Assembly: GCA_947470515.1 (NCBI GenBank)
Contig: CANITF010000006.1
Span: 1-64,000 of the forward strand
Source: Flavobacteriales bacterium
GTDB lineage: Bacteria; Bacteroidota; Bacteroidia; Flavobacteriales_D; Crocinitomicaceae
DNA: 64,000 bases
Direction of reading: 5' to 3'
Position 1 is the stretch's first letter. Each line of letters starts with the position of its first letter. The notes beneath the pieces are model-generated. The model was not told the DNA's origin. It was given only the letters and a program-made list of their open reading frames with translations, and ran no database searches. The translations under genes and the position numbers were made by a program. Below are positions 1-64,000 of the stretch, in pieces.

Positions 1-220
1 AAAAACTTAACGTTCTTTCGTCAAGATTTTTTATTTCTACGATTATAGATTTTAATTTTTCCATCCCAAAATAATGTTTTAGAACTTTAAAATCATCTAA
101 TGTTCCTCTAGTAAGAACGCGCTCTGTAATAAATAGTGAATGTTTTTGAGAATCAATATCCTCAAAATTAACATCCCAAAAAAGTGATTTGGTTAAACTA
201 TGTTTAACATCTTCTTGCAT
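1..220 (-). CDS. DUF6922-like protein, 3' part outside window (partial)
   Basis: The reading frame is open from ATG at 220 to the window edge, giving 73 residues without a stop, and an in-frame stop lies just upstream of the ATG. The pattern K-S-L-F-W-D near the start, followed by I-D-x-x-K-H, an E-R-V-L-x-R-G turn and L-D-E-R-T-L-x-F, matches my memory of the DUF6922 family, small Bacteroidota proteins often encoded beside AbiEii-type nucleotidyltransferases. The neighbouring gene is outside the window, so no partner can be named. Function unknown; the family assignment is from memory. Confidence 0.55.
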   Translation of the reverse strand, partial: MQEDVKHSLTKSLFWDVNFEDIDSQKHSLFITERVLTRGTLDDFKVLKHYFGMEKLKSIIVEIKNLDERTLSF

Positions 221-389
221 GAATCAAATGTATGATAAATTTTCGTATAAACGAGAAAATCAAGATTGGATTCGTCAACGATTAACGCAAGCAAAAAGAC
301 CTGATTTGGTTGAAAAATTATTAGGTGATCAGCAAAAAACTTCTGAGAAAAAAGTGCCTAATTGGTTAGAAGGGCGCAGAAAAAGATAA
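219..389 (+). CDS. Small basic hypothetical protein
   Basis: A 56-aa reading frame starts divergently from the DUF6922-like gene; its ATG at 219 overlaps the other start codon (an ATG at 228 is possible). The product is charged, with a W-I-R-Q-R-L segment and a basic C-terminal end (E-G-R-R-K-R). No signal peptide or membrane segment is seen and no strong ribosome site is visible. Composition looks protein-like rather than random, but no family is recognised, and it could be a gene remnant. Confidence 0.35.
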   Translation: MNQMYDKFSYKRENQDWIRQRLTQAKRPDLVEKLLGDQQKTSEKKVPNWLEGRRKR

Positions 390-465
390 AATATTCAGTT
401 CTATTTAGGGAACTTAAAAATAATAATGCATTCGATAGCTTTGAACTAATAAAATAGTACACAAA

Positions 466-497
466 AAAATCCCGATTGAATAAACAACCGGGATTTT
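466..497 (-). terminator. Rho-independent terminator after rplY
   Basis: Arms AAAATCCCG (466-474) and CGGGATTTT (489-497) form a hairpin. Read on the minus strand it is followed by a run of T, 20 bases past the rplY stop codon. Confidence 0.8.
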
Positions 498-516
498 AAA
501 AGATATAAATTTTATC

Positions 517-1158
517 TTATGCTTCTGCTCCTTCTTCTGAAGATTCAGTTTCAGTAGCAGCTTCTGTACCTGCTGCTTCTTCCTCATCATCATCAGTATC
601 AGCTGGTTTAGTAGCACCACGTGCCATTTTAACCGAAACAACAACTGCATTTGCAGGATCTAATAATTGTACTCCTGGAATGTTCAAGTGGCTAACACGA
701 ATAGATTGACCAATTTTCAAACCTGAAATATCAATTGTAATTGCTTCTGGAAGATCTTGAGGAAGACCTACGCAATTCAACAAACGGAAAACTTGCATTA
801 ATTTACCTCCAGCAATAACACCACGAGATGAACCTGTTAATTTAACTGGCAATCCAATTTGTACTGGTTTTGTTGTACTCAATTCTAAGAAGTCAACATG
901 TAAAATATTGTCTTTCATTGGGTGACGTTGTAACTCACGAATAATGCTATTCGCTTTTTTACCATCGATATCTAAGTGTATTTGAAATACATCTGGTGAG
1001 AAAAAGATTTTCTCGATATCATTTCTCTTTACTGCGAAGTGAGTTTGCTCACCTTGACCGTAAAGAACACACGGAACCATTCCTGCATTTCTTACTGCGG
1101 CAGCGTCCTTCTTCCCTACGTTCGTTCTTAACGAACCGCTCAATTGTGCTGTTTTCAT
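517..1158 (-). CDS. rplY: 50S ribosomal protein L25/general stress protein Ctc
   Basis: bL25 binds 5S rRNA in the large ribosomal subunit; the long form seen here (213 aa) is the Ctc type with N-terminal L25 beta-barrel and C-terminal TL5 domain. The N-terminus with G-x-x-x-A-A-A-V-R-N-A-G-x-V-P-x-V-L-Y-G is the family signature. The last 35 residues form an acidic, Glu/Ala/Thr-rich tail, common in Bacteroidota. It lies 10 bases after prs in the same direction, a conserved pair, and a terminator follows. Confidence 0.95.
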   Translation of the reverse strand: MKTAQLSGSLRTNVGKKDAAAVRNAGMVPCVLYGQGEQTHFAVKRNDIEKIFFSPDVFQIHLDIDGKKANSIIRELQRHPMKDNILHVDFLELSTTKPVQIGLPVKLTGSSRGVIAGGKLMQVFRLLNCVGLPQDLPEAITIDISGLKIGQSIRVSHLNIPGVQLLDPANAVVVSVKMARGATKPADTDDDEEEAAGTEAATETESSEEGAEA

Positions 1159-1168
1159 TTGTATTTAT

Positions 1169-2104
1169 TTATGAGATTATAAAATGTGAACTAATGGACT
1201 GATTATTCACCATGCGACGAATCACATCAGAGAATAGATCTGCGACAGATACAACTCTAATTTTGTCGCTTTTTTGTTTTAATGGAATTGTATCAGTCAC
1301 AATCAATTCCGTTAATTTTGAATTTTCAATACGGTCAAATGCTGGACCAGACAACACGGCGTGTGTGCAAAAAGCACGAACACTTAAAGCGCCATTTTCC
1401 ATGAAAAGATCTGCAGCTTTTGTCAATGTGCCAGCAGTATCACACATGTCATCAATAAGAATAACGTCTTTTCCACGAACATCTCCGATCACCGTCATTT
1501 CAGCAATTTCATTCGCAACTTTACGTTGTTTATGACAAATTGCCAAACCAGTATTTAATTTTTTAGCGTATGAATTGGCTCTTTTAGCTCCACCAGCATC
1601 TGGTGCAGCCATAATTAAATTACCGTTATTTAATTTTTCCAATTCAGGAAAGAAAATCGTAGAAGCAAACAAGTGATCAACAGGAACTTCAAAGAACCCT
1701 TGTATTTGATCAGCATGTAAATCCATTGTCATTATTCGGTCAACACCAGCAGCCATTAACATATTAGCAACCAATTTTGCTCCAATCGCAACTCTTGGTT
1801 TATCTTTTCTGTCTTGACGAGCAAAACCAAAATAAGGAATAACAGTAATGATTTTTCTAGCAGAAGCTCTTTTTGCGGCATCTACCATCAATAACAATTC
1901 AAATAAATTATCACTAGGTGGCATTGTAGACTGAATGATAAATACATCCTGGCCTCGAACCGTTTCTTCAAAAGATGGTTGAAATTCACCATCACTAAAT
2001 TCTTGAACCTTAACATCACCTAGTGGAATTCCATAGCCAGCTGCAATGTTTTCAGCTAAATGCTTTGAAGCTCTTCCAGAAAAAATTTTTACACCTATTG
2101 ACAT
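1169..2104 (-). CDS. prs: Ribose-phosphate pyrophosphokinase
   Basis: Makes 5-phosphoribosyl 1-diphosphate from ribose 5-phosphate and ATP, the entry metabolite for purine, pyrimidine, His, Trp and NAD synthesis. Length 311 aa is normal for class I enzymes. Visible motifs: F-S-D-G-E near residue 37, the R-Q-D-R-K ATP-binding segment near residue 98, and the PRPP loop V-I-L-I-D-D-M-C-D-T-A-G-T in the second half. The acidic D-D pair of the loop is intact. First gene of the prs-rplY unit. Confidence 0.97.
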   Translation of the reverse strand: MSIGVKIFSGRASKHLAENIAAGYGIPLGDVKVQEFSDGEFQPSFEETVRGQDVFIIQSTMPPSDNLFELLLMVDAAKRASARKIITVIPYFGFARQDRKDKPRVAIGAKLVANMLMAAGVDRIMTMDLHADQIQGFFEVPVDHLFASTIFFPELEKLNNGNLIMAAPDAGGAKRANSYAKKLNTGLAICHKQRKVANEIAEMTVIGDVRGKDVILIDDMCDTAGTLTKAADLFMENGALSVRAFCTHAVLSGPAFDRIENSKLTELIVTDTIPLKQKSDKIRVVSVADLFSDVIRRMVNNQSISSHFIIS

Positions 2105-2167
2105 GACATCCTTATTGAGGGCGCAAAGGTAGGGAAATTATCTTGAAGAATTGCGTAAAACCACTTG

Positions 2168-2258
2168 AAAAACTTGAACTTTAACAGAATAAGTGGTAAT
2201 TTTTGCTTCCAATTCAAAATAAAACATGTGTTTTAGAAATTCATCTACGTCGAAAAAT
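2168..2258 (+). pseudogene. Decayed copy of SRAP gene 5' end
   Basis: These 91 bases align without gaps, at roughly 80-85 percent identity by eye, with 2932-3022, which spans the upstream region and first codons of the SRAP gene. The copy keeps an ATG with M-C-F-R-N-S-S-T-S-K-N like the real start (M-C-Y-S-N-S-S-T-S-K-N) and then runs into a stop. It is a remnant left by duplication, not a gene. Confidence 0.75.
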
Positions 2259-2283
2259 TGGTTTTAATAAGCGATTAACGATA

Positions 2284-2841
2284 CTATTTTGAAGTTACTA
2301 AATCATAATTTAATCTCCTCGTATTTGAAATTTTGTCATCAGCATTAAAATTCCATAATCCGACTTGTTTTCCTTCGTTGTATTTTCCTTTACATTCCAA
2401 CCTGCCACTTCCGTAATAGAAAACCCAATCACCATCTTGCATATCATTTTTAAAATTCCCTTCGGTTTCCAGTATCCCATTTGGATAATACCAAAAAGCT
2501 TTTCCAGACTTTTTCCCAAAAACAAAATTTCCCTTCAGTAATATTTTTCCATCTTCACAATATTCAATTATTTGGCCATTTACCTTTCCATGAATGAAAT
2601 TCAACGTAGCAAATAATTTCCCGCTAGGATAAAATTCCATCTGCATTCCATGCTTTTGTCCATCGATAAATTGCACTTTAAGAATAAGGCTGCCGCTGGC
2701 ATCATAATATTTAAAAAGTTCTGAATAAAGCTTAGTAAAGCTTGAATCCTTATAAACACGTTGATCTATTTCATTAAATACTTGAGCGCACACCAAATAA
2801 TTACTTACACAAATAATCACGGTTAAAAAAAGAGTTTTCAT
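2284..2841 (-). CDS. Secreted MORN-repeat (YwqK-like) protein
   Basis: A 185-aa protein with an N-terminal hydrophobic signal peptide (about residues 1-19, ending V-C-A-Q). It then carries consecutive MORN-type repeats of the form G-K-x-x-G-x-x-x-x-Y/F-x-x-x-G-x-L (for example around residues 62, 84, 109 and 127). Such proteins are often annotated as YwqK-family antitoxins in Bacteroidota, but there is no toxin gene next to it and the signal peptide argues for an envelope or secreted location. It lies between two copies of the SRAP upstream sequence. Exact function unknown. Confidence 0.75.
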   Translation of the reverse strand: MKTLFLTVIICVSNYLVCAQVFNEIDQRVYKDSSFTKLYSELFKYYDASGSLILKVQFIDGQKHGMQMEFYPSGKLFATLNFIHGKVNGQIIEYCEDGKILLKGNFVFGKKSGKAFWYYPNGILETEGNFKNDMQDGDWVFYYGSGRLECKGKYNEGKQVGLWNFNADDKISNTRRLNYDLVTSK

Positions 2842-2989
2842 AGCTTCTGAGTTTAACCATAGAATTACAACATGTGAGAAAGTAACAAATGAGATGAATT
2901 ATTGATAAGACTGCGATTATTATTTATCTTAAAAAACTAGAATTTTAGCAGAATATGTCGTAATTTTTGCTTCCTATTGAGAATAAAAT

Positions 2990-3700
2990 ATGTGTTACAG
3001 TAATTCGTCTACGTCAAAAAATATTGAATTAACCAAAAAATACGGGAAGAAAATCCCAAAAGGAATGGATGAAACTCCTGTGTTTTTTTCTTCTGGATTC
3101 AGCTATCCAACTTGGCGTATAGTGACGAAAGAATCAACTTTGGAAAACATGAATTGGGGATTAATTCCTTCGTGGTTCAAGGATGCAGATTACAAAGACA
3201 TTGCATCAATGACGTTGAATGCACGCGTAGAAACGGTCGGTGAAAAAGCAAGTTTTAAAAACCTAATTCATCGCAGTGAATGCATTGTTCCTTCAACGGG
3301 ATTTTTTGAATGGCAGACAAGTGGCAAAGAAAAGATTCCTTATTTTATTCGACCAGCTAATGGACCAATTTTTTCAATGGCAGGATTCTATGATGAATGG
3401 TTAGATCCATTTCTGGGAACTGTAAGAAAAACTTTTACAATCTTAACATGTCCAGCAAACGAATTAATGGCTGAAATTCATAACTCCAAAAAACGCATGC
3501 CTGTTATTTTAGAAACATCGCAAGAAAATTTATGGTTGGAAGGAAAAATCGATCTTAAAGATATGTTGATGCCTATAGAATCTGCATGTATCACAGCTCA
3601 TGAAGTCAGTAAGAAAATTATTTTAAGTAAAGAAAATAATATCTCTGAAGTACAATTACCATTTGAAAATTCATTTTTTACTCAAGGAGAATTATTCTAA
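2990..3700 (+). CDS. SOS response-associated peptidase (SRAP, YedK/HMCES family)
   Basis: SRAP proteins form a covalent thiazolidine link to abasic sites in single-stranded DNA and shield them. The 236-aa product starts M-C, placing the catalytic Cys at position 2 as required. Also visible are N77 and R79 in T-L-N-A-R-V-E, E107 in T-G-F-F-E-W, and H164 in I-H-N-S-K-K-R-M-P, which match the Asn, Glu and His of the family. The start is fixed by the need for Cys2. The stop overlaps the convergent downstream gene by four bases. Confidence 0.92.
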   Translation: MCYSNSSTSKNIELTKKYGKKIPKGMDETPVFFSSGFSYPTWRIVTKESTLENMNWGLIPSWFKDADYKDIASMTLNARVETVGEKASFKNLIHRSECIVPSTGFFEWQTSGKEKIPYFIRPANGPIFSMAGFYDEWLDPFLGTVRKTFTILTCPANELMAEIHNSKKRMPVILETSQENLWLEGKIDLKDMLMPIESACITAHEVSKKIILSKENNISEVQLPFENSFFTQGELF

Positions 3701-4245
3701 TTGGAATTGGATTTCTTTCTTTTATTGACTTGAACATCTCGGTCATTAATCAAAACGTATCTTAAACTGATGAAAAAAGTATTTGTTTCTGCAAAATTTA
3801 CTGATCTTGATAAAAAATGATAGCCCGTTTGTAAGTGAAAACCAACTAATTTAAATCCAATAACGGGTGTAAATCCAATACGATACTTCGAGAAATCCGT
3901 TCTCAAAACAAGATTTCCTCCATACGTTAAACCAATTCTATTTGGCTTAATCCAATAACCTAAATCATACCCCAAAACGTTATATTTGAAGTTGTAATTA
4001 ACACCCATATGTACAGCTTGGTTTATGGATGATGATAATTTTACCTTTTTCCATTGCCTTTCAACTCCGAATTCGGCAACTGTATATTTACCGCGTTGAA
4101 CGCCAATATATGGACCAGTTTTTTTTACTTCAATGTTGAACTTTTTTTTCATTAAAAAACTAGGTTCTGGTGCAAGTTGCGCAGATGCTATCCCAATAAG
4201 GAACAGACAGAAAAAACTAATTTTTATTGGCAACAGACTCATCAT
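3697..4245 (-). CDS. Hypothetical secreted/outer-membrane protein
   Basis: A 182-aa protein with a signal peptide (residues about 1-22, ending A-S-A-Q) and a C-terminal two thirds rich in alternating hydrophobic and aromatic residues with many Gly and Tyr. This resembles a small outer-membrane beta-barrel. The start overlaps the end of the CvpA gene by 29 bases (Met2 at 4242 is an alternative), suggesting translation coupled to that gene. No family recognised. Confidence 0.65.
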   Translation of the reverse strand: MMSLLPIKISFFCLFLIGIASAQLAPEPSFLMKKKFNIEVKKTGPYIGVQRGKYTVAEFGVERQWKKVKLSSSINQAVHMGVNYNFKYNVLGYDLGYWIKPNRIGLTYGGNLVLRTDFSKYRIGFTPVIGFKLVGFHLQTGYHFLSRSVNFAETNTFFISLRYVLINDRDVQVNKRKKSNSN

Positions 4246-4861
4246 GAATTTTTTTTATTTCAACAGCATCGTTCGCATCAATGCCTAAACTGTCAGCAAT
4301 CTCTTTGGCTCTTAAAACTTCTACAACCGAAAGTCCCGTACTGTCGCTTTCAGCTTTAAACGCATTTTTCAAGAAAATAGTACTGTTATCCATTCCGGGA
4401 ATTGAATAGGTTGAAATAGCCTTTACTGGATTGTACATCAATGAACTTTCCTTTTTCTCTTCAGGGAAGAAATCACTTTTTTCATCATACGATTCAGTGA
4501 TCACAAGAATCACGCTAACGATATAAAGCATTTTCAAAACACCAAAAAAGACTCCAAAAAATTTATTGATGGGTGTTAAATGGACAACTTTTACCATTTG
4601 TTCAATTGTTTTCCCCGCGAAATAAACCATAGCTCCAACTGCTAAAAAAATAATTGTAAAAGAAATTATTGGTAAATATTCTGAATCCCAAGAAAATGAT
4701 TTTTTAAGAAATGCCGCTACAAAATCGGAGAAGTTTATACCAGCATATAACCCAACGAAGAGCGCCAGCATTGTAAAAACTTCAATTATTAAACCGTGTT
4801 TAAAGCCTTTATAACCACCGTAGATTAAAGGGATAATGATAAGGATATCTATAAAATTCAT
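4217..4861 (-). CDS. CvpA family membrane protein
   Basis: Matches the CvpA/colicin V production family: residues 1-110 hold about four transmembrane helices, starting M-N-F-I-D-I-L-I-I-I-P-L-I-Y-G-G-Y-K-G-F-K-H-G, a typical family N-terminus. The C-terminal 90 residues are soluble and charged. Length is 214 aa. The molecular role of CvpA outside colicin V export is not established; in enterobacteria it has been linked to envelope and bile resistance. The downstream small barrel-like gene overlaps it. Confidence 0.85.
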   Translation of the reverse strand: MNFIDILIIIPLIYGGYKGFKHGLIIEVFTMLALFVGLYAGINFSDFVAAFLKKSFSWDSEYLPIISFTIIFLAVGAMVYFAGKTIEQMVKVVHLTPINKFFGVFFGVLKMLYIVSVILVITESYDEKSDFFPEEKKESSLMYNPVKAISTYSIPGMDNSTIFLKNAFKAESDSTGLSVVEVLRAKEIADSLGIDANDAVEIKKIHDESVANKN

Positions 4862-5076
4862 ATGATATTTTATTTTAGACGCCTTATTGGATATGCCAAT
4901 TCAAGTTTTTCACAACTATTCGGCGTTCCACTTAAGGCTATTTCATATTGGAAAATTACACGAAAAAAGCCTACCGAATATCTATGGGATTTGTTTTTCT
5001 TAACGTGATATTGTTAACCGTTTTTGCAAACTAACATTTAAATAATCACTGCACATATAACTTGGGGAAATGTATA

Positions 5077-5139
5077 GTCCCTAAGGGACAAAACGCAAAT
5101 GGAAACACATTTGCTATAGTTATGCAGTCCCTACGGGAC
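5077..5139 (+). repeat. REP-like element, copy 1
   Basis: Two 13-bp palindromes, GTCCCTAAGGGAC (5077-5089) and GTCCCTACGGGAC (5127-5139), flank an internal hairpin GCAAAT...ATTTGC. Copy 2 at 5214-5279 is the same unit in opposite orientation. The 481-bp gene-free stretch 4862-5342 holds this pair and nothing else I recognise. Confidence 0.7.
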
Positions 5140-5213
5140 ATTTTGCATTTTATCGAACAAGTTTCAATTCGAATAATTTTTTTCTGAATTAAGTAATTTA
5201 CTTTTTCACTAAT

Positions 5214-5279
5214 GTCCCTTAGGGACTATATCGCTCTAGCAAATTTCAATTTGCGCCATTTATTTTGTCCCATAGGGAC
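5214..5279 (-). repeat. REP-like element, copy 2 (inverted)
   Basis: Palindromes GTCCCTTAGGGAC (5214-5226) and GTCCCATAGGGAC (5267-5279) around GCAAATTTCAATTTGC. Read on the minus strand it aligns with copy 1 through the GGGACAAAA and CGCAAAT blocks, so the two form a head-to-head pair resembling a bacterial interspersed mosaic element. Confidence 0.7.
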
Positions 5280-5342
5280 AACACCATTTATTATTTTCCA
5301 CAACAATAAAGTAATTTATCCAATATTGGTTTCTAACAAAAT

Positions 5343-5975
5343 TTAGTCACAATCTGACATTAACTCAGTTGTAAATGACAAATCAACTTCAGACCAAAGT
5401 TTAGATTTCCCATCCGCGCCCGTATGCAACTCTTTACAAACGGTGTTTAAGATATTAATACCATTTCCAGCATTCCAATTCAAGACATCTATTGTTGCAG
5501 AAAAATCAAATATCCCATCTTCTAAGGTGTATTGCCCAACAACATCTTTTTTCATTTTATTCATTTCAATTTCAATAGTTGCTTTTCCATTATCACTTAA
5601 CGACTTAACCCTTCCAGTAATCATTGGAGTAGTAATTGTACCAAAGAATAATTTAGCGATTTTACCATTTCTCTCTTCGTTTTGCGTTTCGACAGAAGTA
5701 GTTTCAATAGAAAACTTCAATGATTCAATCATTTTTTTAGGATCATCAGATTTCTCCATACCTTCAATAGTGATTTTATTAAAAGTTCCAGCCACACCTT
5801 TTTTCTCCGTAAATTTAAATGCTGTCCATTCTAGAACTGTACTTCCTGAATTGTAAGAATAAAAACAGTTTTTTTCTTCTTGACTTTCGTCTTCGCTTGC
5901 TTTTTTGTCGCCACTACAACTTGACAATCCGATAAATAATGTACTAATTGCTAAAAATAAGATGTGTTTTTTCAT
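5343..5975 (-). CDS. YceI-family lipoprotein
   Basis: A 210-aa protein with a lipoprotein signal peptide: hydrophobic residues 5-16 and lipobox L-S-S-C with Cys20. A charged linker is followed by a YceI-like domain that starts V-L-E-W-T-A-F-K-F-T-E-K and continues with a V-x-G-T-F-N segment. YceI domains are lipocalin-like beta barrels that bind isoprenoid or other hydrophobic ligands. The protein is probably anchored in the inner or outer membrane facing the periplasm. Ligand unknown. No operon partner. Confidence 0.8.
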   Translation of the reverse strand: MKKHILFLAISTLFIGLSSCSGDKKASEDESQEEKNCFYSYNSGSTVLEWTAFKFTEKKGVAGTFNKITIEGMEKSDDPKKMIESLKFSIETTSVETQNEERNGKIAKLFFGTITTPMITGRVKSLSDNGKATIEIEMNKMKKDVVGQYTLEDGIFDFSATIDVLNWNAGNGINILNTVCKELHTGADGKSKLWSEVDLSFTTELMSDCD

Positions 5976-6081
5976 GAGATTTTTTTTTTGATGAAATTAC
6001 AAAATCGTTGTCAAAAATAGTTTGTTTTATTTGAAAATTATTTCATTCATTAAGTCGGCTCACTTTTGTATTTTTGTATTC

Positions 6082-6444
6082 ATGGATTTTGACATTGAAT
6101 TACGTTTTCAGAAATTGAAAGCAAGCCTGGAAGAAAAATTTGGAGAAGGAATGGACGTTCAAGCGATTCTTTTTCTAATTGGAGTGAATGAGCTAGGAAG
6201 TGGTTATCGAAATTTTTCTAAAAGCGAAAAAACAGACTTATTCCATATTGCTATTTGCACGTTATTGGAACCTTATGGGTATTATGAATTCCAAGGTCAT
6301 GACGAACAAAATTGGCCGCATTTCAAACTCAACAAAGAATTACCAGCCTTAGAAGATAGAGAACAACAGCATTTATTGAAAGAAGCGATGTTGGATTATT
6401 TCATTCAGAATGATTATTTCAAAGAAACCTCTGAGATAGCTTAA
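6082..6444 (+). CDS. Conserved hypothetical protein upstream of rseP
   Basis: A 120-aa soluble acidic protein. The frame is open 60 bases farther upstream, but the upstream codons encode a Phe/Ile-rich stretch unlike the rest, so the start at ATG 6082 (M-D-F-D-I-E-L-R-F) is preferred. It has no signal peptide and mixed helical composition, and ends 30 bases before rseP in the same direction, so the two are probably co-transcribed. I have seen similar small proteins beside rseP in Bacteroidota, but no function is known to me. Confidence 0.7.
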   Translation: MDFDIELRFQKLKASLEEKFGEGMDVQAILFLIGVNELGSGYRNFSKSEKTDLFHIAICTLLEPYGYYEFQGHDEQNWPHFKLNKELPALEDREQQHLLKEAMLDYFIQNDYFKETSEIA

Positions 6445-6474
6445 AGCACTATATTTACAACTTAAAATTATACA

Positions 6475-7809
6475 ATGGATTTTTTAATCAAAGCAGCACA
6501 ATTAATTCTTTCACTTTCCATTCTTGTGGTTCTCCATGAATTTGGACATTTTATTCCTGCGAGAATCTTTAAAACTAGGGTAGAAAAGTTCTATCTCTTC
6601 TTTAATCCTTGGTTTTCTCTTTTTAAGAAAAAAGTAGGTGATACAGAATGGGGAATTGGATGGTTACCATTGGGTGGTTACGTGAAAATTGCGGGGATGG
6701 TTGATGAATCTATGGACAAAGAGCAATTGGCTTTACCACCTCAACCGTGGGAATTTAGATCAAAACCAGCATGGCAACGTTTGATTATTATGATCGGTGG
6801 TGTTACCGTGAATCTATTGTTAGGTATTTTTATTTATATCTGCGTTATGTTCGCTTATGGTGAAGAACAAATTAAGCCTACTGACTTAAAAGCTGGAGTT
6901 GCAATTAATCCTTATTTAGAGAAATATAATCTACAATCCGGCGATAATATTCTTTCAATTGATGGAGAAAAAATCACTCATGTAAACGATATCAATAACA
7001 TCATCATGTTGCGTGATGGAAGAAAGTTATCTGTGCAACATGCTGATGGCAAAAAAGAAATTATCATTTTACCTGAAGAAATTGATTATGAATTGTTTCA
7101 AAATGGTGCGTTTCCAGCAATTGCTTTGCGACATAAATCAAATGAAGTTGATTCTGTAATGGCAAAAACCCCAGCGTTAGCTGCAGGATTATTAAAGGGA
7201 GATAAAATTATTGCCATCAATAAAGAAGCTGTTGTCTATTACGATGATATTCAGCGCTTGTTGTACGCTTCAAAAAACAAAAAAGCGGAGTTAACTATCA
7301 TCCGAAATGGTGAAGAGAAAATATTAACAACAAACGTTAAGCCAGAAGGAACAATTGGATTTGCAGTTAAAACAACCGAATATTTTGACGAGAAAAGTAT
7401 CAAACATGTTGATTACAGTTTTGGCGCAAGTATTGGGAAAGGTATTGATAAAGGATTTCACACCTTGAGCGATTATGCTTCTCAATTGAAATTCATTTTT
7501 ACGAAAAAGGGAGCAACATCAATTGGTGGATTTGGTGCAATTGGAGGAATGTTCCCTTCTAAGTGGAACTGGCAAATTTTCTGGATGAACACAGCGTTGA
7601 TTTCAATTATTCTTGCATTTATGAATATTCTTCCGATTCCAGCTTTAGATGGTGGACATGTTGTGTTTTTATTATACGAAATTGTAACGGGACGAGAAGC
7701 ACCTCAAAAAGTATTAGAAGTAGCTCAATATATTGGTTTTTTCCTTTTAATGGGTCTTCTTTTATATGCCAATGGAAATGATTTGTACCGTTGGTTGATG
7801 GGTTCTTAA
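6475..7809 (+). CDS. rseP: Site-2 zinc metalloprotease RseP
   Basis: Intramembrane protease that cleaves anti-sigma factors or other membrane proteins. The catalytic zinc motif H21-E22-F23-G24-H25 lies in the first transmembrane helix. The second conserved motif N-I-L-P-I-P-A-L-D-G-G with Asp392 lies in a late helix. A central periplasmic part (about residues 125-300) carries two PDZ-like regions. At 444 aa the length is normal for the family. It follows a 120-aa conserved gene by 30 bases. Confidence 0.95.
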   Translation: MDFLIKAAQLILSLSILVVLHEFGHFIPARIFKTRVEKFYLFFNPWFSLFKKKVGDTEWGIGWLPLGGYVKIAGMVDESMDKEQLALPPQPWEFRSKPAWQRLIIMIGGVTVNLLLGIFIYICVMFAYGEEQIKPTDLKAGVAINPYLEKYNLQSGDNILSIDGEKITHVNDINNIIMLRDGRKLSVQHADGKKEIIILPEEIDYELFQNGAFPAIALRHKSNEVDSVMAKTPALAAGLLKGDKIIAINKEAVVYYDDIQRLLYASKNKKAELTIIRNGEEKILTTNVKPEGTIGFAVKTTEYFDEKSIKHVDYSFGASIGKGIDKGFHTLSDYASQLKFIFTKKGATSIGGFGAIGGMFPSKWNWQIFWMNTALISIILAFMNILPIPALDGGHVVFLLYEIVTGREAPQKVLEVAQYIGFFLLMGLLLYANGNDLYRWLMGS

Positions 7810-7855
7810 TTGTTTTATTGAGATATCTTTATTTAAAAATTAAATTAATTAGATT

Positions 7856-8521
7856 ATGAAGAAAATTATTTTATCACTTGTTTTTGTAGCTTCTACAGCA
7901 ATTACTTTAGTTGCTCAACTTACAGAAGGTCATATTACTTATAAGATTGAAATGTCGTCGGACAACCCTGAAATGGCCATGGCAGTAGGAATGATGCAAG
8001 GTTCAACGTTGGATATTTTATTCAAAGACAAAATCACTCGTTCAGAAATGAAAATGGGTACCATGATGACTATGACAACAATTACAGATGAAAAATCTGG
8101 AGAACTTCTTATGTTGATGGGAGGAATGATGGGAAATAACGCCATTAAAACTACAACTACTGAGATGACTGAAAATCAACCTGAAAAGCCAAAGTATGAT
8201 GTTGTGTTAAGTGATGAAACAAAAACTATAGCAAATTATGTCTGTAAAAAAGCAACATTAACAGATGAAGAAGGTGGTGAAACGATTTTTTGGTACACCG
8301 AAGACATTGCAGTTTCTAAAAAGGGACAGAGTTATTTAAACGAGGATGTCCCAGGATTTCCAATGCAGTTTGAAATCAATAATAGTGGGATGAAAATGTT
8401 AATGACAGTATCTACTTTAGAAGAAAAATTAGATAAAAAATCAGGTGATTTATTTAAAATGACCGTTCCTGAAGGTTATAAAGAAATGACTTTAGATGAT
8501 TTGAAAAAGATGGGGATGTAA
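7856..8521 (+). CDS. Secreted GLPGLI/DUF4412-like protein
   Basis: A 221-aa protein with a signal peptide (residues 1-20, ending L-V-A-Q). After it comes the pattern E-G-x-I-T-Y-K-I-E-M, a central Met-rich region, a segment with T-K-T-I-A-N-Y-x-C-K-K-A and a later W-Y-T-E-D-I. This is the layout of Bacteroidota GLPGLI and DUF4412 proteins, thought to be periplasmic or outer-membrane associated. The ten or more Met residues between positions 40 and 100 are notable, but no metal-binding role can be claimed. A bidirectional terminator follows. Confidence 0.65.
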   Translation: MKKIILSLVFVASTAITLVAQLTEGHITYKIEMSSDNPEMAMAVGMMQGSTLDILFKDKITRSEMKMGTMMTMTTITDEKSGELLMLMGGMMGNNAIKTTTTEMTENQPEKPKYDVVLSDETKTIANYVCKKATLTDEEGGETIFWYTEDIAVSKKGQSYLNEDVPGFPMQFEINNSGMKMLMTVSTLEEKLDKKSGDLFKMTVPEGYKEMTLDDLKKMGM

Positions 8522-8552
8522 TTGATTTGAATATTCAATGATTTGAAATTCG

Positions 8553-8587
8553 AAAAAAGGTGATTCATAATTTGAATCACCTTTTTT
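8553..8587. terminator. Bidirectional terminator between convergent genes
   Basis: A perfect 15-base inverted repeat, AAAAAAGGTGATTCA (8553-8567) and TGAATCACCTTTTTT (8573-8587), with a five-base loop. It has T-runs on both strands and sits between the convergent DUF4412-like and DUF1501 genes. Confidence 0.9.
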
Positions 8588-8593
8588 TATGCT

Positions 8594-10144
8594 TTATTTA
8601 ATCTTAATTAGTTTCGCTGTATGATCTCCAGAAGATTTCCGAATTGAAACGAAATAATCTCCAGGACTCAAATCAACTATCTCAAATAAAATTGTATGCG
8701 TTCCCTGATTTATATTGCTATCGAAAACAGTTTTTACAGAACGACCATTGAAATCTACTACTTCAATTTTCACCCATTCACTTTGTGCTTCAAAACGAAT
8801 AGAAGTATTTGAAACCGCAGGATTTGGAAACAATAAGATTTTGTTTTTAGCAAATTCCTCTTCCTCAATTCCAACATTGCATGCGCCAAGTACTGGATAA
8901 AAAGTAACAGTTTGCTCAAACAAAGGTTGAATATCCACAATTGGCACTTCAAACCAGTCTTTTAAAATCGATGCATAAATATCTCTAAAATCAATTTGCA
9001 TACTCACACCTTCTTGGTCATTGATCACATTTCCAATAGTTGGATTTGGACCAATGATACCAGCATTAACACAAGATCCAAACAAAAATAATGGAGCAGC
9101 ATCACCGTGATCCGTTCCAAGACTTGCATTCGATGCTATTTGTCGTCCAAATTCCGAGAAAGTCATTCCAGCAACTCTATTTGAAATTCCAAGTAAATTC
9201 AAATCATCTTGAAAAGCATTAATTGCATCAGATAACGTTTTAATCAAATTTGCATGCGCACCTGCCATTACATTTGTAGAACTAACTTGTGCATTATGAG
9301 TGTCAAAACCATTAACATTTAAAATGTACACCTTCGTTTTTAGTCCTCCTGAAATCATTTGAGCAACACTTTTAAGATGCATTGCCAATGGATTATTGGT
9401 GTCATATAACGTAGATAGTGTATTTCCAGCAATAGCGGCTGTATTTATTTGACCTCCATATGCATTTGTTTGATCAATCAACGTGGCTAAATATTCCATG
9501 TGAGATCCGTAATAAGTTCCATCATTAGTAACATTACTTGACAGTAAATTAACTACAGAAAAAGGATCTTCTAGTGCTTGAGAAAAGTTTGCCATAAGTC
9601 CTTGGCAAGTTGAAGATACTTCATAACCCATACTTATCGCAAAAGGGTCTGGATATGTTACATTTGGATAATCAGTAGGATAATTTGGATAATCGTTGTC
9701 AAATTGACGTCCTAACCAACCACGTGTTTCACTCTGATCTAACATTCCAGTTGACCAAATATCCATTGATCTGAAATGTGAACGATTTTGTTCAGGATAG
9801 CCAACATTTTGCACCACTGTTAATTGTCCAGAATTGAACATGCTTTGCATTCCTGTCATTACCGGGTGAAAACCAACTTCTGGAGTAATTGCCAATATGG
9901 ATGGTTCTGGAATGACAATATTGGCCCTTTGAAGTGCAAGATTTGCATATTGGTCAACAGGAATTACAGTATTCAAACCATCATTCCCTCCGTTCAACCT
10001 TATGATAACCAATACTCTATCCTGTGCATTTTTCGAATAATTGAATAATTTTTTCGAAACAGCCTCATAATTAATTCCTTTTAGGACAAAAGGAGTTGCA
10101 ATTGAGGCTAATGATATATTTTTTATAAAATTTCTTCTTTTCAT
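8594..10144 (-). CDS. DUF1501 protein with type IX sorting domain
   Basis: A 516-aa member of the DUF1501 family (sulfatase/alkaline-phosphatase-like fold, function unknown). It begins with a Tat-like or Sec signal (M-K-R-R-N-F-I-K then a hydrophobic stretch), followed by V-I-I-R-L-N-G-G-N-D-G-L-N-T. A D-T-H-N-A motif occurs mid-protein and S-E-F-G-R later, all typical of the family. The last 75 residues form a Por secretion-system sorting domain (L-F-P-N-P... ending K-L-I-K-I-K), so export by type IX secretion is likely. It lies 15 bases after the DUF1800 gene; these two families are habitual neighbours. Confidence 0.9.
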   Translation of the reverse strand: MKRRNFIKNISLASIATPFVLKGINYEAVSKKLFNYSKNAQDRVLVIIRLNGGNDGLNTVIPVDQYANLALQRANIVIPEPSILAITPEVGFHPVMTGMQSMFNSGQLTVVQNVGYPEQNRSHFRSMDIWSTGMLDQSETRGWLGRQFDNDYPNYPTDYPNVTYPDPFAISMGYEVSSTCQGLMANFSQALEDPFSVVNLLSSNVTNDGTYYGSHMEYLATLIDQTNAYGGQINTAAIAGNTLSTLYDTNNPLAMHLKSVAQMISGGLKTKVYILNVNGFDTHNAQVSSTNVMAGAHANLIKTLSDAINAFQDDLNLLGISNRVAGMTFSEFGRQIASNASLGTDHGDAAPLFLFGSCVNAGIIGPNPTIGNVINDQEGVSMQIDFRDIYASILKDWFEVPIVDIQPLFEQTVTFYPVLGACNVGIEEEEFAKNKILLFPNPAVSNTSIRFEAQSEWVKIEVVDFNGRSVKTVFDSNINQGTHTILFEIVDLSPGDYFVSIRKSSGDHTAKLIKIK

Positions 10145-10159
10145 ACTGCTACTTTTTAC

Positions 10160-11779
10160 CTAAATTGTTTGAAATTGAGGGATTTGAAAAATTCTCATTA
10201 ATACTAATTCAACCTGTTGTTTCACAGGATTTGAAAATGCAGTATTTCCTGGATTTGCTATATAATTGGTGTATTCCAAATTCCACTCAAAATCTGGCTG
10301 ACCATTTGTCAAGATTAATTTAAGCGTTAATTTTTGAGCAGCTGAAATTGTTTTTGGACAAAACACATCACACATATCATCAATAACTGTAATGGCGTTA
10401 TATGGATTCGATAAACCATCGACAAATGTTAATGCATTTAATTTCAAATTATCTCCATTCACTGGAATACCAGTAAAAACAGTTATATAAGTTGCTAAAT
10501 CAAACCGTGATTTTATATGTGTCGAATTAACCCATAATTTCGAAAATGCTGGTGCCTGATAGTATTCAATCCAACCAGCGACACTAGGAGGAGTTGCGTA
10601 AGCCTGACCCATATTTTCTGCAAACCAATAAAGATTTAAATACATGTCCGAATCAGTGGATAAATTGAAATTCGGAGCTGAAGATGTTGCATTAAACATA
10701 CCATAAACCGCTTCTAAAGGTCCACGAATCATAGAACCTCTCAAAGCAACATCATAAAAATGATCGCTGGTTAACAATTCTTGCATCACCGGTAGTATAT
10801 CATAATTATTAGCAATCAGCGTTGCAGCCATTTCAGCTATGACATTCGTTAAAACGGCTGGCATTAAATCATAATTTACAAAATAGCGGTACAGTTTTGT
10901 ACATATGAAAGTTGCAACTTGCGGCTGTTGAAATATAATATCGATATAACTTGAATATTCTGTTGCTCCACTATCAGGAACTGTAACACTGCCAAAATGT
11001 GCTGAAAGTTGTTTTGTTGTTGCATCGTGTAAAGCTGGATAAAAAGTTGACACTGGACTCGTCAATGTATCACTTCTTAATCCTTCAACAAGAAATCCTG
11101 TGAATATTTTTGCACCAGCAGCAACGTCATCTTCTGTGTAATTGGTGTAATCTCCAGGACCAATTTGCGGACCTTTTCCAATTGTAAAAAGCTCTAAAAT
11201 CTCTCTTGCATAATTTTCATTGGGGCTAAAAACATTGTTACTTGCACCATTTAAAAACAGCATCATACATGGATCAATCGTAACATCTTTTACAAGTTGT
11301 TTGAAATTTCCAAGAGCTTGGGATCTCAATAACATATGATAATTGTAGGTAGCTCTAGAATCTAAAGTTGCAGTAGCTGAAAAATGATTTTGCCAAAAAA
11401 GGCACATTTTTTCTGAAATATTAACTTGTTCAGTATTGATTCTTTTCATCATCCATGCCGCCAGAGATTTAATTCGTGCATTTTCTGTTAATTGGGCAGC
11501 AGTTACATTTATAGGGTAAACACTATTTATCCAGGTTGTGCCCACAGTTGATATCGTGTCATTTGCATCGTAAGTTATCGGGTCAGCTATTGCAGGAATT
11601 TGTAATAAAGCTGTTACCGTGGCAGCCATTCCATTTGAAACAGCATCTAAAATTTGCTGATTTGTTGCTCCAAACATTGTTCTTCTAAGTAAATGTGCGG
11701 CTTCAGCTTTCGTCCAAGCGCCAACATAGGGTGTCATGCTTAACGATAGAGGTTCTTCAATCTGTTGATCTGGAATCAT
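10160..11779 (-). CDS. DUF1800 family protein
   Basis: A 539-aa protein of the DUF1800 family. Characteristic parts are the N-terminal H-L-L-R-R-T-M-F-G-A segment (near residue 30), F-W-Q-N-H-F and N-E-N-Y-A-R-E-I-L-E-L-F-T-I-G mid-protein, and G-W-I-E-Y later. No clear signal peptide is seen at this start, which is odd for a family usually exported, so the true start or route is uncertain. It is co-directional with and 15 bases upstream of the DUF1501 gene. Biochemical function is unknown. Confidence 0.88.
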   Translation of the reverse strand: MIPDQQIEEPLSLSMTPYVGAWTKAEAAHLLRRTMFGATNQQILDAVSNGMAATVTALLQIPAIADPITYDANDTISTVGTTWINSVYPINVTAAQLTENARIKSLAAWMMKRINTEQVNISEKMCLFWQNHFSATATLDSRATYNYHMLLRSQALGNFKQLVKDVTIDPCMMLFLNGASNNVFSPNENYAREILELFTIGKGPQIGPGDYTNYTEDDVAAGAKIFTGFLVEGLRSDTLTSPVSTFYPALHDATTKQLSAHFGSVTVPDSGATEYSSYIDIIFQQPQVATFICTKLYRYFVNYDLMPAVLTNVIAEMAATLIANNYDILPVMQELLTSDHFYDVALRGSMIRGPLEAVYGMFNATSSAPNFNLSTDSDMYLNLYWFAENMGQAYATPPSVAGWIEYYQAPAFSKLWVNSTHIKSRFDLATYITVFTGIPVNGDNLKLNALTFVDGLSNPYNAITVIDDMCDVFCPKTISAAQKLTLKLILTNGQPDFEWNLEYTNYIANPGNTAFSNPVKQQVELVLMRIFQIPQFQTI

Positions 11780-11901
11780 GTAGTATGTTTTAGATTTCTA
11801 AAATAATAAAAAAATATCAATCACGACAAATGTCACTGAAGGACGAACATAAACTTCATATATTGATAACCTATGGTTAAGAATTAATGTATTTCACTTT
11901 A

Positions 11902-11945
11902 CTGATATAAATCATATTTATAAATTCGAAAGTGTAGTAGTTTTG
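11902..11945 (+). promoter_or_regulatory. Crp/Fnr dyad plus -7 element
   Basis: Dyad CTGATATAAATCAT (11902-11915) and -7 element TAGTTTTG (11938-11945). Centre-to-centre distance is 33 bp, the same as at other Crp/Fnr-type promoters in this window. It drives the 151-aa gene at 11980. Confidence 0.7.
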
Positions 11946-11979
11946 TGATAATCAATGGGTCAATCAAATCTATAAGAAA

Positions 11980-12435
11980 ATGAAAATTTTAGAAAATCAT
12001 ACATTAGAAAGCAGTGAATTTGTAGAGGAAACTTTTGCTTTTTGGTATACAGATGACAATCATATACGATCTCCTTTTCCTGATTATATTCAAGCACGTT
12101 TAAAAATTGACGCAACTGAGAAATTCTATACTTGGGTAAATAATTTGAAGCCAGAAGCAAAAGACGAAATGAATGACGAGATTATTGCAGAAAAATTTGA
12201 GGAAATTATTTTTGAAGCTGCTCTGCCATTGATCTCCACTGAAGACGAACGGATTTCTATACTTTACCCTTTTTTACCAAGAGTTGGCGATGAATTGGCT
12301 GATGAAGAAAAAAAAGCAAGTATTATTGCTGATCGAATTATTAAAAAAGATGAAGACACAAATTTCCTACATTTAACTTGTATTAATAAGGAAACAGGAG
12401 AAAAATGGGAAACATCTTTTGAACTACCAGCTTAA
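11980..12435 (+). CDS. Hypothetical acidic protein, predicted Crp/Fnr regulon
   Basis: A 151-aa soluble protein rich in Glu and Asp, without signal peptide, membrane segment or Cys cluster (a single Cys near the C-terminus). Predicted mostly alpha-helical. No family recognised. It has its own Crp/Fnr-type promoter 35 bases upstream and a terminator right after the stop, so it is a monocistronic unit co-regulated with the nitrate/molybdenum genes. That points to a role in anaerobic or nitrogen-oxide physiology, by inference only. Confidence 0.75.
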   Translation: MKILENHTLESSEFVEETFAFWYTDDNHIRSPFPDYIQARLKIDATEKFYTWVNNLKPEAKDEMNDEIIAEKFEEIIFEAALPLISTEDERISILYPFLPRVGDELADEEKKASIIADRIIKKDEDTNFLHLTCINKETGEKWETSFELPA

Positions 12436-12460
12436 AATTAACATTTTCCGTGTTATTTTA

Positions 12461-12487
12461 AAACCTGCCTTTTCGGTAGGTTTTTTT
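12461..12487 (+). terminator. Rho-independent terminator
   Basis: Hairpin AACCTGCC/GGTAGGTT with a four-to-five-base loop, followed by seven T, just after the 151-aa gene. Confidence 0.85.
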
Positions 12488-12524
12488 GTGATAAAAACAA
12501 AAAGCAAAAGGAATCAACTCTTTG

Positions 12525-12569
12525 TGTGATATAAATCACATTTTGTTTTTAAATGACCCTTTATCTTTG
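12525..12569 (+). promoter_or_regulatory. Crp/Fnr dyad plus -7 element
   Basis: TGTGATATAAATCACA (12525-12540) has perfect six-base arms. The -7 element TATCTTTG lies at 12562-12569. The 33-bp centre spacing places the dyad near -41.5, a class II activator position. Confidence 0.75.
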
Positions 12570-12581
12570 AAACAAAAGTCA

Positions 12582-14261
12582 ATGAAATATATCATAATTG
12601 GTGCTGTTGCAGGTGGAGCTTCTACCGCAGCAAGACTAAGAAGACTAGATGAAAAAGCAGAAATAATTCTTGTAGAAAAAGGCGAATATATTTCTTACGC
12701 AAATTGTGGCTTACCGTACTACATTGGTGACGTGATAAAGGACCGTGATAAACTTTTTGTACAGACTGCAAATTCATTTAATGAAAGATTTAATATTGAT
12801 GTGCGCCCCATGACAGAAGCAATAAGCATTGATTCTAACCTGAAAAGTGTACAATTATTTAATAGTTCTACTGGTGCTAATTATTCTGAAACCTACGATA
12901 AATTGGTACTAGCACCTGGTGCAATTCCAATTGTACCTCCTTTAAAAGGAATTAATTTGCCCGGAATCTTTACCGTTAGAAATGTCAAAGACACAGATTT
13001 AATCAAAGCTGCCGTCCAGCAATTAACAATGAAACATGCAACAGTTATTGGAGCTGGATTTATTGGGTTAGAAATGATGGAGAACTTACATCATTTAGGT
13101 TTAGATGTAACATTAATAGAACGTGCAGATCAGGTTTTACCTCCAGTAGATTTTCCTATTGCAGCAATTCTTCAAAACGACTTAGTTGAAAAAGGGATTG
13201 ACTTAAAATTGAATTCTTCAGTTGTTGGTTTTTCAAAATCTGCAAACAATAGATTAATTGTCGAAATTGAAAGTTCGCCTTCACTAGAAACTGATCTTGT
13301 GATTTTATCTATAGGTGTTAAGCCAAATGCAAAACTGGCGGTTGATGCAAATTTGAAAATTGGTGATTTTGGTGGAATTTTGGTGAATGAATTTATGCAA
13401 ACAACTAATCCATTCATATATGCCGTTGGCGATGCCATTGAATTCAAGCATCCTATAACCAAAAAATCAACTACTTCTTTCTTGGCTGGACCTGCTAATA
13501 AACAAGGGAGAATTTGTGCAAATAATATTGTTTTCGGTAATACTAATTCGTATCTCGGGTCCATAAACACTGCAATTGTTAAGGTTTTCAATCATACAGT
13601 TGCAACAGCTGGACTTTCTGTGAAACAATTAGTAGCAAATAACATCCCGCATCTTGTATCAACAGTATTCGGTGGCTCACATGCAGGATACTATCCGGGA
13701 TCTGAACAATTGGCGATTCAACTAGCTTTTTCTCCTAAAAGCGGTGCTTTATTAGGAGCTCAAGTTGCAGGAAATAAAGGTGTTGACAAACGAATTGATA
13801 TTTTATCCCTTCTTATACAGCAAAACGGAACCGTAACAGATCTATGTGAATTCGAACATGCTTATGCTCCACCCTTTTCTTCAGCAAAAGATCCAATCAA
13901 TATGGCCGGATTTGCAGCCGAAAATATGCTAAATGACATGGTCGAAGTTTATTATTGGGATAATATAACAGATTTTTCAAAAGATGAATTTCTCGTAGAT
14001 GTTCGAACATCCCTAGAATTTAAAAAAGGTAGAATTTGTTCTGCAATAAATATTCCATTGGATTCAATTAGAGAAAGGTTGAATGAATTCCCTAAAAATC
14101 AAAGAATTTCGATTTATTGTCAAGCTGGTTTAAGAGGATATTTGGCGCAACGCATATTGTCGCAAAACGGTTTTCAAGTAAGAAATCTTTCGGGAGGTTA
14201 TCGTTTGTGGAAAGAGTGCACTGATGCATTAAATGCGACTCAACAATTAGAAAAAACTTGA
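12582..14261 (+). CDS. CoA-disulfide reductase-like FAD oxidoreductase with C-terminal rhodanese domain
   Basis: A 559-aa flavoprotein. The N-terminal FAD motif (I-I-G-A-V-A-G-G-A-S) is followed by redox Cys42 in Y-A-N-C-G-L-P-Y-Y-I-G, the single active-site Cys of CoA-disulfide/persulfide reductases. NAD-binding and dimerisation domains fill residues to about 450. A rhodanese domain closes the protein with C513 in C-Q-A-G-L-R-G. Such fusions reduce CoA disulfide, CoA persulfide or polysulfide. ATG 12582 is chosen because it starts the nucleotide fold directly and lies 13 bases past the -7 element; the frame upstream contains the promoter. A decayed copy of its 3' end follows. Confidence 0.9.
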   Translation: MKYIIIGAVAGGASTAARLRRLDEKAEIILVEKGEYISYANCGLPYYIGDVIKDRDKLFVQTANSFNERFNIDVRPMTEAISIDSNLKSVQLFNSSTGANYSETYDKLVLAPGAIPIVPPLKGINLPGIFTVRNVKDTDLIKAAVQQLTMKHATVIGAGFIGLEMMENLHHLGLDVTLIERADQVLPPVDFPIAAILQNDLVEKGIDLKLNSSVVGFSKSANNRLIVEIESSPSLETDLVILSIGVKPNAKLAVDANLKIGDFGGILVNEFMQTTNPFIYAVGDAIEFKHPITKKSTTSFLAGPANKQGRICANNIVFGNTNSYLGSINTAIVKVFNHTVATAGLSVKQLVANNIPHLVSTVFGGSHAGYYPGSEQLAIQLAFSPKSGALLGAQVAGNKGVDKRIDILSLLIQQNGTVTDLCEFEHAYAPPFSSAKDPINMAGFAAENMLNDMVEVYYWDNITDFSKDEFLVDVRTSLEFKKGRICSAINIPLDSIRERLNEFPKNQRISIYCQAGLRGYLAQRILSQNGFQVRNLSGGYRLWKECTDALNATQQLEKT

Positions 14262-14315
14262 TTTATTCTTTTCAGATTAACAGATGATTTAACAGAGTTT
14301 ATTTAAAGACTTATA

Positions 14316-14330
14316 TCCCGCAGAAAACGC
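14316..14330 (+). repeat. 15-bp repeat shared with 32.8-33.2 kb
   Basis: TCCCGCAGAAAACGC is identical to the right arm of the hairpins at 32811-32860 and 33172-33221. Only one arm is present here. Confidence 0.5.
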
Positions 14331-14358
14331 GGAAAATCGCAGATGTGTTAAATAAGTA

Positions 14359-14439
14359 CTTTCTGGAGGATATTGTTCGTGCAAAGAATGTTCGGACGCA
14401 TTGAATGCGTCAACTGTTCCATCAAGATTGTTAATTTAA
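14359..14439 (+). pseudogene. Remnant of a rhodanese-domain 3' end
   Basis: Frame reading L-S-G-G-Y-C-S-C-K-E-C-S-D-A-L-N-A-S up to a TAA, closely matching the last residues of the upstream gene (L-S-G-G-Y-R-L-W-K-E-C-T-D-A-L-N-A-T). It has no start and no upstream domain. It is a leftover of a tandem duplicate of the CoA-disulfide reductase/rhodanese gene. Confidence 0.75.
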
Positions 14440-14502
14440 GGGGAAATAAGGAAAAGGGAAAGGGAAGAAGGAAAAGGAAATCAGCATTTTTACTTTTTAC
14501 TC

Positions 14503-15330
14503 TTAACTTTTCTTCAAAGAATAAACTATTTCTTTCACTTTTTCTGCCCATTCTAAATGCGTTAATGATTTTGTGAAAGTAGTATATGGAATCGGTTCGC
14601 CAAAATGTATTGTGATTGTTTTTCCTTTTTGTTTGTAAACCTCATCTACAAGGAAAAACATTTCAAGGTTGACTTTAATACCCATTTTTTTGCGGAAGGA
14701 TCCTAAATTATAAAAAAATCGGCTGTTTTTTGCTTCGATATATACAGGAATTACATTGTGTTTGTATTGAATAGCTTTTGAAATAAAACTTTTTTTCCAT
14801 TCCAAATCCTTTATTTCCCCTTTTTGTTTTCTAGAAACTAAACCCGCTGGAAAAACAATGATGCATTCTTCTGAAGCATAGGTTCTATCCAATAATTTTA
14901 CATTATTGATTGCATTTTTTCCATGCTTATTAATTGGGATCAATAAACTCGTTAGGTTGTGTAAATTTATCAATAAATCGTTCACTAACGCCTTTATATC
15001 CTTTCTGCGTTTTGCAACTTCTTGCATGACAGCAATACCATCAATACCACCTAATGGATGATTGCAAACAACAATACAGCCTCCTTCTTTCGGAATGTTC
15101 TCAAGTCCTTGGCTTATTACATTAATTTGAAAATGCTTCAGAGTCCCGCAAACAAAATCATGGTTATGAAGATCTTTTGTTTCTCTTAAAAAAGAATTAA
15201 AATCTGTTTGATGAATTACTCTTTTTATATAATTTAAAACTACTCGAGGCAAAAGCTTTAGAAGCCGAGGATTTTTATTCCGTATAACTTCATCTAAATC
15301 TATTTGATGGATTTTATCTTTTGTTTTCAC
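14503..15330 (-). CDS. Lysophospholipid acyltransferase family protein
   Basis: A 275-aa PlsC-type acyltransferase of the hemolysin/OlsA-like group. The catalytic block N90-H91-P-L-G-G-I-D97-G is clear, followed by an F-P-A-G-L-V-S-R-K block (residues about 170-178) and a late I-H-F-G-E-P-I segment. It acylates a lysolipid or lipoamino acid at the inner membrane; the substrate is not predictable. A Crp/Fnr-type promoter at 15351-15394 implies induction with the nitrate respiration genes, an unexpected regulon member that may remodel the membrane. Confidence 0.85.
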   Translation of the reverse strand: MKTKDKIHQIDLDEVIRNKNPRLLKLLPRVVLNYIKRVIHQTDFNSFLRETKDLHNHDFVCGTLKHFQINVISQGLENIPKEGGCIVVCNHPLGGIDGIAVMQEVAKRRKDIKALVNDLLINLHNLTSLLIPINKHGKNAINNVKLLDRTYASEECIIVFPAGLVSRKQKGEIKDLEWKKSFISKAIQYKHNVIPVYIEAKNSRFFYNLGSFRKKMGIKVNLEMFFLVDEVYKQKGKTITIHFGEPIPYTTFTKSLTHLEWAEKVKEIVYSLKKS

Positions 15331-15350
15331 GACGCGCGGTTTTTTCGCAA

Positions 15351-15394
15351 CAAAAATAGTTGGCCCCCACGAAATTTTCTATGATTTAAATCAC
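15351..15394 (-). promoter_or_regulatory. Crp/Fnr dyad plus -7 element
   Basis: Dyad ATGATTTAAATCAC (15381-15394) and minus-strand -7 element TATTTTTG (15351-15358), 33 bp centre to centre, upstream of the acyltransferase. Confidence 0.75.
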
Positions 15395-15431
15395 CAACTA
15401 TAATGCAATAGCATTTCTGCGATTTGAGGAG

Positions 15432-15821
15432 TTATTCAATTGGTACAGAATTGATCAATTTATCTTCTTTATACAGATCCTTTCTAATTATTTCACCGTT
15501 TGTGCCATATTGAATAAAGACGCCGTCCAATAAATTATTTCTGTAATTACTTTCGATCATAATATTACCTAAAGTGTCAAAACTTTTCCATACACCTTCT
15601 CTTTTTCCAACATTAAAAGCTCCGGTGATCTGAACTTTTCCATTTTGGTGATACCATGTCCAAGTGCCTTGATTTTTTGAATTCAACGTTTCACCAGTGC
15701 GGATTGGTTCTCCATTACTGTATTTCAAATCGTCATTGTTACGAATTTTAAATTGGTACATCGCCCAAGCGATTACAAGACCAACAACGATTATTTTATG
15801 AAAACTATTGTAACTATACAT
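15432..15821 (-). CDS. Membrane-anchored MORN-repeat protein
   Basis: A 129-aa protein with an N-terminal membrane anchor (V-V-G-L-V-I-A-W-A-M-Y) followed by YwqK/MORN-type repeats: G-E-x-x-x-x-G-E... W-T-W-Y-H-Q-N-G-K, then G-K-R-E-G-V-W-K-S-F, then L-D-G-V-F-I-Q-Y-G. It starts three bases after moaCB ends and is therefore probably the last gene of the Mo-cofactor operon, but no link to cofactor chemistry is known to me. Confidence 0.7.
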   Translation of the reverse strand: MYSYNSFHKIIVVGLVIAWAMYQFKIRNNDDLKYSNGEPIRTGETLNSKNQGTWTWYHQNGKVQITGAFNVGKREGVWKSFDTLGNIMIESNYRNNLLDGVFIQYGTNGEIIRKDLYKEDKLINSVPIE

Positions 15822-15824
15822 TTA

Positions 15825-16763
15825 TCAATCGTGACGAGCACCTTTAAAAATTTTAAATAAATGCAATACAAATGGGAAAATTGCTTCCATCGATTCAGTA
15901 GCTCCTTTTGTTGAACCAGGCAGTGCCAGAATAAACGTTTTTCCCTTAACTCCTGCTACACTTCTTGAGAGCATTGATAACGGAGTTCTTTCTTGTCCAT
16001 AGCTTCTAATTGCCTCCTCAATTCCTGGAATTCTTCTATCAAGAAGAGGAATAATTGCTTCAGGTGTAATATCACGAACAGATAAACCCGTTCCACCTGT
16101 ATAAATCAAAATATCTGTACAGTCAGCAACGTGTTTATTTAAAACATTTTGAATATCAATTATTTCATCAGGGACAACAACGTAATCAATTACGTCCACT
16201 GAACATGTATTCAATTTAGCGATGATTGCTTTCCCTGCTTTATCTTCTTTTACACCTGCGCTTATAGTGTCTGAACAAACAACTACTGCCGCTTTCAATC
16301 CAAGACTTTCAAATTTATTTTTCCAATCTGATTTACCACCTTTTTTCTCAACGAGTTTGATATTGTTAATTTCAATTCCCTTGTCAATCGGTTTCAACAT
16401 GTCGTACATTGTTAAAGCAATCACACTTGCGCCGTGCATTGCTTCGACCTCAACACCCGTTCTATAAATACATTTCACTTCTATTTCAATGAAAATGTTC
16501 AGTCCTTCAATTCTGTAACTAACTGCTGTGTATTCAACAGGTAATGGGTGACAATCAGGAATCATGTCGGCTGTCTTCTTAACTGCAAATAATCCTGCTG
16601 TTTTCGCCATTTCAAAAACATCCCCTTTTGGCACCAATTTATTGACAATTGCGTCAATTGTTTCTTGCTTACTCACTGTTACAATTGCCTGAGCAATAGC
16701 TACTCGAAGTGATTTATTTTTATGTGTAATTTCTACCATTTCCTTTAAATATTGACTTTCCAA
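15825..16763 (-). CDS. moaCB: Fused molybdopterin biosynthesis protein MoaC-MoaB/MogA
   Basis: Residues 1-150 are MoaC (cyclic pyranopterin monophosphate synthase): D-C-H-P-L and V-x-A-M-H-G-A motifs are visible and the domain ends K-K-G-G-K-S-D-W. Residues 160-312 are a MoaB/MogA-like molybdopterin adenylyltransferase with Y-T-G-G-T-G-L-S and D-I-T-P-E-A. The fusion joins an early and a late pathway step in one polypeptide, as seen in other Bacteroidota. It overlaps the 3' end of moaE by 19 bases, so translation is probably coupled. Confidence 0.93.
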   Translation of the reverse strand: MESQYLKEMVEITHKNKSLRVAIAQAIVTVSKQETIDAIVNKLVPKGDVFEMAKTAGLFAVKKTADMIPDCHPLPVEYTAVSYRIEGLNIFIEIEVKCIYRTGVEVEAMHGASVIALTMYDMLKPIDKGIEINNIKLVEKKGGKSDWKNKFESLGLKAAVVVCSDTISAGVKEDKAGKAIIAKLNTCSVDVIDYVVVPDEIIDIQNVLNKHVADCTDILIYTGGTGLSVRDITPEAIIPLLDRRIPGIEEAIRSYGQERTPLSMLSRSVAGVKGKTFILALPGSTKGATESMEAIFPFVLHLFKIFKGARHD

Positions 16764-17194
16764 ACGTGTGATGAGTCTGCGAACAATTCCTTGCCAAATA
16801 CTGGTGCTTTTTCTTTTATTTCTTCAACAATAAATTCAATTGCTTTTTGTGCCATTTTTCGATGTTTGGACGAAACGAAAACAAACAAACAAATTTCACC
16901 AGTTTCTACAACACCAGCACTATGATAAATGTGCATACACACAAGTTCAAATTGTTGAAATGCCGCTTCTCTAATTTCTTCAAACACTTTATTTGCCATC
17001 TCTTCATAGGCAGAATATTCAATCGCCATTACTTCTTTGCCATCAATTTCGTCGGCTCTAACTTGACCTAAAAAAATCTGGTGCGCTCCAATTGTTTTTT
17101 TTGTTTGGTGTTTGGCAATTGAATCTCCAATGAATTGAGCAGAGATTGCTCCTTGTCTGAAACAATTTTTTAGTGCTTTTTCTTCCTTTCCCAT
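16745..17194 (-). CDS. moaE: Molybdopterin synthase catalytic subunit MoaE
   Basis: 149 aa. It transfers sulfur from MoaD thiocarboxylate to precursor Z, giving molybdopterin. Family features: G-A-x-x-x-F-L-G-x-V-R near residue 37, the Y-S-A-Y-E-x-M-A segment, H-x-x-G near residue 92, and a C-terminal K-E-K-A-P-V-F-G-K-E stretch. It overlaps moeB by 25 bases and moaCB by 19, inside a tightly packed operon. Confidence 0.93.
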   Translation of the reverse strand: MGKEEKALKNCFRQGAISAQFIGDSIAKHQTKKTIGAHQIFLGQVRADEIDGKEVMAIEYSAYEEMANKVFEEIREAAFQQFELVCMHIYHSAGVVETGEICLFVFVSSKHRKMAQKAIEFIVEEIKEKAPVFGKELFADSSHVWKVNI

Positions 17195-18282
17195 TCTTCT
17201 ATAAATTGTGTAGAAATTCCATTTATTAAATTAATCACATTGTCATATTCAAAATCATTTTGAAGTATTTCAATGGCTTTTTTACTTCGATTTCCAGATT
17301 TGCAAAAAACTACGATATTCTTCGTTTTCGGGATAATATTTACGTGATTTTTAAGTTCACCCAAAGGGATTTTCAATATATTTTCTCCTTCAAAAAAAGG
17401 CAGTTCACCAACCTCCCGAACGTCTAATAAAATATATTGATCGCTTTCATCTAACACTTGTTGATGATTTATTTCATTTACTTCTAAATTCGAACAAGAA
17501 GAGGAATAATTCTCTTTATTTAATTGCTTGTCTTTGAACAAGGCTTCATAATCAAACTCCTGATTTTTATTAATTAAAAAGAAGTCCGTGGTATTTTTGA
17601 GCGCATTATAAACAAGTAGTTTGCCAGATAGCACCTCTCCTATTCCAGTAATTATTTTTATTACTTCGTTTGCTTGTAAAACGCCAATAACTCCTGGCAA
17701 AACACCGATAACTCCAGAAAGGGAACAATTTGTTGTCGATTCCTCAGTTGGAAGTTCTGGAAACATGCAACGATAAGTTGGTCCATTTTGAAAATTAAAA
17801 ACACTTACTTGTCCTTCGAATCTGTATATGGATCCATAAACCACTATTTTTTGCATTAAAACACATGCATCATTCACAAGAAAACGGGTTGCATAATTAT
17901 CTGAGCAATCGACTATTATGTCATAGTCTTGGATAATCTCTAAAGCATTTTCAGTTTCAAGTGTAAAAGGAAATGCCACGATCTCACTATGTGGATTTAA
18001 TGCCGTCAATTTATTTTTACTTTCGACAGCTTTATTTTTTCCAATTGAATTAAAATCAAAGAGAATTTGTCGGTGTAAATTTGATACATCAACGGAATCC
18101 CCATCGATAATTCCAATGTTTCCAACACCCGCAGCTGCAATGTATTGCAATAAGGGACAACCCAATCCACCGGCACCAATAACCAACACTTTGGCTTGTT
18201 TCAATTTGAGTTGACCAGCCATACCAATTTCGTCAACCAATAATTGACGTGAATAATAAGCTATTTCGTTTTCTGTTAGCAT
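17170..18282 (-). CDS. moeB: Molybdopterin-synthase adenylyltransferase MoeB with rhodanese domain
   Basis: A 370-aa HesA/MoeB/ThiF-family enzyme that adenylates the MoaD C-terminus. The nucleotide-binding loop G36-A-G-G-L-G and downstream D-x-D-x-V-D-x-S-N-L-H-R-Q are intact. A C-terminal rhodanese domain (about residues 275-368) has its catalytic Cys327 in C-K-S-G-N-R-S and could supply sulfur to MoaD in the same polypeptide. It heads the moeB-moaE-moaCB block. The 231 bases upstream contain a dispersed repeat separating it from moaD. Confidence 0.92.
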   Translation of the reverse strand: MLTENEIAYYSRQLLVDEIGMAGQLKLKQAKVLVIGAGGLGCPLLQYIAAAGVGNIGIIDGDSVDVSNLHRQILFDFNSIGKNKAVESKNKLTALNPHSEIVAFPFTLETENALEIIQDYDIIVDCSDNYATRFLVNDACVLMQKIVVYGSIYRFEGQVSVFNFQNGPTYRCMFPELPTEESTTNCSLSGVIGVLPGVIGVLQANEVIKIITGIGEVLSGKLLVYNALKNTTDFFLINKNQEFDYEALFKDKQLNKENYSSSCSNLEVNEINHQQVLDESDQYILLDVREVGELPFFEGENILKIPLGELKNHVNIIPKTKNIVVFCKSGNRSKKAIEILQNDFEYDNVINLINGISTQFIEEWERKKKH

Positions 18283-18337
18283 TTTTTATCAACTAATAGT
18301 CAAACCTATTTGGTATTAAACTTACATTTATTATTGT

Positions 18338-18500
18338 TTTTGTCATGGTTTTTATTCAAAAACTCACGCCAAAAACGATTTCTGTTAACATTTTACACGA
18401 CGGTTTACATCCGTCGTTACAAACATTTTTCCCTGCACTATCGCTTGGTCTTCATTTGCTACGCAACTTCTCCTACGGAGTTTTTATACTGAACTAGGTC
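18338..18500 (-). repeat. Dispersed repeat, copy 1 (related to 34560-34680)
   Basis: Shares with the second copy a TTTTGTCATGGTTTTTA block, CACGCCAAAA, a hairpin of type CGACGG...CCGTCG, and CTCCTnnGGAGTTTTTA. It fills most of the gap between moaD and moeB. No open frame that looks like a protein is present. Outer limits are approximate and the strand is arbitrary. Confidence 0.6.
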
Positions 18501-18513
18501 GTTTTGGCCTAAT

Positions 18514-18753
18514 TCAACCACCTGCAAAAGGAGGTAAAATTGCGATTGTTTTTACTTCTTTATCTCGAATCGAATTAGATATCACTCCATCAACAGCAAT
18601 TGTAAATGTCATTCCTTCAAGTGCAGGATATTTCAATTTGATTGATTTTTTCAAATCGTTTAAATCGAAGATATCTGTATCCAAATTAAGCTCTTCATTT
18701 TGAAGATTTAATTTCTCTGCAATCATTCCAAAAAATCGTACTTCACAATTCAT
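18514..18753 (-). CDS. moaD: Molybdopterin synthase sulfur carrier subunit MoaD
   Basis: 79-aa ubiquitin-fold protein ending P-P-F-A-G-G; the terminal Gly-Gly is adenylated by MoeB and converted to a thiocarboxylate for MoaE. The start overlaps the mobA stop by four bases. It is separated from moeB by a repeat-containing gap, but the direction is the same. Confidence 0.92.
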   Translation of the reverse strand: MNCEVRFFGMIAEKLNLQNEELNLDTDIFDLNDLKKSIKLKYPALEGMTFTIAVDGVISNSIRDKEVKTIAILPPFAGG

Positions 18754-19322
18754 AGCTCACTTTTTCTTAATTCTTCAGGCGTATTTATATTTGAAAAAGA
18801 TTTGTTCTCAATTTGAGGTAACAATTTTTCAATATCGAGAATTTTAAAATCACACCCATTTATAAATTGTTCCACTTTCAACAAATTTAAAATCAAATGT
18901 TCGCCTAAGGATTTCAGTAAACTTGAATCGTAAATTCCGATTAACGGATGCAATTGATTTTTAAATTTAACAATTGAAATTTGTTCTTCTCCAGACTCTC
19001 GGATCAAAATATCAATAATTGTTTCATCGAGGAATGGAATGTCGCAACTTAAAATTAAGTTTTTGGCTGATTTCGATTTCGATAAACCAGTAAAGATTCC
19101 ACCAAGAGGACCTTTTTCTTCAATAATATCAGGAAATACTGGAAAACCAAATTTTTGATATTCGCTATTTTTTGAGATAATAATAATTTCTTTAATTCCA
19201 GCTTTCTTCAAAGAATTAATCACATGATTTATCATTGGAACCCCATTCAAAGCAAGTAATCCTTTATCGGATCCCATGCGAGAACTTTTTCCTCCAGCTA
19301 ATATTATTCCTGTGATGTTCAT
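18750..19322 (-). CDS. mobA: Molybdenum cofactor guanylyltransferase MobA
   Basis: 190 aa. It attaches GMP to Mo-molybdopterin, giving the bis-MGD cofactor that NarG needs. The nucleotide-binding signature L-A-G-G-K-S-S-R-M-G-S-D-K-G (residues 8-21) is complete, and L-S-C-D-I-P-F follows mid-protein. It overlaps modE-like and moaD genes by four bases each (ATGA-type junctions). Confidence 0.93.
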   Translation of the reverse strand: MNITGIILAGGKSSRMGSDKGLLALNGVPMINHVINSLKKAGIKEIIIISKNSEYQKFGFPVFPDIIEEKGPLGGIFTGLSKSKSAKNLILSCDIPFLDETIIDILIRESGEEQISIVKFKNQLHPLIGIYDSSLLKSLGEHLILNLLKVEQFINGCDFKILDIEKLLPQIENKSFSNINTPEELRKSEL

Positions 19323-19672
19323 CCTAAAAGATTCAATTTTTCAAGTTCAGTTTGTAGGTAGATTTTATTTTCTTCGTTTAAACGAGTAAATATTTCAACC
19401 AATCTTTTTCCTGAGTCACTCAGAATCGAGCCACCGCCATTTACTCCTCCAGTCGTGCCAACTACAAGAGGCTCTGGAAAATGCAAATTCATCGAAGTAA
19501 CGAGACCCCAAGCCTTTTTATACGACATTTTCATTTCTTTCGCTGCTCTAGACATGGAACCCATTTCATCAATTTTCTTTAATAACTCAATTCTACCTTC
19601 CCCAAGAAACGTACCTTGTTCAGTACTAATCCATATCCTACTTTTGATATTATATTTTTGAGAAAGGTCCAT
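19319..19672 (-). CDS. ModE-like molybdate-responsive HTH protein (DNA-binding domain only)
   Basis: A 117-aa winged-helix protein of the ModE N-terminal/LysR-like type: E-G-R-I-E-L-L-K-K-I-D-E-M-G-S-M-S-R-A-A-K-E-M-K-M-S-Y-K-K-A-W is the family helix-turn-helix. The C-terminal TOBE/MOP molybdate-binding domains of E. coli ModE are absent, so molybdate sensing by this protein alone is doubtful. It is first in the modE-mobA-moaD unit, which carries its own Crp/Fnr-type promoter. Confidence 0.88.
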   Translation of the reverse strand: MDLSQKYNIKSRIWISTEQGTFLGEGRIELLKKIDEMGSMSRAAKEMKMSYKKAWGLVTSMNLHFPEPLVVGTTGGVNGGGSILSDSGKRLVEIFTRLNEENKIYLQTELEKLNLLG

Positions 19673-19700
19673 ACCGTTATGTATATTAAAATATATCGAT

Positions 19701-19744
19701 CAAAAGTAACGAAACATCTCCCTTATTTCTATGATTTAAATCAC
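19701..19744 (-). promoter_or_regulatory. Crp/Fnr dyad plus -7 element
   Basis: Dyad ATGATTTAAATCAC (19731-19744) and minus-strand -7 element TACTTTTG (19701-19708), 33 bp apart, in front of modE-mobA-moaD. Confidence 0.8.
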
Positions 19745-19754
19745 ATATAAAAGT

Positions 19755-20930
19755 TTATTGAATCATAAACACTTCCACCATTTCATCAGCCTCCCATTGT
19801 GCTTTACCTTCTTCCAATCTAACTAGGCAATTTGCTTCAATAAATGAGCTTAACATAGCAGAACTTTGAGCAGGTAATATTGAAACTGTATCGTTTTCAA
19901 GTTTGCCTTTTAAGAAAAAAGTAAGATTTGGTGATTTTTCAAAATTGGATACTAATTGTACTTTTTTAGAAGTTAAAAAGTCAGCTTTACGACCAGTTAA
20001 CCCAGACAAAGCGTGCAACACAAAAATATAGAATGAAGTTAAAACTGCCGCTGGATTTCCTGGCAATGCAAAAATGAGAGTTTCACCTTTTTGGCCAAAG
20101 AACAAAGGTTTACCAGGCTTTTGTTTCACTTTATAGAACTTTTCAGTGACATTTATATCTGCAAGAATTTTCCCGACAAAATCATAATCTCCAACTGATA
20201 TTCCACCGGTAATTAAAACCAAATCATTCGAATCAATAGCAACCTCAATTTTTTCTCGAATCAAATCATATGAATCTTCTACAATCGAAACATTTGCTTC
20301 AAAACCGTAAACTGAAAGTGCTGAAATAAGCGTGTTTGTATTGGATTCGAAAATTTGACCTTTTTTCAGTATTTCACCGGCACTAACTAATTCATTTCCA
20401 GTTGCTATAACAGCAATTTTTGGTTTTTTAAACACGTTGACTTTTTCAATACCAATTGTTGAAAGGAATCCAATAGCGCCAGGATTTAACACTGTATATT
20501 TTTTAACAGCAACATTTCCTTCTCTTATTTGTTCGCCACAAAGTCGAATATTTTCACCATTTTCAATTAACTTATTAAGGAGAATTTGATCACCTTCTTT
20601 TTCAATATCTTCTTGCTTTACAACAGCTGTGGTATTTTCCGGAAGCATCGCTCCGGTAAAAATACGGCATGCTTCACCAACATTCAAATTAATTTTTTCA
20701 GCAGAATCGCCAGCTTTTAATTCAGAAATAACGCTAAATTTCAATTGCCCTTGAACATGATTCACAGCGTACCCATCCATTGCAGACTGATCAAAAGGAG
20801 GAAATGAGATTGTTGAAACGCACTCTTTTGCTAAAACATAGCCCGTTGCTTTTCCTACTTCAATTTCTATTACTCCTAATTCTTTCGCAACTTGCGTAAT
20901 ACTATTTAACGCTTCTTCTACACTTACCAT
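19755..20930 (-). CDS. moeA: Molybdopterin molybdotransferase MoeA
   Basis: 391 aa. It inserts molybdate into adenylated molybdopterin. Family landmarks: F-D-Q-S-A-M-D-G-Y-A near residue 47, I-F-T-G-A-M-L-P near residue 90, A-V-I-A-T-G-N-E-L-V mid-protein, T-G-G-I-S-V-G-D-Y-D, and L-P-G-N-P-A-A-V. It is transcribed toward modE from a promoter in the divergent region shared with the first Crp/Fnr gene. Confidence 0.95.
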   Translation of the reverse strand: MVSVEEALNSITQVAKELGVIEIEVGKATGYVLAKECVSTISFPPFDQSAMDGYAVNHVQGQLKFSVISELKAGDSAEKINLNVGEACRIFTGAMLPENTTAVVKQEDIEKEGDQILLNKLIENGENIRLCGEQIREGNVAVKKYTVLNPGAIGFLSTIGIEKVNVFKKPKIAVIATGNELVSAGEILKKGQIFESNTNTLISALSVYGFEANVSIVEDSYDLIREKIEVAIDSNDLVLITGGISVGDYDFVGKILADINVTEKFYKVKQKPGKPLFFGQKGETLIFALPGNPAAVLTSFYIFVLHALSGLTGRKADFLTSKKVQLVSNFEKSPNLTFFLKGKLENDTVSILPAQSSAMLSSFIEANCLVRLEEGKAQWEADEMVEVFMIQ

Positions 20931-20946
20931 GAATTTACTTTTTATA

Positions 20947-20990
20947 CAAATTTGATAAAGACCCTCACTTAATCATATGATTTACATCAT
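20947..20990 (-). promoter_or_regulatory. Crp/Fnr dyad in moeA / crp-fnr divergent region
   Basis: Dyad ATGATTTACATCAT (20977-20990). On the minus strand a -7-like CAAATTTG (20947-20954) is 33 bp away, serving moeA. On the plus strand the regulator gene has its own TATATTTG (20998-21005) with the dyad only 18 bp away (about -26), a position better suited to autorepression. Confidence 0.7.
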
Positions 20991-21037
20991 AAATAACTAT
21001 ATTTGTATGAGTATGTATTTCCTTTTAAGTTGTAAAT

Positions 21038-21748
21038 ATGAAAAAAAATACGATTGAAATACCTTCTTGCAGTAATTGTGGAAATTCAAAAGAATTCTTT
21101 TGTAATTTATCTGAAAGCGAAAAACAATTGTTGAGTGATAAAAAGGGAGACAATTTCTATAAAAAAGGGCAAGTTATTTTTTACGAAGGCAATCATGCAA
21201 ATGGATTGTATTGTTTGTATGATGGAAAAGTGAAGCTCACCAAATTAGGGAAAGACGGAAAAGAACAAATTGTACGTTTTTCAAAAAACGGAGATATTTT
21301 GGGATATCGTTCTTTGTTAAGTGATGAGCCATATCATGCGACAGCGACAGCTTTAGAAGATTCGCATATTTGTATGATTTCAAAGGAGAAATTTCTTCAA
21401 GTTGTAGAACAAAACACAAAATTATCCTTGCAAGTTATCCAATTACTTTCGAAAGATTTAAAAGGAGCAGAGCAACATTTAATTGATGTAGCTCAAAAAA
21501 CTGTAAAGGAAAGAATTGCGGAATCTCTTATTTTACTAAAAAACACATTTGGATATCTTGCTGATGGTAAAACAATCAATATAAACATGACTCGTTCTGA
21601 AATTGCCGATATGGCTGGCACATCTACAGAATCAACCATTCGTACCTTGGCAACTTTGAGTGATGAAAACATGATTGCATTAGATGGAAAAAATATCATT
21701 ATTTCAGATTTGCCAAATTTAATTCGTTGTTCCAACACATACGATTAA
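21038..21748 (+). CDS. Crp/Fnr-family regulator with N-terminal Cys cluster
   Basis: A 236-aa regulator: cyclic-nucleotide-like beta roll, dimer helix and winged HTH. The N-terminus has C11-x2-C14-x7-C22, reminiscent of the Fnr [4Fe-4S] ligands (C-x2-C-x5-C in E. coli); C59 or the Cys in H-I-C-M-I could be the fourth ligand. The recognition helix reads T-S-T-E-S-T-I-R-T-L, retaining the Glu and Arg that contact TGA half-sites. It is thus the best candidate for the protein that reads the TGAT...ATCA dyads in this window. Oxygen or NO sensing is inferred. Confidence 0.88.
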   Translation: MKKNTIEIPSCSNCGNSKEFFCNLSESEKQLLSDKKGDNFYKKGQVIFYEGNHANGLYCLYDGKVKLTKLGKDGKEQIVRFSKNGDILGYRSLLSDEPYHATATALEDSHICMISKEKFLQVVEQNTKLSLQVIQLLSKDLKGAEQHLIDVAQKTVKERIAESLILLKNTFGYLADGKTININMTRSEIADMAGTSTESTIRTLATLSDENMIALDGKNIIISDLPNLIRCSNTYD

Positions 21749-21778
21749 TACAAAATATCCATTTCGTCAATTCTTCTA

Positions 21779-21822
21779 ATGATTTGAATCATATTATTTA
21801 GTATTTGACTTTCATAGTTTTA
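21779..21822 (+). promoter_or_regulatory. Crp/Fnr dyad plus -7 element
   Basis: Dyad ATGATTTGAATCAT (21779-21792) and -7-like TAGTTTTA (21815-21822), 33 bp apart, before the second Crp/Fnr gene. Confidence 0.7.
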
Positions 21823-21846
21823 CATCAATCGATTTTGTAAAGAACT

Positions 21847-22476
21847 ATGGACAAGGATAATCAAAGATTTAATTTACAATTCATCAAGGATTCGTTCAGT
21901 GGTGAAGAAATAAATTTATCCTCTGGCGATATTTTATTTAATGAAGGTGAAAAAAATGATTTTGTTTTTTTTATAGAATCTGGTTCTATAAAGGTTTTGA
22001 AGAACAAATGGGTCATTGGCATAACTAAAGCTTTTGAATTTGTTGGAATAACCTCGTGCATCAATGAAATTGACATTTACACTTTTTCATCTAAAGCAAT
22101 TGAAGATTCTAAATTGCTAAAAATTAAAAAAATCGCTTTCAAAAATTTATTACTTGAAAACAAACATTTTTCTAAACAAATAATTGAAATTTTGTGCGAA
22201 CGCATTAAATTAACGGACATTCGAACAAGAAGTTATATTGATAATTCACCACGGCAGCGAGTTCTTTTTGAGATTTTCAACAATATTACACGGTCAAATA
22301 ATTCAATAGCAGCATACATCACAAATGAAGATTTATCTGAATTAACGGGTATTTCAAAAAGAGCTGTGACAAAAATCATAACTGATTTAACCAAAGAAGG
22401 ACTTCTTGAAAGAAAGGATTTAGGTAGTATCTTAATAAAAGATGAACCAAAAATTTTAACTGAAATAAAGCCTTAA
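21847..22476 (+). CDS. Crp/Fnr-family regulator 2
   Basis: A 209-aa protein with an N-terminal cNMP-like sensor barrel and C-terminal winged HTH. No N-terminal Cys cluster. The recognition helix (G-I-S-K-R-A-V-T-K-I-I) lacks the Glu-x-x-x-Arg pair, so its DNA target should differ from the TGAT/ATCA dyads. It is itself preceded by such a dyad, suggesting it lies downstream of the first regulator in a cascade. Its stop overlaps that of the convergent third regulator by four bases. Confidence 0.82.
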   Translation: MDKDNQRFNLQFIKDSFSGEEINLSSGDILFNEGEKNDFVFFIESGSIKVLKNKWVIGITKAFEFVGITSCINEIDIYTFSSKAIEDSKLLKIKKIAFKNLLLENKHFSKQIIEILCERIKLTDIRTRSYIDNSPRQRVLFEIFNNITRSNNSIAAYITNEDLSELTGISKRAVTKIITDLTKEGLLERKDLGSILIKDEPKILTEIKP

Positions 22477-23135
22477 TTTAATTCGCCTTCTTTTATCGAT
22501 TTCAATTTTTCTAAATCGCAAAGATGAATGAATTTACCTTCAATTTTAATTACTTTTTCAGTATTCAATTCGGCTAACGTTCGAACTAACGTTTCATATC
22601 GCACGCCCGCTTGACTCGCTAAATCAGTTCGAGAAAGTGTAAAACTCAATTTAGTTTCACTTCCTTTTGCAAAACCGAATACTTCATAGTTATTATACAG
22701 CACTGATGCGACCATATTTCGAACTGGTAATTGACTTGCTAAGCGTTCTGATTCTCTCAATTCTTCTGCAAAAAAGATCATCATAGCATATGCAAAGGAT
22801 GAATTAGCAATTACAGCTTCGTTGAATATTTTTAAGGGAATAAAAATAAGATCAGTATTCTCTAGCGCAATTGCAGAAACAGAATATTTCCAAGAACCAC
22901 CAAACCCTCTATGACCAATTATGTCTCCATCTGCGGCCAATCGAATAATCCGTTCAGTATCATTCCCGTTTTTTGTAGTGATTTTTACTTTTCCAGCATG
23001 AATTATGTGGAGTCCTTCAATGGCTTGTCCAGTTTCAAAAATAAAATCCCCTTTTTTAACCTGGACTATTTTGCTGTGGAATTCGATATATTCATTCCAC
23101 CCATCTGAACAATAATTTTGTATAATAGAATTCAT
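22473..23135 (-). CDS. Crp/Fnr-family regulator 3
   Basis: A 220-aa regulator. Sensor barrel with G-x-H-I-I-H-A-G-K-V-K and a D-I-I-G-H-R-G-F segment, a dimer helix, and a winged HTH with recognition helix G-V-R-Y-E-T-L-V-R-T-L that keeps Glu and Arg. It could therefore bind the same dyads as regulator 1. No N-terminal Cys cluster beyond a single Cys at residue 9. It is the last gene of the hemerythrin-moaA-regulator unit, 18 bases after moaA. Confidence 0.85.
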   Translation of the reverse strand: MNSIIQNYCSDGWNEYIEFHSKIVQVKKGDFIFETGQAIEGLHIIHAGKVKITTKNGNDTERIIRLAADGDIIGHRGFGGSWKYSVSAIALENTDLIFIPLKIFNEAVIANSSFAYAMMIFFAEELRESERLASQLPVRNMVASVLYNNYEVFGFAKGSETKLSFTLSRTDLASQAGVRYETLVRTLAELNTEKVIKIEGKFIHLCDLEKLKSIKEGELN

Positions 23136-23153
23136 TTAAGCTATACTTTTTCT

Positions 23154-24167
23154 TTAACCACCAATCGTAATCATGGATCTATTCTTCATTTTCCTTACCG
23201 TTTCATTGCTGAAATCAGCAAAACCTCCTCGTTCTTTATATTTAGAATGAATTGCATCCAAAATTAATTCTTTTAAAGGATTTCCTGCTCGATATTCAGT
23301 AAGTAAATCTGTTTCTGATTGTGAAAACAGGCAATTTTTTATTTTTCCATCAGCCGTCAATCTAATTCTATTGCACGTTGAGCAAAAAGGATTTGTAACA
23401 GAGCTAATGACACCAAATGATCCGATTGAACCTTTAATTTGGTAATTTTTTGTTGTATCATTCTTCGCATCTTCAATTCTCATCACCTTATCAGCTCCAT
23501 AGAAGAAGTTCACTTTATCTATAATTTCTTTTAATGATACCTTTTTTTCTAGGTTCCAATTATTCCCATCAAAAGGCATGAATTCAATAAATCGAATATG
23601 AATTTTTTCAGTTCGAGACCATTCTACAAAATCGAAAATTTCATCATCGTTGACATCGCGCATTAGGACTACATTGATTTTAACATTGAAATCATTTTCT
23701 AAAAGTAAACTGATGTTTTCTTTTATTTTGTGAAAGTAACTTCTTCTTGAAATAGTGTTAAATCTCTCTTCTTTTAAAGAGTCTAAACTTACATTTATAT
23801 TTTTTATTCCCGCTTTTAAAAGTGCATCCAAATGTGAATCTATAAGAATTGCATTCGTAGTCAATGCTATTTCTATCGGTAGTTTCGCCAATTCTTGAAT
23901 TAAGTCATCAAAGCCTCTTTTAACAAGTGGTTCTCCTCCTGTTAATCTTATTTTTTTGACACCAAGCTCAACGAAAACTTTAGCTATAGCCAAAAGTTCT
24001 TCTGAACTCATAAACTCAGCTTTATCACGCAATTCTATCCCCTCAGCTGGCATACAATAGAAGCAACGTAAATTACAGCGTTCAGTTAGAGAAATACGCA
24101 AATAATCATGCACTCTACCATATTTATCAACTATATTTTCTATTTGATTATCCATTGATAATTGCAA
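23154..24167 (-). CDS. moaA: GTP 3',8-cyclase MoaA
   Basis: 337-aa radical SAM enzyme for the first step of molybdopterin synthesis. The N-terminal cluster motif C-N-L-R-C-F-Y-C is complete, the C-terminal second cluster shows C-S-T-C-N-R-I-R-L, and the protein ends Gly-Gly as required for GTP cyclisation. The start (Met1 at 24167 or Met5) overlaps the hemerythrin gene by 20 bases, so both are co-transcribed from the Crp/Fnr site at 24919. Confidence 0.95.
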   Translation of the reverse strand: MQLSMDNQIENIVDKYGRVHDYLRISLTERCNLRCFYCMPAEGIELRDKAEFMSSEELLAIAKVFVELGVKKIRLTGGEPLVKRGFDDLIQELAKLPIEIALTTNAILIDSHLDALLKAGIKNINVSLDSLKEERFNTISRRSYFHKIKENISLLLENDFNVKINVVLMRDVNDDEIFDFVEWSRTEKIHIRFIEFMPFDGNNWNLEKKVSLKEIIDKVNFFYGADKVMRIEDAKNDTTKNYQIKGSIGSFGVISSVTNPFCSTCNRIRLTADGKIKNCLFSQSETDLLTEYRAGNPLKELILDAIHSKYKERGGFADFSNETVRKMKNRSMITIGG

Positions 24168-24858
24168 AATCTTGCTCTGTTAATAATTGTTGAGACAAAG
24201 GAAATAATGTTTCGTCCTCCCTAAAGATATGCAATCTTAATAATTCTGTTAGCTCTCTCCCTGAATTAAATGCTAAATCGAACGTCATCGCTCGAGACTC
24301 ATTGTCTCTCAACCTTGTTCCTAGCCCAAGAAAATTAAACGCCAAACTAGCCAATTGAATAAATTTCGTGTGATCGTCTTCCATTAAATCGATTGCTGTA
24401 CTTGGGTTTTCTCCTTTCCCATGTTCTCCAGACTCAATTAAACGGTCGTGTAAAATTCTGAAATAATGTCGTTCCTCTTTTCGATTATGAGGAAGAATGT
24501 GTTCGTCAAAATAAACGAAGAATTCATTAAAAGCGATATTTATTTCATTTGTAAAAACGAACCCACTTTCACGAAACGCAACTAACGCTTCATCAAATAT
24601 TTTCGTTTTTTCAACCACTTCTTTGTGCTCATCCATAAGTTCTTGAATGAATTTATTCATGTTCTCATAGTCAGAACCTAACATTCTTTCTTTATCATAT
24701 GCTTCGGGAGGATCCATGGCAGAAAACTCTTCCAAATTCTCTTCTTTGTCGATATTTCTTAAAATTGGATCTTCGTCTCTTAGTTTCTTAGAATGTTCTT
24801 TTAACTCTTCATCCTTTGAACCAACTCTTCTTCCCGTTTCCTTATTTATGAATTTCAT
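24148..24858 (-). CDS. Hemerythrin-domain protein
   Basis: A 236-aa protein with a hemerythrin-like four-helix domain in residues about 75-230: H in M-D-E-H-K-E-V, then H-I-L-P-H-N-R-K-E-E-R-H, D-D-H-T-K-F and L-R-L-H-I-F-R-E-D-E. These supply the His/Glu/Asp ligands of a diiron site. The first 70 residues are highly charged. Such proteins bind O2 or NO or help iron-sulfur repair; sitting before moaA (a [4Fe-4S] enzyme) fits protection of the cofactor pathway, by inference. Confidence 0.85.
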   Translation of the reverse strand: MKFINKETGRRVGSKDEELKEHSKKLRDEDPILRNIDKEENLEEFSAMDPPEAYDKERMLGSDYENMNKFIQELMDEHKEVVEKTKIFDEALVAFRESGFVFTNEINIAFNEFFVYFDEHILPHNRKEERHYFRILHDRLIESGEHGKGENPSTAIDLMEDDHTKFIQLASLAFNFLGLGTRLRDNESRAMTFDLAFNSGRELTELLRLHIFREDETLFPLSQQLLTEQDFAIING

Positions 24859-24888
24859 TTTCGCTAAAATTACCGTTATGTTTTTATG

Positions 24889-24932
24889 TAAATATCGGTA
24901 GAGAATACAAAACTATTTATGATTTAAATCAT
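24889..24932 (-). promoter_or_regulatory. Crp/Fnr dyad before hemerythrin-moaA
   Basis: Perfect dyad ATGATTTAAATCAT (24919-24932). A weak -7 match GATATTTA (24889-24896) sits at the usual 33 bp; a better TAnnTTTG match (24908-24915, TAGTTTTG) is only 14 bp away, so the promoter geometry is less certain here. Confidence 0.65.
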
Positions 24933-24994
24933 CTTTTAAAATATAGACATCTCTTTTTACTTTTTTTAAAAGCATCAAATGGAATTAAAATAAA

Positions 24995-25019
24995 AAACCC
25001 GAAGCAAAACTTCGGGTTT
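24995..25019 (-). terminator. Rho-independent terminator after porin gene
   Basis: Perfect ten-base arms AAACCCGAAG/CTTCGGGTTT with a five-base loop, followed by T-rich sequence on the minus strand. Confidence 0.9.
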
Positions 25020-25043
25020 GATAAACTATTATTTTTTAAACGA

Positions 25044-26354
25044 TTACATTTTCAACCCAACTTTAGGAAATTTCACTGGATTGTTTGGGCGAACAATTAA
25101 CATAATATAGGCATAATTACTTGCCACAGCAATGTTTCCTCCTTTAATTGCTTTCAGTGTATTTGTGCCGAACATTTGAGAATATCCACCTTGAAAAGAG
25201 ATACCATCGCAGTAATTGTACAACATTGTAAAATCAAGTTCAGCTCCTAAATGAGAATTTCTTGCTTTATATTCAGTTGGGAAATTCAAGTCTCTAACTG
25301 GCGCTGCTGCACTAAAGTAATGACCGTTTAATGAATAAATAAACTTGTCTTTTGTATAACTACATCTGAGGTAACCATCAAAAAGCCCAACTGTATTTAA
25401 GTGATTTCCTACATAGAAATAATCCATATATCCATTAAATCTATGATTCGTGCCATAAAAAGGATTAAATGAATTATTCACTTTATTTGCAGTATCAATT
25501 TGACTTGTTCCCGATAACATTTCAGCGCCAAGAGTTAATAAAAACCCTTTGACTGGTTTATATCCAATTTCAACTGAAACATCATATGCACTTATGTCTT
25601 TAGAACCGCTCTTGCCCATTTGGTAATAACCATAACCTGCGAAGTTAAATTTATCCGTTTTGTATTCCCCTCTAATTCCAACTGTTTGAGAATAAGCAGT
25701 TATAGAATCTGTTAAACCAGTTGAAGTATTTAACTTATTATACGCAACACCATTATTCAAGAACAAGAAGCTATAATTTCCTTTTCCAATTTTCTTATTC
25801 ACCCATAAATATTGGAAGTTCTTATAATTGTTCACAGTATATTGCGCCAATTTATATGATTCTGCATTTTGATTAAAAGCAAAACCTGCATCTCCAGACC
25901 ATGTGCTATCGCGGTATTTCAAAATTGCAGCATCATGCCTTCTTCCTTGCATTGACCAATCTAATGTTCCAAAAATACGATCATCATCATAAGAAATAGC
26001 TTGACGACCAACTTTCAAGGCCCATTTTTTTGACATTAACAATTCAACATTTGCTTCATATATTGACAATAAACCTTTTGTATCGATAGCTGAATTTGCA
26101 ACACTTCCCCATGTTCTAACATCTTGAACTGCAACATTCATTTTAAACTTTTCATGTTTGAATTCTGCTCCTAATCTTGCTCTTTGAGAAATAAACATTG
26201 CACCTGATTGGTTCGTATCGGCAAGAGTACCTAAACCATGTCTATATTCGCCACGTGACATATATTGACCATTAACAGAAAATTGTGCTTCTACCTGACT
26301 TGCAAATGTTACTCCTAACATAAGGCAAATCGCTTTTAATTTTTGCGTTTTCAT
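25044..26354 (-). CDS. Outer-membrane porin-like protein (alginate-export family fold)
   Basis: A 436-aa predicted outer-membrane beta barrel with signal peptide (M-K-T-Q-K-L-K-A-I-C... ending V-E-A-Q). The mature part resembles alginate-export/AlgE-like porins of Bacteroidota, with R-A-R-L-G-A-E-F, W-G-S-V-A and K-V-G-R-Q-A-I-S-Y-D-D-D-R-I-F-G motifs. ATG 26354 is chosen because it starts a signal peptide; the longer frame adds a Phe/Arg-rich leader lying across a hairpin. Third in the narK-narK-porin unit, so a role in nitrate/nitrite passage across the outer membrane is plausible. Confidence 0.8.
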   Translation of the reverse strand: MKTQKLKAICLMLGVTFASQVEAQFSVNGQYMSRGEYRHGLGTLADTNQSGAMFISQRARLGAEFKHEKFKMNVAVQDVRTWGSVANSAIDTKGLLSIYEANVELLMSKKWALKVGRQAISYDDDRIFGTLDWSMQGRRHDAAILKYRDSTWSGDAGFAFNQNAESYKLAQYTVNNYKNFQYLWVNKKIGKGNYSFLFLNNGVAYNKLNTSTGLTDSITAYSQTVGIRGEYKTDKFNFAGYGYYQMGKSGSKDISAYDVSVEIGYKPVKGFLLTLGAEMLSGTSQIDTANKVNNSFNPFYGTNHRFNGYMDYFYVGNHLNTVGLFDGYLRCSYTKDKFIYSLNGHYFSAAAPVRDLNFPTEYKARNSHLGAELDFTMLYNYCDGISFQGGYSQMFGTNTLKAIKGGNIAVASNYAYIMLIVRPNNPVKFPKVGLKM

Positions 26355-26380
26355 TTTGTTTGTTTTTAAATAAAAAATTA

Positions 26381-26446
26381 AACGAAGGGATACTCGAGAT
26401 GGGAATCTATAAGCCAACTATTGAACTTTTAAGCATACCCTTCGTT
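26381..26446 (-). terminator. Hairpin between narK and porin
   Basis: Arms AACGAAGGG (26381-26389) and CCCTTCGTT (26438-26446) enclose about 48 bases. On the minus strand the hairpin is followed by TTTAATTTTTTATT. It could attenuate read-through from the narK genes into the porin gene or protect the 3' end of the upstream message. Confidence 0.5.
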
Positions 26447-26461
26447 CACCTAACTTTTGTG

Positions 26462-28051
26462 TTAACTTGGTCTTTCACATCCCTTTCGTTGATAGAAGTA
26501 CCAATTTACTAATGTTGCTATTAAAGAAAATACTATTAATCCAATAAAGAATGGATTAGGCGTCCCAGAAGCATTGATTGCTGTCAAAATTAACATTGCA
26601 AAAATGAACGGTCCAAATGCAGCAATGGCAGCTGTCCATCCAATTACTCCTGCTGCTTGACGAGGATTATGTTGGAAAATTATTGGATATTGTCTGAACG
26701 TTGCTGCATTTCCAATTCCTGTAAAGAAGAAAAGTCCAAGCATTACGGCAACAAACATTGGAAATTGATCCAAGCTCGTTGGGTCAAGAAGATCCATTCC
26801 TACTAGCATACTACAACCAACTATTAAACCAATTCCCGAAATAGTTGTTAGGATAGCTCCACCCACTTTATCAGCGACAAATCCAAAAAGAACACGACTT
26901 GCTGAACCAATAAGTGGTCCATAAAAAGCATATACTAAAGGATCAGGAGCATCTGGGAAAGGCCCATAAACTGTTTTTATCAACATTGGGAAAGCTGCTG
27001 CTAGACCCGCAAAACTACCAAATGTCATAAGGTATGTAATTGTACAATACCACGTATGTTTATCACCGAAAATGTCGAATTGCTCTTTGATTGAAGCTTT
27101 TACAGGAATACTTTTCAATTGCATCCAAGCTAAGAACCCAAAGATCAACAAGAATGGAACATACCAGAATGCAGCTGTTTGCAAATAAATAGGTTTGTTA
27201 GAAACTGCTGTTTCAGCTTTGAATTCTTTTAGAGCTGTTTCAGCTGCTTTTGGATGAATATTTGCAAAACCACGTGATTGTGCTAAAGGCGGAAGTTTTT
27301 CAAAACTTGCAACATAATCAACGTTTTTAGGATCAACTTTAAACTTTTTAAGGACTTTTGGATGAACAGCACTAATAACCTTTCCTTGAATTTCAGGATC
27401 TAATGTGCTAAAAATCTTTACCGTCTGTTCCTTCCCTAATATCTCAAATTGTGCTTGCACGTCTTTCGCTTCGACCTTTGTAAACATTGCCGAAGAACCA
27501 TACACCCCAAAACCAATTACAATTGGAGTTAAAAACTGTACCAAGCTTACCCCAAAGTTTCCAATTCCTGCTTGAATACCTAAAGCAGTTCCCTTTAAAC
27601 GTTTTGGAAAAAATAGATTTGTACTAGGCATATAAGACGAGAAATCGCCACCACCAAAACCAGACAAAAATGCAAGAACCATAAACATCCAGAATGGTGT
27701 TGATGTATCCATAATTGCGAATCCAATTCCAACACATGGAATAATTTTCAAGAATGTAGAAATAGAAATAACATGACGTGTACCATATATTGGCAGTAAA
27801 AATGTATGTACAATTCTTAAAATACCTCCTGCCAAACCAGGCATTGCTGCCAACCAGAACAATTCATCTTTTGTAAATTTAAACCCTATTCCATTCAGTT
27901 TTACTACAAGAGCACTCATTATAAACCAAGTAGCGAAAGAAAAAATTAAGGCTCCAGTTGTGATCCATAACGTTTTCCATGCTCTTTTACTTCCTTCAGA
28001 ATTCCAAAACTCTTCATTTTCGGGTTCCCATTTGTTTAACCAAGTTGACAT
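26462..28051 (-). CDS. narK: NarK-type nitrate/nitrite transporter with extra cytoplasmic loop
   Basis: A 529-aa major-facilitator transporter of the nitrate-nitrite porter group. The signature G-G-G-D-F-S-S-Y-M-P-S-T-N and A-G-I-G-N-F-G-V-S are present and 12 helices can be laid out. About 75 hydrophilic residues (roughly 190-270, Lys/Glu/Asp-rich) are inserted in the first half, making it longer than the usual 400-470 aa. Probably imports nitrate or exchanges it for nitrite, serving the cytoplasm-facing NarG. Second in a three-gene unit. Confidence 0.9.
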   Translation of the reverse strand: MSTWLNKWEPENEEFWNSEGSKRAWKTLWITTGALIFSFATWFIMSALVVKLNGIGFKFTKDELFWLAAMPGLAGGILRIVHTFLLPIYGTRHVISISTFLKIIPCVGIGFAIMDTSTPFWMFMVLAFLSGFGGGDFSSYMPSTNLFFPKRLKGTALGIQAGIGNFGVSLVQFLTPIVIGFGVYGSSAMFTKVEAKDVQAQFEILGKEQTVKIFSTLDPEIQGKVISAVHPKVLKKFKVDPKNVDYVASFEKLPPLAQSRGFANIHPKAAETALKEFKAETAVSNKPIYLQTAAFWYVPFLLIFGFLAWMQLKSIPVKASIKEQFDIFGDKHTWYCTITYLMTFGSFAGLAAAFPMLIKTVYGPFPDAPDPLVYAFYGPLIGSASRVLFGFVADKVGGAILTTISGIGLIVGCSMLVGMDLLDPTSLDQFPMFVAVMLGLFFFTGIGNAATFRQYPIIFQHNPRQAAGVIGWTAAIAAFGPFIFAMLILTAINASGTPNPFFIGLIVFSLIATLVNWYFYQRKGCERPS

Positions 28052-28076
28052 AACTTTTAATTTAGGTAAATATTAA

Positions 28077-29801
28077 TTATCGAACTATTCTTAATATTGG
28101 GCAAGTAGCTTCTTTGAAAATCTCATGTGTTCTGCTTCCCATTAGTAACTTACCGATTGGAGAAGCAACGTGACTCGCTAAGAGAATCAATTCTGCATTT
28201 CTTTCTTTGGCAATAGTAACTATTTCATGTGCAATATCTCCTTGTCCAAAAACAGCTTCAATATTGTTGACATTTAAATCACGTAATTTTGTTGCTTCAT
28301 TTATTAAAGCCTGTTTTCCTGTGTGAATCCAAGAATCACGTATTGCTGAGAAATTGTCAGAATCAGTAGCCAGTAAACCTGTACTGTGCGATTTTTCGTT
28401 GACATAAAGTAACAGCAATTTTGATCCCGTTGTATTCGCTAAATAAGCTGCGTGATCTCTTGCTTTGTCAGCTAATTCTGAATTTCCAACAGGATAAATT
28501 ATTGTTCTATAAGCCAATTCCCCTGTTGAAGTTTTACTTGGAATTACAGTTAACCCAGGAATGTGTTCTGTAATTTCAAATTCGATGTCTTCTTTAATAA
28601 TTCGTGCACGTCCACCTTTATCAACCCATTTCGCTGTCCATTTGCGCTGTGAAACTCTTAAAACAATGAATGCAAGTACTGCTAAAATCGCGAATGATAT
28701 AAACCCCCAGAAAAAAGAACCTGTGTTCTGTTTTGAAAGTCCCATTGCATTTGGAATAAAACTTCCTCCCAAGGCACCGATTTCACCTATCATACTTCCT
28801 GCTACAGCAGTTGCAAGGGGCCATCGTAAAGGGACAAGTTGGAAAAGAGCACCATTTCCAGCTCCAAGTGCGGCAAAGGTAAACATAAAGAGAATCGTTG
28901 TCCCAGTAACTCCAATTGGAAATGCCGCCATTATAATAGACAAGATTACAAAACCAAAGACCATGGTTAAGATGTTAACCCCTCCCCATTTGTCGGCGGC
29001 CCAGCCACCAACTACCCGGATAGCAGAACCCATTAATGCGGCCAGCATTGTTAATTGTCCCGCCTCAACTTTTGTGACACCAAATTGATCGTGAAAATAA
29101 GTTGGTAAAAAGTTTGCCAAACCGATGAATCCACCAAAAGTGATGATATAAATGAAGTTAAACGACCAACCATCACGCTCTAAAAGACAAGATAAATGTT
29201 CTTTTAATGTTTGTCTTTCTCTATCAGGTGGTTCTTTCGCAAAAACAATCATTACAATCATTGGAATAAGCATGAAAAAAGCTGCGATTCCGTACACCGC
29301 ATGCCATCCATAATGCATTGCTAATGGTGGGGCGAATAACATTGCTAGTACAGTTCCGCTATTACCAGCACCAGCAATTCCCATTGCTAATCCTTTATAT
29401 TTTGGAGGAAACCAACCCGATCCTAATGACAGTGCAACACCAAAACTAGCTCCTGCGATACCAAGTAATACACCCATTGCTAATACATCAGAATATGTAT
29501 CTACCATCGTATAACCAAAAACCATTGCCGCCATAATTAGCGTCATTTCAGTTAAAGCTGCATTTTTTCGACCTATGTACTGTGATAAAACTCCCAACGG
29601 AAAACGCATAATTGCACCAGCCAATATTGGCACAGAAATCATAAATCCCTTTTGTGCATCTGTCAAATGAAATTCTTCACTTATAAATGGTGCCATCGCT
29701 CCGTTAAGCACCCATATTGCAAAGCAAAAATCAAAATACAAAAAGGACGCAAATAATGTTGGTGCATGTCCTGATTTTAAAAATATTCTAAAACTTCCCA
29801 T
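28077..29801 (-). CDS. narK: Nitrate/nitrite MFS transporter fused to a universal stress protein domain
   Basis: 574 aa. Residues 1-400 form a 12-helix transporter of the NarK/NasA family (A-G-A-G-N-S-G-T near residue 145, G-A-L-G-G-S-F-I-P later). After a linker, residues about 428-574 form a UspA-like domain beginning Y-R-T-I-I-Y-P-V-G and ending G-S-R-T-H-E-I-F-K-E-A-T-C-P-I-L-R-I. The usual Usp ATP-binding G-x-x-G is replaced by S-H-V-A, though the later G-S is kept, so nucleotide binding may be changed or lost. First gene after the Crp/Fnr promoter at 29825-29868. Confidence 0.9.
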   Translation of the reverse strand: MGSFRIFLKSGHAPTLFASFLYFDFCFAIWVLNGAMAPFISEEFHLTDAQKGFMISVPILAGAIMRFPLGVLSQYIGRKNAALTEMTLIMAAMVFGYTMVDTYSDVLAMGVLLGIAGASFGVALSLGSGWFPPKYKGLAMGIAGAGNSGTVLAMLFAPPLAMHYGWHAVYGIAAFFMLIPMIVMIVFAKEPPDRERQTLKEHLSCLLERDGWSFNFIYIITFGGFIGLANFLPTYFHDQFGVTKVEAGQLTMLAALMGSAIRVVGGWAADKWGGVNILTMVFGFVILSIIMAAFPIGVTGTTILFMFTFAALGAGNGALFQLVPLRWPLATAVAGSMIGEIGALGGSFIPNAMGLSKQNTGSFFWGFISFAILAVLAFIVLRVSQRKWTAKWVDKGGRARIIKEDIEFEITEHIPGLTVIPSKTSTGELAYRTIIYPVGNSELADKARDHAAYLANTTGSKLLLLYVNEKSHSTGLLATDSDNFSAIRDSWIHTGKQALINEATKLRDLNVNNIEAVFGQGDIAHEIVTIAKERNAELILLASHVASPIGKLLMGSRTHEIFKEATCPILRIVR

Positions 29802-29824
29802 AACCTTTGTGTTATATTATAGAA

Positions 29825-29868
29825 CAAATCTACTAAGCACTTTATGCGTATAAAATGACGTAAATCAT
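29825..29868 (-). promoter_or_regulatory. Crp/Fnr dyad plus -7 element for the narK unit
   Basis: Dyad ATGACGTAAATCAT (29855-29868) and minus-strand -7 TAGATTTG (29825-29832), 33 bp apart, 24 bases before the narK-Usp start codon. Confidence 0.8.
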
Positions 29869-30043
29869 ACAATTTGGAATTTCATAAAAAAAGTTAAAAA
29901 CACTTAATATTGACATTTAACTTATTGATTTTTAATTTTTTATACTGTCAAAAACACCTTATTTCAGATGAATTAGTCCTACTAATGCTTGTTTTAAGTC
30001 ATAAATCGATTAAAAAATAGAAACGATCCGAATAAAAAACAAA

Positions 30044-30075
30044 AAAGGTCATCCATCAAATGACGAATGACCTTT
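30044..30075 (-). terminator. Rho-independent terminator
   Basis: Arms AAAGGTCAT (30044-30052) and ATGACCTTT (30067-30075); minus-strand T-rich run follows. It terminates the 127-aa gene and insulates the narK unit. Confidence 0.8.
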
Positions 30076-30093
30076 AAATTACTTTTATAGAAA

Positions 30094-30477
30094 TTACATT
30101 CCTACGTTCACTTCTTTGTGTTTATCCATAATCATGATATAAACGTGATCTGGAGAAATTTCTTCAATGTTGATACCAAAGGTCATCGCATTGGTGCGTT
30201 GCATTTGCACTAATTCCAAATGATTTTTGTCGTGTAAGGTAAATATCATGAAATGTTTGTCGCCAATTTGATCCAAAATTTTCACCATGATTTCCATGTT
30301 TGTATCAGCAATATCTGTTCGATTTGCATCAAAATTTGAAACAAGTGTTTTGTAATCTTTTTCAAAAATTTCTTGTATAACGCCATTCCCATTGAAAAAA
30401 GCGTCCATGTTTTCCACATCCCAAATTTGAAAATCCTTGTATTGAACGGCATTTTCATTAAACTGTTGAACTATCAT
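30094..30477 (-). CDS. Hypothetical protein under a Crp/Fnr site
   Basis: A 127-aa soluble protein. The frame extends to an ATG at 30513, but the -7 element (30492-30499) lies within that extension, so the start is set at ATG 30477 (M-I-V-Q-Q-F-N-E-N). No signal peptide, no Cys; Met/Asp/Glu/Phe-rich, with a late H-V-Y-I-M-I-M-D-K-H-K. No family recognised. A strong Crp/Fnr dyad and a clean terminator make it a single-gene unit of the nitrate regulon. Function unknown. Confidence 0.8.
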   Translation of the reverse strand: MIVQQFNENAVQYKDFQIWDVENMDAFFNGNGVIQEIFEKDYKTLVSNFDANRTDIADTNMEIMVKILDQIGDKHFMIFTLHDKNHLELVQMQRTNAMTFGINIEEISPDHVYIMIMDKHKEVNVGM

Positions 30478-30491
30478 AATTTGATTTTTTT

Positions 30492-30565
30492 CAAAGATAT
30501 AGTTTAATGTCACCTCAATAAATGATTTATATCACATTTTTTCAAGGCTGTTTTTTATACTATTG
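30492..30565. promoter_or_regulatory. One Crp/Fnr dyad serving two divergent promoters
   Basis: Dyad ATGATTTATATCAC (30522-30535). Minus-strand -7 TATCTTTG (30492-30499) and plus-strand -7-like TACTATTG (30558-30565) are each centred exactly 33 bp from the dyad centre, so one bound dimer could activate both genes. Confidence 0.75.
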
Positions 30566-30583
30566 TATAATTAAAACAGTAAG

Positions 30584-30769
30584 ATGGACAAAAACACCGT
30601 ATTTTTAATTGGATTATGTCTTTCTGTTTACATTCTATTTGCGGCAGGGATGCTTTGGCTCAATAGAAACTTAAAAAATGACAAGAGAACCTTTCGGTTA
30701 ATGGTAATTACGCTTATGACAAGTTTTATAGGAGGAATTGCCCTAATGATGTATGCGCTATCCAATTAA
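30584..30769 (+). CDS. Small two-helix membrane protein
   Basis: A 61-aa protein with two transmembrane helices (about residues 6-26 and 39-59) and a basic loop N-R-N-L-K-N-D-K-R between them. No family recognised. It lies 18 bases past the plus-strand half of a divergent Crp/Fnr-type promoter, which supports it being a real gene. A role as a small subunit or regulator of a respiratory membrane complex is possible but unproven. Confidence 0.7.
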   Translation: MDKNTVFLIGLCLSVYILFAAGMLWLNRNLKNDKRTFRLMVITLMTSFIGGIALMMYALSN

Positions 30770-30854
30770 TAGTCGACATTTTATGATTTATGTAGCATTA
30801 TAATTCGGGGAGCTTAAGCAATTAGAACTCAACTTTAAGTACTATTTTTACACT

Positions 30855-31598
30855 ATGAAAATCAGGTCATTTTCAACATTATTTATTGGGTTTCTGGCAA
30901 TTTCAATTAATTGTCATGCTCAAAAGATTGTAAATCGTTCGAATCAACAGTGGTTACAATATTACACACAAATAAAGCTTTCTGAAAAAGTACTATTAAT
31001 GAGCGATATTGGTTTCCGGACAAAAGGAGACATTCAAGATTGGTCTCAAATTACGAGCAGAACAGGTGTTGCATATCCGATAGGAAAAAATCTTCAAGGA
31101 GTAAGTGGAATTGCATGTTTTACTGCATTCAATGATTCTAAAACAAGTATTATTGAAATTCGTCCTTATCAAGAAATCAATTCTACTATAAAGTTTAAAT
31201 CGCTTACACTGCAAAATCGCTTTCGAATTGAAGCAAGATCCTTTCAAAACAAGACGAATGCGGCAAACCCTACGTCTTTCAATTTTCGATTGCGATATAG
31301 GCTTTATTTTACCTTACCACTTATTAAATTGTCGTCAAAGAAACCTGATCTCAAACTCCTCTTAAATTTTGGTGATGAATTGTTTATCAATCTTGGAAAA
31401 GAGATTATTTATAATACGTTTGATAATAACCGAATTTTAATTGGACCTGCATTGCAAATCAACAAGCAGCTGAATATCGGTTTGACTTATTGCTATCAGT
31501 TTGGGCAACGAAGTTCGGCTTCAACTTATGAGTCTTCAAATATATTTTGGTTGGGAATAACACAAAAATTTGGGTTTAAGGAAAAAGTGAAAGAATAG
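30855..31598 (+). CDS. DUF2490 outer-membrane protein
   Basis: A 247-aa protein with signal peptide (ending C-H-A-Q near residue 23) and a beta-barrel pattern typical of DUF2490: N-x-Q-W-L-Q-Y-Y-T-Q-I-K-L near the start, R-P-Y-Q-E-I, R-F-R-I-E and R-L-R-Y-R mid-protein, and an aromatic C-terminal strand. DUF2490 proteins are of unknown function in Bacteroidota. It may be co-transcribed with the small membrane protein 85 bases upstream. Convergent with the heme A synthase gene. Confidence 0.8.
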   Translation: MKIRSFSTLFIGFLAISINCHAQKIVNRSNQQWLQYYTQIKLSEKVLLMSDIGFRTKGDIQDWSQITSRTGVAYPIGKNLQGVSGIACFTAFNDSKTSIIEIRPYQEINSTIKFKSLTLQNRFRIEARSFQNKTNAANPTSFNFRLRYRLYFTLPLIKLSSKKPDLKLLLNFGDELFINLGKEIIYNTFDNNRILIGPALQINKQLNIGLTYCYQFGQRSSASTYESSNIFWLGITQKFGFKEKVKE

Positions 31599-31607
31599 GT
31601 TAAAATA

Positions 31608-32630
31608 TCATCTTCCCCATTCGTATTTTGACGCAAATTTTATATTGAATCCAACAACCAGAATTATTAATGCAACAATTTGATGTAAAACTCCAAAATT
31701 TACTGGAACAGATAAGATTAAGGTTGTAATTCCAATTGCAACTTGAATGAAAATGAGAGATCCAAATAACCTTGTTTTACTTCTAATTGAAAAATGATAC
31801 TCTTTGCTTTTTATTAAAATGTATGTCGCTAAGAAAAAGCAACTAATTCCCAAAATTCGATGAATCAATTGGACAACAGATGGTGATTCAAAAAGTGCTA
31901 ACATTCCTTTTTCTTGAAAAGAATAAGTCAAATCTGATGGGAACCAAGAATCACCCATTTTAGGGAAAGTATTATACATTTTACCTGCTTTTAGACCTGC
32001 TACAAAAGCACCATATATAATTTGTAGAATCAACAGCATGAGTGCTCTATTTATTAAGCGTTCACTCAATAAAGGAAGTGTTCTTTTCTTTTCACCGTGT
32101 TTCACCCAAAGGGCCGTTTTATAGATGTAAATGATTAAAATTAATGCAGCCATGAGATGCGCCGCAAGGCGATAATGACTTACATGTGGGTTTTTGACTA
32201 AACCGCTTTTCACCATTAGCCATCCTAAAATTCCTTGACAAATTCCTCCTAGTAAAATTAGAAGCACTCTTTTTTTCAAATCTGTCGAAAATCTTCCTTT
32301 CAACCAAAAAATTAAACATGGTATGATGAAAACAAGCCCTATTACTCTACCAACTAGTCGATGCAAATATTCCCAAAAGAATATCGATTTAAATTCTTTG
32401 AGCGTAAAATGATTATTGTAAACTTTAAATTCAGGAGATTTTTTGTACAAATTGAATTCCTTTACCCAAGCTTCTTCATTCAAGGGAGGAATCGCTCCAA
32501 CAATTGGTTTCCATTCTACCATCGATAAACCTGACTGGGTAAGACGTGTGGTTCCGCCAATTACAATCATTAATGCAATCAACAAACAACCAGACAATAG
32601 CCAATAATAGATAGATTTCTCTTTATTCAT
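31608..32630 (-). CDS. ctaA: Heme A synthase (COX15/CtaA)
   Basis: 340-aa membrane protein with eight helices that oxidises heme O to heme A for aa3-type oxidases. Visible: G-G-T-T-R-L-T-Q-S-G-L-S-M-V-E-W-K-P (residues about 25-42), E-Y-L-H-R-L-V-G-R, the second-half H-R-I-L-G-I and V-L-H-Q-I-V-A, supplying the conserved His ligands. Its presence in the nitrate island is unexpected, since Nar uses heme b. The 5' end and 280 bases upstream are tandemly duplicated (32566-32907 and 32927-33268). Confidence 0.93.
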   Translation of the reverse strand: MNKEKSIYYWLLSGCLLIALMIVIGGTTRLTQSGLSMVEWKPIVGAIPPLNEEAWVKEFNLYKKSPEFKVYNNHFTLKEFKSIFFWEYLHRLVGRVIGLVFIIPCLIFWLKGRFSTDLKKRVLLILLGGICQGILGWLMVKSGLVKNPHVSHYRLAAHLMAALILIIYIYKTALWVKHGEKKRTLPLLSERLINRALMLLILQIIYGAFVAGLKAGKMYNTFPKMGDSWFPSDLTYSFQEKGMLALFESPSVVQLIHRILGISCFFLATYILIKSKEYHFSIRSKTRLFGSLIFIQVAIGITTLILSVPVNFGVLHQIVALIILVVGFNIKFASKYEWGR

Positions 32631-32907
32631 TTTTCTTTAAATTAAAATCGAGTTCGCAAAATTGGTAAAGAAAAATAGAACAAAGCATGATGCTTGTCAT
32701 TTCAAGATTATTTTATTGACTAGTCTCAAATTTATCACACCGGCACAGGCAGCCACGAAGTGGAAACGGATTGAATGAAATAACAGTTATTATTCCTTTA
32801 TTATTCGTCTGCGTTTTCTGCGGGAAATGTTTTTGACACTTTTTATCCCGCAGAAAACGCTGAGACACGCGGATGCATTCCTAAAATATTCTGCCCTAAT
32901 TTACTAT
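32566..32907 (-). repeat. Tandem duplication, unit 1 (covers ctaA 5' end)
   Basis: A 342-bp unit repeated at 32927-33268 with an offset of 361 bp and almost no differences. It includes the first 21 codons of ctaA and its upstream DNA. Confidence 0.9.
32811..32860. repeat. Long hairpin GCGTTTTCTGCGGGA/TCCCGCAGAAAACGC, copy 1
   Basis: Perfect 15-bp arms 32811-32825 and 32846-32860 with a 20-base loop, repeated at 33172-33221. One arm is also found at 14316-14330. A small dispersed palindromic repeat of unknown origin. Confidence 0.7.
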
Positions 32908-32991
32908 AAAACTGAGTTTGATTATAATCATTAATGCAATCAACAAACAACCAGACAGCAGCCAATAATAGATAGATTTCTCTTTATTCAT
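32896..32991 (-). pseudogene. Truncated ctaA copy (31 codons)
   Basis: Inside repeat unit 2, the ctaA start region is present again (M-N-K-E-K-S-I-Y-Y-W-L-L-S-G) and reads past the repeat boundary into a TAG, giving 31 residues. It is a by-product of the tandem duplication, possibly still preceded by a working promoter. Confidence 0.75.
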
Positions 32992-33268
32992 TTTTCTTTA
33001 AATTAAAATCGAGTTCGCAAAATTGGTAAAGAAAAATAGAACAAAGCATGATGCTTGTCATTTCAAGATTATTTTATTGACTAGTCTCAAATTTATCACA
33101 CCGGTACAGGCAGCCACGCAGTGAAAACGGATTGAATGAAATAACAGTTATTAATCCTTTATTATTCGTCTGCGTTTTCTGCGGGAAATGTTTTTGACAC
33201 TTTTTATCCCGCAGAAAACGCTGAGACACGCGGATGCATTCCTAAAATATTCTGCCCTAATTTACTAT
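32927..33268 (-). repeat. Tandem duplication, unit 2
   Basis: Second 342-bp copy of 32566-32907, separated from it by 19 bases. Together with unit 1 it fills most of the 697-bp gap between ctaA and the molybdate transporter. Confidence 0.9.
33172..33221. repeat. Long hairpin, copy 2
   Basis: Second copy of the hairpin at 32811-32860, inside repeat unit 2, with the same 15-bp arms. Confidence 0.7.
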
Positions 33269-33327
33269 TTTCATTTTTGTTGCTCATTTTCAATAACGAC
33301 GAAATCGCTAATATTCAAATACACTTA

Positions 33328-34479
33328 TCATTTCAAAATATTAATTCTGGTTGAATTGTAATATAGAATAGTTCCTAGAATTATAGAGATCAAAAAACCA
33401 TATGGAAGTCCACATGCAATTAATGCAACAACTAAAGCAATATAAAAATCTGACTTTTTAGTTTGAATATCCCTGACTAGAAAAACGAGTGTTATTGCTT
33501 CAAAAAATAAAATTACACCAAGTATTTGCATTGGGAATATTTTTACAATTTGATCGAAACTATGACTAAAAAACAACCCCAGAATAAGAAAGAAAACACC
33601 ATAAATCAGAACTGATCCGCCCGTTCGAGCGCCAAAAGAATGGTGACCTGCCATTCCTCCTGAACCATGACAAACTGGAATTCCGCTAAAAAATGGACTA
33701 ATAATATTCATTAAAGAATATGTAAAAGCAATTTTACTTACTGTAATTTTCTTTTCAGGATATAAATCTTTTGCTAATTGGTCGCTTGCCAAAATAGAAT
33801 TACCGATAGATAGAGGTATTTGTGGTAATGCAAGAATTAAAAAACCGGTTGCAATATCATCCCATTTTGGAATGTGAAAATTAGGGATTTCCATTTTGAC
33901 CGAAGAAAATAATGCTGTTGGGTTTTCTATTTGAAAAAACAGCGCATAAAGGATCCCTAATCCAATAATAAATAAAGCCGGCGGATATTTTCTGTTTCCA
34001 AGGAGAACTAATGCAATAGTGAAGGCAACGATTACCAATCCATATTCCATGACTCCAGATCCTTCAACGATGTAATTCTTTAAAGCAATATTGGCCAGCA
34101 TCAAGCCTAATCCCATTTGAATTCCTCGAATAACAGCCTTTGGGATGAAAGTGGAAAGTTTTTTAATCAACCCCGTAATGGTTAAAAACAACATGATTAT
34201 ACCGATTGCTAGACCTCCACCATAAATTACACTTCCTGCAATGTTACCTGCAATAACAAGTGTTGCAACGGCTTTTAAAGGTTGCACGGCCATTGGTATT
34301 CCATAATACAAGCCAGAAGCAATTTGTAAAATCCCGTAAATGATAAATGTACTGGCACTGTCGATACCAGAAACCATAATCATCCCTACAATCAGAGGTA
34401 AATCAGTTCCAATATCGCCGAAAGATCCAGAGAATTCATTTCTATCAAATCGGATATTTTGCTTTATTCTGTTTAACAT
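33328..34479 (-). CDS. MOT1-type molybdate (putative sulfate) transporter
   Basis: A 383-aa membrane protein of the MOT1/SulP-related family with about ten helices. The hallmark F-S-G-S-F-G-D-I-G-T-D-L-P (residues 17-29) and the G-I-P-V-C-H-G-S-G-G-M-A-G motif are clear. MOT1 proteins carry molybdate with high affinity, which fits a window full of Mo-cofactor and Nar genes; sulfate cannot be excluded. A Crp/Fnr dyad lies far upstream at 34738, separated by an inserted repeat. Confidence 0.88.
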   Translation of the reverse strand: MLNRIKQNIRFDRNEFSGSFGDIGTDLPLIVGMIMVSGIDSASTFIIYGILQIASGLYYGIPMAVQPLKAVATLVIAGNIAGSVIYGGGLAIGIIMLFLTITGLIKKLSTFIPKAVIRGIQMGLGLMLANIALKNYIVEGSGVMEYGLVIVAFTIALVLLGNRKYPPALFIIGLGILYALFFQIENPTALFSSVKMEIPNFHIPKWDDIATGFLILALPQIPLSIGNSILASDQLAKDLYPEKKITVSKIAFTYSLMNIISPFFSGIPVCHGSGGMAGHHSFGARTGGSVLIYGVFFLILGLFFSHSFDQIVKIFPMQILGVILFFEAITLVFLVRDIQTKKSDFYIALVVALIACGLPYGFLISIILGTILYYNSTRINILK

Positions 34480-34529
34480 TTATACTCTTTTTCAATGGCT
34501 AAATTACACTTTTCGATGTGTTTTATAAA

Positions 34530-34709
34530 ATATAACGCTCATCATTTAATTTTCACTAGATTAGTTTTGTCATGGTTTTTAATCAAAAACACACGCCAAA
34601 ACTGTCTTTCAATTTTTTACCACGACGGATTGCATCCGTCGTTGCAAATATTTAACTCCTCAGGAGTTTTTAAGTGAAAATAAAAGATTAGAATCTATAA
34701 TATAACGCT
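34530..34709. mobile_element. Small insertion flanked by 10-bp direct repeats (MITE-like), contains dispersed repeat copy 2
   Basis: The 10-mer ATATAACGCT occurs at 34530-34539 and 34700-34709, bracketing about 160 bp. The segment has short inverted ends (AATTTTCACT near the left, AGTGAAAATA near the right), a CGACGGATTGCATCCGTCG hairpin and CTCCTCAGGAG. It shares its core with 18338-18500. It separates the Crp/Fnr promoter at 34708-34751 from the molybdate transporter gene. No protein is encoded. Confidence 0.6.
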
Positions 34710-34751
34710 AAGTAACTATTTGTTTTCAATGCAAAATATGATTCGTATCAT
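34708..34751 (-). promoter_or_regulatory. Crp/Fnr dyad, probably ancestral promoter of the molybdate transporter
   Basis: Dyad ATGATTCGTATCAT (34738-34751). A weak -7-like TTACTTAG (34708-34715) lies at 33 bp. It is 229 bases from the transporter start; without the inserted repeat it would be about 59 bases away. Confidence 0.5.
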
Positions 34752-34761
34752 AAAACAAAAA

Positions 34762-34797
34762 AAGCCATTCGTTCGTCAATTGACGAACGAATGGCTT
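34762..34797 (-). terminator. Terminator of the nar operon
   Basis: A fully symmetric 36-bp palindrome with left arm AAGCCATTCGTTCGTCAA; the minus strand continues with a T-run. It lies 21 bases past the narI stop. Confidence 0.9.
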
Positions 34798-34818
34798 AAT
34801 TCATTGCAGCATTAAATA

Positions 34819-36246
34819 TTAATGATTGCGTGATTTTTTACCAAAATTGTGACGTGTTGTTGTTCTAATATTTTTTGGATTCCAATTCCAGATAACCACT
34901 TGGTATTTTCTCCAGATATAATCAAATGGAGCAACTAAGAAGTGCATAAATCGTGTAAATGGTATAACACCAATAATAAGGAATGCTGAGATAATGTGAA
35001 TTTGAATCCACCATGGCATTGCAGAAACAGCGTCAATATCAGGATTGAAAGAGAAGACAGATCTTAAGTAAGGAGTTAATGTACTTGAGAACCAAGAAGA
35101 ACCCCATCGTACAAAAAATGCAACTCCTAACCCAGTGATTATTTGAACAAACAAAATTGTATAGACTAACATGTCCATTTTATTTGTGACTACTAAAAGC
35201 ATTTTAGCAGATAATCTCCTTTTGATTAATAATATCAATCCTAACAAAGCAGATAATCCGAAAGCAAAAGATGAAACTTCAAGTATTAACAATCGAACTG
35301 GTTCACCATTCCATGCTAATACCGCTCTTGGAAATAAGAATGCTGTTAAGTGTCCAACAAAAAGGAACAACAAGCCCCAGTGAAATGGTTGACTTCCCCA
35401 AAACAATTTCTTTCCTTCCAAAAATTGAGACGACAAAGATGAAACTTGGTAGCCTCTATTCATGTAACGATAAATACTTCCAACAATGAAAATACCAAAA
35501 GCTGCATATGGCAAAACCATGAACATAAGCGTACTGACCATACCAACGTTTTGTTTAAGAACTATAGCTAATAAGATGATAACTAACGCAGCACAAAACA
35601 AGAATATCAAAAAGTAAAATCCATAATTCGGAATGCTATGTGGTTCTCCATGGTATCCAACTTGCTCTACTTTCTCATTTGTTCTTTTCTTGAATCTGTA
35701 TAACATGAATCCAACAATAACGAGTGATAAGAAGACCCAAAAGATGAAATTATAATTCAAATTAACTCCTACTGCTGGCGCTGGTGTTCCAGGAGCTGTT
35801 GCTGTTGCTCCTGCCTCTGCTGGTGCTGCGCCAGGAGCTGCTTCTTTAGATTTTACAAAAGCCAATAACCCTTTTATTTCCTCATCTGTTAATTGTGAGA
35901 AACCAGGCATTGGAATTTTGTTAAAATCACCAAACAATTTCACTGCATCTGCATCTCCAGAAGCAATTAATCCTTGAGAATCTTTCACCCATTTAATTAC
36001 CCATGCTTCCGTTCTTCTTTCACCGACACCTTGTAAACCAGGCCCCATTAGAACTTTATCCGTCAAACTGTGACATGACATACATAATTTGTTGTAAACT
36101 TCCTCACCAGTAGCACCAAAACTACTTTTTGAAGAGAATAGGGCACTTATGAAAAGTACAAAAACCGATACAGTTTTTACTCTTTTCCAAACAGAACTTA
36201 ACTCTAAGCTGAGTCCCGTTACCTTTGATTTTTCTTGACGAGTCAT
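34819..36246 (-). CDS. narI: Cytochrome c-NarI fusion (nitrate reductase gamma subunit)
   Basis: 475 aa. Residues 1-45 include a basic stretch and signal/anchor helix. A mono-heme cytochrome c follows with C55-x-x-C58-H59 and a distal I-P-M-P-G-F Met. A Pro/Ala-rich linker (about 128-155) leads to an extra transmembrane helix and then a five-helix NarI domain with paired His for two hemes b (F-V-G-H-L-T-A, Q-I-H-I-I-S-A-F). The fusion suggests electrons can pass between periplasmic cytochrome c and the NarI hemes. Standard NarI is about 225-250 aa. Last gene of the nar operon. Confidence 0.92.
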   Translation of the reverse strand: MTRQEKSKVTGLSLELSSVWKRVKTVSVFVLFISALFSSKSSFGATGEEVYNKLCMSCHSLTDKVLMGPGLQGVGERRTEAWVIKWVKDSQGLIASGDADAVKLFGDFNKIPMPGFSQLTDEEIKGLLAFVKSKEAAPGAAPAEAGATATAPGTPAPAVGVNLNYNFIFWVFLSLVIVGFMLYRFKKRTNEKVEQVGYHGEPHSIPNYGFYFLIFLFCAALVIILLAIVLKQNVGMVSTLMFMVLPYAAFGIFIVGSIYRYMNRGYQVSSLSSQFLEGKKLFWGSQPFHWGLLFLFVGHLTAFLFPRAVLAWNGEPVRLLILEVSSFAFGLSALLGLILLIKRRLSAKMLLVVTNKMDMLVYTILFVQIITGLGVAFFVRWGSSWFSSTLTPYLRSVFSFNPDIDAVSAMPWWIQIHIISAFLIIGVIPFTRFMHFLVAPFDYIWRKYQVVIWNWNPKNIRTTTRHNFGKKSRNH

Positions 36247-36247
36247 A

Positions 36248-36937
36248 TTAATTAGTTTTTACTGGTTCAGGAGTTGTAGCGCATGAAGTGGTACAACTCT
36301 TTAGGAAATTGCCGCCAAGTGTTGGAACAATAACCGGATCATTATAGTGTGTGTTTTTGAAATCTTCTTTAACAACAAGTGCTAAAGAATTAATAGCAAA
36401 CTGAAAAATGTTTTTATTTTCCATGTCTTCCATCAAAATCACTTTTTGCTTTTTCTTACGAACTTTATCTTTTAGTTCCATTCGAGCAGAGTCAAACTCA
36501 GCCAACATTTTATCAAGTGCTGGAATCATAACTCTTGCTGCAAATTCTTCGACAAATTCTTCGTCTTTCAAAAGTGGAAGTAACGTTAGAACATTTGGCA
36601 AGTTATCCGCCAGTTCAATTCCACAGTCGTTATTTGCTCTTCGTTGCTCATCCTTCATTTTGACAAGGAATTCTCCTCTTTTGTAGTCTTCCGCAAACAA
36701 TACATACCCAAGATCTAAAAAACAAATTGCTTGAATATGAAATGTTTTACCAAAAGCTTCTTCAATTTCATGCATTGATTTCTCTTCAACATATTGAGCA
36801 AAAGGTAGTATTTCGGCATAAGCCTCATCATATTTCCCTTTAAGCATTTTTGCACAACTTGCCACATTCTGCTTATACGTTTCATCAGGATACCTGAATA
36901 GTTCTGCAAGAATATTATAATGGTCTCTACTTTTCAT
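36248..36937 (-). CDS. narJ: Nitrate reductase assembly chaperone NarJ
   Basis: 229-aa TorD/NarJ-family chaperone that holds apo-NarG until cofactor insertion. The start Y-N-I-L-A-E-L-F-R-Y-P and the L-G-Y-V-L-F-A-E-D-Y-K-R-G-E-F segment are family hallmarks, followed by E-L-A-D-N-L-P-N-V-L-T-L-L. The order narG-narH-narJ-narI is kept. The C-terminal tail carries a Cys pair (C-T-T-S-C) not expected in the family. Confidence 0.9.
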   Translation of the reverse strand: MKSRDHYNILAELFRYPDETYKQNVASCAKMLKGKYDEAYAEILPFAQYVEEKSMHEIEEAFGKTFHIQAICFLDLGYVLFAEDYKRGEFLVKMKDEQRRANNDCGIELADNLPNVLTLLPLLKDEEFVEEFAARVMIPALDKMLAEFDSARMELKDKVRKKKQKVILMEDMENKNIFQFAINSLALVVKEDFKNTHYNDPVIVPTLGGNFLKSCTTSCATTPEPVKTN

Positions 36938-36953
36938 GGTTACTCTTTTTCAA

Positions 36954-38447
36954 TTATAAACCTCTTTTTGGTTTCATTTTGAATCCAAATCCTGTTTCAC
37001 CTTTAGCATCAGCAGTAGATTCTAACATTTCGATAGACTCTTCTCTGTGTGCTGGTGGTATTACAAAACGCTCCTCAAAAGTTGCAAGTGAAGTCAATCT
37101 AAAGATTGCATCCGCTGTTTCAGGACCTACTTTAGCTTTGGTCATTAATCTCTTAACTTCTTCGTCATTTAAGTCACCAACAGTTGCATTTCTTCTATGC
37201 ATTTTCACACTTAGTAATTTCTCATATACATTTGTGATTACCGCAGTATCTCCATTTGAGAATAAAGAAGCAAGGTATTTCATTGGCATACGGTTTTGAT
37301 CAATACCTGGGAACAATTCTTCTGAAGTTGTTTGATACAATCCTTTTTCGTCTACTTGTGCCATTGCAGGCAACATTGGTGGAACATAGAAAAGATTAGG
37401 TAATGTTCTAAACTCTGGGTGCAATGGCAAAGCAATACCCCACTCTTTCACAAACTTATAAACTGGTGAATTTTGTGCTGCTTTGATAGTTGAATCATGA
37501 ACGCCATTTTTACGTGCTTCTGCAATAACCATTGGGTCATTTGGATTCAAATAAATATCTAAGTGATTGTGCAATAAATCTTTGTCGTCACTTGATGCAA
37601 CTTGCTCAATACGATCTGCATCATACAGCATTACTCCCAAATAACGGATACGTCCAACACAAGAGTGCATACAAGCAGGTGCTTGACCTGATTCTAAACG
37701 TGGGTAACAAAGAATACATTTCTCTGATTTCCCAGTATGCCAGTTGTAATAACTCTTTTTGTAAGGACATGCTGTAACACACATTCTCCAAGCTCTACAT
37801 CTTTCTTGGTTAATCAAAACCACACCATCTTCACCTCTTTTATAAAGAGCACCAGATGGACAAGAAGCAACACATGCTGGATTCAAACAGTGATTACAAA
37901 TTCTTGGTAAGTACATCATTGTCATTTGTTCCAATTGGAACATCGCCTCTTGATCTGCACTTGTCAAGTCTTTAAAGTTGACATCTTTTCGAGCGTAATC
38001 CGGAGAACCTCCTAAATCATCATCCCAGTTTGGCCCTGATTTAATATCAATTGGTTCGCCAGTTATCAACGAAACTGCACGACCAATTGGTTGGTCATCT
38101 CCTTCAGGAGCAGTGAAAAGATCACTGTATTTATACGACCATGGGTGGTAGTAATCTTCCAATGATGGCATGTTTGGATTGTGAAAAATATTTTTCAATC
38201 CTTTCAATTTACCTGCTCCTTTTAAGGATACAGATTCACCATTTTTCTCCCAACCACCTTTGTATATGTCTTGATCTTCCCATTTAGTAGGATAACCTGT
38301 TCCTGGTTTGGTTTCAACATTGTTCCACCACATATATTCAGCTCCACGTCTATCTGTCCAGATGTTCTTACAAGCAACTGAACATGTATGACATCCGATA
38401 CATTTATCAAGATGAAAAACCATGGATATTTGCGCTCTAATATTCAT
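36954..38447 (-). CDS. narH: Respiratory nitrate reductase beta subunit NarH
   Basis: 497-aa iron-sulfur subunit. Four cluster motifs are visible: C-I-G-C-H-T-C-S-V-A-C near residue 16, C-N-H-C-L-N-P-A-C-V-A-S-C-P, C-R-A-W-R-M-C-V-T-A-C-P (the Trp replaces a Cys, so a [3Fe-4S] cluster as in other NarH), and C-I-L-C-Y-P-R...C-M-H-S-C. It passes electrons from NarI to NarG. Lies 31 bases after narG. Confidence 0.96.
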   Translation of the reverse strand: MNIRAQISMVFHLDKCIGCHTCSVACKNIWTDRRGAEYMWWNNVETKPGTGYPTKWEDQDIYKGGWEKNGESVSLKGAGKLKGLKNIFHNPNMPSLEDYYHPWSYKYSDLFTAPEGDDQPIGRAVSLITGEPIDIKSGPNWDDDLGGSPDYARKDVNFKDLTSADQEAMFQLEQMTMMYLPRICNHCLNPACVASCPSGALYKRGEDGVVLINQERCRAWRMCVTACPYKKSYYNWHTGKSEKCILCYPRLESGQAPACMHSCVGRIRYLGVMLYDADRIEQVASSDDKDLLHNHLDIYLNPNDPMVIAEARKNGVHDSTIKAAQNSPVYKFVKEWGIALPLHPEFRTLPNLFYVPPMLPAMAQVDEKGLYQTTSEELFPGIDQNRMPMKYLASLFSNGDTAVITNVYEKLLSVKMHRRNATVGDLNDEEVKRLMTKAKVGPETADAIFRLTSLATFEERFVIPPAHREESIEMLESTADAKGETGFGFKMKPKRGL

Positions 38448-38478
38448 AACTATGAATTTTTGTTATTCTAACTAACTA

Positions 38479-41400
38479 TTAATATTCTACTATCTCCATT
38501 TTTCTAACCAACACGTGTGTGTCACGGTTCACGCCTACAGGACCCCAATAATTGAAGTGGTAAGTAAACTGTCCGTATCCACCACACATTAAATTTGGTT
38601 TCAAGTGAACTCGAGTAAATGAGTTGTTCATTCCACCTCTTCTTGGTTCACCTTTTTCACCTCTTCTAATTTGAGATTTAGGAATGTTATATGTTCTTTC
38701 AACAGCGTGATAAACTATACAAACACCTTTAGGAATACGTGCACTCACACAAGCTCGTGCAACATAAACACCGTGGTCATTGTAAACTTCAACGTGATCA
38801 TTATCCTTGATCCCAAGTTCAGCTGCATCTGTTTCACTTAACCAACATGGCTCGTTACCTCTTGAAAGCGTTAACATTCGAAGCGTATCGCCATAAGTTG
38901 AGTGAATATGCCATTTACCGTGAGGAGTTAAACAATTCAACATTTTTGCTTTACCATCATTCACTGTTTTTCTTAAATCTCCATAAGCTTCAGGAGTAGG
39001 TGATGGTTTGTATGTTGAAAGGTGTTCTCCAAAGGCGATATAAGCATCATGATCAAGGTAGAAATGTTGCCGTCCAGTCAATGTTCTCCAAGGAACAAAC
39101 ATGTCTATATTATATGTGTATGCGCAATATGTCCTTCCTTCATGCATTAAACCTGACCAAAGTGGAGAAGAATTATAACGTTTAGGTTGTGATTGCAAGT
39201 CTCTATAATCCATAGATATTTGCTCGTATCCGTCGCCTAGCTTTGCAATTTCTTCATTTCCAATAATCTTCGCCATATTTTCATAGGCACGCTTTGTCAA
39301 TTTTCCGTTTGTTAAAGTCGACAATTTCAAGATTGCATCAATTGCTTCAACATCCCCTTTTAGTGATGGATATTCTTGCCCATTATCTAATCGAATAACA
39401 TGCTCTTTATTTTGAATCATCTCTTCGTAAACATCCTCACACATGTAGTTGTTACCGTGTGCACCAAGTCCATTTTTAGCAACACCATCTCCAAGAGTGA
39501 TGAATTTATCATAGATCTTTGTATAGTCTCTTTCTTTGAAGACGATTTTATGCATTGTTTTTCCAGGGATTGGTTCACATTCCCCTTTAGACCAGTCTAA
39601 CAAATGTGGTTGAGTGATTTCATCCTTTGAATCATGTTGTAATGGAACATTCACTACATCCATCACTGGATTTGGTAAATATTTTTTAGACATGTTTTGC
39701 ACTTTCAATGCCAATTCTTGGAATATTTGCCAGTCTGTTTTAGATTCCCAAACTGGAGGAATAGCCTCAGAAAGTGGGTGAATAAACGAGTGCATATCCG
39801 TTGAATTGATATCCGCTTTTTCATACCATGATGCAGTAGGTAAAACGATATCAGAATATAAAGCTGAAGTGTCCATTCTGAAGTTGATGTCAATCACCAA
39901 ATCCATTTTTCCTTTTGGAGCTTCTTTTCCTTTATACGTGATATCCTTTACAAATTCTCCTGCAACTTCGTCCGCAATTTTATTTGTGTGCGTTCCTAAA
40001 TAGTGATCTAAGAAGTACTCATGTCCTTTTGCTGAAGTTCCAATTGCATTACCTTTCCAGATAAACCAAACTCTTGGGAAGTTAATTTCCTCATCTGGCT
40101 CAACGATAGCATGCTTTAATTCTCCAGATTTCAATTGCTGAACAATATAATTACGCATTTCGTCTTCTGTATTCGCGCCAGATTTTTTAGCATCCTCGAT
40201 AATTGCGAAATTATGCTTGTTGTATTGAGGATAATAAGGCATCCATCCGTTACGAACTGCCATAACAGCCCAGTCAGCAGAGTGCATGTTTGCCAATTTA
40301 TTATCAGGAACAGAATTATAGTATTTCTGATTTCCGTCATATCTCCATTGACATGAGTTGATATAATGCCAGATAGGTCCTTGTTGTAAACGTGGCGCTG
40401 TATCCCAGTCTTTCGAACTCATGATTGTTGACCATGAATCCATAGGAGCCAATTTCTCTTGCCCAACATAGTGATTCATTCCACCACCGTTTTTACCATT
40501 ACAACCCGTAAGCATTTGCGCCATAATAGCTGAACGATACATCAAGTTTTCGTGGAACCAGTGGTTTATTCCTGCTCCAACAATTACCATACAAGCACCT
40601 TCAGTTGTTTCAGCTGTACTAGCCCATTCACGTGCCAATTGGATAACTTCTTTTCTACCAATTCCAGTAAAAATTTCTTGCCAAGCTGGCGTGTATGCAG
40701 CATCTTTATCATCGAAAGAAGTAGGATAATCTCCTGCTAATCCACGTCCAACGCCATATTGAGCCATTGTAAGGTCATAAATGGTTGCTACAGGAACTTT
40801 TTCTCCGTCTTTCGTTGTAATATAACGAACAGGAACTCCTCTGTATGCTTTTTTATCTAATCCAAATTCAGTAAATTGAACTTGAAGTACATCATCGTGT
40901 TTTTCAAGTAAAGACAATTCTGGATCGTATCCTTGTCCTGATTCACCATCTGTATAATTAAGATTCCATTGGCCTTTTTTCTCTTGCCATCTGTAACCCA
41001 TTGTTCCCATTGGAGAAATAAGTCCACCAGTTGTTGCGTCGTAGTTCAAGAATTTCCATTCGCCATTTTCAGCATCTTTAAATTCAGAAACTTCTCCAAT
41101 ACGCATCATTCTACCAGGCGTTAAAACGTCTCCATTTTTATCCAACTTCACAAGGAAAGGACAATCTGTAAAACGTTTAATGTAGTCCATGAAATAAGGA
41201 ACTTGTCTATTTACGTGGTATTCTTGAAGAATAACGTGCGTAACAGACATCCAGAATGCACCATCAGAACCGGCGTGAACTGGAATCCATTGATCAGCAT
41301 GTTTTGCAACCATGTTGAAATCGGGTGCCATTACAACTGTTTTCGTTCCATTGTGTCTTGCTTCAGAGAAGAAGTGAATATCTGGCGTTCTTGTCATACC

Positions 41401-42120
41401 AAGGTTTGCACCCATTGATACAATGAACTTTGATTTGAACCAGTCAGCAGACTCACAAACGTCAGTTTGTTCACCCCAAATTTCTGGGAAAGCATTTGGT
41501 AAATCACAATACCAATCATAGAAAGACAAGTTAACTGCTCCCATCAATTGCAAGTAACGAGCACCGGATGCGTAGCTCAACATACTTTTTGCTGGAATTG
41601 GTGCAAAACCAATGATTCTATCCGATCCATATTTTTGAATCGTATAAATGTTAGATGCCGCGATTAATTCAATTACCTCATCCCATTTAACTCTTCTAAA
41701 TCCACCTTTACCTCTAGCTCGTTGGTATCTTTTTCTTTTAGTAGAATCAGCTTGTAAATTTGCCCAAGCTAAAACTGGGTCTCCACCACAATTTTTCTTT
41801 TCTTCTCTATAAAGATCGATTAAAGCACCACGAATAATTGGGTATTTAACACGAATTGGGCTATACAAGTACCATGAATAAGAAATCCCACGTTGACAGC
41901 CTCTTGGCTCATATGGTGGAACATCTTTATTAAATTGAGGGTAATCCAATTGTTGCATTTCCCATACAACGATACCGTCTTTTACGTGAATTGCCCACGA
42001 ACACCCACCAGTGCAGTTTACACCGTGGGTACTTCTCACTACTTTATCATATTGCCATCTATTTCTATAGAATTCTTCCCATTTACGAGTATTTGGCGAT
42101 ATTATATCTTCAATCCAGCT
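38479..42120 (-). CDS. narG: Respiratory nitrate reductase alpha subunit NarG
   Basis: 1213-aa molybdenum bis-MGD catalytic subunit reducing nitrate to nitrite. ATG 42120 gives [11 protein letters not shown]; a longer frame to 42174 adds unrelated residues. The N-terminal cluster motif H33-x3-C37-x3-C41 and a downstream C-Q-R-G-I-S are present. W-G-E-Q-T-D-V and T-R-T-P-D-I-H-F-F are typical NarG blocks. There is no twin-arginine signal, so the enzyme should face the cytoplasm, in line with two NarK transporters. Full length for the family. Confidence 0.97.
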
Positions 42121-42155
42121 CATTTTATTTGAATTTAATGTAACTATTACTGTTA

Positions 42156-42713
42156 TTAATGTTTGGCATCCCAAGCGCTATGTTGACGGTCAAAAATGTC
42201 TTTTTTAACCATTTTTTTCTTTCTATTCATGTACATGAAGTTTATGATAATCAACAAACCAGCTAAACCACTTAGTCCTCCAATCAACATTGTTGAATAC
42301 CCAGTTTTTGCAGTTTGACTTCCTTTCACTTCATTTGCATACTTTAAGAAAGCAGATAATTTTCCTCTTTCATTTTCAGTTAAAGGGTGATTTTGGTAGG
42401 ATGCTGCCATTGCAGGAAAAGGTGGAGCAGATAACCATACTGCTATTCCTTCACCTAATCTTGTGTAGACGTCCGTCAAGTCTTTTGCAAGTAGTCCTCC
42501 AGTCATCAATTGATCATTTTTCACATTGTGACATGAAATACAAGCTGGCCCTCCATTTAAAAAGCTACTTGAGCCTTCAAAATATTTTATTCCTGCACTT
42601 TCTTCAGGTTGCATCGCTCTGCTTGAAGCAGCAAAGGTTGACATTGTCGATAAACTTATTACTGAACCTAGAATAACAAGTTTAATTCCTTTAAGTAATC
42701 TTTCTTTTTCCAT
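42156..42713 (-). CDS. Membrane-anchored cytochrome c, first gene of nar operon
   Basis: 185 aa: signal peptide (residues about 10-29), one heme-binding C-x-x-C-H (C-I-S-C-H-N near residue 58), a P-P-F-P-A-M Met-ligand region near residue 99, a C-terminal transmembrane helix (about 142-162) and a basic cytoplasmic tail. It precedes narG by 35 bases. Cytochrome c genes ahead of narGHJI are known, for example narC in Thermus. With the cytochrome domain on NarI this gives two periplasmic hemes c for the complex. Confidence 0.88.
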
Positions 42714-42732
42714 TACATAGATAATTATAGTG

Positions 42733-42776
42733 TAAAATTGATTTTAATGCACAGCTTATAAAATGATTTATATCAT
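42733..42776 (-). promoter_or_regulatory. Crp/Fnr dyad for the nar operon
   Basis: Perfect dyad ATGATTTATATCAT (42763-42776). The element at the standard 33-bp position is the weak CAATTTTA (42733-42740). A weak core promoter would make the operon depend on the activator. Confidence 0.7.
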
Positions 42777-42912
42777 AAAATGAAAGTCTGATTAAAAATT
42801 TTTAATAAATAGAATCCTTCTAAATAAGGATATGTATATACTATTTATCTTATTTATCAAGCAATTACAAGAAGAAAGGGGAAGGGAAGTGCATTTATTG
42901 AAATAAATCTAA

Positions 42913-42926
42913 ATGATTTAAATCAC
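42913..42926. promoter_or_regulatory. Second upstream Crp/Fnr dyad
   Basis: ATGATTTAAATCAC about 150 bp upstream of the nar dyad and downstream of queD. No good -7 element at 33 bp in either direction. It may be an auxiliary site for nar. Confidence 0.5.
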
Positions 42927-42971
42927 ACTAAATTGAAGATTTACAGCTGTGTTTAATATTGAAAAGCTGAA

Positions 42972-43439
42972 TTATTGATCAGCTAAAAACCATTCTGCAT
43001 ATGAACTTGGTGTTTCATCCAATCGTGCAGTGATTAATTTAATTTCGACCGGTAGTTTTGGAATTACTAAATCAACAAAATGAACTAAGAGATTTTCACA
43101 TGTTGGTTGAAATGATGTGTAAATAATTCGTTCACTAAAATCAGTTAACACAGCATTTTTTGCAATATCCGACATTTCGTTTAAAACAAGTGAATGGTCG
43201 AAAACGTCAATTATTTCGGTTTTTACTATTGCTTTGACATCTTTAAAATCAATGACGAATCCATTTTTTGAATGACCTTCATCGTTGCGAATCGGACCCA
43301 ATAATGTTACACTGAAATGATAAGTATGACCATGAATATTTTTACACAACCCGTCATAACCATCTAAGGCATGTGCAAAATCCAATGTAAACTTTTTGGT
43401 TACACGAATATTAGTAGAATTCGTTTTGGAATTTATCAT
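42972..43439 (-). CDS. queD: 6-carboxy-tetrahydropterin synthase QueD
   Basis: 155-aa member of the QueD/PTPS family. Zn-binding His residues are in F-A-H-A-L-D-G, and H-G-H-T-Y-H; Cys catalytic residue lies in L-C-K-N-I-H-G-H. It makes the queuosine precursor from dihydroneopterin triphosphate. Position between two cytochrome genes in a Crp/Fnr-controlled unit is unusual; queG lies 20 kb away. Whether it serves queuosine or another pterin here is open. Stop of the upstream cytochrome gene touches its start. Confidence 0.9.
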   Translation of the reverse strand: MINSKTNSTNIRVTKKFTLDFAHALDGYDGLCKNIHGHTYHFSVTLLGPIRNDEGHSKNGFVIDFKDVKAIVKTEIIDVFDHSLVLNEMSDIAKNAVLTDFSERIIYTSFQPTCENLLVHFVDLVIPKLPVEIKLITARLDETPSSYAEWFLADQ

Positions 43440-43888
43440 TAATTGTTTTTGTCATTATTTCTCATAAATTCCAAAATTGCCTTTGCATCATTATCACTCA
43501 GGTTTTGATTAGGCATTCTAACTTTGTAAGCAGATATTTGGGCTTTCAACGTTTTATCTTTATCAAGCATTTCTTCTGAATTCGTTAAGAAATTCAGAAT
43601 CCATTCAGTAGATCTCCTTTCGGTAATATTTAGCCAGCCAGGACCAGTAGAAGCTTCAGTGGTCAAGTTGTGACAACAAATACATTTTGAAATAAGTAAT
43701 TTCTTTCCTTCGGCAATTAACTTTTCATCAAGTGTATCTGATAAAATTACATTATCGAATTTCCCTGCTCCAATTTTAGCATTATACGGTTTTTCCACGG
43801 ATACATTTTCAACTTCTTTTTTACTTGTTGAATTGTTACAAGCAACTAAAAGAATCAAAGCACCAATAATATATAGCGTGTGTTTCAT
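43439..43888 (-). CDS. Cytochrome c lipoprotein
   Basis: 149 aa with lipoprotein signal (L-L-V-A-C, Cys17) and one heme motif C-I-C-C-H followed by T-G-P-G-W-L-N-I-T-E-R-R-S-T-E-W. The Met ligand is probably in V-R-M-P-N-Q-N-L-S, just before D-A-K-A-I-L-E-F-M. The sequence resembles the cytochrome domain fused to NarI (G-P-G-L-x-G-V/N-x-x-R-R-x-E-W-I). A likely periplasmic electron carrier of the nitrate or NO pathway. Has its own Crp/Fnr dyad. Confidence 0.88.
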   Translation of the reverse strand: MKHTLYIIGALILLVACNNSTSKKEVENVSVEKPYNAKIGAGKFDNVILSDTLDEKLIAEGKKLLISKCICCHNLTTEASTGPGWLNITERRSTEWILNFLTNSEEMLDKDKTLKAQISAYKVRMPNQNLSDNDAKAILEFMRNNDKNN

Positions 43889-43902
43889 CCTAAATTAATT
43901 TT

Positions 43903-43946
43903 CAAAATTCGTGTGTTTACTATTTCTATCCTATGATGCGTGTCAT
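43903..43946 (-). promoter_or_regulatory. Crp/Fnr dyad plus -7 element
   Basis: Dyad ATGATGCGTGTCAT (43933-43946) with -7-like GAATTTTG (43903-43910) 33 bp away, serving the cytochrome lipoprotein and queD. Confidence 0.7.
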
Positions 43947-43957
43947 AAAAATTGATT

Positions 43958-44701
43958 TTAATTTCGAAGTACTAATTCCAATTCTTCTGAATCAAAATCA
44001 TTGATCGAAAAATCATTTTTTGAGTACCCCAAACCTCCAACTGTTGGCGTATCATTAACAAATTGTTGGATGTAATATTTATTTCTATAGCCTTTTATAT
44101 ATAAAAAGGCTATCATTCCATTCAAATCTGCTTTAGATAAAAGTGAATTGTGCACTGTTGTCCGAACTTCAAATTCAATTAAACTATTAACAAGCATTTC
44201 TAATGAATTTTCAAACCTCTCGAATAGTTTAGATTTTGTTATTTCAAAAAACTTTTCCTTTGGGGCTTTAAAATCCAATGCTACATAATCAATCAAATTC
44301 CCTTCAATTAATTTTTTTAGGACATGCGGATTTGACCCGTTTGTGTCGAGTTTGACTTTGAATCCTTGTTTTTTGATTTCCACAACAAAATCTACTAATC
44401 CTTTGTAATTCGTGCATTCTCCTCCGCTCAAAACTACGCCATCTAATAAACCTTTTCTCGATTTCAAAAATGACAATGCTTCACCACAGGACACTTTTCC
44501 CTTACTGTCAATAATATCTGGATTGTAACAATATTGGCATTGCATATTGCAGCCTGCAAACCAAATAATGCAGGCCGTTTTATCCGGATAATCAAGTAAA
44601 GTGAAAGGTGAGATATTATGAATTGGATTATTTACAACATTGCTCAACAAAATGTGCTCTTTGTTTGTGTTCTCCTTTTTTACCAATATTAAAACTTTCA
44701 A
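43958..44701 (-). CDS. nrdG: Anaerobic ribonucleotide reductase activase NrdG
   Basis: 247-aa radical SAM protein with F-A-G-C-N-M-Q-C-Q-Y-C-Y (C-x3-C-x2-C) and L-S-G-G-E-C-T. It generates the glycyl radical on the class III reductase. The start is uncertain: ATG 44701 overlaps the small glycyl-radical gene by 74 bases and its first 28 residues are atypical, while homologues usually begin close to the I-S-P-F-T-L-L-D-Y-P segment. A TTG start near 44652 is possible. Confidence 0.88.
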   Translation of the reverse strand: MKVLILVKKENTNKEHILLSNVVNNPIHNISPFTLLDYPDKTACIIWFAGCNMQCQYCYNPDIIDSKGKVSCGEALSFLKSRKGLLDGVVLSGGECTNYKGLVDFVVEIKKQGFKVKLDTNGSNPHVLKKLIEGNLIDYVALDFKAPKEKFFEITKSKLFERFENSLEMLVNSLIEFEVRTTVHNSLLSKADLNGMIAFLYIKGYRNKYYIQQFVNDTPTVGGLGYSKNDFSINDFDSEELELVLRN

Positions 44702-44810
44702 TAGGTCGGTGATAACCCATTACTCGAGTATATACTAAACATTTTGTTCTTAGCTCTGTTACGTCTTTTAACAGATTTGTCTTGCTCATTGTTTCAGTTA
44801 CTGTGTTCAT
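44628..44810 (-). CDS. Separate glycyl-radical peptide of class III ribonucleotide reductase
   Basis: A 60-aa protein whose core T-K-C-L-V-Y-T-R-V-M-G-Y-H-R-P, followed by F-N-I-G-K-K-G-E, resembles the C-terminal glycyl-radical end of NrdD (R-V/I-x-G-Y). The large nrdD frame ends without such a segment, so this peptide should supply the radical Gly in trans. Its ATG overlaps the nrdD stop by 17 bases in another frame, so translation is coupled, or a frameshift fuses them. Similar split forms may exist in other phyla. Confidence 0.8.
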   Translation of the reverse strand: MNTVTETMSKTNLLKDVTELRTKCLVYTRVMGYHRPIESFNIGKKGEHKQRAHFVEQCCK

Positions 44811-46914
44811 AGCTATTTTCTTTTATTTTTAATTTTTCTAATAATTCATCGTCACATTTAGGGCAAAACTCATGTTCTCCGGAAAGATATCCATGGGTTG
44901 GGCAAACACTAAAAACAGGAGTAATAGTGATGTAGGGCAATCTGAAATTTGACAAGACTTTCTTAACCATATTTCGGCAAGCTTCAGCTGAACTTAATCG
45001 CTCTCTCATATATAAATGCAAGACTGTTCCTCCTGTATATTTACACTGCAGTTCATCTTGTAGCATCAATGCTTCAAATGGATCTTCTGTATGGTCTACT
45101 GGAATTTGTGAACTATTTGTGTAGTAAATATTTTCATCAAAACCTGCTTGAATAATATCTTTAAATCGTTTTTTATCTTCCTTCGCAAATCGATACGTTG
45201 TTCCTTCTGCTGGAGTTGCTTCCAAGTTGTAAAGATTACCAGTACTTTCTTGGTATTCTTGCATTCTAGTTCGGATATAATCCAAAATTTCAGCAGCAAA
45301 ATCAATTCCGGTAGTAGACGTTAAATCATCTTCACCATTGGTGAAATTTAGAATCATTTCATTAATTCCATTGACACCAATCGTAGAAAAATGATTTCTA
45401 AAATGAGGCAAATATCTTTTTGTGTAAGGATAAAGTCCTCTATCATACATATCTTGTATAAAAACTCTCTTTTTCTCAAGAGTTGACTTCGAAATGTTTA
45501 AAAGGAAGTCTAATCTTTCAAAAAGCCCCTGTTTATTTCCTTTATAAATATAACCTAGTCGAGCTAGATTAATCGTCACAACACCTATACTTCCTGTCAT
45601 TTCAGCGCTACCAAAAAGACCATTTCCTCGTTTCAACAATTCACGAAGATCTAGTTGCAATCTGCAACACATACTTCGAACAGCATTAGGTTTGTAAGCA
45701 TTTGGATTTTCAACTTTTTCACCTTGCTCATTTAGAATAAATTGACTTCCTATAAAATTTTGAAAATAGGAAGACCCAATTTTTGCTGTATTTTCGAAAA
45801 GCAAGTCTGTGTTTTCACCGTACCAGTCAAAATCTTCGGTAATATTTACAGTTGGAATTGGAAAAGTAAACGGTTGTCCGTTAGAATCTCCTTCAGTCAT
45901 GACAGTATAATACGCCTTGTTGATCATGTTCATTTCCTTTTGAAAATGCTCATATCTCATTTCTTCAGGAGTTTCAACACCTCTTTCTTTTATTCGAGTA
46001 ATAAAATCAACATCCTGTATATTAGAAAAAATATGGTGGTTGTTTCTCGTTGGGATTTGTTCTTTCAAATCATCCGGAACGACCCAATCTAGTGTAATGT
46101 TTGTAAAAGGTGATTGTCCCCAACGTGCTGGAACATTTAAATTGTAGACAAAACTTCTTACCGCTTTCAAGACATCTGTAAAACTTAAATCATCTTTAAA
46201 AACATAAGGTGCCAAATAAGTATCAAATGAACTAAAAGCTTGTGCACCTGCCCATTCGCTTTGAAGAATTCCTAAAAAATTTGCCATTTGACCAAGTGCT
46301 TCGCGGAAGTGATTTGGCGCTTTACTTTCAACTCTTCCTCTTACACCATTAAACCCATCGTTCAAAAGAACACGTAAACTCCATCCGGCACAATAACCTG
46401 TCAAACAATCAAGATCATGGATATGGATATCTCCATTTCTGTGAGCATACCCTTCTTCTTGCGTGTAAACTTTATCCAACCAATAATTAGCAATTACTTT
46501 TCCTGCAACATTATTCACTAGACCAGCATTGGAATAAGAAGTATTTGCATTTGCATTTATACGCCAATCTGTTTGACTTACATATTCCTCAATTGTTTGC
46601 GTACTGTTTACAAAAGTTGTGTCTTCGGTGAGTCCGTTTGAATTTTCACGTTGCATTTTTCGTGTATGTCGGAAAACCATAAAAGATCTCAACACCTCGA
46701 AAAAATCGGCTTTAAAAAGTGCTTTTTCAATAACATCCTGAATTTCCTCAACAGACCAAACTTCTTTAGAATTAAGCGCAAGAAGAACATTGGTTATAAT
46801 TGTTTCGTCATAATCTGTACCAACACTTTCAAAACCCTTGCGGATTGCTTCAGTGATTTTATATTCTTCTAAAGGTTTATATTCCCCATTTCTTTTAATA
46901 ACATATTTTTCCAT
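44794..46914 (-). CDS. nrdD: Anaerobic (class III) ribonucleoside-triphosphate reductase, large part
   Basis: 706 aa. An N-terminal ATP-cone (Y-V-I-K-R-N-G-E-Y-K-P-L) is followed by a reductase barrel with D-I-H-I-H-D-L-D-C-L-T-G-Y-C-A-G-W-S. A C-terminal zinc site follows (C-P-T-H-G...C-P-K-C). It lacks the terminal R-V-x-G-Y glycyl radical segment, which is encoded by the next small gene. The sequence looks like the Bdellovibrio-type anaerobic reductase set. Follows an Rrf2 regulator by 25 bases and is thus probably under the NsrR-like operator at 47413-47440. Confidence 0.92.
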   Translation of the reverse strand: MEKYVIKRNGEYKPLEEYKITEAIRKGFESVGTDYDETIITNVLLALNSKEVWSVEEIQDVIEKALFKADFFEVLRSFMVFRHTRKMQRENSNGLTEDTTFVNSTQTIEEYVSQTDWRINANANTSYSNAGLVNNVAGKVIANYWLDKVYTQEEGYAHRNGDIHIHDLDCLTGYCAGWSLRVLLNDGFNGVRGRVESKAPNHFREALGQMANFLGILQSEWAGAQAFSSFDTYLAPYVFKDDLSFTDVLKAVRSFVYNLNVPARWGQSPFTNITLDWVVPDDLKEQIPTRNNHHIFSNIQDVDFITRIKERGVETPEEMRYEHFQKEMNMINKAYYTVMTEGDSNGQPFTFPIPTVNITEDFDWYGENTDLLFENTAKIGSSYFQNFIGSQFILNEQGEKVENPNAYKPNAVRSMCCRLQLDLRELLKRGNGLFGSAEMTGSIGVVTINLARLGYIYKGNKQGLFERLDFLLNISKSTLEKKRVFIQDMYDRGLYPYTKRYLPHFRNHFSTIGVNGINEMILNFTNGEDDLTSTTGIDFAAEILDYIRTRMQEYQESTGNLYNLEATPAEGTTYRFAKEDKKRFKDIIQAGFDENIYYTNSSQIPVDHTEDPFEALMLQDELQCKYTGGTVLHLYMRERLSSAEACRNMVKKVLSNFRLPYITITPVFSVCPTHGYLSGEHEFCPKCDDELLEKLKIKENSYEHSN

Positions 46915-46939
46915 TTCTCTTCGATTTTTTCAGTTTGGA

Positions 46940-47377
46940 CTAATCAATTTTCAACCAAGCTTTTCCTTGTTGTAAGTCTGTGACCATTTCAAAAATGCTA
47001 GTTGTTTTAATCATATTTTTAAATTCGTTTTTTATATGCTTATATTTTTTGTGTGCTGGACAAGGATTTATTTCAGAGCATTCCTTCAAGCCCAATACGC
47101 ACATTGAAAAACTTGCATCACCATCTATTGCTAGAACGATATCTTCAATAGTCGTTTTCTTGAGACTTGCTGTAACACATTCAAAACCTCCCTGTGCGCC
47201 TTGGACAGAAAAGATCAGTCTGCATTTCACTAATTTTTGTAATATTTTTGCTGTGTATGGTTCAGGAGAATCAATTGAATTTGAAATTTCTTTCAGACTA
47301 ACCCTTTTTCCATCAATAGAGTTTAGTGCCACAAAGACACAGGCACGAATTCCATACTCACAAGCTTTCGAAAACAT
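46940..47377 (-). CDS. Rrf2-family (NsrR-like) repressor 1
   Basis: 145 aa. Winged helix with the Rrf2 signature (Y-G-I-R-A-C-V-F-V-A-L, P-Y-T-A-K-I-L-Q-K-L, Q-G-G-F) and three Cys at 93, 100 and 106 (C-x6-C-x5-C) that can hold an iron-sulfur cluster. NsrR and IscR have a very similar spacing. It heads the nrdD-nrdG unit and has a strong dyad in its own promoter, so autoregulation is likely. NO sensing is inferred from neighbours. Confidence 0.88.
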   Translation of the reverse strand: MFSKACEYGIRACVFVALNSIDGKRVSLKEISNSIDSPEPYTAKILQKLVKCRLIFSVQGAQGGFECVTASLKKTTIEDIVLAIDGDASFSMCVLGLKECSEINPCPAHKKYKHIKNEFKNMIKTTSIFEMVTDLQQGKAWLKID

Positions 47378-47393
47378 AAAATAATGATTTCAT

Positions 47394-47440
47394 CAAATGT
47401 ATAAAAGTTGCTTTATATTGGATGTTATTGTCCTATATAA
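47394..47440 (-). promoter_or_regulatory. NsrR-like operator and -7 element for rrf2-nrdDG
   Basis: Extended dyad TTATATTGGA...TCCTATATAA (47413-47440) around GGATGTTATTGTCC. The minus-strand -7 TACATTTG (47394-47401) is about 29 bp from the dyad centre, so the operator overlaps the -33 region: a repression geometry. Confidence 0.7.
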
Positions 47441-47621
47441 CTTAATAACAAAAAACTGTTCATAACCATCAATATTTCAGATGACAGTAGCATTTAATGC
47501 ATTGAATTAAAGTTATAAACATCTGTTAACAAAGGGTTGCAAGGAAAAATATAAACAATTATGATTCATACATTCAGCAGAGTGTTAACATTCAATTTAT
47601 AATAATTAACATTTTTAAATA

Positions 47622-47660
47622 GGACAATTTAGTCTTTTATATAAATAAATAATACATTTG
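47622..47660 (+). promoter_or_regulatory. NsrR-like operator and -7 element for scdA
   Basis: Dyad GGACAATTTAGTCT (47622-47635) with -7 TACATTTG (47653-47660), 28 bp centre to centre. The 310-bp gap 47378-47687 holds two divergent NsrR-like promoters and otherwise only AT-rich sequence. Confidence 0.65.
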
Positions 47661-47687
47661 TTCAAGAAATCAATTAAAAAATATAAA

Positions 47688-48635
47688 ATGGAAACATTAG
47701 ATGTAACACAATTAGAACCCCGCTTAAAACACCCAACTATATTTGACCGTTTTGATGCTTTAACTGGTGGACAAGCATTTATCATTCAGAATGACCATGA
47801 TCCAAAACCACTTTATTATCAAATGATAGCAGAAAGGGGGCCAATTTTCGATTGGGAATATATAGCAAATGGCCCTGAAGTGTGGGAAGTTAAAATCACA
47901 CGAAATAAGCTAGGGGAGGAATCTCAAACTATTGGTGAAATGGTAGCTCAAGATTTTAGAAAAGCAGAAGTTTTCCGCAAATTCGGATTAGATTTTTGTT
48001 GTGGAGGAAAAAAAACATTGGACAAAGCATGCGAGAAAAAAGGTCTTGATGTAAAAGAAGTTCAAGCAGCATTAAGTGAAATAGAAAATCAAACCAATTC
48101 TCAATCTGAAGATTATAATAGTTGGGAACTAGATTTCTTAGCTGACTACATCATTAATAAACATCACAAATACATAGAAAATTCACATCCAATCTTACAC
48201 GAATACAGTAATAAAGTTGCTCGGGTGCACGGTGATCGTCATCCAGAAGTTGTGGAAATCGCACATTATTACAATGAAGTTGCAGAAGAATTAAACAACC
48301 ACATGCAAAAGGAAGAAATGATATTGTTTCCCTATATCAAAGAATTAGTAGTTGCAAAGAGAAATGGAACTCCAATTTCAAGACCACCATTTGGGACTAT
48401 TGAAAATCCTATCAACATGATGGAAGCTGAGCATGTTTCAGCAGGAGGCAATATGGACAAAATCAAAGAGTTCAGTAATAACTTTACACCGCCTGAAGAT
48501 GCTTGTAATTCTTATCGTGTTCTTTTTTCAAAATTACAAGAATACGAGCTTGATTTGCACCATCATATACATTTAGAGAACAACATCTTATTCAAAAAAG
48601 CAATTGATTTGGAAAAGGAATTATTCAGTAAATAA
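47688..48635 (+). CDS. Iron-sulfur repair di-iron protein ScdA/Ric (DUF2249-ScdA_N-hemerythrin)
   Basis: 315 aa. An N-terminal DUF2249-like domain (residues 1-75) is followed by ScdA_N with F-C-C-G-G-K-K-T-L. A hemerythrin-type domain comes next, with N-K-H-H-K-Y-I, H-P-E-V-V-E-I-A, N-N-H-M-Q-K-E-E, A-E-H-V-S-A and H-H-H-I-H-L-E-N. Ric proteins restore iron-sulfur clusters damaged by NO or oxidants, or release NO. ATG 47688 is used because the -7 element lies over the longer start. It heads a three-gene unit with DUF59 and Rrf2 genes. Confidence 0.92.
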   Translation: METLDVTQLEPRLKHPTIFDRFDALTGGQAFIIQNDHDPKPLYYQMIAERGPIFDWEYIANGPEVWEVKITRNKLGEESQTIGEMVAQDFRKAEVFRKFGLDFCCGGKKTLDKACEKKGLDVKEVQAALSEIENQTNSQSEDYNSWELDFLADYIINKHHKYIENSHPILHEYSNKVARVHGDRHPEVVEIAHYYNEVAEELNNHMQKEEMILFPYIKELVVAKRNGTPISRPPFGTIENPINMMEAEHVSAGGNMDKIKEFSNNFTPPEDACNSYRVLFSKLQEYELDLHHHIHLENNILFKKAIDLEKELFSK

Positions 48636-48641
48636 TTCAAA

Positions 48642-48965
48642 ATGAGCTTAAATATAAATTCATTGAATAAAGAAGAAATGGACGTTCTTGAAATTCTCAA
48701 GAACGTCATTGAACCTGCAACAGAAGTTGGAATTATAGATTTAGGATTGGTTTATTCAATCTCAATTGTTTCTAATGAAGTAATCATTAATTTGACTTTT
48801 ACTTCTTCAGACTATTCAATGGGAGATTCAATAATTCACGCTATTGAACAAATTATTTCAAATACATATCCTGGTTTTGAGGCGAAAGTTAATATCGTTT
48901 GGTTCCCAGAATGGAGTTTAGAAATGGTATCTGAAGAAGGAAAATTAGCACTCAGCGAACTTTAA
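48642..48965 (+). CDS. DUF59/MIP18-family protein (SufT-like)
   Basis: A 107-aa protein of the MIP18/PaaD/SufT family: V-I-E-P-A-T-E-V-G-I-I-D-L-G-L-V-Y near the start and a T-F-T-S-S-D-Y-S-M-G-D segment. The usual C of the T-T-x-x-C loop is absent. The family helps mature iron-sulfur proteins. It is placed 6 bases after scdA and one base before an Rrf2 gene, forming an iron-sulfur repair unit. Confidence 0.85.
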   Translation: MSLNINSLNKEEMDVLEILKNVIEPATEVGIIDLGLVYSISIVSNEVIINLTFTSSDYSMGDSIIHAIEQIISNTYPGFEAKVNIVWFPEWSLEMVSEEGKLALSEL

Positions 48966-48966
48966 T

Positions 48967-49410
48967 ATGTTATCGAACAAATGTAAATATGCAATTAGAG
49001 CCGTTCTATATTTGGCTTCTCAAGCCTCAGCAACTAAAATGACCCATGGAACAGAAATTGCACGTTTGTTAAAAATGCCTGTTGCGTTTACCGTAAAGAT
49101 TCTTCAAGAACTTGCTAAAAAAGACTTGATCCTTTCTAGCAAAGGACCTAAAGGAGGTTTTTATATTAATGAACAAATTAAAAAATTGCCGATAATTAAT
49201 ATTGTCAATGCAATAGATGGTGCAGATGCTTTTCATCGCTGTGGAATTGGATTACACAAATGTTCAGATGATAACCCATGTCCTTTTCATGAAACGTTCA
49301 AGGCACATCGTGAAAAATTCCTGAGTACTTTGAGTTCAACAACAATTGGTACATTTTGTATTGATTTTAATGAAAATCATTTTTTGTATGTCCAAAAAGA
49401 AGTGGTATAG
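48967..49410 (+). CDS. Rrf2-family (NsrR-like) repressor 2
   Basis: 147-aa winged-helix protein with R-A-V-L-Y-L-A-S, V-K-I-L-Q-E-L-A and K-G-G-F signatures, and cluster Cys at 92, 99 and 105 (C-x6-C-x5-C). Last gene of the scdA-DUF59-rrf2 unit. Its recognition helix differs from repressors 1 and 3, which resemble each other closely (Y-T-A-K-I-L-Q), so it may read another site. Confidence 0.87.
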   Translation: MLSNKCKYAIRAVLYLASQASATKMTHGTEIARLLKMPVAFTVKILQELAKKDLILSSKGPKGGFYINEQIKKLPIINIVNAIDGADAFHRCGIGLHKCSDDNPCPFHETFKAHREKFLSTLSSTTIGTFCIDFNENHFLYVQKEVV

Positions 49411-49452
49411 CTTTTTTCACTATTTCACTTTGGTGTGGATTCGGAATGATCG

Positions 49453-50628
49453 TTATTTTTTTCTCCGACTTTTTTCTTGAGTCAAAAGTTCCAATTCTCT
49501 CGAAGTTTGACCTTCAATTGATGAATTTTCCTCAGCCCTTCTTAATAAATATGGAATTGCTTTTTCTACTTCTCCGTAGGGAACATATTTAGAAGAATTA
49601 TAATGTTCTTTTGCTAAATTAAAAGTAAGGTTATCGCTCATTCCATACAATTGTGAAAAGAACACTCTCTCATAATGATTGATGATATTATTTTGTTCGA
49701 TCAGTTTTAATGCCAATTCAACACTTTGTTGATTATGAGTTGCCAGGCAAGTCGCAACGATAGCATATTCTTTTAAACAAATAGTAACTGCTTGATCGAA
49801 GGAATAATCCGTTTGAATTTTAGTTTCAAAAACTGGACTTTTAACACCAGCAATTTCAGCATATTTTCTTTCCTTTTCCATGTATGCGCCTCGAACAAGC
49901 TTAACCCCAATTAGATATTCTTTTTCTTTAGCATCTTCCACTAAGTATTCTAAATAGGCCACTCGATCTTTCATATACATCTGCAAAGTAGTATAAATCA
50001 AACTATTTGTTTTGTTGTATTTGCGCATCATTTCTTCGACAATCAAATCATAAAAATCTTGGGTGCTTTTCTCTTCAGCATCGAAATAAACTTTCACATT
50101 TTTAGATACCGCGAGGGCACAAATTTCATTTACTCGTTCAATAAATTGCTCTTTTCTTCTTTTTTCTTCAGCATCACTGCTTGAATCAGAATAACCAACT
50201 GTTTTTATGAAATCAACATCTTCTAAACCTGAAAGTTTAACACCTACAAATGGCTCTTTATTTTCAAGGCTTACGAATCGGATATTTTCAAGAATTGTTT
50301 CCAAATTGATTTTAAAACTTGCCTCCGAATTGTCTCCTTCAGCCACATAATCTAATACAGTATTAACATTATGTTCTTTTAATTTGTTCATCGTAATTTG
50401 TGCTTCCTTTCTGTTTTGACCTGCACAGAATAGTTTGAAAACAGTATTTTTCAGTAAAAACTTTAAGGGTATTTTATATTTCAAAATCCAGCCAGCAACT
50501 TTACTTAATATCACCACTAAAAAAGGACGTTGAATCAATCTATAAATGAAGATTGTCTTTCTTAACTCCCCGTCATTCTTATGACTAAATGCAACTTTCA
50601 CATTGTTGAGATCTACAGAATTTTCCAT
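49453..50628 (-). CDS. Proline dehydrogenase
   Basis: 391-aa FAD-dependent TIM-barrel enzyme oxidising proline to pyrroline-5-carboxylate and feeding electrons to quinone. Family blocks: D-Y-V-A-E-G-D, V-K-L-S-G-L, V-K-L-V-R-G-A-Y-M-E-K-E and the C-terminal Y-L-L-R-R-A-x-E-N. Last in the tnaA-tpl-ACS-norCB operon, 18 bases after norB. Its placement suggests proline is one electron source used under NO or anaerobic conditions. Confidence 0.92.
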   Translation of the reverse strand: MENSVDLNNVKVAFSHKNDGELRKTIFIYRLIQRPFLVVILSKVAGWILKYKIPLKFLLKNTVFKLFCAGQNRKEAQITMNKLKEHNVNTVLDYVAEGDNSEASFKINLETILENIRFVSLENKEPFVGVKLSGLEDVDFIKTVGYSDSSSDAEEKRRKEQFIERVNEICALAVSKNVKVYFDAEEKSTQDFYDLIVEEMMRKYNKTNSLIYTTLQMYMKDRVAYLEYLVEDAKEKEYLIGVKLVRGAYMEKERKYAEIAGVKSPVFETKIQTDYSFDQAVTICLKEYAIVATCLATHNQQSVELALKLIEQNNIINHYERVFFSQLYGMSDNLTFNLAKEHYNSSKYVPYGEVEKAIPYLLRRAEENSSIEGQTSRELELLTQEKSRRKK

Positions 50629-50646
50629 ACTCCTATTATTAATTTC

Positions 50647-51972
50647 TCATTTAACTGAAAATGCTTTTTTCAATAAATGAATTATAAACACAAAAAAACA
50701 AAGCATCAGAATACTGCCAGAAATGCCTAAAACAATGAACCAAGTTCTTAAGCTTTCCATCATTTCACCGAAGGAACATTGATCAGGATCTAGTTGCCAA
50801 ATGCCTTTTAATATTCCGGAAACATCAAGAGAAACGAATAATACTAATAAGCTTAGTTGAGCAATCCAAAAGGAATAATTCAATAATTTATTGGGTTGAA
50901 CAGTTTGTTCATCCTTTGGAATAAGAAACATAAATGCTGCAGCAAAAAGTATCATACTATTGATCCCAATTGTTGTTCCCATGGCATGGGCAACGGTCAC
51001 ATGAGTTCCATGCGTATAAATATTAATTACAGGTATTGACATTAAAAGTGCTTGACCCATATTAATGAATACCCAAAAATCTGTTGCCATCAAAAACCGA
51101 TATGGAAAATAACTATAGTTCGATTTCATCTCTACAAGACTCTTCTTCCAATCATAAATAATTTTTACGAAGAAAAACCATTCGGTCATACTGATAAAAT
51201 ATGCGACATAGCGAATATAACTTTCTGTTGGTAAGGTATATATGTGATGCCCCCAATTGAACATCAAATTAGTTAAACCAAGAAAATACATTCCAAAGGC
51301 CAATTTGCTATATCCAATTTTACTTTCATTTTTATTTATTCGATCCATCAAATAAAATGCTGTACCATAAAGCATTTGGTTTAACGCTCCAACGATAGAA
51401 CCATTTACTTTCCATTGAATAGTCATATCCGTAACAAAATGCTCTCTGAAATAGGGGAAAATCCACAAGTAATTTTCAATAAATATGAACAAAAAGAAAA
51501 TAATCCCTGTCAACCACATCCAGACATAAACTGGCCATTTTCCTGTTTTTCTAACTGCTAAAACGAAGTTTACTAAAAACAGTATCCATGACACTAGTAT
51601 CGGTAAAGCCCAAATAGGATTAAATTCCCAATATTCTCTGCCTCCAAAATCTTCAGTGAAATAAGAATAGAAAACGCCAACTAGCGCAATAATCCACAAT
51701 ATCAATTGAATTTTTGATATAAGGATTGAAATAGGTTTTTTTGAAAGCATCCATAATCCTGAGTAGACAGAACCGGTTGCTCCTAATATAATCCAAAACA
51801 TTACCGAAGAAACGTGTAAAGGTCTCAATTTGCTTAAACCAAGGCTTTCCTTTAAAAAATCAGGCAAAACATATGTTAAACTAGATAACACACCTGCCAA
51901 CAATCCACAAAACAATAAAATCAGGGCTGTTATTAAAAACTGCTTTCCTGGATTTTTTCTATTTTCTTTCAT
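50647..51972 (-). CDS. NorB-like heme-copper oxidase subunit with altered active-site ligands
   Basis: 441 aa, about 12 helices. R-P-L-H53-V keeps one low-spin heme ligand; G-R-E-Y-W-E and G-H242-H243-I-Y match NorB. Where cNOR has W-x-V-H-L-W-V-E-G, this protein reads W-K-V-N190-G-S-I-V194-G, so the third FeB His and catalytic Glu appear replaced by Asn and Val. T-H-G-T-H-V-T-V-A-H329-A-M331 aligns with A-H-G-H, so the second low-spin heme His appears to be Met. With norC it probably forms a non-canonical NO reductase. Confidence 0.85.
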   Translation of the reverse strand: MKENRKNPGKQFLITALILLFCGLLAGVLSSLTYVLPDFLKESLGLSKLRPLHVSSVMFWIILGATGSVYSGLWMLSKKPISILISKIQLILWIIALVGVFYSYFTEDFGGREYWEFNPIWALPILVSWILFLVNFVLAVRKTGKWPVYVWMWLTGIIFFLFIFIENYLWIFPYFREHFVTDMTIQWKVNGSIVGALNQMLYGTAFYLMDRINKNESKIGYSKLAFGMYFLGLTNLMFNWGHHIYTLPTESYIRYVAYFISMTEWFFFVKIIYDWKKSLVEMKSNYSYFPYRFLMATDFWVFINMGQALLMSIPVINIYTHGTHVTVAHAMGTTIGINSMILFAAAFMFLIPKDEQTVQPNKLLNYSFWIAQLSLLVLFVSLDVSGILKGIWQLDPDQCSFGEMMESLRTWFIVLGISGSILMLCFFVFIIHLLKKAFSVK

Positions 51973-52381
51973 TTTGTTCTATCATTCCATTTTTGTGGAT
52001 ACTATAATTTCGTGGATTCGCATTGCCACTTGCATCTGTTTGTTTCAAAAATTCAATTAAAAAATTTTCTTCTGTTTTTGATAAATTAAAAGCGGGCATT
52101 TGCTTCATTCCCCCTTTAAATAAGGCTTTTAATATATCTTCATTTCCTTGGAATTTTGAATATTCGTTGGTCAAATCTGGACCGAGATATCCACCAAGAC
52201 CATATAATTGATGGCAACATTGACAGTTATATTTTTGCCAAACGAGGCGACCTTCTACAGCAGAAACTTTATTGAATTCTTGTGCTTTCAATTTTTTTAA
52301 TGGATACACATAGATGCTCAAAGAAAACATAAGAAAGGCTAAACATAAAAGGCTAAAAATATGACGTACTTTAATTTTCAT
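51959..52381 (-). CDS. norC: NorC-like membrane-anchored cytochrome c
   Basis: 140 aa: N-terminal membrane anchor (about residues 8-26), heme motif C53-Q-C-C56-H57 followed by Q-L-Y-G-L-G-G-Y-L-G-P-D-L-T-N, the classic NorC block. The Met ligand is probably M95 in M-P-A-F-N-L-S. It passes electrons to the NorB-like subunit, whose start it overlaps by 14 bases. Lies five bases after the acetyl-CoA synthetase gene. Confidence 0.9.
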   Translation of the reverse strand: MKIKVRHIFSLLCLAFLMFSLSIYVYPLKKLKAQEFNKVSAVEGRLVWQKYNCQCCHQLYGLGGYLGPDLTNEYSKFQGNEDILKALFKGGMKQMPAFNLSKTEENFLIEFLKQTDASGNANPRNYSIHKNGMIEQNERK

Positions 52382-52386
52382 GCGAA

Positions 52387-54438
52387 CTATTTTTTAATTT
52401 TTACTCGAACATCCACCGCTATCATTTGATTACCATCAGCTTTAATGGGATTTAAATCTAATTCATTAATTTCTGGTGCAATGTTTACCAAGGCGCCAAT
52501 ACGTGTTACAATATCAATGTATTTAGCTTCATTAAGAGCCTTTTTGTTTCTATATCCTTTGATAATTGGATAGCTTTTTAGTGTCTCAATCATTGATTTT
52601 ACTTCAGCACTCGACAATGGAGCAAGAGCAGCAACTGTATCTTGCAGAAGTTCTAGAAAAATCCCCCCCAAGCCACAGATAACTAAATGTCCAAAATCTC
52701 CTTGTTTTACAGCTCCGCAGTATAATTCTTCACCAGCAATCATTTCCTGCACTAAAATTCCTTTTGCTTCAGGTATTTGCATTAATTCTTTAAAAGCCAC
52801 ATTAGCTTGGGTAACATCAAGAACATTTAATATCACTCCACCAACTTCTGTTTTATGAACAGGTCCAACTACTTTCATTACAATGGGGAAACTCAATTCT
52901 TTTTCAATTGTGATTAATTCAGAAATCGTTGTAATCACTAATTGTTTTGCTAAATCTATACCAGCCGCTTCCATTAATTCTCTGCATACGTCAGCATTTA
53001 AAAAGCCATCAGACGATGAATTGATAATCGCTCTAATTGCCACAATGTCCATATCAGGTAATTTTACATTTTCGAAAAGTAATTTTTTTGATGTAAAGAC
53101 ATGCGCAAGTGCCTTTCCTAAATTAACTTCATCTGGAAAATTAACTCTGCCGTTTGATAGGAATTGTTTTATTTCATTTTCTGCATTTATTAAAGAAGGA
53201 AGTACTGGAAAAATTGGTTTTTGGCAGGTAATCATTTTTGATTCCAGCACATCATACACGTCCTTCACGTTGAAAAGTCCGGGGCTTCCGAACACAACGA
53301 CCATTCCATCTACTTTATCAAAAGTATCACAGAAATCTATTATTTCTCCGAGTTGAAAAGCAGTTCCCGTTGCAAGAAAATCAATAGGATTAGCAACTGA
53401 GGATCCAGAATTTAACTTATCTAAAAGTATATCTGTTTCAGAGGTTTCAAAAGCTGGAACGGATAATCCATTTGAAGTTAAAGCATCGGTTAGCATTACT
53501 GCTGAACCTCCGGCGTGAGTTATAATTGCAATATTTTTTCCTTTTAATTCTTTGGACTGAAAAACACCAGCCACAGCAATTAATTCATCTCGACTACTAC
53601 AATAGACGATTCCACATTTTTTAAAAAGTGCTCTAATGACAGTGTCAGACGATGCTAAAGCACCAGTGTGAGAAGAAGCAGCTCTGCCTCCTGCTTCAGA
53701 ATAACCTGATTTTATTGCTGCAATTTTACATCCTTTTTGAATTAAAGATGTGGCATGTTTCAAAAATTTATGGGGGTTCTTAATTTGCTCAAGATAGAGC
53801 AATTTTACTTTTGGACTTTTTTCTGAGTCAAATGTAAGATCCATGAATTCTAACAACTCTTCAACTCCTGTTTGTGCTGCGTTTCCAATGGAATAGATGT
53901 TTGAAAATTTCAAGCCAGTAAGCAATGCGGATTCCATTATAAAAACAGCTGTTGCCCCTGAACTTGAAATCATTTCACATCCCAATTTATCATATGAAGG
54001 AATAGGTGTTGTGAAGACTCCTTTGTACGTTTCATTTATTATTCCTGCGCAATTTGGTCCTATTAATGTCCCGTTTGCTTTATTAATTTTAGCTACAAGT
54101 TCCTTTTCAAGTTCAATTCCAATATGTCCCGCTTCGGAAAAGCCTGCAGAATATATTATAAAAGCCTTTGTGCCTTTTTTTATCAGATCGTCGACGGTTT
54201 GAATGCATTGATTTGACGGTATTGCAATTATCGCCAAATCAACATTTCCAAGTTCTTTAACATCTTTAACCCATTGGACTCCATTAATGGCAATAGGTTT
54301 ATGATTCACGGCGAATATCGTTCCTTTAAAATCACCATTTAAAAGATTACGGACAACTTTTCCACCAGGTTTACTTTCATTTTCAGAAGCACCAATGATC
54401 GCAATGCTGTTTGGAGCAATTAGTTGAGAGACTATCAT
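52387..54438 (-). CDS. Acetate/acyl-CoA ligase (ADP-forming), fused alpha-beta
   Basis: 683 aa. Residues about 1-130 are a CoA-binding domain (G-A-S-E-N-E-S-K-P-G-G-K-V), 150-450 succinyl-CoA-ligase-like domains with S-S-H-T-G-A-L-A-S-S, and 470-683 an ATP-grasp domain (P-I-V-M-K-V-V-G-P...G-G-V). The enzyme makes ATP from acyl-CoA, or activates acids. Next to tyrosine and tryptophan lyases it could harvest energy from pyruvate-derived acetyl-CoA. Located in the middle of the operon, one base after tpl-like gene. Confidence 0.9.
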   Translation of the reverse strand: MIVSQLIAPNSIAIIGASENESKPGGKVVRNLLNGDFKGTIFAVNHKPIAINGVQWVKDVKELGNVDLAIIAIPSNQCIQTVDDLIKKGTKAFIIYSAGFSEAGHIGIELEKELVAKINKANGTLIGPNCAGIINETYKGVFTTPIPSYDKLGCEMISSSGATAVFIMESALLTGLKFSNIYSIGNAAQTGVEELLEFMDLTFDSEKSPKVKLLYLEQIKNPHKFLKHATSLIQKGCKIAAIKSGYSEAGGRAASSHTGALASSDTVIRALFKKCGIVYCSSRDELIAVAGVFQSKELKGKNIAIITHAGGSAVMLTDALTSNGLSVPAFETSETDILLDKLNSGSSVANPIDFLATGTAFQLGEIIDFCDTFDKVDGMVVVFGSPGLFNVKDVYDVLESKMITCQKPIFPVLPSLINAENEIKQFLSNGRVNFPDEVNLGKALAHVFTSKKLLFENVKLPDMDIVAIRAIINSSSDGFLNADVCRELMEAAGIDLAKQLVITTISELITIEKELSFPIVMKVVGPVHKTEVGGVILNVLDVTQANVAFKELMQIPEAKGILVQEMIAGEELYCGAVKQGDFGHLVICGLGGIFLELLQDTVAALAPLSSAEVKSMIETLKSYPIIKGYRNKKALNEAKYIDIVTRIGALVNIAPEINELDLNPIKADGNQMIAVDVRVKIKK

Positions 54439-55827
54439 TTATTTTATTTTCTCAAAACGCGCTTGGAAGAATCTCAAATATTTCGGCTCATAGATCATTT
54501 TCATTCCTTTAATTTTTTTACGTCTATCATATACCATAGCTGTTGATTCAGCAACTACATCCATGTGTGCTTGCGTATAGACACGTCTTGGAATTGTAAA
54601 TCTTACTAATTCTAATTTTGGGTAATAATTTTCACCTTTGGAATTTCTGCCTGCCGAAACAATTCCTCGTTCCATTGTTCTAACCCCTGAATCTGCATAT
54701 ATTTCAGCCGCCAAAGTTTGAGCTGGAAAATCATCTTGAGACAAGTGAGGTAAAAAGGCTTTCGCATCAACAAAAATTCCATGTCCTCCTATAGGTTTTA
54801 CGATTGGTATTCCATATTCCTGCATCCTTTTTCCAAGATATTCAACTTGACCAATTCGCGCTTTTTGGTGGTAATCATCCAAACTTTCTTTGATTCCGAC
54901 GGCAATTGCTTCCATATCTCTTCCGGCAAGTCCACCATAAGTATGCAACCCTTCATAAACTACTACTAAATTTCTAGCTTCTTCATATACATCCCATTCA
55001 TTGGTTGCAAGAAAACCGCCAATGTTTACAAGCGCATCTTTCTTAGCACTCATCGTTGCACCATCAGTTAGTGAACAAATGTCGTGTACTATTTCTTTTA
55101 TTGTTTTTAATAAATATCCTTTTTCTCGTTGTTGAATAAAATATGCATTTTCAGCAACTCTGGTCATATCATGGATAATTCTAATACCATGTTGAAGGGT
55201 ATATTTTCTAAGTTCTTTCAAATTTTCCATGCTGATCGGTTGCCCACCAGCCATATTAACATTTGTTGCAATGCTCACATAAGGAATTTTATCAGCTCCG
55301 TATTTGTTTACGATCTTCTCCAATTTATTAAGATCAACATTTCCTTTAAAAGGAAATTCATTTAAAGCGTCATGTGCTTCATCAATAATAATATCTTCAA
55401 ATTTTCCACCAGCAAGCTCTTGATGCAGTCGCGTAGTTGTGAAATACATATTGCCAGGAATGACATCTCCCTTTTTTATTAAAATTTGAGAAAGAATGTT
55501 TTCAGCTCCTCGACCTTGATGGGTTGGAATTACATATTTATAGCCATAATATGTTTGTATAGCGCGCTCCATGTTGTAATAACTTTTACTTCCAGCGTAA
55601 GATTCATCACCAGTCATAAAAGCGGCCCATTGTCGATCACTCATGGCATTTGTTCCACTATCCGTTAATAGATCAATGTATACATCTTCTGATCTTAATA
55701 AAAAAGTATTGTATCCAGCCTCTTTTAATGCTTTGTTTCGTTGCGCTTTTGTTGTCATTTTTAACAGCTCAACCATTTTCATTTTATATGGTTCAGCCCA
55801 CGCTCTTTTTTCAATTTTAAGTGTCAT
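54439..55827 (-). CDS. tpl: Tyrosine phenol-lyase-like PLP enzyme
   Basis: 462-aa beta-eliminating lyase. The PLP lysine lies in M-S-A-K-K-D-A-L-V-N-I-G-G. The segment T-H-Q-G-R-G-A-E-N...N-M-Y-F-T-T-T-R and especially G-V-R-T-M-E-R-G-I-V-S-A-G-R-N match tyrosine phenol-lyase: the Met/Arg pair of M-E-R corresponds to Met379/Arg381 that bind the phenol ring in Citrobacter, where tryptophanase has Val/Ile. Predicted reaction: tyrosine to phenol, pyruvate and ammonia. Follows tnaA directly; probably a paralogue pair. Confidence 0.85.
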   Translation of the reverse strand: MTLKIEKRAWAEPYKMKMVELLKMTTKAQRNKALKEAGYNTFLLRSEDVYIDLLTDSGTNAMSDRQWAAFMTGDESYAGSKSYYNMERAIQTYYGYKYVIPTHQGRGAENILSQILIKKGDVIPGNMYFTTTRLHQELAGGKFEDIIIDEAHDALNEFPFKGNVDLNKLEKIVNKYGADKIPYVSIATNVNMAGGQPISMENLKELRKYTLQHGIRIIHDMTRVAENAYFIQQREKGYLLKTIKEIVHDICSLTDGATMSAKKDALVNIGGFLATNEWDVYEEARNLVVVYEGLHTYGGLAGRDMEAIAVGIKESLDDYHQKARIGQVEYLGKRMQEYGIPIVKPIGGHGIFVDAKAFLPHLSQDDFPAQTLAAEIYADSGVRTMERGIVSAGRNSKGENYYPKLELVRFTIPRRVYTQAHMDVVAESTAMVYDRRKKIKGMKMIYEPKYLRFFQARFEKIK

Positions 55828-55829
55828 AA

Positions 55830-57221
55830 TTATAAATTTATAGGTTCAAAATGTGCAGTAAAATGTCTTAAAAATGGCGGTTCATATGTGATTTTATACC
55901 CTTCGGCTTTCTCTGTTAACTCCAAAATATCATCAAAAACATCAAGTACAAAATCAATATGACTTTGTGTATATACTCTTCTAGGAATTGCTAAACGAAC
56001 TAATTCATTTGCTGCAGGAATCAATTCACCATTTTCGTCATATTTCCCAAACATTACACTTCCAACTTCAACACAACGAATACCTCCTTTTAAGTACAAA
56101 TCACACACTAAAGCATGTCCAGGATATTGATTTACAGGAATATTAGCATATAATTTTTTAGCATCGATGTAGACTGCATGTCCACCAATCGGCCATACTA
56201 CAGGAATTCCTTTTGCTCTTAAATGTTCGCCGAGATAAGCTGTGCTCCTTATTCTGTAATGTAAATAATCTTTATCAAACACTTCCTTTAACCCAATAGC
56301 TAATGCTTCCATATCTCTTCCGGAAAGACCTCCATATGTCGTAAAACCTTCTGAAATGATGAGCATGTTTTTGCATTTAACAGAAAGTGCTTCATCCTTA
56401 ACCGTAAGAAGACCACCCATATTTACAAGTCCATCTTTTTTAGCACTCATGATAAAGGCATCACCAAGATTTAACATTTCTTTTGCTATCTCCTCATATG
56501 TCAGATGACTATATTCTTTTTCTCGGTGATGAACGAAATAACTATTTTCAGCAATTCTACATCCATCAATAACCATTAAGACACCGTGATTATCACAAAT
56601 TTTTCTAACAGCTTTCATGTTGGCCATACTAACTGGTTGACCACCTGAAGAATTATTCGTAACAGTCATAATTACAGCGGCAATAGACACAGAACCATAT
56701 TGTTGAATCAATTCCTCCAATTTTAACAGGTCAATGTTTCCTTTAAAAGGCAAATCTATTTGGTTGTCTTTTGCTTCTTCACAAACAATATCAATAGCCA
56801 TTGCTCCGGTATATTCAATGTTTGCGCGCGTAGTATCAAAGTGCGTATTGCTGATAAATACTTTATCCTTGCCACCTAGTATACTGTACAAAATTCTTTC
56901 TGCTGCTCTACCTTGATGTGTTGGCAAGATATAAGGCATTCCAGTTAATTCCTTCACGACACTTTCTAAATGCTCCCAACTTCTCGCTCCAGCATAACTT
57001 TCATCACCCATCATAATTCCGCTCCACTGTTTATCACTCATAGCGCCTGTTCCACTATCTGTCAAAAGATCAATAAACACATCTTTTGATTTCAGAAGAA
57101 ACGTATTATAACCAGCTTCTTTAAGGGTTTTCTCTCGATAATTTTCAGTTGTAACTTTTAAAGGCTCAACCATTTTAATTTTAAATGGCTCTGTCAATGT
57201 GCGCAATCTATTTTTATCCAT
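55830..57221 (-). CDS. tnaA: Tryptophanase
   Basis: 463-aa PLP beta-eliminating lyase: tryptophan to indole, pyruvate and ammonia. PLP lysine in M-S-A-K-K-D-G-L-V-N-M-G-G. The specificity segment reads G-I-R-C-V-E-V-G-S-V-M-F-G, the tryptophanase type (V-E-I in E. coli), unlike M-E-R in the next gene. First gene of a six-gene operon ending in proline dehydrogenase. About 147 bases of leader separate it from the predicted start of transcription, with no tnaC-like Trp peptide seen. Confidence 0.88.
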   Translation of the reverse strand: MDKNRLRTLTEPFKIKMVEPLKVTTENYREKTLKEAGYNTFLLKSKDVFIDLLTDSGTGAMSDKQWSGIMMGDESYAGARSWEHLESVVKELTGMPYILPTHQGRAAERILYSILGGKDKVFISNTHFDTTRANIEYTGAMAIDIVCEEAKDNQIDLPFKGNIDLLKLEELIQQYGSVSIAAVIMTVTNNSSGGQPVSMANMKAVRKICDNHGVLMVIDGCRIAENSYFVHHREKEYSHLTYEEIAKEMLNLGDAFIMSAKKDGLVNMGGLLTVKDEALSVKCKNMLIISEGFTTYGGLSGRDMEALAIGLKEVFDKDYLHYRIRSTAYLGEHLRAKGIPVVWPIGGHAVYIDAKKLYANIPVNQYPGHALVCDLYLKGGIRCVEVGSVMFGKYDENGELIPAANELVRLAIPRRVYTQSHIDFVLDVFDDILELTEKAEGYKITYEPPFLRHFTAHFEPINL

Positions 57222-57247
57222 GTTTATAATTTTTTATTTCTATTAAA

Positions 57248-57263
57248 CGGATTTATATATCCG
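57248..57263. promoter_or_regulatory. Second NsrR-like dyad in the tnaA leader
   Basis: CGGATTTATATATCCG, inside the predicted transcript about 27 bases before the tnaA start codon. It matches the GGAT...ATCC core but has no -7 element at 28 bp, so it could be a roadblock or a co-operative site. Confidence 0.45.
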
Positions 57264-57371
57264 ATATAAATATTTTGATTGAATTATTTTTTACTCTTTA
57301 TACGTTGTTTTTGTTGATTATCGTTTGTGTTTTGTCTGTAATTCTAGTTTTTCAATAAAAAACACATTTGT

Positions 57372-57410
57372 CAAAAGTAAAAAATAAATCTATCTCGGAT
57401 GTTTTTATCT
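57372..57410 (-). promoter_or_regulatory. NsrR-like operator and -7 element for the tnaA...norCB operon
   Basis: Dyad GGATGTTTTTATCT (57397-57410) and minus-strand -7 TACTTTTG (57372-57379), 28 bp centre to centre, identical in geometry to the site at 61745-61783. Confidence 0.7.
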
Positions 57411-57448
57411 TATATAATAATGTGAAAAATTGAACAAAAAACTAATAA

Positions 57449-58939
57449 TTATCCTAAATTCTTTGCTATTGCATTTGAAATTAAGAGAGCAACATCAAAT
57501 AGATTAATTATTTCAATCGAGTTGACGGATAATTTTCTAGGTTCATAGTTCTTTAAAAACTCGTGTTTCAACAAAATCAATGCACTGTTAGCTAATATAA
57601 CTTGTTTCTTTTCAGATCCAAACGAACATTTATTTGACATTATTTCCTGAATTTTTAATTTATAATTTCGATAAATCGCCTCCTTTTCTTTAACCAAAAT
57701 TATTACTTGTGTCGTTTCCGAAAAATTCAAATTGATCGAATCGATTATTTTTAACGTTTCAATTGCGGCATCATGAGCAAAAACGAGCGCTTCAAGCAGA
57801 GAATTAGACGCTAATCTGTTTTTGCCATGCAAACCGGTATTTGCACATTCGCCAATTGCGAATAAATTATTTATTGATGTTCGTCCGTTTTCATCTGCCT
57901 CTATTCCCCCACATTGATAATGAGCGGCAGGAATAATTGGCAATAACCTTTCTTTTAGGTTATACCCTTTACTTTCACAATATTCACTGATAAAAGGAAA
58001 CTGTTTTTTGAAAATATTACTGTCCAAATGTCTACAATCCAAGAAAACTTCCGATTGATTTGAACCTTTCAATTCCTCAATTATAGCTTTTGAAACAATA
58101 TCTCGAGTGGCCAATTCTCCCCTACTATCACTTTTAAAAATAAACCTTTCGGCTTTTTCATTTATGATAAAAGCACCAAAACCTCTAACTGCTTCCGAAA
58201 TCAAAAAAAGAGGATTCATCTCACTTTCCATAAATGCAGTTGGATGAAATTGGAAATAATGCATATTGCTGATTTTCGCACCAACACGATTTGCCATAGC
58301 TACACCATCTCCTGTTGCTACTGTTGGATTGGTAGTGTATTTAAAGACTTGGCCTGATCCTCCAGTTGCTAAAACTGTGATTTTTGACAAAAACACTTTA
58401 ACGAGCTTATTCTTTAAATCAAGAACTTTTGTCCCAACGATAGATTCATGATCATAAATTAAATCTATAGCACAGAAATGCGTATGAATTGTAATGTTTT
58501 TATACGTTTTAATTTTTTCGCTCAGGACTTCCTCTACTTTACTGCCTGTTTGATCTTTTGCATGAACAATTCTTTTTACTTGATGCCCACCCTCAAGTCC
58601 AAGTTCAAGATTTCCAGTTGTATCTTCACAAAATTCTACCCCATATTCAATTAATTCCTTTAATCTTTTTGGCGCTGATTCCACAACGTGTTTTACAACT
58701 TTTAGATCAGACAATCCCCCTCCTGCATCCATTGTATCTTCAATATGCTTTTCAAAAGAATCTGTCACTAAGTTTGTAACTGCAGCAATTCCACCTTGCG
58801 CTAATTCGGTATTGGAAGATGTAATCTTTTCCTTTGTCAGTAGCACAATATTCAAATCCTTTCGCTTTTCAGCAACTTTAACAGCATATGAAAGCCCAGC
58901 GATTCCAGATCCAATAATTAAAATGTCACATTTCATCAT
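57449..58939 (-). CDS. nadB: L-aspartate oxidase
   Basis: 496-aa FAD enzyme turning aspartate into iminoaspartate, the first step of NAD synthesis. FAD motif I-I-G-S-G-I-A-G-L-S-Y-A at residues 8-19; also Q-G-G-I-A-A-V near residue 48, H-P-T-A-F, and A-A-H-Y-Q-C-G-G-I with G-R-T-S-I. It can use fumarate as acceptor without oxygen. The start lies one base after the nadA stop; third gene of the unknown-nadA-nadB unit. Confidence 0.94.
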   Translation of the reverse strand: MMKCDILIIGSGIAGLSYAVKVAEKRKDLNIVLLTKEKITSSNTELAQGGIAAVTNLVTDSFEKHIEDTMDAGGGLSDLKVVKHVVESAPKRLKELIEYGVEFCEDTTGNLELGLEGGHQVKRIVHAKDQTGSKVEEVLSEKIKTYKNITIHTHFCAIDLIYDHESIVGTKVLDLKNKLVKVFLSKITVLATGGSGQVFKYTTNPTVATGDGVAMANRVGAKISNMHYFQFHPTAFMESEMNPLFLISEAVRGFGAFIINEKAERFIFKSDSRGELATRDIVSKAIIEELKGSNQSEVFLDCRHLDSNIFKKQFPFISEYCESKGYNLKERLLPIIPAAHYQCGGIEADENGRTSINNLFAIGECANTGLHGKNRLASNSLLEALVFAHDAAIETLKIIDSINLNFSETTQVIILVKEKEAIYRNYKLKIQEIMSNKCSFGSEKKQVILANSALILLKHEFLKNYEPRKLSVNSIEIINLFDVALLISNAIAKNLG

Positions 58940-58940
58940 T

Positions 58941-59894
58941 TTAGGCTGATAGATTCAACATTTTTTCGATTGGAATCATTGCTTTAGATAGTATTTCTGG
59001 CGAAATATTAACTTCTGGTGATTCTGTTTCTAAACAGTTCAATATTTTTACTAACGTATTGAGTCGCATAAAACCGCATTCGCTGCATGAGCAAGAATTC
59101 GCTTCAACTGTTGGTGCTGGAATAAAGGTTTTATTTGGCACTTCAATTTTCATACGGTGCAATATTCCAGCTTCAGTGGCTACAATGAATGTTTGTTTTG
59201 TGCTATTCTTTACATATTCAATCATTCCAGAAGTAGAGCCAATAAAATTCGCTAAGGATAGAATATGCTCTTCAGATTCAGGATGTGCAACAATGACTGC
59301 TTGAGGGTGTTTTAGTTTTAATTCTACTATTTTATCAAATGAAAACGCCTCATGAACAATACAAGCACCATCCCAAAGCACAAATTTTCGCCCAGTTATT
59401 TTTTGTAAATACTTTCCTAAATTTTTGTCAGGAGCAAAGATAATTGGCTTATCAAGTGGGATGGATTCGATTACTTTCACAGCATTTGAAGACGTACAAA
59501 CGATATCACTCATCGCCTTTATTTCAGCTGAACAATTTATATATGTTACTACTGTATGATCAGGAAAATCTTTTATAAAATTTCTAAATTTAATTGGCGG
59601 ACAAGATTCTGCCAATGAGCAACTTGCATTCGAATCTGGAATAACAACTTTTTTTGATGGATTAATTATTTTAGCCGTTTCAGCCATAAAATGTACTCCA
59701 GCAAAGACTATTAAATCCGCTTTAGTTCTAGACGCTTCAACAGACAAGCCATAACTATCTCCCACAAAATCTGCAATATTTTGAATTGCTTCTTCTTGAT
59801 AATAATGTGCTAAAATAACGGCATTTTTTTCCGCTTTTAAGTCATTGATTCTCTTTGTTATTTCCTTTATAGTCATAACATTTTCATTTTTCAA
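58941..59894 (-). CDS. nadA: Quinolinate synthase
   Basis: 317 aa. [4Fe-4S] enzyme condensing iminoaspartate with dihydroxyacetone phosphate. Motifs: A-H-Y-Y-Q near residue 26, D-S-Y-G-L-S, V-F-A-G-V-H-F-M-A-E-T-A, cluster Cys in C-S-L-A-E-S-C-P, Y-I-N-C-S-A and C-S-C-S-E-C-G-F. Its cluster is exposed to solvent and sensitive to NO and oxidants in other bacteria, which may explain placement under an NO-type operator. It overlaps the unknown 604-aa gene by four bases. Confidence 0.94.
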   Translation of the reverse strand: MKNENVMTIKEITKRINDLKAEKNAVILAHYYQEEAIQNIADFVGDSYGLSVEASRTKADLIVFAGVHFMAETAKIINPSKKVVIPDSNASCSLAESCPPIKFRNFIKDFPDHTVVTYINCSAEIKAMSDIVCTSSNAVKVIESIPLDKPIIFAPDKNLGKYLQKITGRKFVLWDGACIVHEAFSFDKIVELKLKHPQAVIVAHPESEEHILSLANFIGSTSGMIEYVKNSTKQTFIVATEAGILHRMKIEVPNKTFIPAPTVEANSCSCSECGFMRLNTLVKILNCLETESPEVNISPEILSKAMIPIEKMLNLSA

Positions 59895-61705
59895 ACAACG
59901 CTAAATCCTCTAACTTGGATCGCTTGAAGATTGTTTTTTAATTCTTCTATCTGTTCAAGTGTGTTTTCCAAAGCTTTTTTCGAAGACATTTTCAACGAAG
60001 ACAGTAATCCAGTATAATAATTTAATCCTTTTTCTAAATTTTCTTTAAATACTTGATAATACTGTTGCTGTTTTTCTGACATAACATCTAGTTGAGCATC
60101 AAGTTCTTTTTTCAGATAGTCTATATACAACTGAGCCTCGTTGATGAAAATATGTGGACGAGAAATCTTATTTAGCACATTTAATCGACCGTAAATATGA
60201 TCGACCATTTCGCTCAATTTATAGGTGCCTTTGAAATAATATGTGTTTGGCCCTGGACAAATACTTACAGCATCTAATTTATGTGACAATTCACCATCAT
60301 TTGTTAAAATCGCTGAAGCGCCTAATCCTTCACATAAACATTCCTTTTCCATAATTTTTTCGACTTCATATGCTTTTCTTAAATCAGAAAGTTCACTGTT
60401 TTTCACTTGTTCCATTTTCAACTTTTGAAATTGTCTAGAAGCTGTGCAGATAGGTTTTTCTGTAAATTCCGTATTAAACGACAAGAATTTCTTGTAGCAT
60501 GGACTTCCAGCTTTGTGTTTTTCAATTCTTTCCATTCGTTGTTCTTCAGAACTTGATCCACGGAAATTATTAAACGGCACTCCAAGAGGTGAAGAATTAC
60601 TGATATAAAAATCTTTTTTCTTTGCTGTAATTAAAGCTTTTAACGTTTCTTCATCTACATTTGTTGATTCAGGCACAAGTAAAAACGGACTACCCCAACC
60701 CGTACCATCAAGGTTGTAATATTTCATCAAAAACTTGTCTTCATCTGAAGTTCCAATTCCTCCTTGAGCAGTAATTTTCAAACTTGGGTTCAATGGCAAT
60801 ATATTTCTATTGGATTCACTCAAAGTCTTTACACAGATTTCGTATAACTCGTCATAAAGCTCTTGTCTTTTTTCTTTAAATTCTTCTAAAATTGGACCTA
60901 ATAAAAATCCATGAGTTGCAAAAGCATGTCCTCCACAATTTAAACCTGATTCGATTCTAAATTCTGAAACCCATATTCCTTTTTTAGCAAACATTTTACC
61001 TTGGATCACTGCAGAGCGATAATCACTTACTTTTAGCACTACTTTCTTTTTGATTTCACCATTCGAATCAGGATAGAAATCATCAAAATTTTCACAATAG
61101 GTAAATAGTTTTGGATTCATCCCTGCAGAAAATATGATTGAAGAAGAAAGATTACTTTCAGCATATCCTTTTAAAACACTTTTAGCATCAGAATATTCAG
61201 CGGGGAGTAATTCACCATCACCTGAATAATTTTGATTATCGAGTTTTGTCATGATATTTACATCGATTGAACCAGCTTTTATAAAAGATTTCAATTTGCT
61301 TTCTAACACTTTTTTCACTGTTAAATCCTCTGTATTTAACATTTTAAGATAAAGCGATTTTTCAAATGCACTTTCAGGTAACATTGTAAAATACTTAGTT
61401 ATATCTGAATTAGGAGAGAAATCTTCATTTTTCAACGTTGAAATTTGTTCATTCACTACGTCATTCATAAAATTTAAATACGCTTTAATTCGTTTGGAAC
61501 GACGGTCAATATCTTTAGACGAGATTGGTTCATATTTATAATTTAATCTTTTAGAATGAACTTTCCTCATTTCTTCTATCAAGTGATCTTCCATTATAGA
61601 AACAACAGATGAAATTCCAAATTTTGCAACTTTCAGTGGAGTATCTATCGTGTATCCAAGCCCCATTACTGGGATATGAAATGTGTGTGGTGTATTATTT
61701 GACAT
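59891..61705 (-). CDS. Uncharacterised 604-aa protein, NO-type operator, ahead of nadAB
   Basis: No function recognised. The N-terminus H-I-P-V-M-G-L-G-Y-T-I-D-T-P-L-K-V-A-K-F-G-I looks like the start of a TIM barrel of the nitronate monooxygenase/glutamate synthase type. A-Q-G-G-I-G-T and G-T-G-W-G-S-P-F-L-L-V-P-E follow mid-protein. Cys-rich spots G-L-N-C-G-G-H-A, S-P-C-Y-K, P-I-C-T-A, C-L-C-E-G-L-G and S-I-C-P-G-P-N could bind a cluster or flavin. The C-terminal 90 residues are helical. The first gene of an operon with nadA and nadB, and preceded by the strongest GGAT...ATCC operator. Possibly a flavin/Fe-S oxidoreductase. Confidence 0.8.
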   Translation of the reverse strand: MSNNTPHTFHIPVMGLGYTIDTPLKVAKFGISSVVSIMEDHLIEEMRKVHSKRLNYKYEPISSKDIDRRSKRIKAYLNFMNDVVNEQISTLKNEDFSPNSDITKYFTMLPESAFEKSLYLKMLNTEDLTVKKVLESKLKSFIKAGSIDVNIMTKLDNQNYSGDGELLPAEYSDAKSVLKGYAESNLSSSIIFSAGMNPKLFTYCENFDDFYPDSNGEIKKKVVLKVSDYRSAVIQGKMFAKKGIWVSEFRIESGLNCGGHAFATHGFLLGPILEEFKEKRQELYDELYEICVKTLSESNRNILPLNPSLKITAQGGIGTSDEDKFLMKYYNLDGTGWGSPFLLVPESTNVDEETLKALITAKKKDFYISNSSPLGVPFNNFRGSSSEEQRMERIEKHKAGSPCYKKFLSFNTEFTEKPICTASRQFQKLKMEQVKNSELSDLRKAYEVEKIMEKECLCEGLGASAILTNDGELSHKLDAVSICPGPNTYYFKGTYKLSEMVDHIYGRLNVLNKISRPHIFINEAQLYIDYLKKELDAQLDVMSEKQQQYYQVFKENLEKGLNYYTGLLSSLKMSSKKALENTLEQIEELKNNLQAIQVRGFSVV

Positions 61706-61744
61706 AACCTAAATTTTAATTACTATAACTTAAAGTAATGAGGG

Positions 61745-61783
61745 CAAAGATAACTATTTTTATTAACTCGGATGTTTTTATCC
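61745..61783 (-). promoter_or_regulatory. NsrR-like operator and -7 element for unknown-nadAB
   Basis: Dyad GGATGTTTTTATCC (61770-61783), -7 TATCTTTG (61745-61752), 28 bp apart. It lies in the divergent region shared with Rrf2 repressor 3. Confidence 0.75.
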
Positions 61784-61873
61784 TCTTTAAAGGGTCGTTG
61801 AAACGTTAATTACTCTTAAAAAATCACAACTTTTCATGAAAATTAAAATCGCTAACTTTATAAAAAAGAATAA

Positions 61874-62311
61874 ATGTTTTCAAAAGCCTGCGAATATGCC
61901 ATACGTGCATGCATCCTGATCGCAACAAAATCGATGGATGGTGAACGTGCGAGTCTCAAAGAAATATCAAAGGAGATTGATTCTCCCGAAGCCTATACAG
62001 CAAAAATTTTACAACTACTTGTAAAAGGCAACATAATTTCATCTGTGAAAGGCCCTACTGGTGGGTTTATTATTGAATATTCGCAAATAGAGGTAATCAA
62101 ATTACAGCAAATAGTTTTTGCAATTGACGGTGATAAAATCTACACTAATTGTGGATTAGGAATGAAAGCATGTTCTGAAAAACAACCATGTCCCGTGCAC
62201 AATCAATTCAAAATTGTACGAAATGGTTTACGCGAAATGTTGGAAACAACAGATTTAAAACAGCTTTGCTTTGGATTAAAAAACGGGTTGACATTTCTAA
62301 AAATAAATTAG
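61874..62311 (+). CDS. Rrf2-family (NsrR-like) repressor 3
   Basis: 145 aa, very similar to repressor 1 in its first 50 residues (M-F-S-K-A-C-E-Y-x-I-R-A-C and S-P-E-x-Y-T-A-K-I-L-Q), with cluster Cys at 93, 100 and 106. Divergent from the 604-aa gene; a possible promoter TAACTTTA at 61853-61860. Repressors 1 and 3 look like recent paralogues and probably share the GGAT...ATCC operator. Which one is the NO sensor cannot be told from sequence. Confidence 0.87.
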   Translation: MFSKACEYAIRACILIATKSMDGERASLKEISKEIDSPEAYTAKILQLLVKGNIISSVKGPTGGFIIEYSQIEVIKLQQIVFAIDGDKIYTNCGLGMKACSEKQPCPVHNQFKIVRNGLREMLETTDLKQLCFGLKNGLTFLKIN

Positions 62312-62330
62312 GAAATATTTATTTTAATTC

Positions 62331-62344
62331 GGATGTTTGTGTCG
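62331..62344 (+). promoter_or_regulatory. NsrR-like dyad before mini ScdA_N gene
   Basis: GGATGTTTGTGTCG, a variant of the GGAT...ATCC dyad. No good -7 element was found at 28 bp, so support is weaker than at the other sites. Confidence 0.45.
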
Positions 62345-62375
62345 TAAATAGAAAAGTAACGAAACACTAAATATC

Positions 62376-62561
62376 ATGTTAATTTATCCTCAACAATCAA
62401 TTCAAGAAATTATAACACAAGAAGTACAATCGCGCATAATCTTTGAAAATTATGGTATTAACATTGAAATTGATACAGAACGATCATTAATTGAAATCGC
62501 GGAAGCACGTTTTTTACAATTAGACGCTTTTATTGAAGATTTAAATTTGATGCTCAATTAG
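62376..62561 (+). CDS. Mini ScdA_N-like (DUF542) protein lacking cysteines
   Basis: A 61-aa protein whose pattern S-I-Q-E-I-I-T...R-I-I-F-E-N-Y-G-I-N-I-E-I-D...S-L-I-E-I-A resembles the N-terminal ScdA domain (T-I-G-E-M-V...V-F-R-K-F-G-L-D-F-C-C-G-G...T-L-D-K-A-C) of the ScdA in this window. The C-C-G-G motif is replaced by I-E-I-D and no Cys remains. A free-standing domain of unknown role, perhaps a regulator or binding competitor of ScdA. NsrR-like dyad upstream. Confidence 0.65.
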   Translation: MLIYPQQSIQEIITQEVQSRIIFENYGINIEIDTERSLIEIAEARFLQLDAFIEDLNLMLN

Positions 62562-62569
62562 CACAATTT

Positions 62570-63499
62570 CTACTCTAACGAATTAATATTTCGCATTAAA
62601 CCTGCATATTTGGTCCTTTTAATTGGACTTATTTTAAATAATTCGGTGAATATCTCTTGTGTTAAATCTTTCCAATCGGATTGTGATAATTCCAGAATAC
62701 CTGTCAAAGGATTTAATCTTGGCTCATTATGTTGTTTTGAAAACCGATTCCATGGGCAAACATCTTGGCATACATCACAGCCAAACATCCAATTATCCAA
62801 TTTACCTTTAAACTCTTCTGGAATTAAAGCATCTTTCAATTCAATTGTTAAGTAGGAAATACATTTAGAACCATCAACAACATACGGTTCAACTATTGCA
62901 TCTGTTGGACAAGCATCGATGCATCGCGTGCACGTTCCGCAATAATCTTTGATTGGGCCATCATATTCTAAATCAAGATCCAGAATCAACTCAGCTATAA
63001 AGAAAAAGGAGCCATTTTTAGTATTAATCAGATTGGAATTCTTGCCGATCCAACCCAATCCTGATTTTTTTGCCCAGGCTTTATCCATAACTGGGGCAGA
63101 ATCAACAAATACTCTTCCGTTAACTTCTCCAATTTCCGTTTGAATGAACAAAAACAATTCTGTGAGTTTATCTTTAATTACAAGGTGATAATCTTCACCA
63201 AAAGCATATTTAGATAGTTTGGGTGCTGTTTTGTCGAGTTGTTGTTCTTCTGTATAATAATTCATTAAAAGAGAAACAACACTTTTTGAATCTTCAACCA
63301 ATAAACGGGGGTCTAGTCTTTTATCAAAATGATTTTCCATATAACCCATTTTACCGTTATATGTACGTTTTAGCCAAGTTTCAAGATGATTTGCTTCCTC
63401 TTCTAAAAATTCAGCTTTTGATATTCCACAGAAAAAGAACCCAAGTTCAGCAGCTTTTTGTTTTATTAATGCCGTATTTTTTGATTTGGAAGAATACAT
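62570..63499 (-). CDS. queG: Epoxyqueuosine reductase QueG
   Basis: 309-aa cobalamin-dependent enzyme making queuosine from epoxyqueuosine in tRNA. Two [4Fe-4S] motifs are visible: [16 protein letters not shown] and [11 protein letters not shown]. Earlier blocks include the [26 protein letters not shown] segment. Lies 10 bases after ruvB in the same direction. Confidence 0.95.
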
Positions 63500-63509
63500 T
63501 TATGTTTCA

Positions 63510-64000
63510 TCAAAATAATCCACCTTGCATCCAGCCTGCATCTTTGCCTAAATGACGGAATGCTTTTTCGGTTGCTTTTCTTCCCCGAGGTGTGCGCATT
63601 AAAAATCCTTCTTGAATCAAAAATGGTTCGTATACTTCTTCTAATGTTCCTGCATTTTCACCAATTGCCGTTGCGATAGTCGTTAATCCGACAGGGCCAC
63701 CACTGAATTTTTCAATGATCACTTTAAGAATACGTATATCCATCTCATCAAGACCATTTTCGTCCACATTAAGCGCTTTTAATGCAATTGTCGTGATATC
63801 AGTATCGATTGATCCATTTCCTTTTATCTGAGCAAAATCTCTTACTCTGCGTAACAAAGCATTTGCAATTCTAGGTGTTCCTCTACTTCTACTTGCAATC
63901 TGGTAGGCTGCTGCTTCATCTATAGCAATATTTAACAACCCAGATGAACGCTCAACAATATTTGTTAAGGTTTTAGCATCATAATATTCCAATCTAGAAT
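63510..64000 (-). CDS. ruvB: Holliday junction helicase RuvB, C-terminal part (5' end outside window)
   Basis: The frame stays open to the window edge, giving about 163 residues: R-L-E-Y-Y-D-A-K, then S-R-G-T-P-R-I-A-N-A-L-L-R-R-V-R-D (sensor II arginine region), G-G-P-V-G-L-T-T-I-A, and the final T-P-R-G-R-K-A-T-E-K-A-F-R-H-L-G. These are the AAA+ lid and winged-helix domain of RuvB. The Walker motifs are outside. RuvB drives branch migration with RuvA. Confidence 0.95.
   Translation of the reverse strand, partial: SRLEYYDAKTLTNIVERSSGLLNIAIDEAAAYQIASRSRGTPRIANALLRRVRDFAQIKGNGSIDTDITTIALKALNVDENGLDEMDIRILKVIIEKFSGGPVGLTTIATAIGENAGTLEEVYEPFLIQEGFLMRTPRGRKATEKAFRHLGKDAGWMQGGLF

Follow-up and report, generated by a model that had tools for sequence, protein, structure and literature searches.

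The 604-residue protein encoded on the minus strand at positions 59891-61705 of the window (the whole 64,000-nucleotide stretch of DNA that was analysed) is best explained, with moderate confidence, as a FabX-like FMN-dependent dehydrogenase that is made at low oxygen and replaces an O2-requiring step, the favoured one being unsaturated fatty acid synthesis. The computation provides a conserved family, a predicted fold, invariant residues, upstream sites, gene neighbours and the pairing of the gene with nadA-nadB in a genome that has 3-HAO as well. That an O2-requiring step is probably replaced follows from the likeness to FabX together with the frequent low-oxygen neighbours of the family; the logic of replacement follows from the adjoining nadA and nadB in a genome with 3-HAO and four desaturases of the O2-dependent type.

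The frame opens with ATG and heads a nadA-nadB operon. The original prediction drew it as 59891-61783; the open reading frame is real, and the end at 61783 takes in an operator-like site upstream. As 13 relatives align over nearly their full length at 44-67% identity and a match to the family turns up in 142 of the 395 genomes sampled from the phylum (own genome counted; G388 by a C-terminal fragment only), the frame is not due to chance, and the homologues, for which a search had been proposed, constitute a large conserved family. The absence of a nameable family was borne out at the sequence level: nothing exceeds the cut-off in Pfam, NCBIfam and PHROG models, the curated Pfam nitronate monooxygenase family is absent among the matches up to E 1, and phmmer against the PDB gives zero matches. 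The family profile matches PDB entries weakly and in its helical C-terminal part only (E 0.072 at best, apolipoprotein A-I in almost every case). No paper describing the family was found among the open-licence papers searched.

The AlphaFold2 model (pLDDT 90.2) has the nitronate-monooxygenase-type TIM barrel expected of FabX, and its top five Foldseek matches are all FabX. The best fold match is H. pylori FabX (Z 28.3, 333 of 363 residues); the FabX structures score Z 27.0-28.3 over 322-338 residues, followed by PfaD/FabK at 23.2. The match to characterised proteins is thereby one of fold, to the FabX/PfaD/FabK/nitronate monooxygenase superfamily, and not one of sequence family. The modelled fold and the agreeing, weaker sequence evidence lead to the prediction of a TIM-barrel flavoenzyme whose C-terminal part is rich in cysteine and may carry Fe-S. 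The earlier guess of a TIM-barrel, flavin or Fe-S oxidoreductase was right as a prediction, the fold matches coming from the model and the cofactors being deduced. Identity to FabX in the structural alignment is 19-20%, short of clear sequence similarity (PMC8626469 counts homologues of FabX at >50% identity); because of this value and the lack of a phmmer match in the PDB, the protein is not filed as FabX and, judged by sequence, is not FabX.

Alignments of sequences and profiles give a graded picture of this distance. The position-specific alignment to FabX with the loosest gaps reaches z 5.0 and outscores all 100 shuffles. The other two of the three gap settings give z 1.4 and 1.7, with some shuffles higher, and hhalign against the single FabX sequence yields no significant match (44 columns at a probability of 3.2). 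The family profile matches 31 pooled FabX-type sequences at E 7.9e-9; separate profiles match weakly (6 FabX sequences, E 0.0012; 25 FabX-like sequences, E 0.00075). The FabK profile is not significant (E 0.06), a contrast with FabX that is uneven since no more than 12 sequences went into the FabK control. FabK is far nearer to FabX (E 4.3e-47) than the 604-residue family is.

Across 103 aligned rows (at least three of them duplicates: L100 is the window gene, L145 equals L099, and L146 equals L104), six cysteines, the histidine of GGH and the QGG triplet never vary. The cysteines and the A-Q-G-G-I-G-T motif singled out originally are indeed conserved, with Q314, G315 and G316 invariant in these rows, G318 invariant in 54 rows (53 of the 80 named loci and the window), I or V at position 317, and mostly A, sometimes V, before Q314 among the 13 relatives. 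Within the C257-G258-G259-H260 motif (codons at 60926-60937, minus strand), C257, G259 and H260 are invariant in the 103 rows, and the position-specific alignment sets H260 opposite His182, the catalytic residue of FabX. The same single alignment places FabX E175, G180, H182 and G220 opposite E252, G258, H260 and G315, and FabX G221, T243, S273 and C320 opposite G316, S339, S372 and C456; the roles of the FabX residues are those given in PMC8626469. The alignments conflict over FabX N99, which lies opposite D173 (position-specific alignment) or N150 (our reading of the profile alignment). R230, K237, K241 and K242, invariant or nearly so in the 54 rows, are located in the region matching the FabX basic helix, and their pairing with its acyl-ACP-binding residues (K152, R160, R164) was made by eye only.

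The remaining invariant cysteines (C403, C420, C456, C458, and C483) lie within the C-terminal region (60257-60499, minus strand), a putative Fe-S part. Compared with the [4Fe-4S] ligands of FabX (C300, C304, C308, and C320), the alignments are inconsistent over which cysteines correspond: the position-specific alignment sets C403, C420 and C456 opposite C300, C304 and C320, with none opposite C308, whereas the profile alignment, as we read it, sets C403 and C420 opposite C304 and C320. Neither the position-specific nor the profile alignment places C483 beside FabX T340. Judged by eye, C257 and C483 might lie near the flavin, and C403, C420, C456 and C458 might hold the cluster.

We infer the activity, FMN and Fe-S cofactors, substrate, product, electron acceptor and acting regulators as follows. 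The protein would form a branch of its own within the nitronate monooxygenase superfamily, marked by a distinct cysteine-rich C-terminal part that probably carries [4Fe-4S], and would be made when oxygen is scarce, under the control of a CRP/FNR-type site in many relatives and apparently of an Rrf2 regulator in its own genome. A medium-chain acyl-ACP would be oxidised by His260 together with FMN to its 2-enoyl form, which would isomerise to the cis-3 form and lead to unsaturated chains without O2-dependent desaturases. By analogy with what is cited for gonococcal NGO1024, the O2-requiring biosynthetic step replaced would most likely be unsaturated fatty acid synthesis.

The adjoining genes encode quinolinate synthase (nadA; 58941-59894, minus strand; over the cut-offs of TIGR00550 and NF006878), which is the sole PF02445 match in the genome, and L-aspartate oxidase (nadB; 57449-58939, minus strand), which scores best on TIGR00551 with 450.1 bits, just under the cut-off of 452.75. 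The four-base overlap reported with nadA holds only if nadA begins at TTG and disappears if it begins at the possible in-frame ATG 18 bases on (59876). In relatives, the gap to nadA is 6 bases (L004), 15-18 bases (L027, L042, and L045) or about 73 bases (L103). The order of the 604-residue gene, nadA and nadB recurs in L004, L027, L045 and L103, and in L042 nadA is followed by the beginning of a nadB-like frame at the contig end; the predicted link to nad genes is found beyond this genome. Since the genome also encodes 3-HAO, the oxygen-dependent kynurenine enzyme (match over the cut-off), nadAB looks like an oxygen-independent bypass.

The operator-like site CGGATN6ATCC (CGGATGTTTTTATCC, 61769-61783) is located 63 bases before the start codon. 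Exact matches number 9 (8 sites) genome-wide against 2 for the reversed control; a palindromic copy (57248-57263) precedes a tryptophanase-type gene, and near-copies occur at 57395 and 62329. Loosened to a degenerate form, the motif shows no enrichment in the window (17 matches, against a mean of 15.3 in shuffles). The candidate regulator is a divergent Rrf2-family protein (61874-62311, plus strand; PF02082 and TIGR00738 over the cut-off), with an 82.6% identical counterpart in the equivalent place in L004. All three Rrf2 proteins stay below the cut-offs of the NsrR and IscR models (for NsrR, with a cut-off of 182, this regulator scores 21 bits and the other two 28.2 and 38.9). Of the "NO-type operator" described before, the repeat with its three further copies is real and the NO type is unsupported. 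A GGATN6ATCC palindrome lies upstream of 3 of 77 genes (L069, L086, and the window; 0.12 expected) and of 0 of 46 further family genes. By eye, an imperfect copy is seen in L129, a second entry for the L004 gene. The 604-residue gene does sit, as predicted, in an island with NO-linked genes (the repair protein RIC, NorC/NorB-like proteins, and Rrf2 regulators), and regulation by NO is perhaps a local variant. The cluster names HemN, NorB, NorC and part of Tna/Tpl are ones we assume from representatives.

Among 76 named relatives (the 80 named loci minus L039, L042, L093 and L096, with contig ends or uncertain starts), 56 carry the CRP/FNR-type site TGAYN4RTCA upstream, with 1.14 expected from shuffles that kept base composition only. 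With the window copy added, which itself has no TGAYN4RTCA upstream, three control patterns are found in 1, 0 and 3 of 77. The site precedes 11 of the 46 further family genes (0.95 expected; 12 matches with other start choices) and 84 of 1057 other ORFs, leaving 20 of the 76 and 35 of the 46 without it. Low-oxygen respiratory, Tna/Tpl or CRP/kinase genes lie within 10 kb in 43 of the 80 loci, cbb3 oxidase, NosZ and NorC/NorB-like genes being frequent neighbours; around the other 37 no gene of these listed kinds is present. That a CRP/FNR-type regulator would bind the site and respond to oxygen is no more than suggested by the neighbouring CRP-type genes. Two crude motifs revealed no fatty-acid genes near the family. 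Oxygen limitation is a commoner theme of the family than NO.

Desaturases are associated with the 604-residue family (111 of 142 carriers vs 116 of 253 others, p 2.6e-10, in a count that ignores lineage). As 23 of the 142 carriers have neither of the two desaturase families searched, the protein is not simply a desaturase backup. No genome combines the 604-residue family (142) with FabX (5) or a FabX-like match (82), although 31 would be expected under independence; this exclusion, likewise counted irrespective of lineage, rests on few lineages, the 82 FabX-like genomes (of 395; listed by us at E < 1e-20, with 25 proteins extracted) belonging to two families. Strict anaerobiosis was dropped as an explanation because class III ribonucleotide reductase shows no association (11 of 142 carriers vs 17 of 253 others, Fisher p 0.69).

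A FabX/PfaD-type low-oxygen flavoenzyme might act on another acyl thioester (e.g., reducing an enoyl group or dehydrogenating a precursor of some special lipid or metabolite) and not in bulk unsaturated fatty acid synthesis. In favour of this, the reductases PfaD and FabK come after FabX in the fold list, and in sequence the protein is far from FabX, with no counterpart of C308 in the position-specific alignment. Against it, FabX is ahead by about 5 Z units, and the clustered neighbours, mostly without annotation, include no recognised lipid or polyketide genes; we rate it as somewhat unlikely. An improbable role is that of a flavin NAD(P)H or quinone oxidoreductase for anaerobic respiration or redox balance, since PA1024 (NADH:quinone reductase), which has the same fold (Z 22.2), is about 6 Z units under FabX, and the added cysteine-rich part resembles FabX more, even if the respiratory neighbours named above are often nearby.

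The role first proposed, clearing a nitrated metabolite or some other part in nitrosative stress, would agree with the superfamily, to which nitronate monooxygenases belong, with the RIC, NorC/NorB-like and Rrf2 genes in the same island and with the upstream site common to the gene and the neighbouring tryptophanase-type operon. Yet true nitronate monooxygenases (Z about 20) rank under FabX, PfaD and FabK, 5 of the 80 loci have a RIC-type gene within 10 kb, and the upstream site seen more often is the CRP/FNR-type one, so that a specific function of this kind is unsupported and seems quite improbable. The recurring gene order could also denote a partner of NadA or NadB, e.g., one that takes electrons from NadB when O2 is absent; as only 4 of the 80 named loci have nadA within 10 kb and the gene elsewhere stands among other low-oxygen genes, we regard this as highly improbable, and the suggested protection of NadA is likewise left unsupported.

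Bacteroidota with O2-dependent desaturases and the kynurenine NAD route still need membranes and NAD when oxygen runs out. For the lipid part we know of no published answer in such organisms, and none was found among the open-licence papers searched; the putative FabX-like dehydrogenase, a single gene matched in 142 of 395 genomes, offers a specific, testable one. Tentatively, and with more doubt than confidence, it may be extended to a third FabX-type branch that makes unsaturated fatty acids without O2 in much of the phylum, is induced in CRP/FNR fashion at falling oxygen, and uses a non-O2 acceptor by means of six different invariant cysteines; in this genome, together with nadA and nadB, it would form an "oxygen-replacement" operon, with O2-free routes taking over from the O2-dependent synthesis of lipids and NAD.

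H. pylori FabX (decanoyl-ACP dehydrogenase/isomerase, an enzyme of unsaturated fatty acid synthesis; PDB IDs: 7e1q and 9lt5), the best fold match, has the FMN-site and catalytic His positions and a cysteine-rich C-terminal part in common with the protein. FabX itself requires O2, which counts against the O2-free reading; it has 363 residues against 604, and residues 508-604 are outside the match. The enoyl reductases PfaD and FabK share the fold at a poorer fit. NGO1024 from N. gonorrhoeae, compared by description only, is 2-nitropropane dioxygenase-like, induced without oxygen (PMC11300592 and PMC3032703) and, as cited, about 36% identical to the FabX identified in the screen concerned; the acceptor replacing O2 is stated there to be unknown (PMC11300592), a question on which the 604-residue family would bear. 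FabX-like proteins of about 420 residues from the same phylum (f16 and f18; L154-L178) have a FabX-type barrel and, unlike the 604-residue family, are BLAST-detectable at 32-36% identity to FabX; the one sequence inspected has a C-terminal CxC, as the 604-residue family does. With this CxC and a cysteine preceding GGH, a pattern unlike that of FabX, the 604-residue family would extend the FabX/PfaD superfamily by a further, new arrangement of cysteines.

The 604-codon frame at 59891-61705 (minus strand), which starts with ATG and has nadA and then nadB downstream, is no chance ORF: its reality is confirmed by homologues across the same family, the phylum, and the species collection. Matches are present in 14 of 100 same-family genomes (own genome counted), with 13 relatives showing 44-67% identity to the window protein, and in 142 of 395 genomes of the phylum sample; at least 581 of the 592 candidate stretches from the species collection scan match as well, the best 80 of which constitute the set of relatives' loci. 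Records of relatives are mostly from Bacteroidota (Algoriphagus, Pedobacter, Pontibacter, Dyadobacter, Mucilaginibacter, and Chitinophaga among them), with others from Ignavibacteriae (loci L081 and L090) and Omnitrophota (L096). One sampled genome (G193, contig C1, 4371167-4372471) carries a broken second copy in fragments beside an intact one.

None of the Pfam, NCBIfam, and PHROG models names the protein, and a sequence-based search of solved structures gave no match. An AlphaFold2 model built from 54 family sequences (mean pLDDT 90.2, pTM 0.90) was compared with solved structures by Foldseek: the top five matches are all Helicobacter pylori FabX, followed by the enoyl reductases PfaD and FabK and a nitronate monooxygenase. 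On a DALI-like scale, FabX reaches Z 27.0-28.3 over 322-338 aligned residues, while the next families reach at most 23.2; the match stops at about residue 507, and the helical tail up to residue 604 is not covered. PMC8626469 describes FabX as an acyl-ACP dehydrogenase/isomerase with FMN, a [4Fe-4S] cluster, and O2 as the acceptor. The predicted fold supports the original prediction of a possible flavin or Fe-S oxidoreductase. Across 103 aligned rows, including a few duplicates, Asn150, Glu252, Cys257, Gly259, His260, Gln314, Gly315, Gly316, Gly336, Trp337, Ser372, Cys403, Cys420, Cys456, Cys458, Cys483, Gly485, and Asn487 are unchanged.

In many relatives the gene is part of a low-oxygen programme. 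The CRP/FNR-type palindrome TGAYN4RTCA precedes it in 56 of 76 usable relatives, mostly 60-130 bases before the start (1.14 expected from shuffles; three control patterns gave 1, 0, and 3 of 77), compared with 84 of 1057 other ORFs in the same loci; a second set of 46 relatives has it in 11 (0.95 expected). Within 10 kb lie histidine kinases of one cluster (23/80 loci; one examined member has PAS domains), a response regulator whose DNA-binding part is of CRP type (22/80), a HemN-type radical-SAM protein (16/80), a fused cbb3 oxidase subunit (12/80), NosZ (8/80), and NorC-like (8/80) and NorB-like (7/80) proteins. Counting also Tna/Tpl and small CRP genes, 43 of the 80 loci have at least one such neighbor and 37 have none. 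It is very probable that a FabX-like flavoenzyme fold is employed in low-oxygen programmes.

The window island contains narG, a class III ribonucleotide reductase, RIC, NorC/NorB-like genes, a tyrosine phenol-lyase (above the TIGR02618 cut-off), a tryptophanase-type paralog, and what its domains mark as an ADP-forming-type acyl-CoA synthetase. TGAYN4RTCA was not found upstream of the window's 604-aa gene. An operator-like site (CGGATGTTTTTATCC, 61769-61783) lies there, opposite a divergent Rrf2 gene, and the tryptophanase-type gene has a palindromic copy upstream (57248-57263). Genome-wide, the exact pattern matches nine times at eight sites, these two among them, and the reversed control twice. 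Locus L004 of a relative has an Rrf2 gene in the equivalent place, 82.6% identical to that of the window. The window's three Rrf2 regulators (46940-47377, 48967-49410, and 61874-62311, within 16 kb) match at the superfamily level only, none reaching the IscR or NsrR cut-offs, so NO control of the operon is a plausible possibility only. Several TGAYN4RTCA sites occur among respiratory genes at 29856-52427 (e.g., 42764 and 42914 before cytochrome and nar genes, 52427 before a NorC-like gene), so CRP/FNR-type control may act in the island as well, judging from these motifs. A CGGAT site copy precedes the genes at 50647-57221 (a tryptophanase-type gene and the tyrosine phenol-lyase gene in tandem, then the synthetase and NorC/NorB-like genes), where amino-acid breakdown is grouped with respiratory genes. 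A 61-aa ORF (62376-62561) with no Pfam family found follows an operator near-copy (62329).

The genome encodes 3-hydroxyanthranilate dioxygenase (above NCBIfam cut-offs) and a partial match to tryptophan dioxygenase (above the Pfam cut-off), and so probably has an oxygen-dependent kynurenine route to quinolinate. Aspartate oxidase is able to use acceptors other than O2. Given that route, nadA-nadB in an oxygen-limitation island is best read as an O2-independent bypass; the window nadA is the sole PF02445 match in the genome. Four relatives (L004, L027, L045, and L103) share the arrangement 604-aa gene, nadA, nadB. Elsewhere, nadA is followed by a nadB-like frame that the contig end cuts off after its start (L042), nadA lies about 600 bases downstream (L102), nadB is tail to tail with the 604-aa gene (L101), or both genes lie upstream within 2.4 kb (L020). 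On our reading, the genes of the window operon are all oxygen-free replacements, and an interpretation based on oxygen limitation takes the place of the nitrosative-stress function first proposed for the protein.

The FabX-type relationship hints at the substrate. The genome has four matches to FA_desaturase, a family that needs O2; at low O2, the 604-aa enzyme may therefore be the source of unsaturated chains. Of the 395 genomes, none combines the 604-aa family with FabX or a FabX-like match (142, 5, and 82 carriers, respectively; 31 overlaps expected under independence), an exclusion that gives this reading only a hint of support because the 82 FabX-like genomes fall in two families. Against it, two crude motifs revealed no fatty-acid genes near the 604-aa gene, presence of the family shows no association with class III ribonucleotide reductase (11/142 carriers versus 17/253 others), and both searched desaturase families are absent from 23 of 142 carriers. 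The full explanation, including O2-independent unsaturated fatty acid synthesis, has about an even chance of being correct.

Aligned position-specifically to the 604-aa family at loose gap costs, FabX scores z 5.0 and exceeds all 100 shuffles; no signal emerged at two stricter settings. The loose alignment pairs FabX Glu175, Gly180, His182, Gly220, and Gly221 with Glu252, Gly258, His260, Gly315, and Gly316, and Thr243, Ser273, Cys300, Cys304, and Cys320 with Ser339, Ser372, Cys403, Cys420, and Cys456, leaving FabX Cys308 without a partner and setting Asn99 on Asp173. The C-terminal part alone scored above all 300 shuffles by a small margin (89.4 versus 86.8). A distinct FabX-like type (ORFs of about 420 aa, L154-L178; 32-36% identity to FabX) occurs in 82 of 395 genomes, in families f16 and f18; one inspected sequence has extra C-terminal cysteines including CxC. 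A pooled profile of six FabX and 25 FabX-like sequences matches the 604-aa family profile (probability 95.8, E 7.9e-9), while that of 12 FabK-type proteins gave no match (E 0.06). Read by eye, the profile alignment puts Cys403 and Cys420 on FabX Cys304 and Cys320 rather than on Cys300 and Cys304, so the candidate ligands of the putative cluster differ between the two alignments. Since FabK and FabX profiles match at E 4.3e-47, the 604-aa family stands much farther from FabX than FabK does. We conclude that it forms a separate branch of the superfamily, closest to FabX by predicted fold and not FabX itself.
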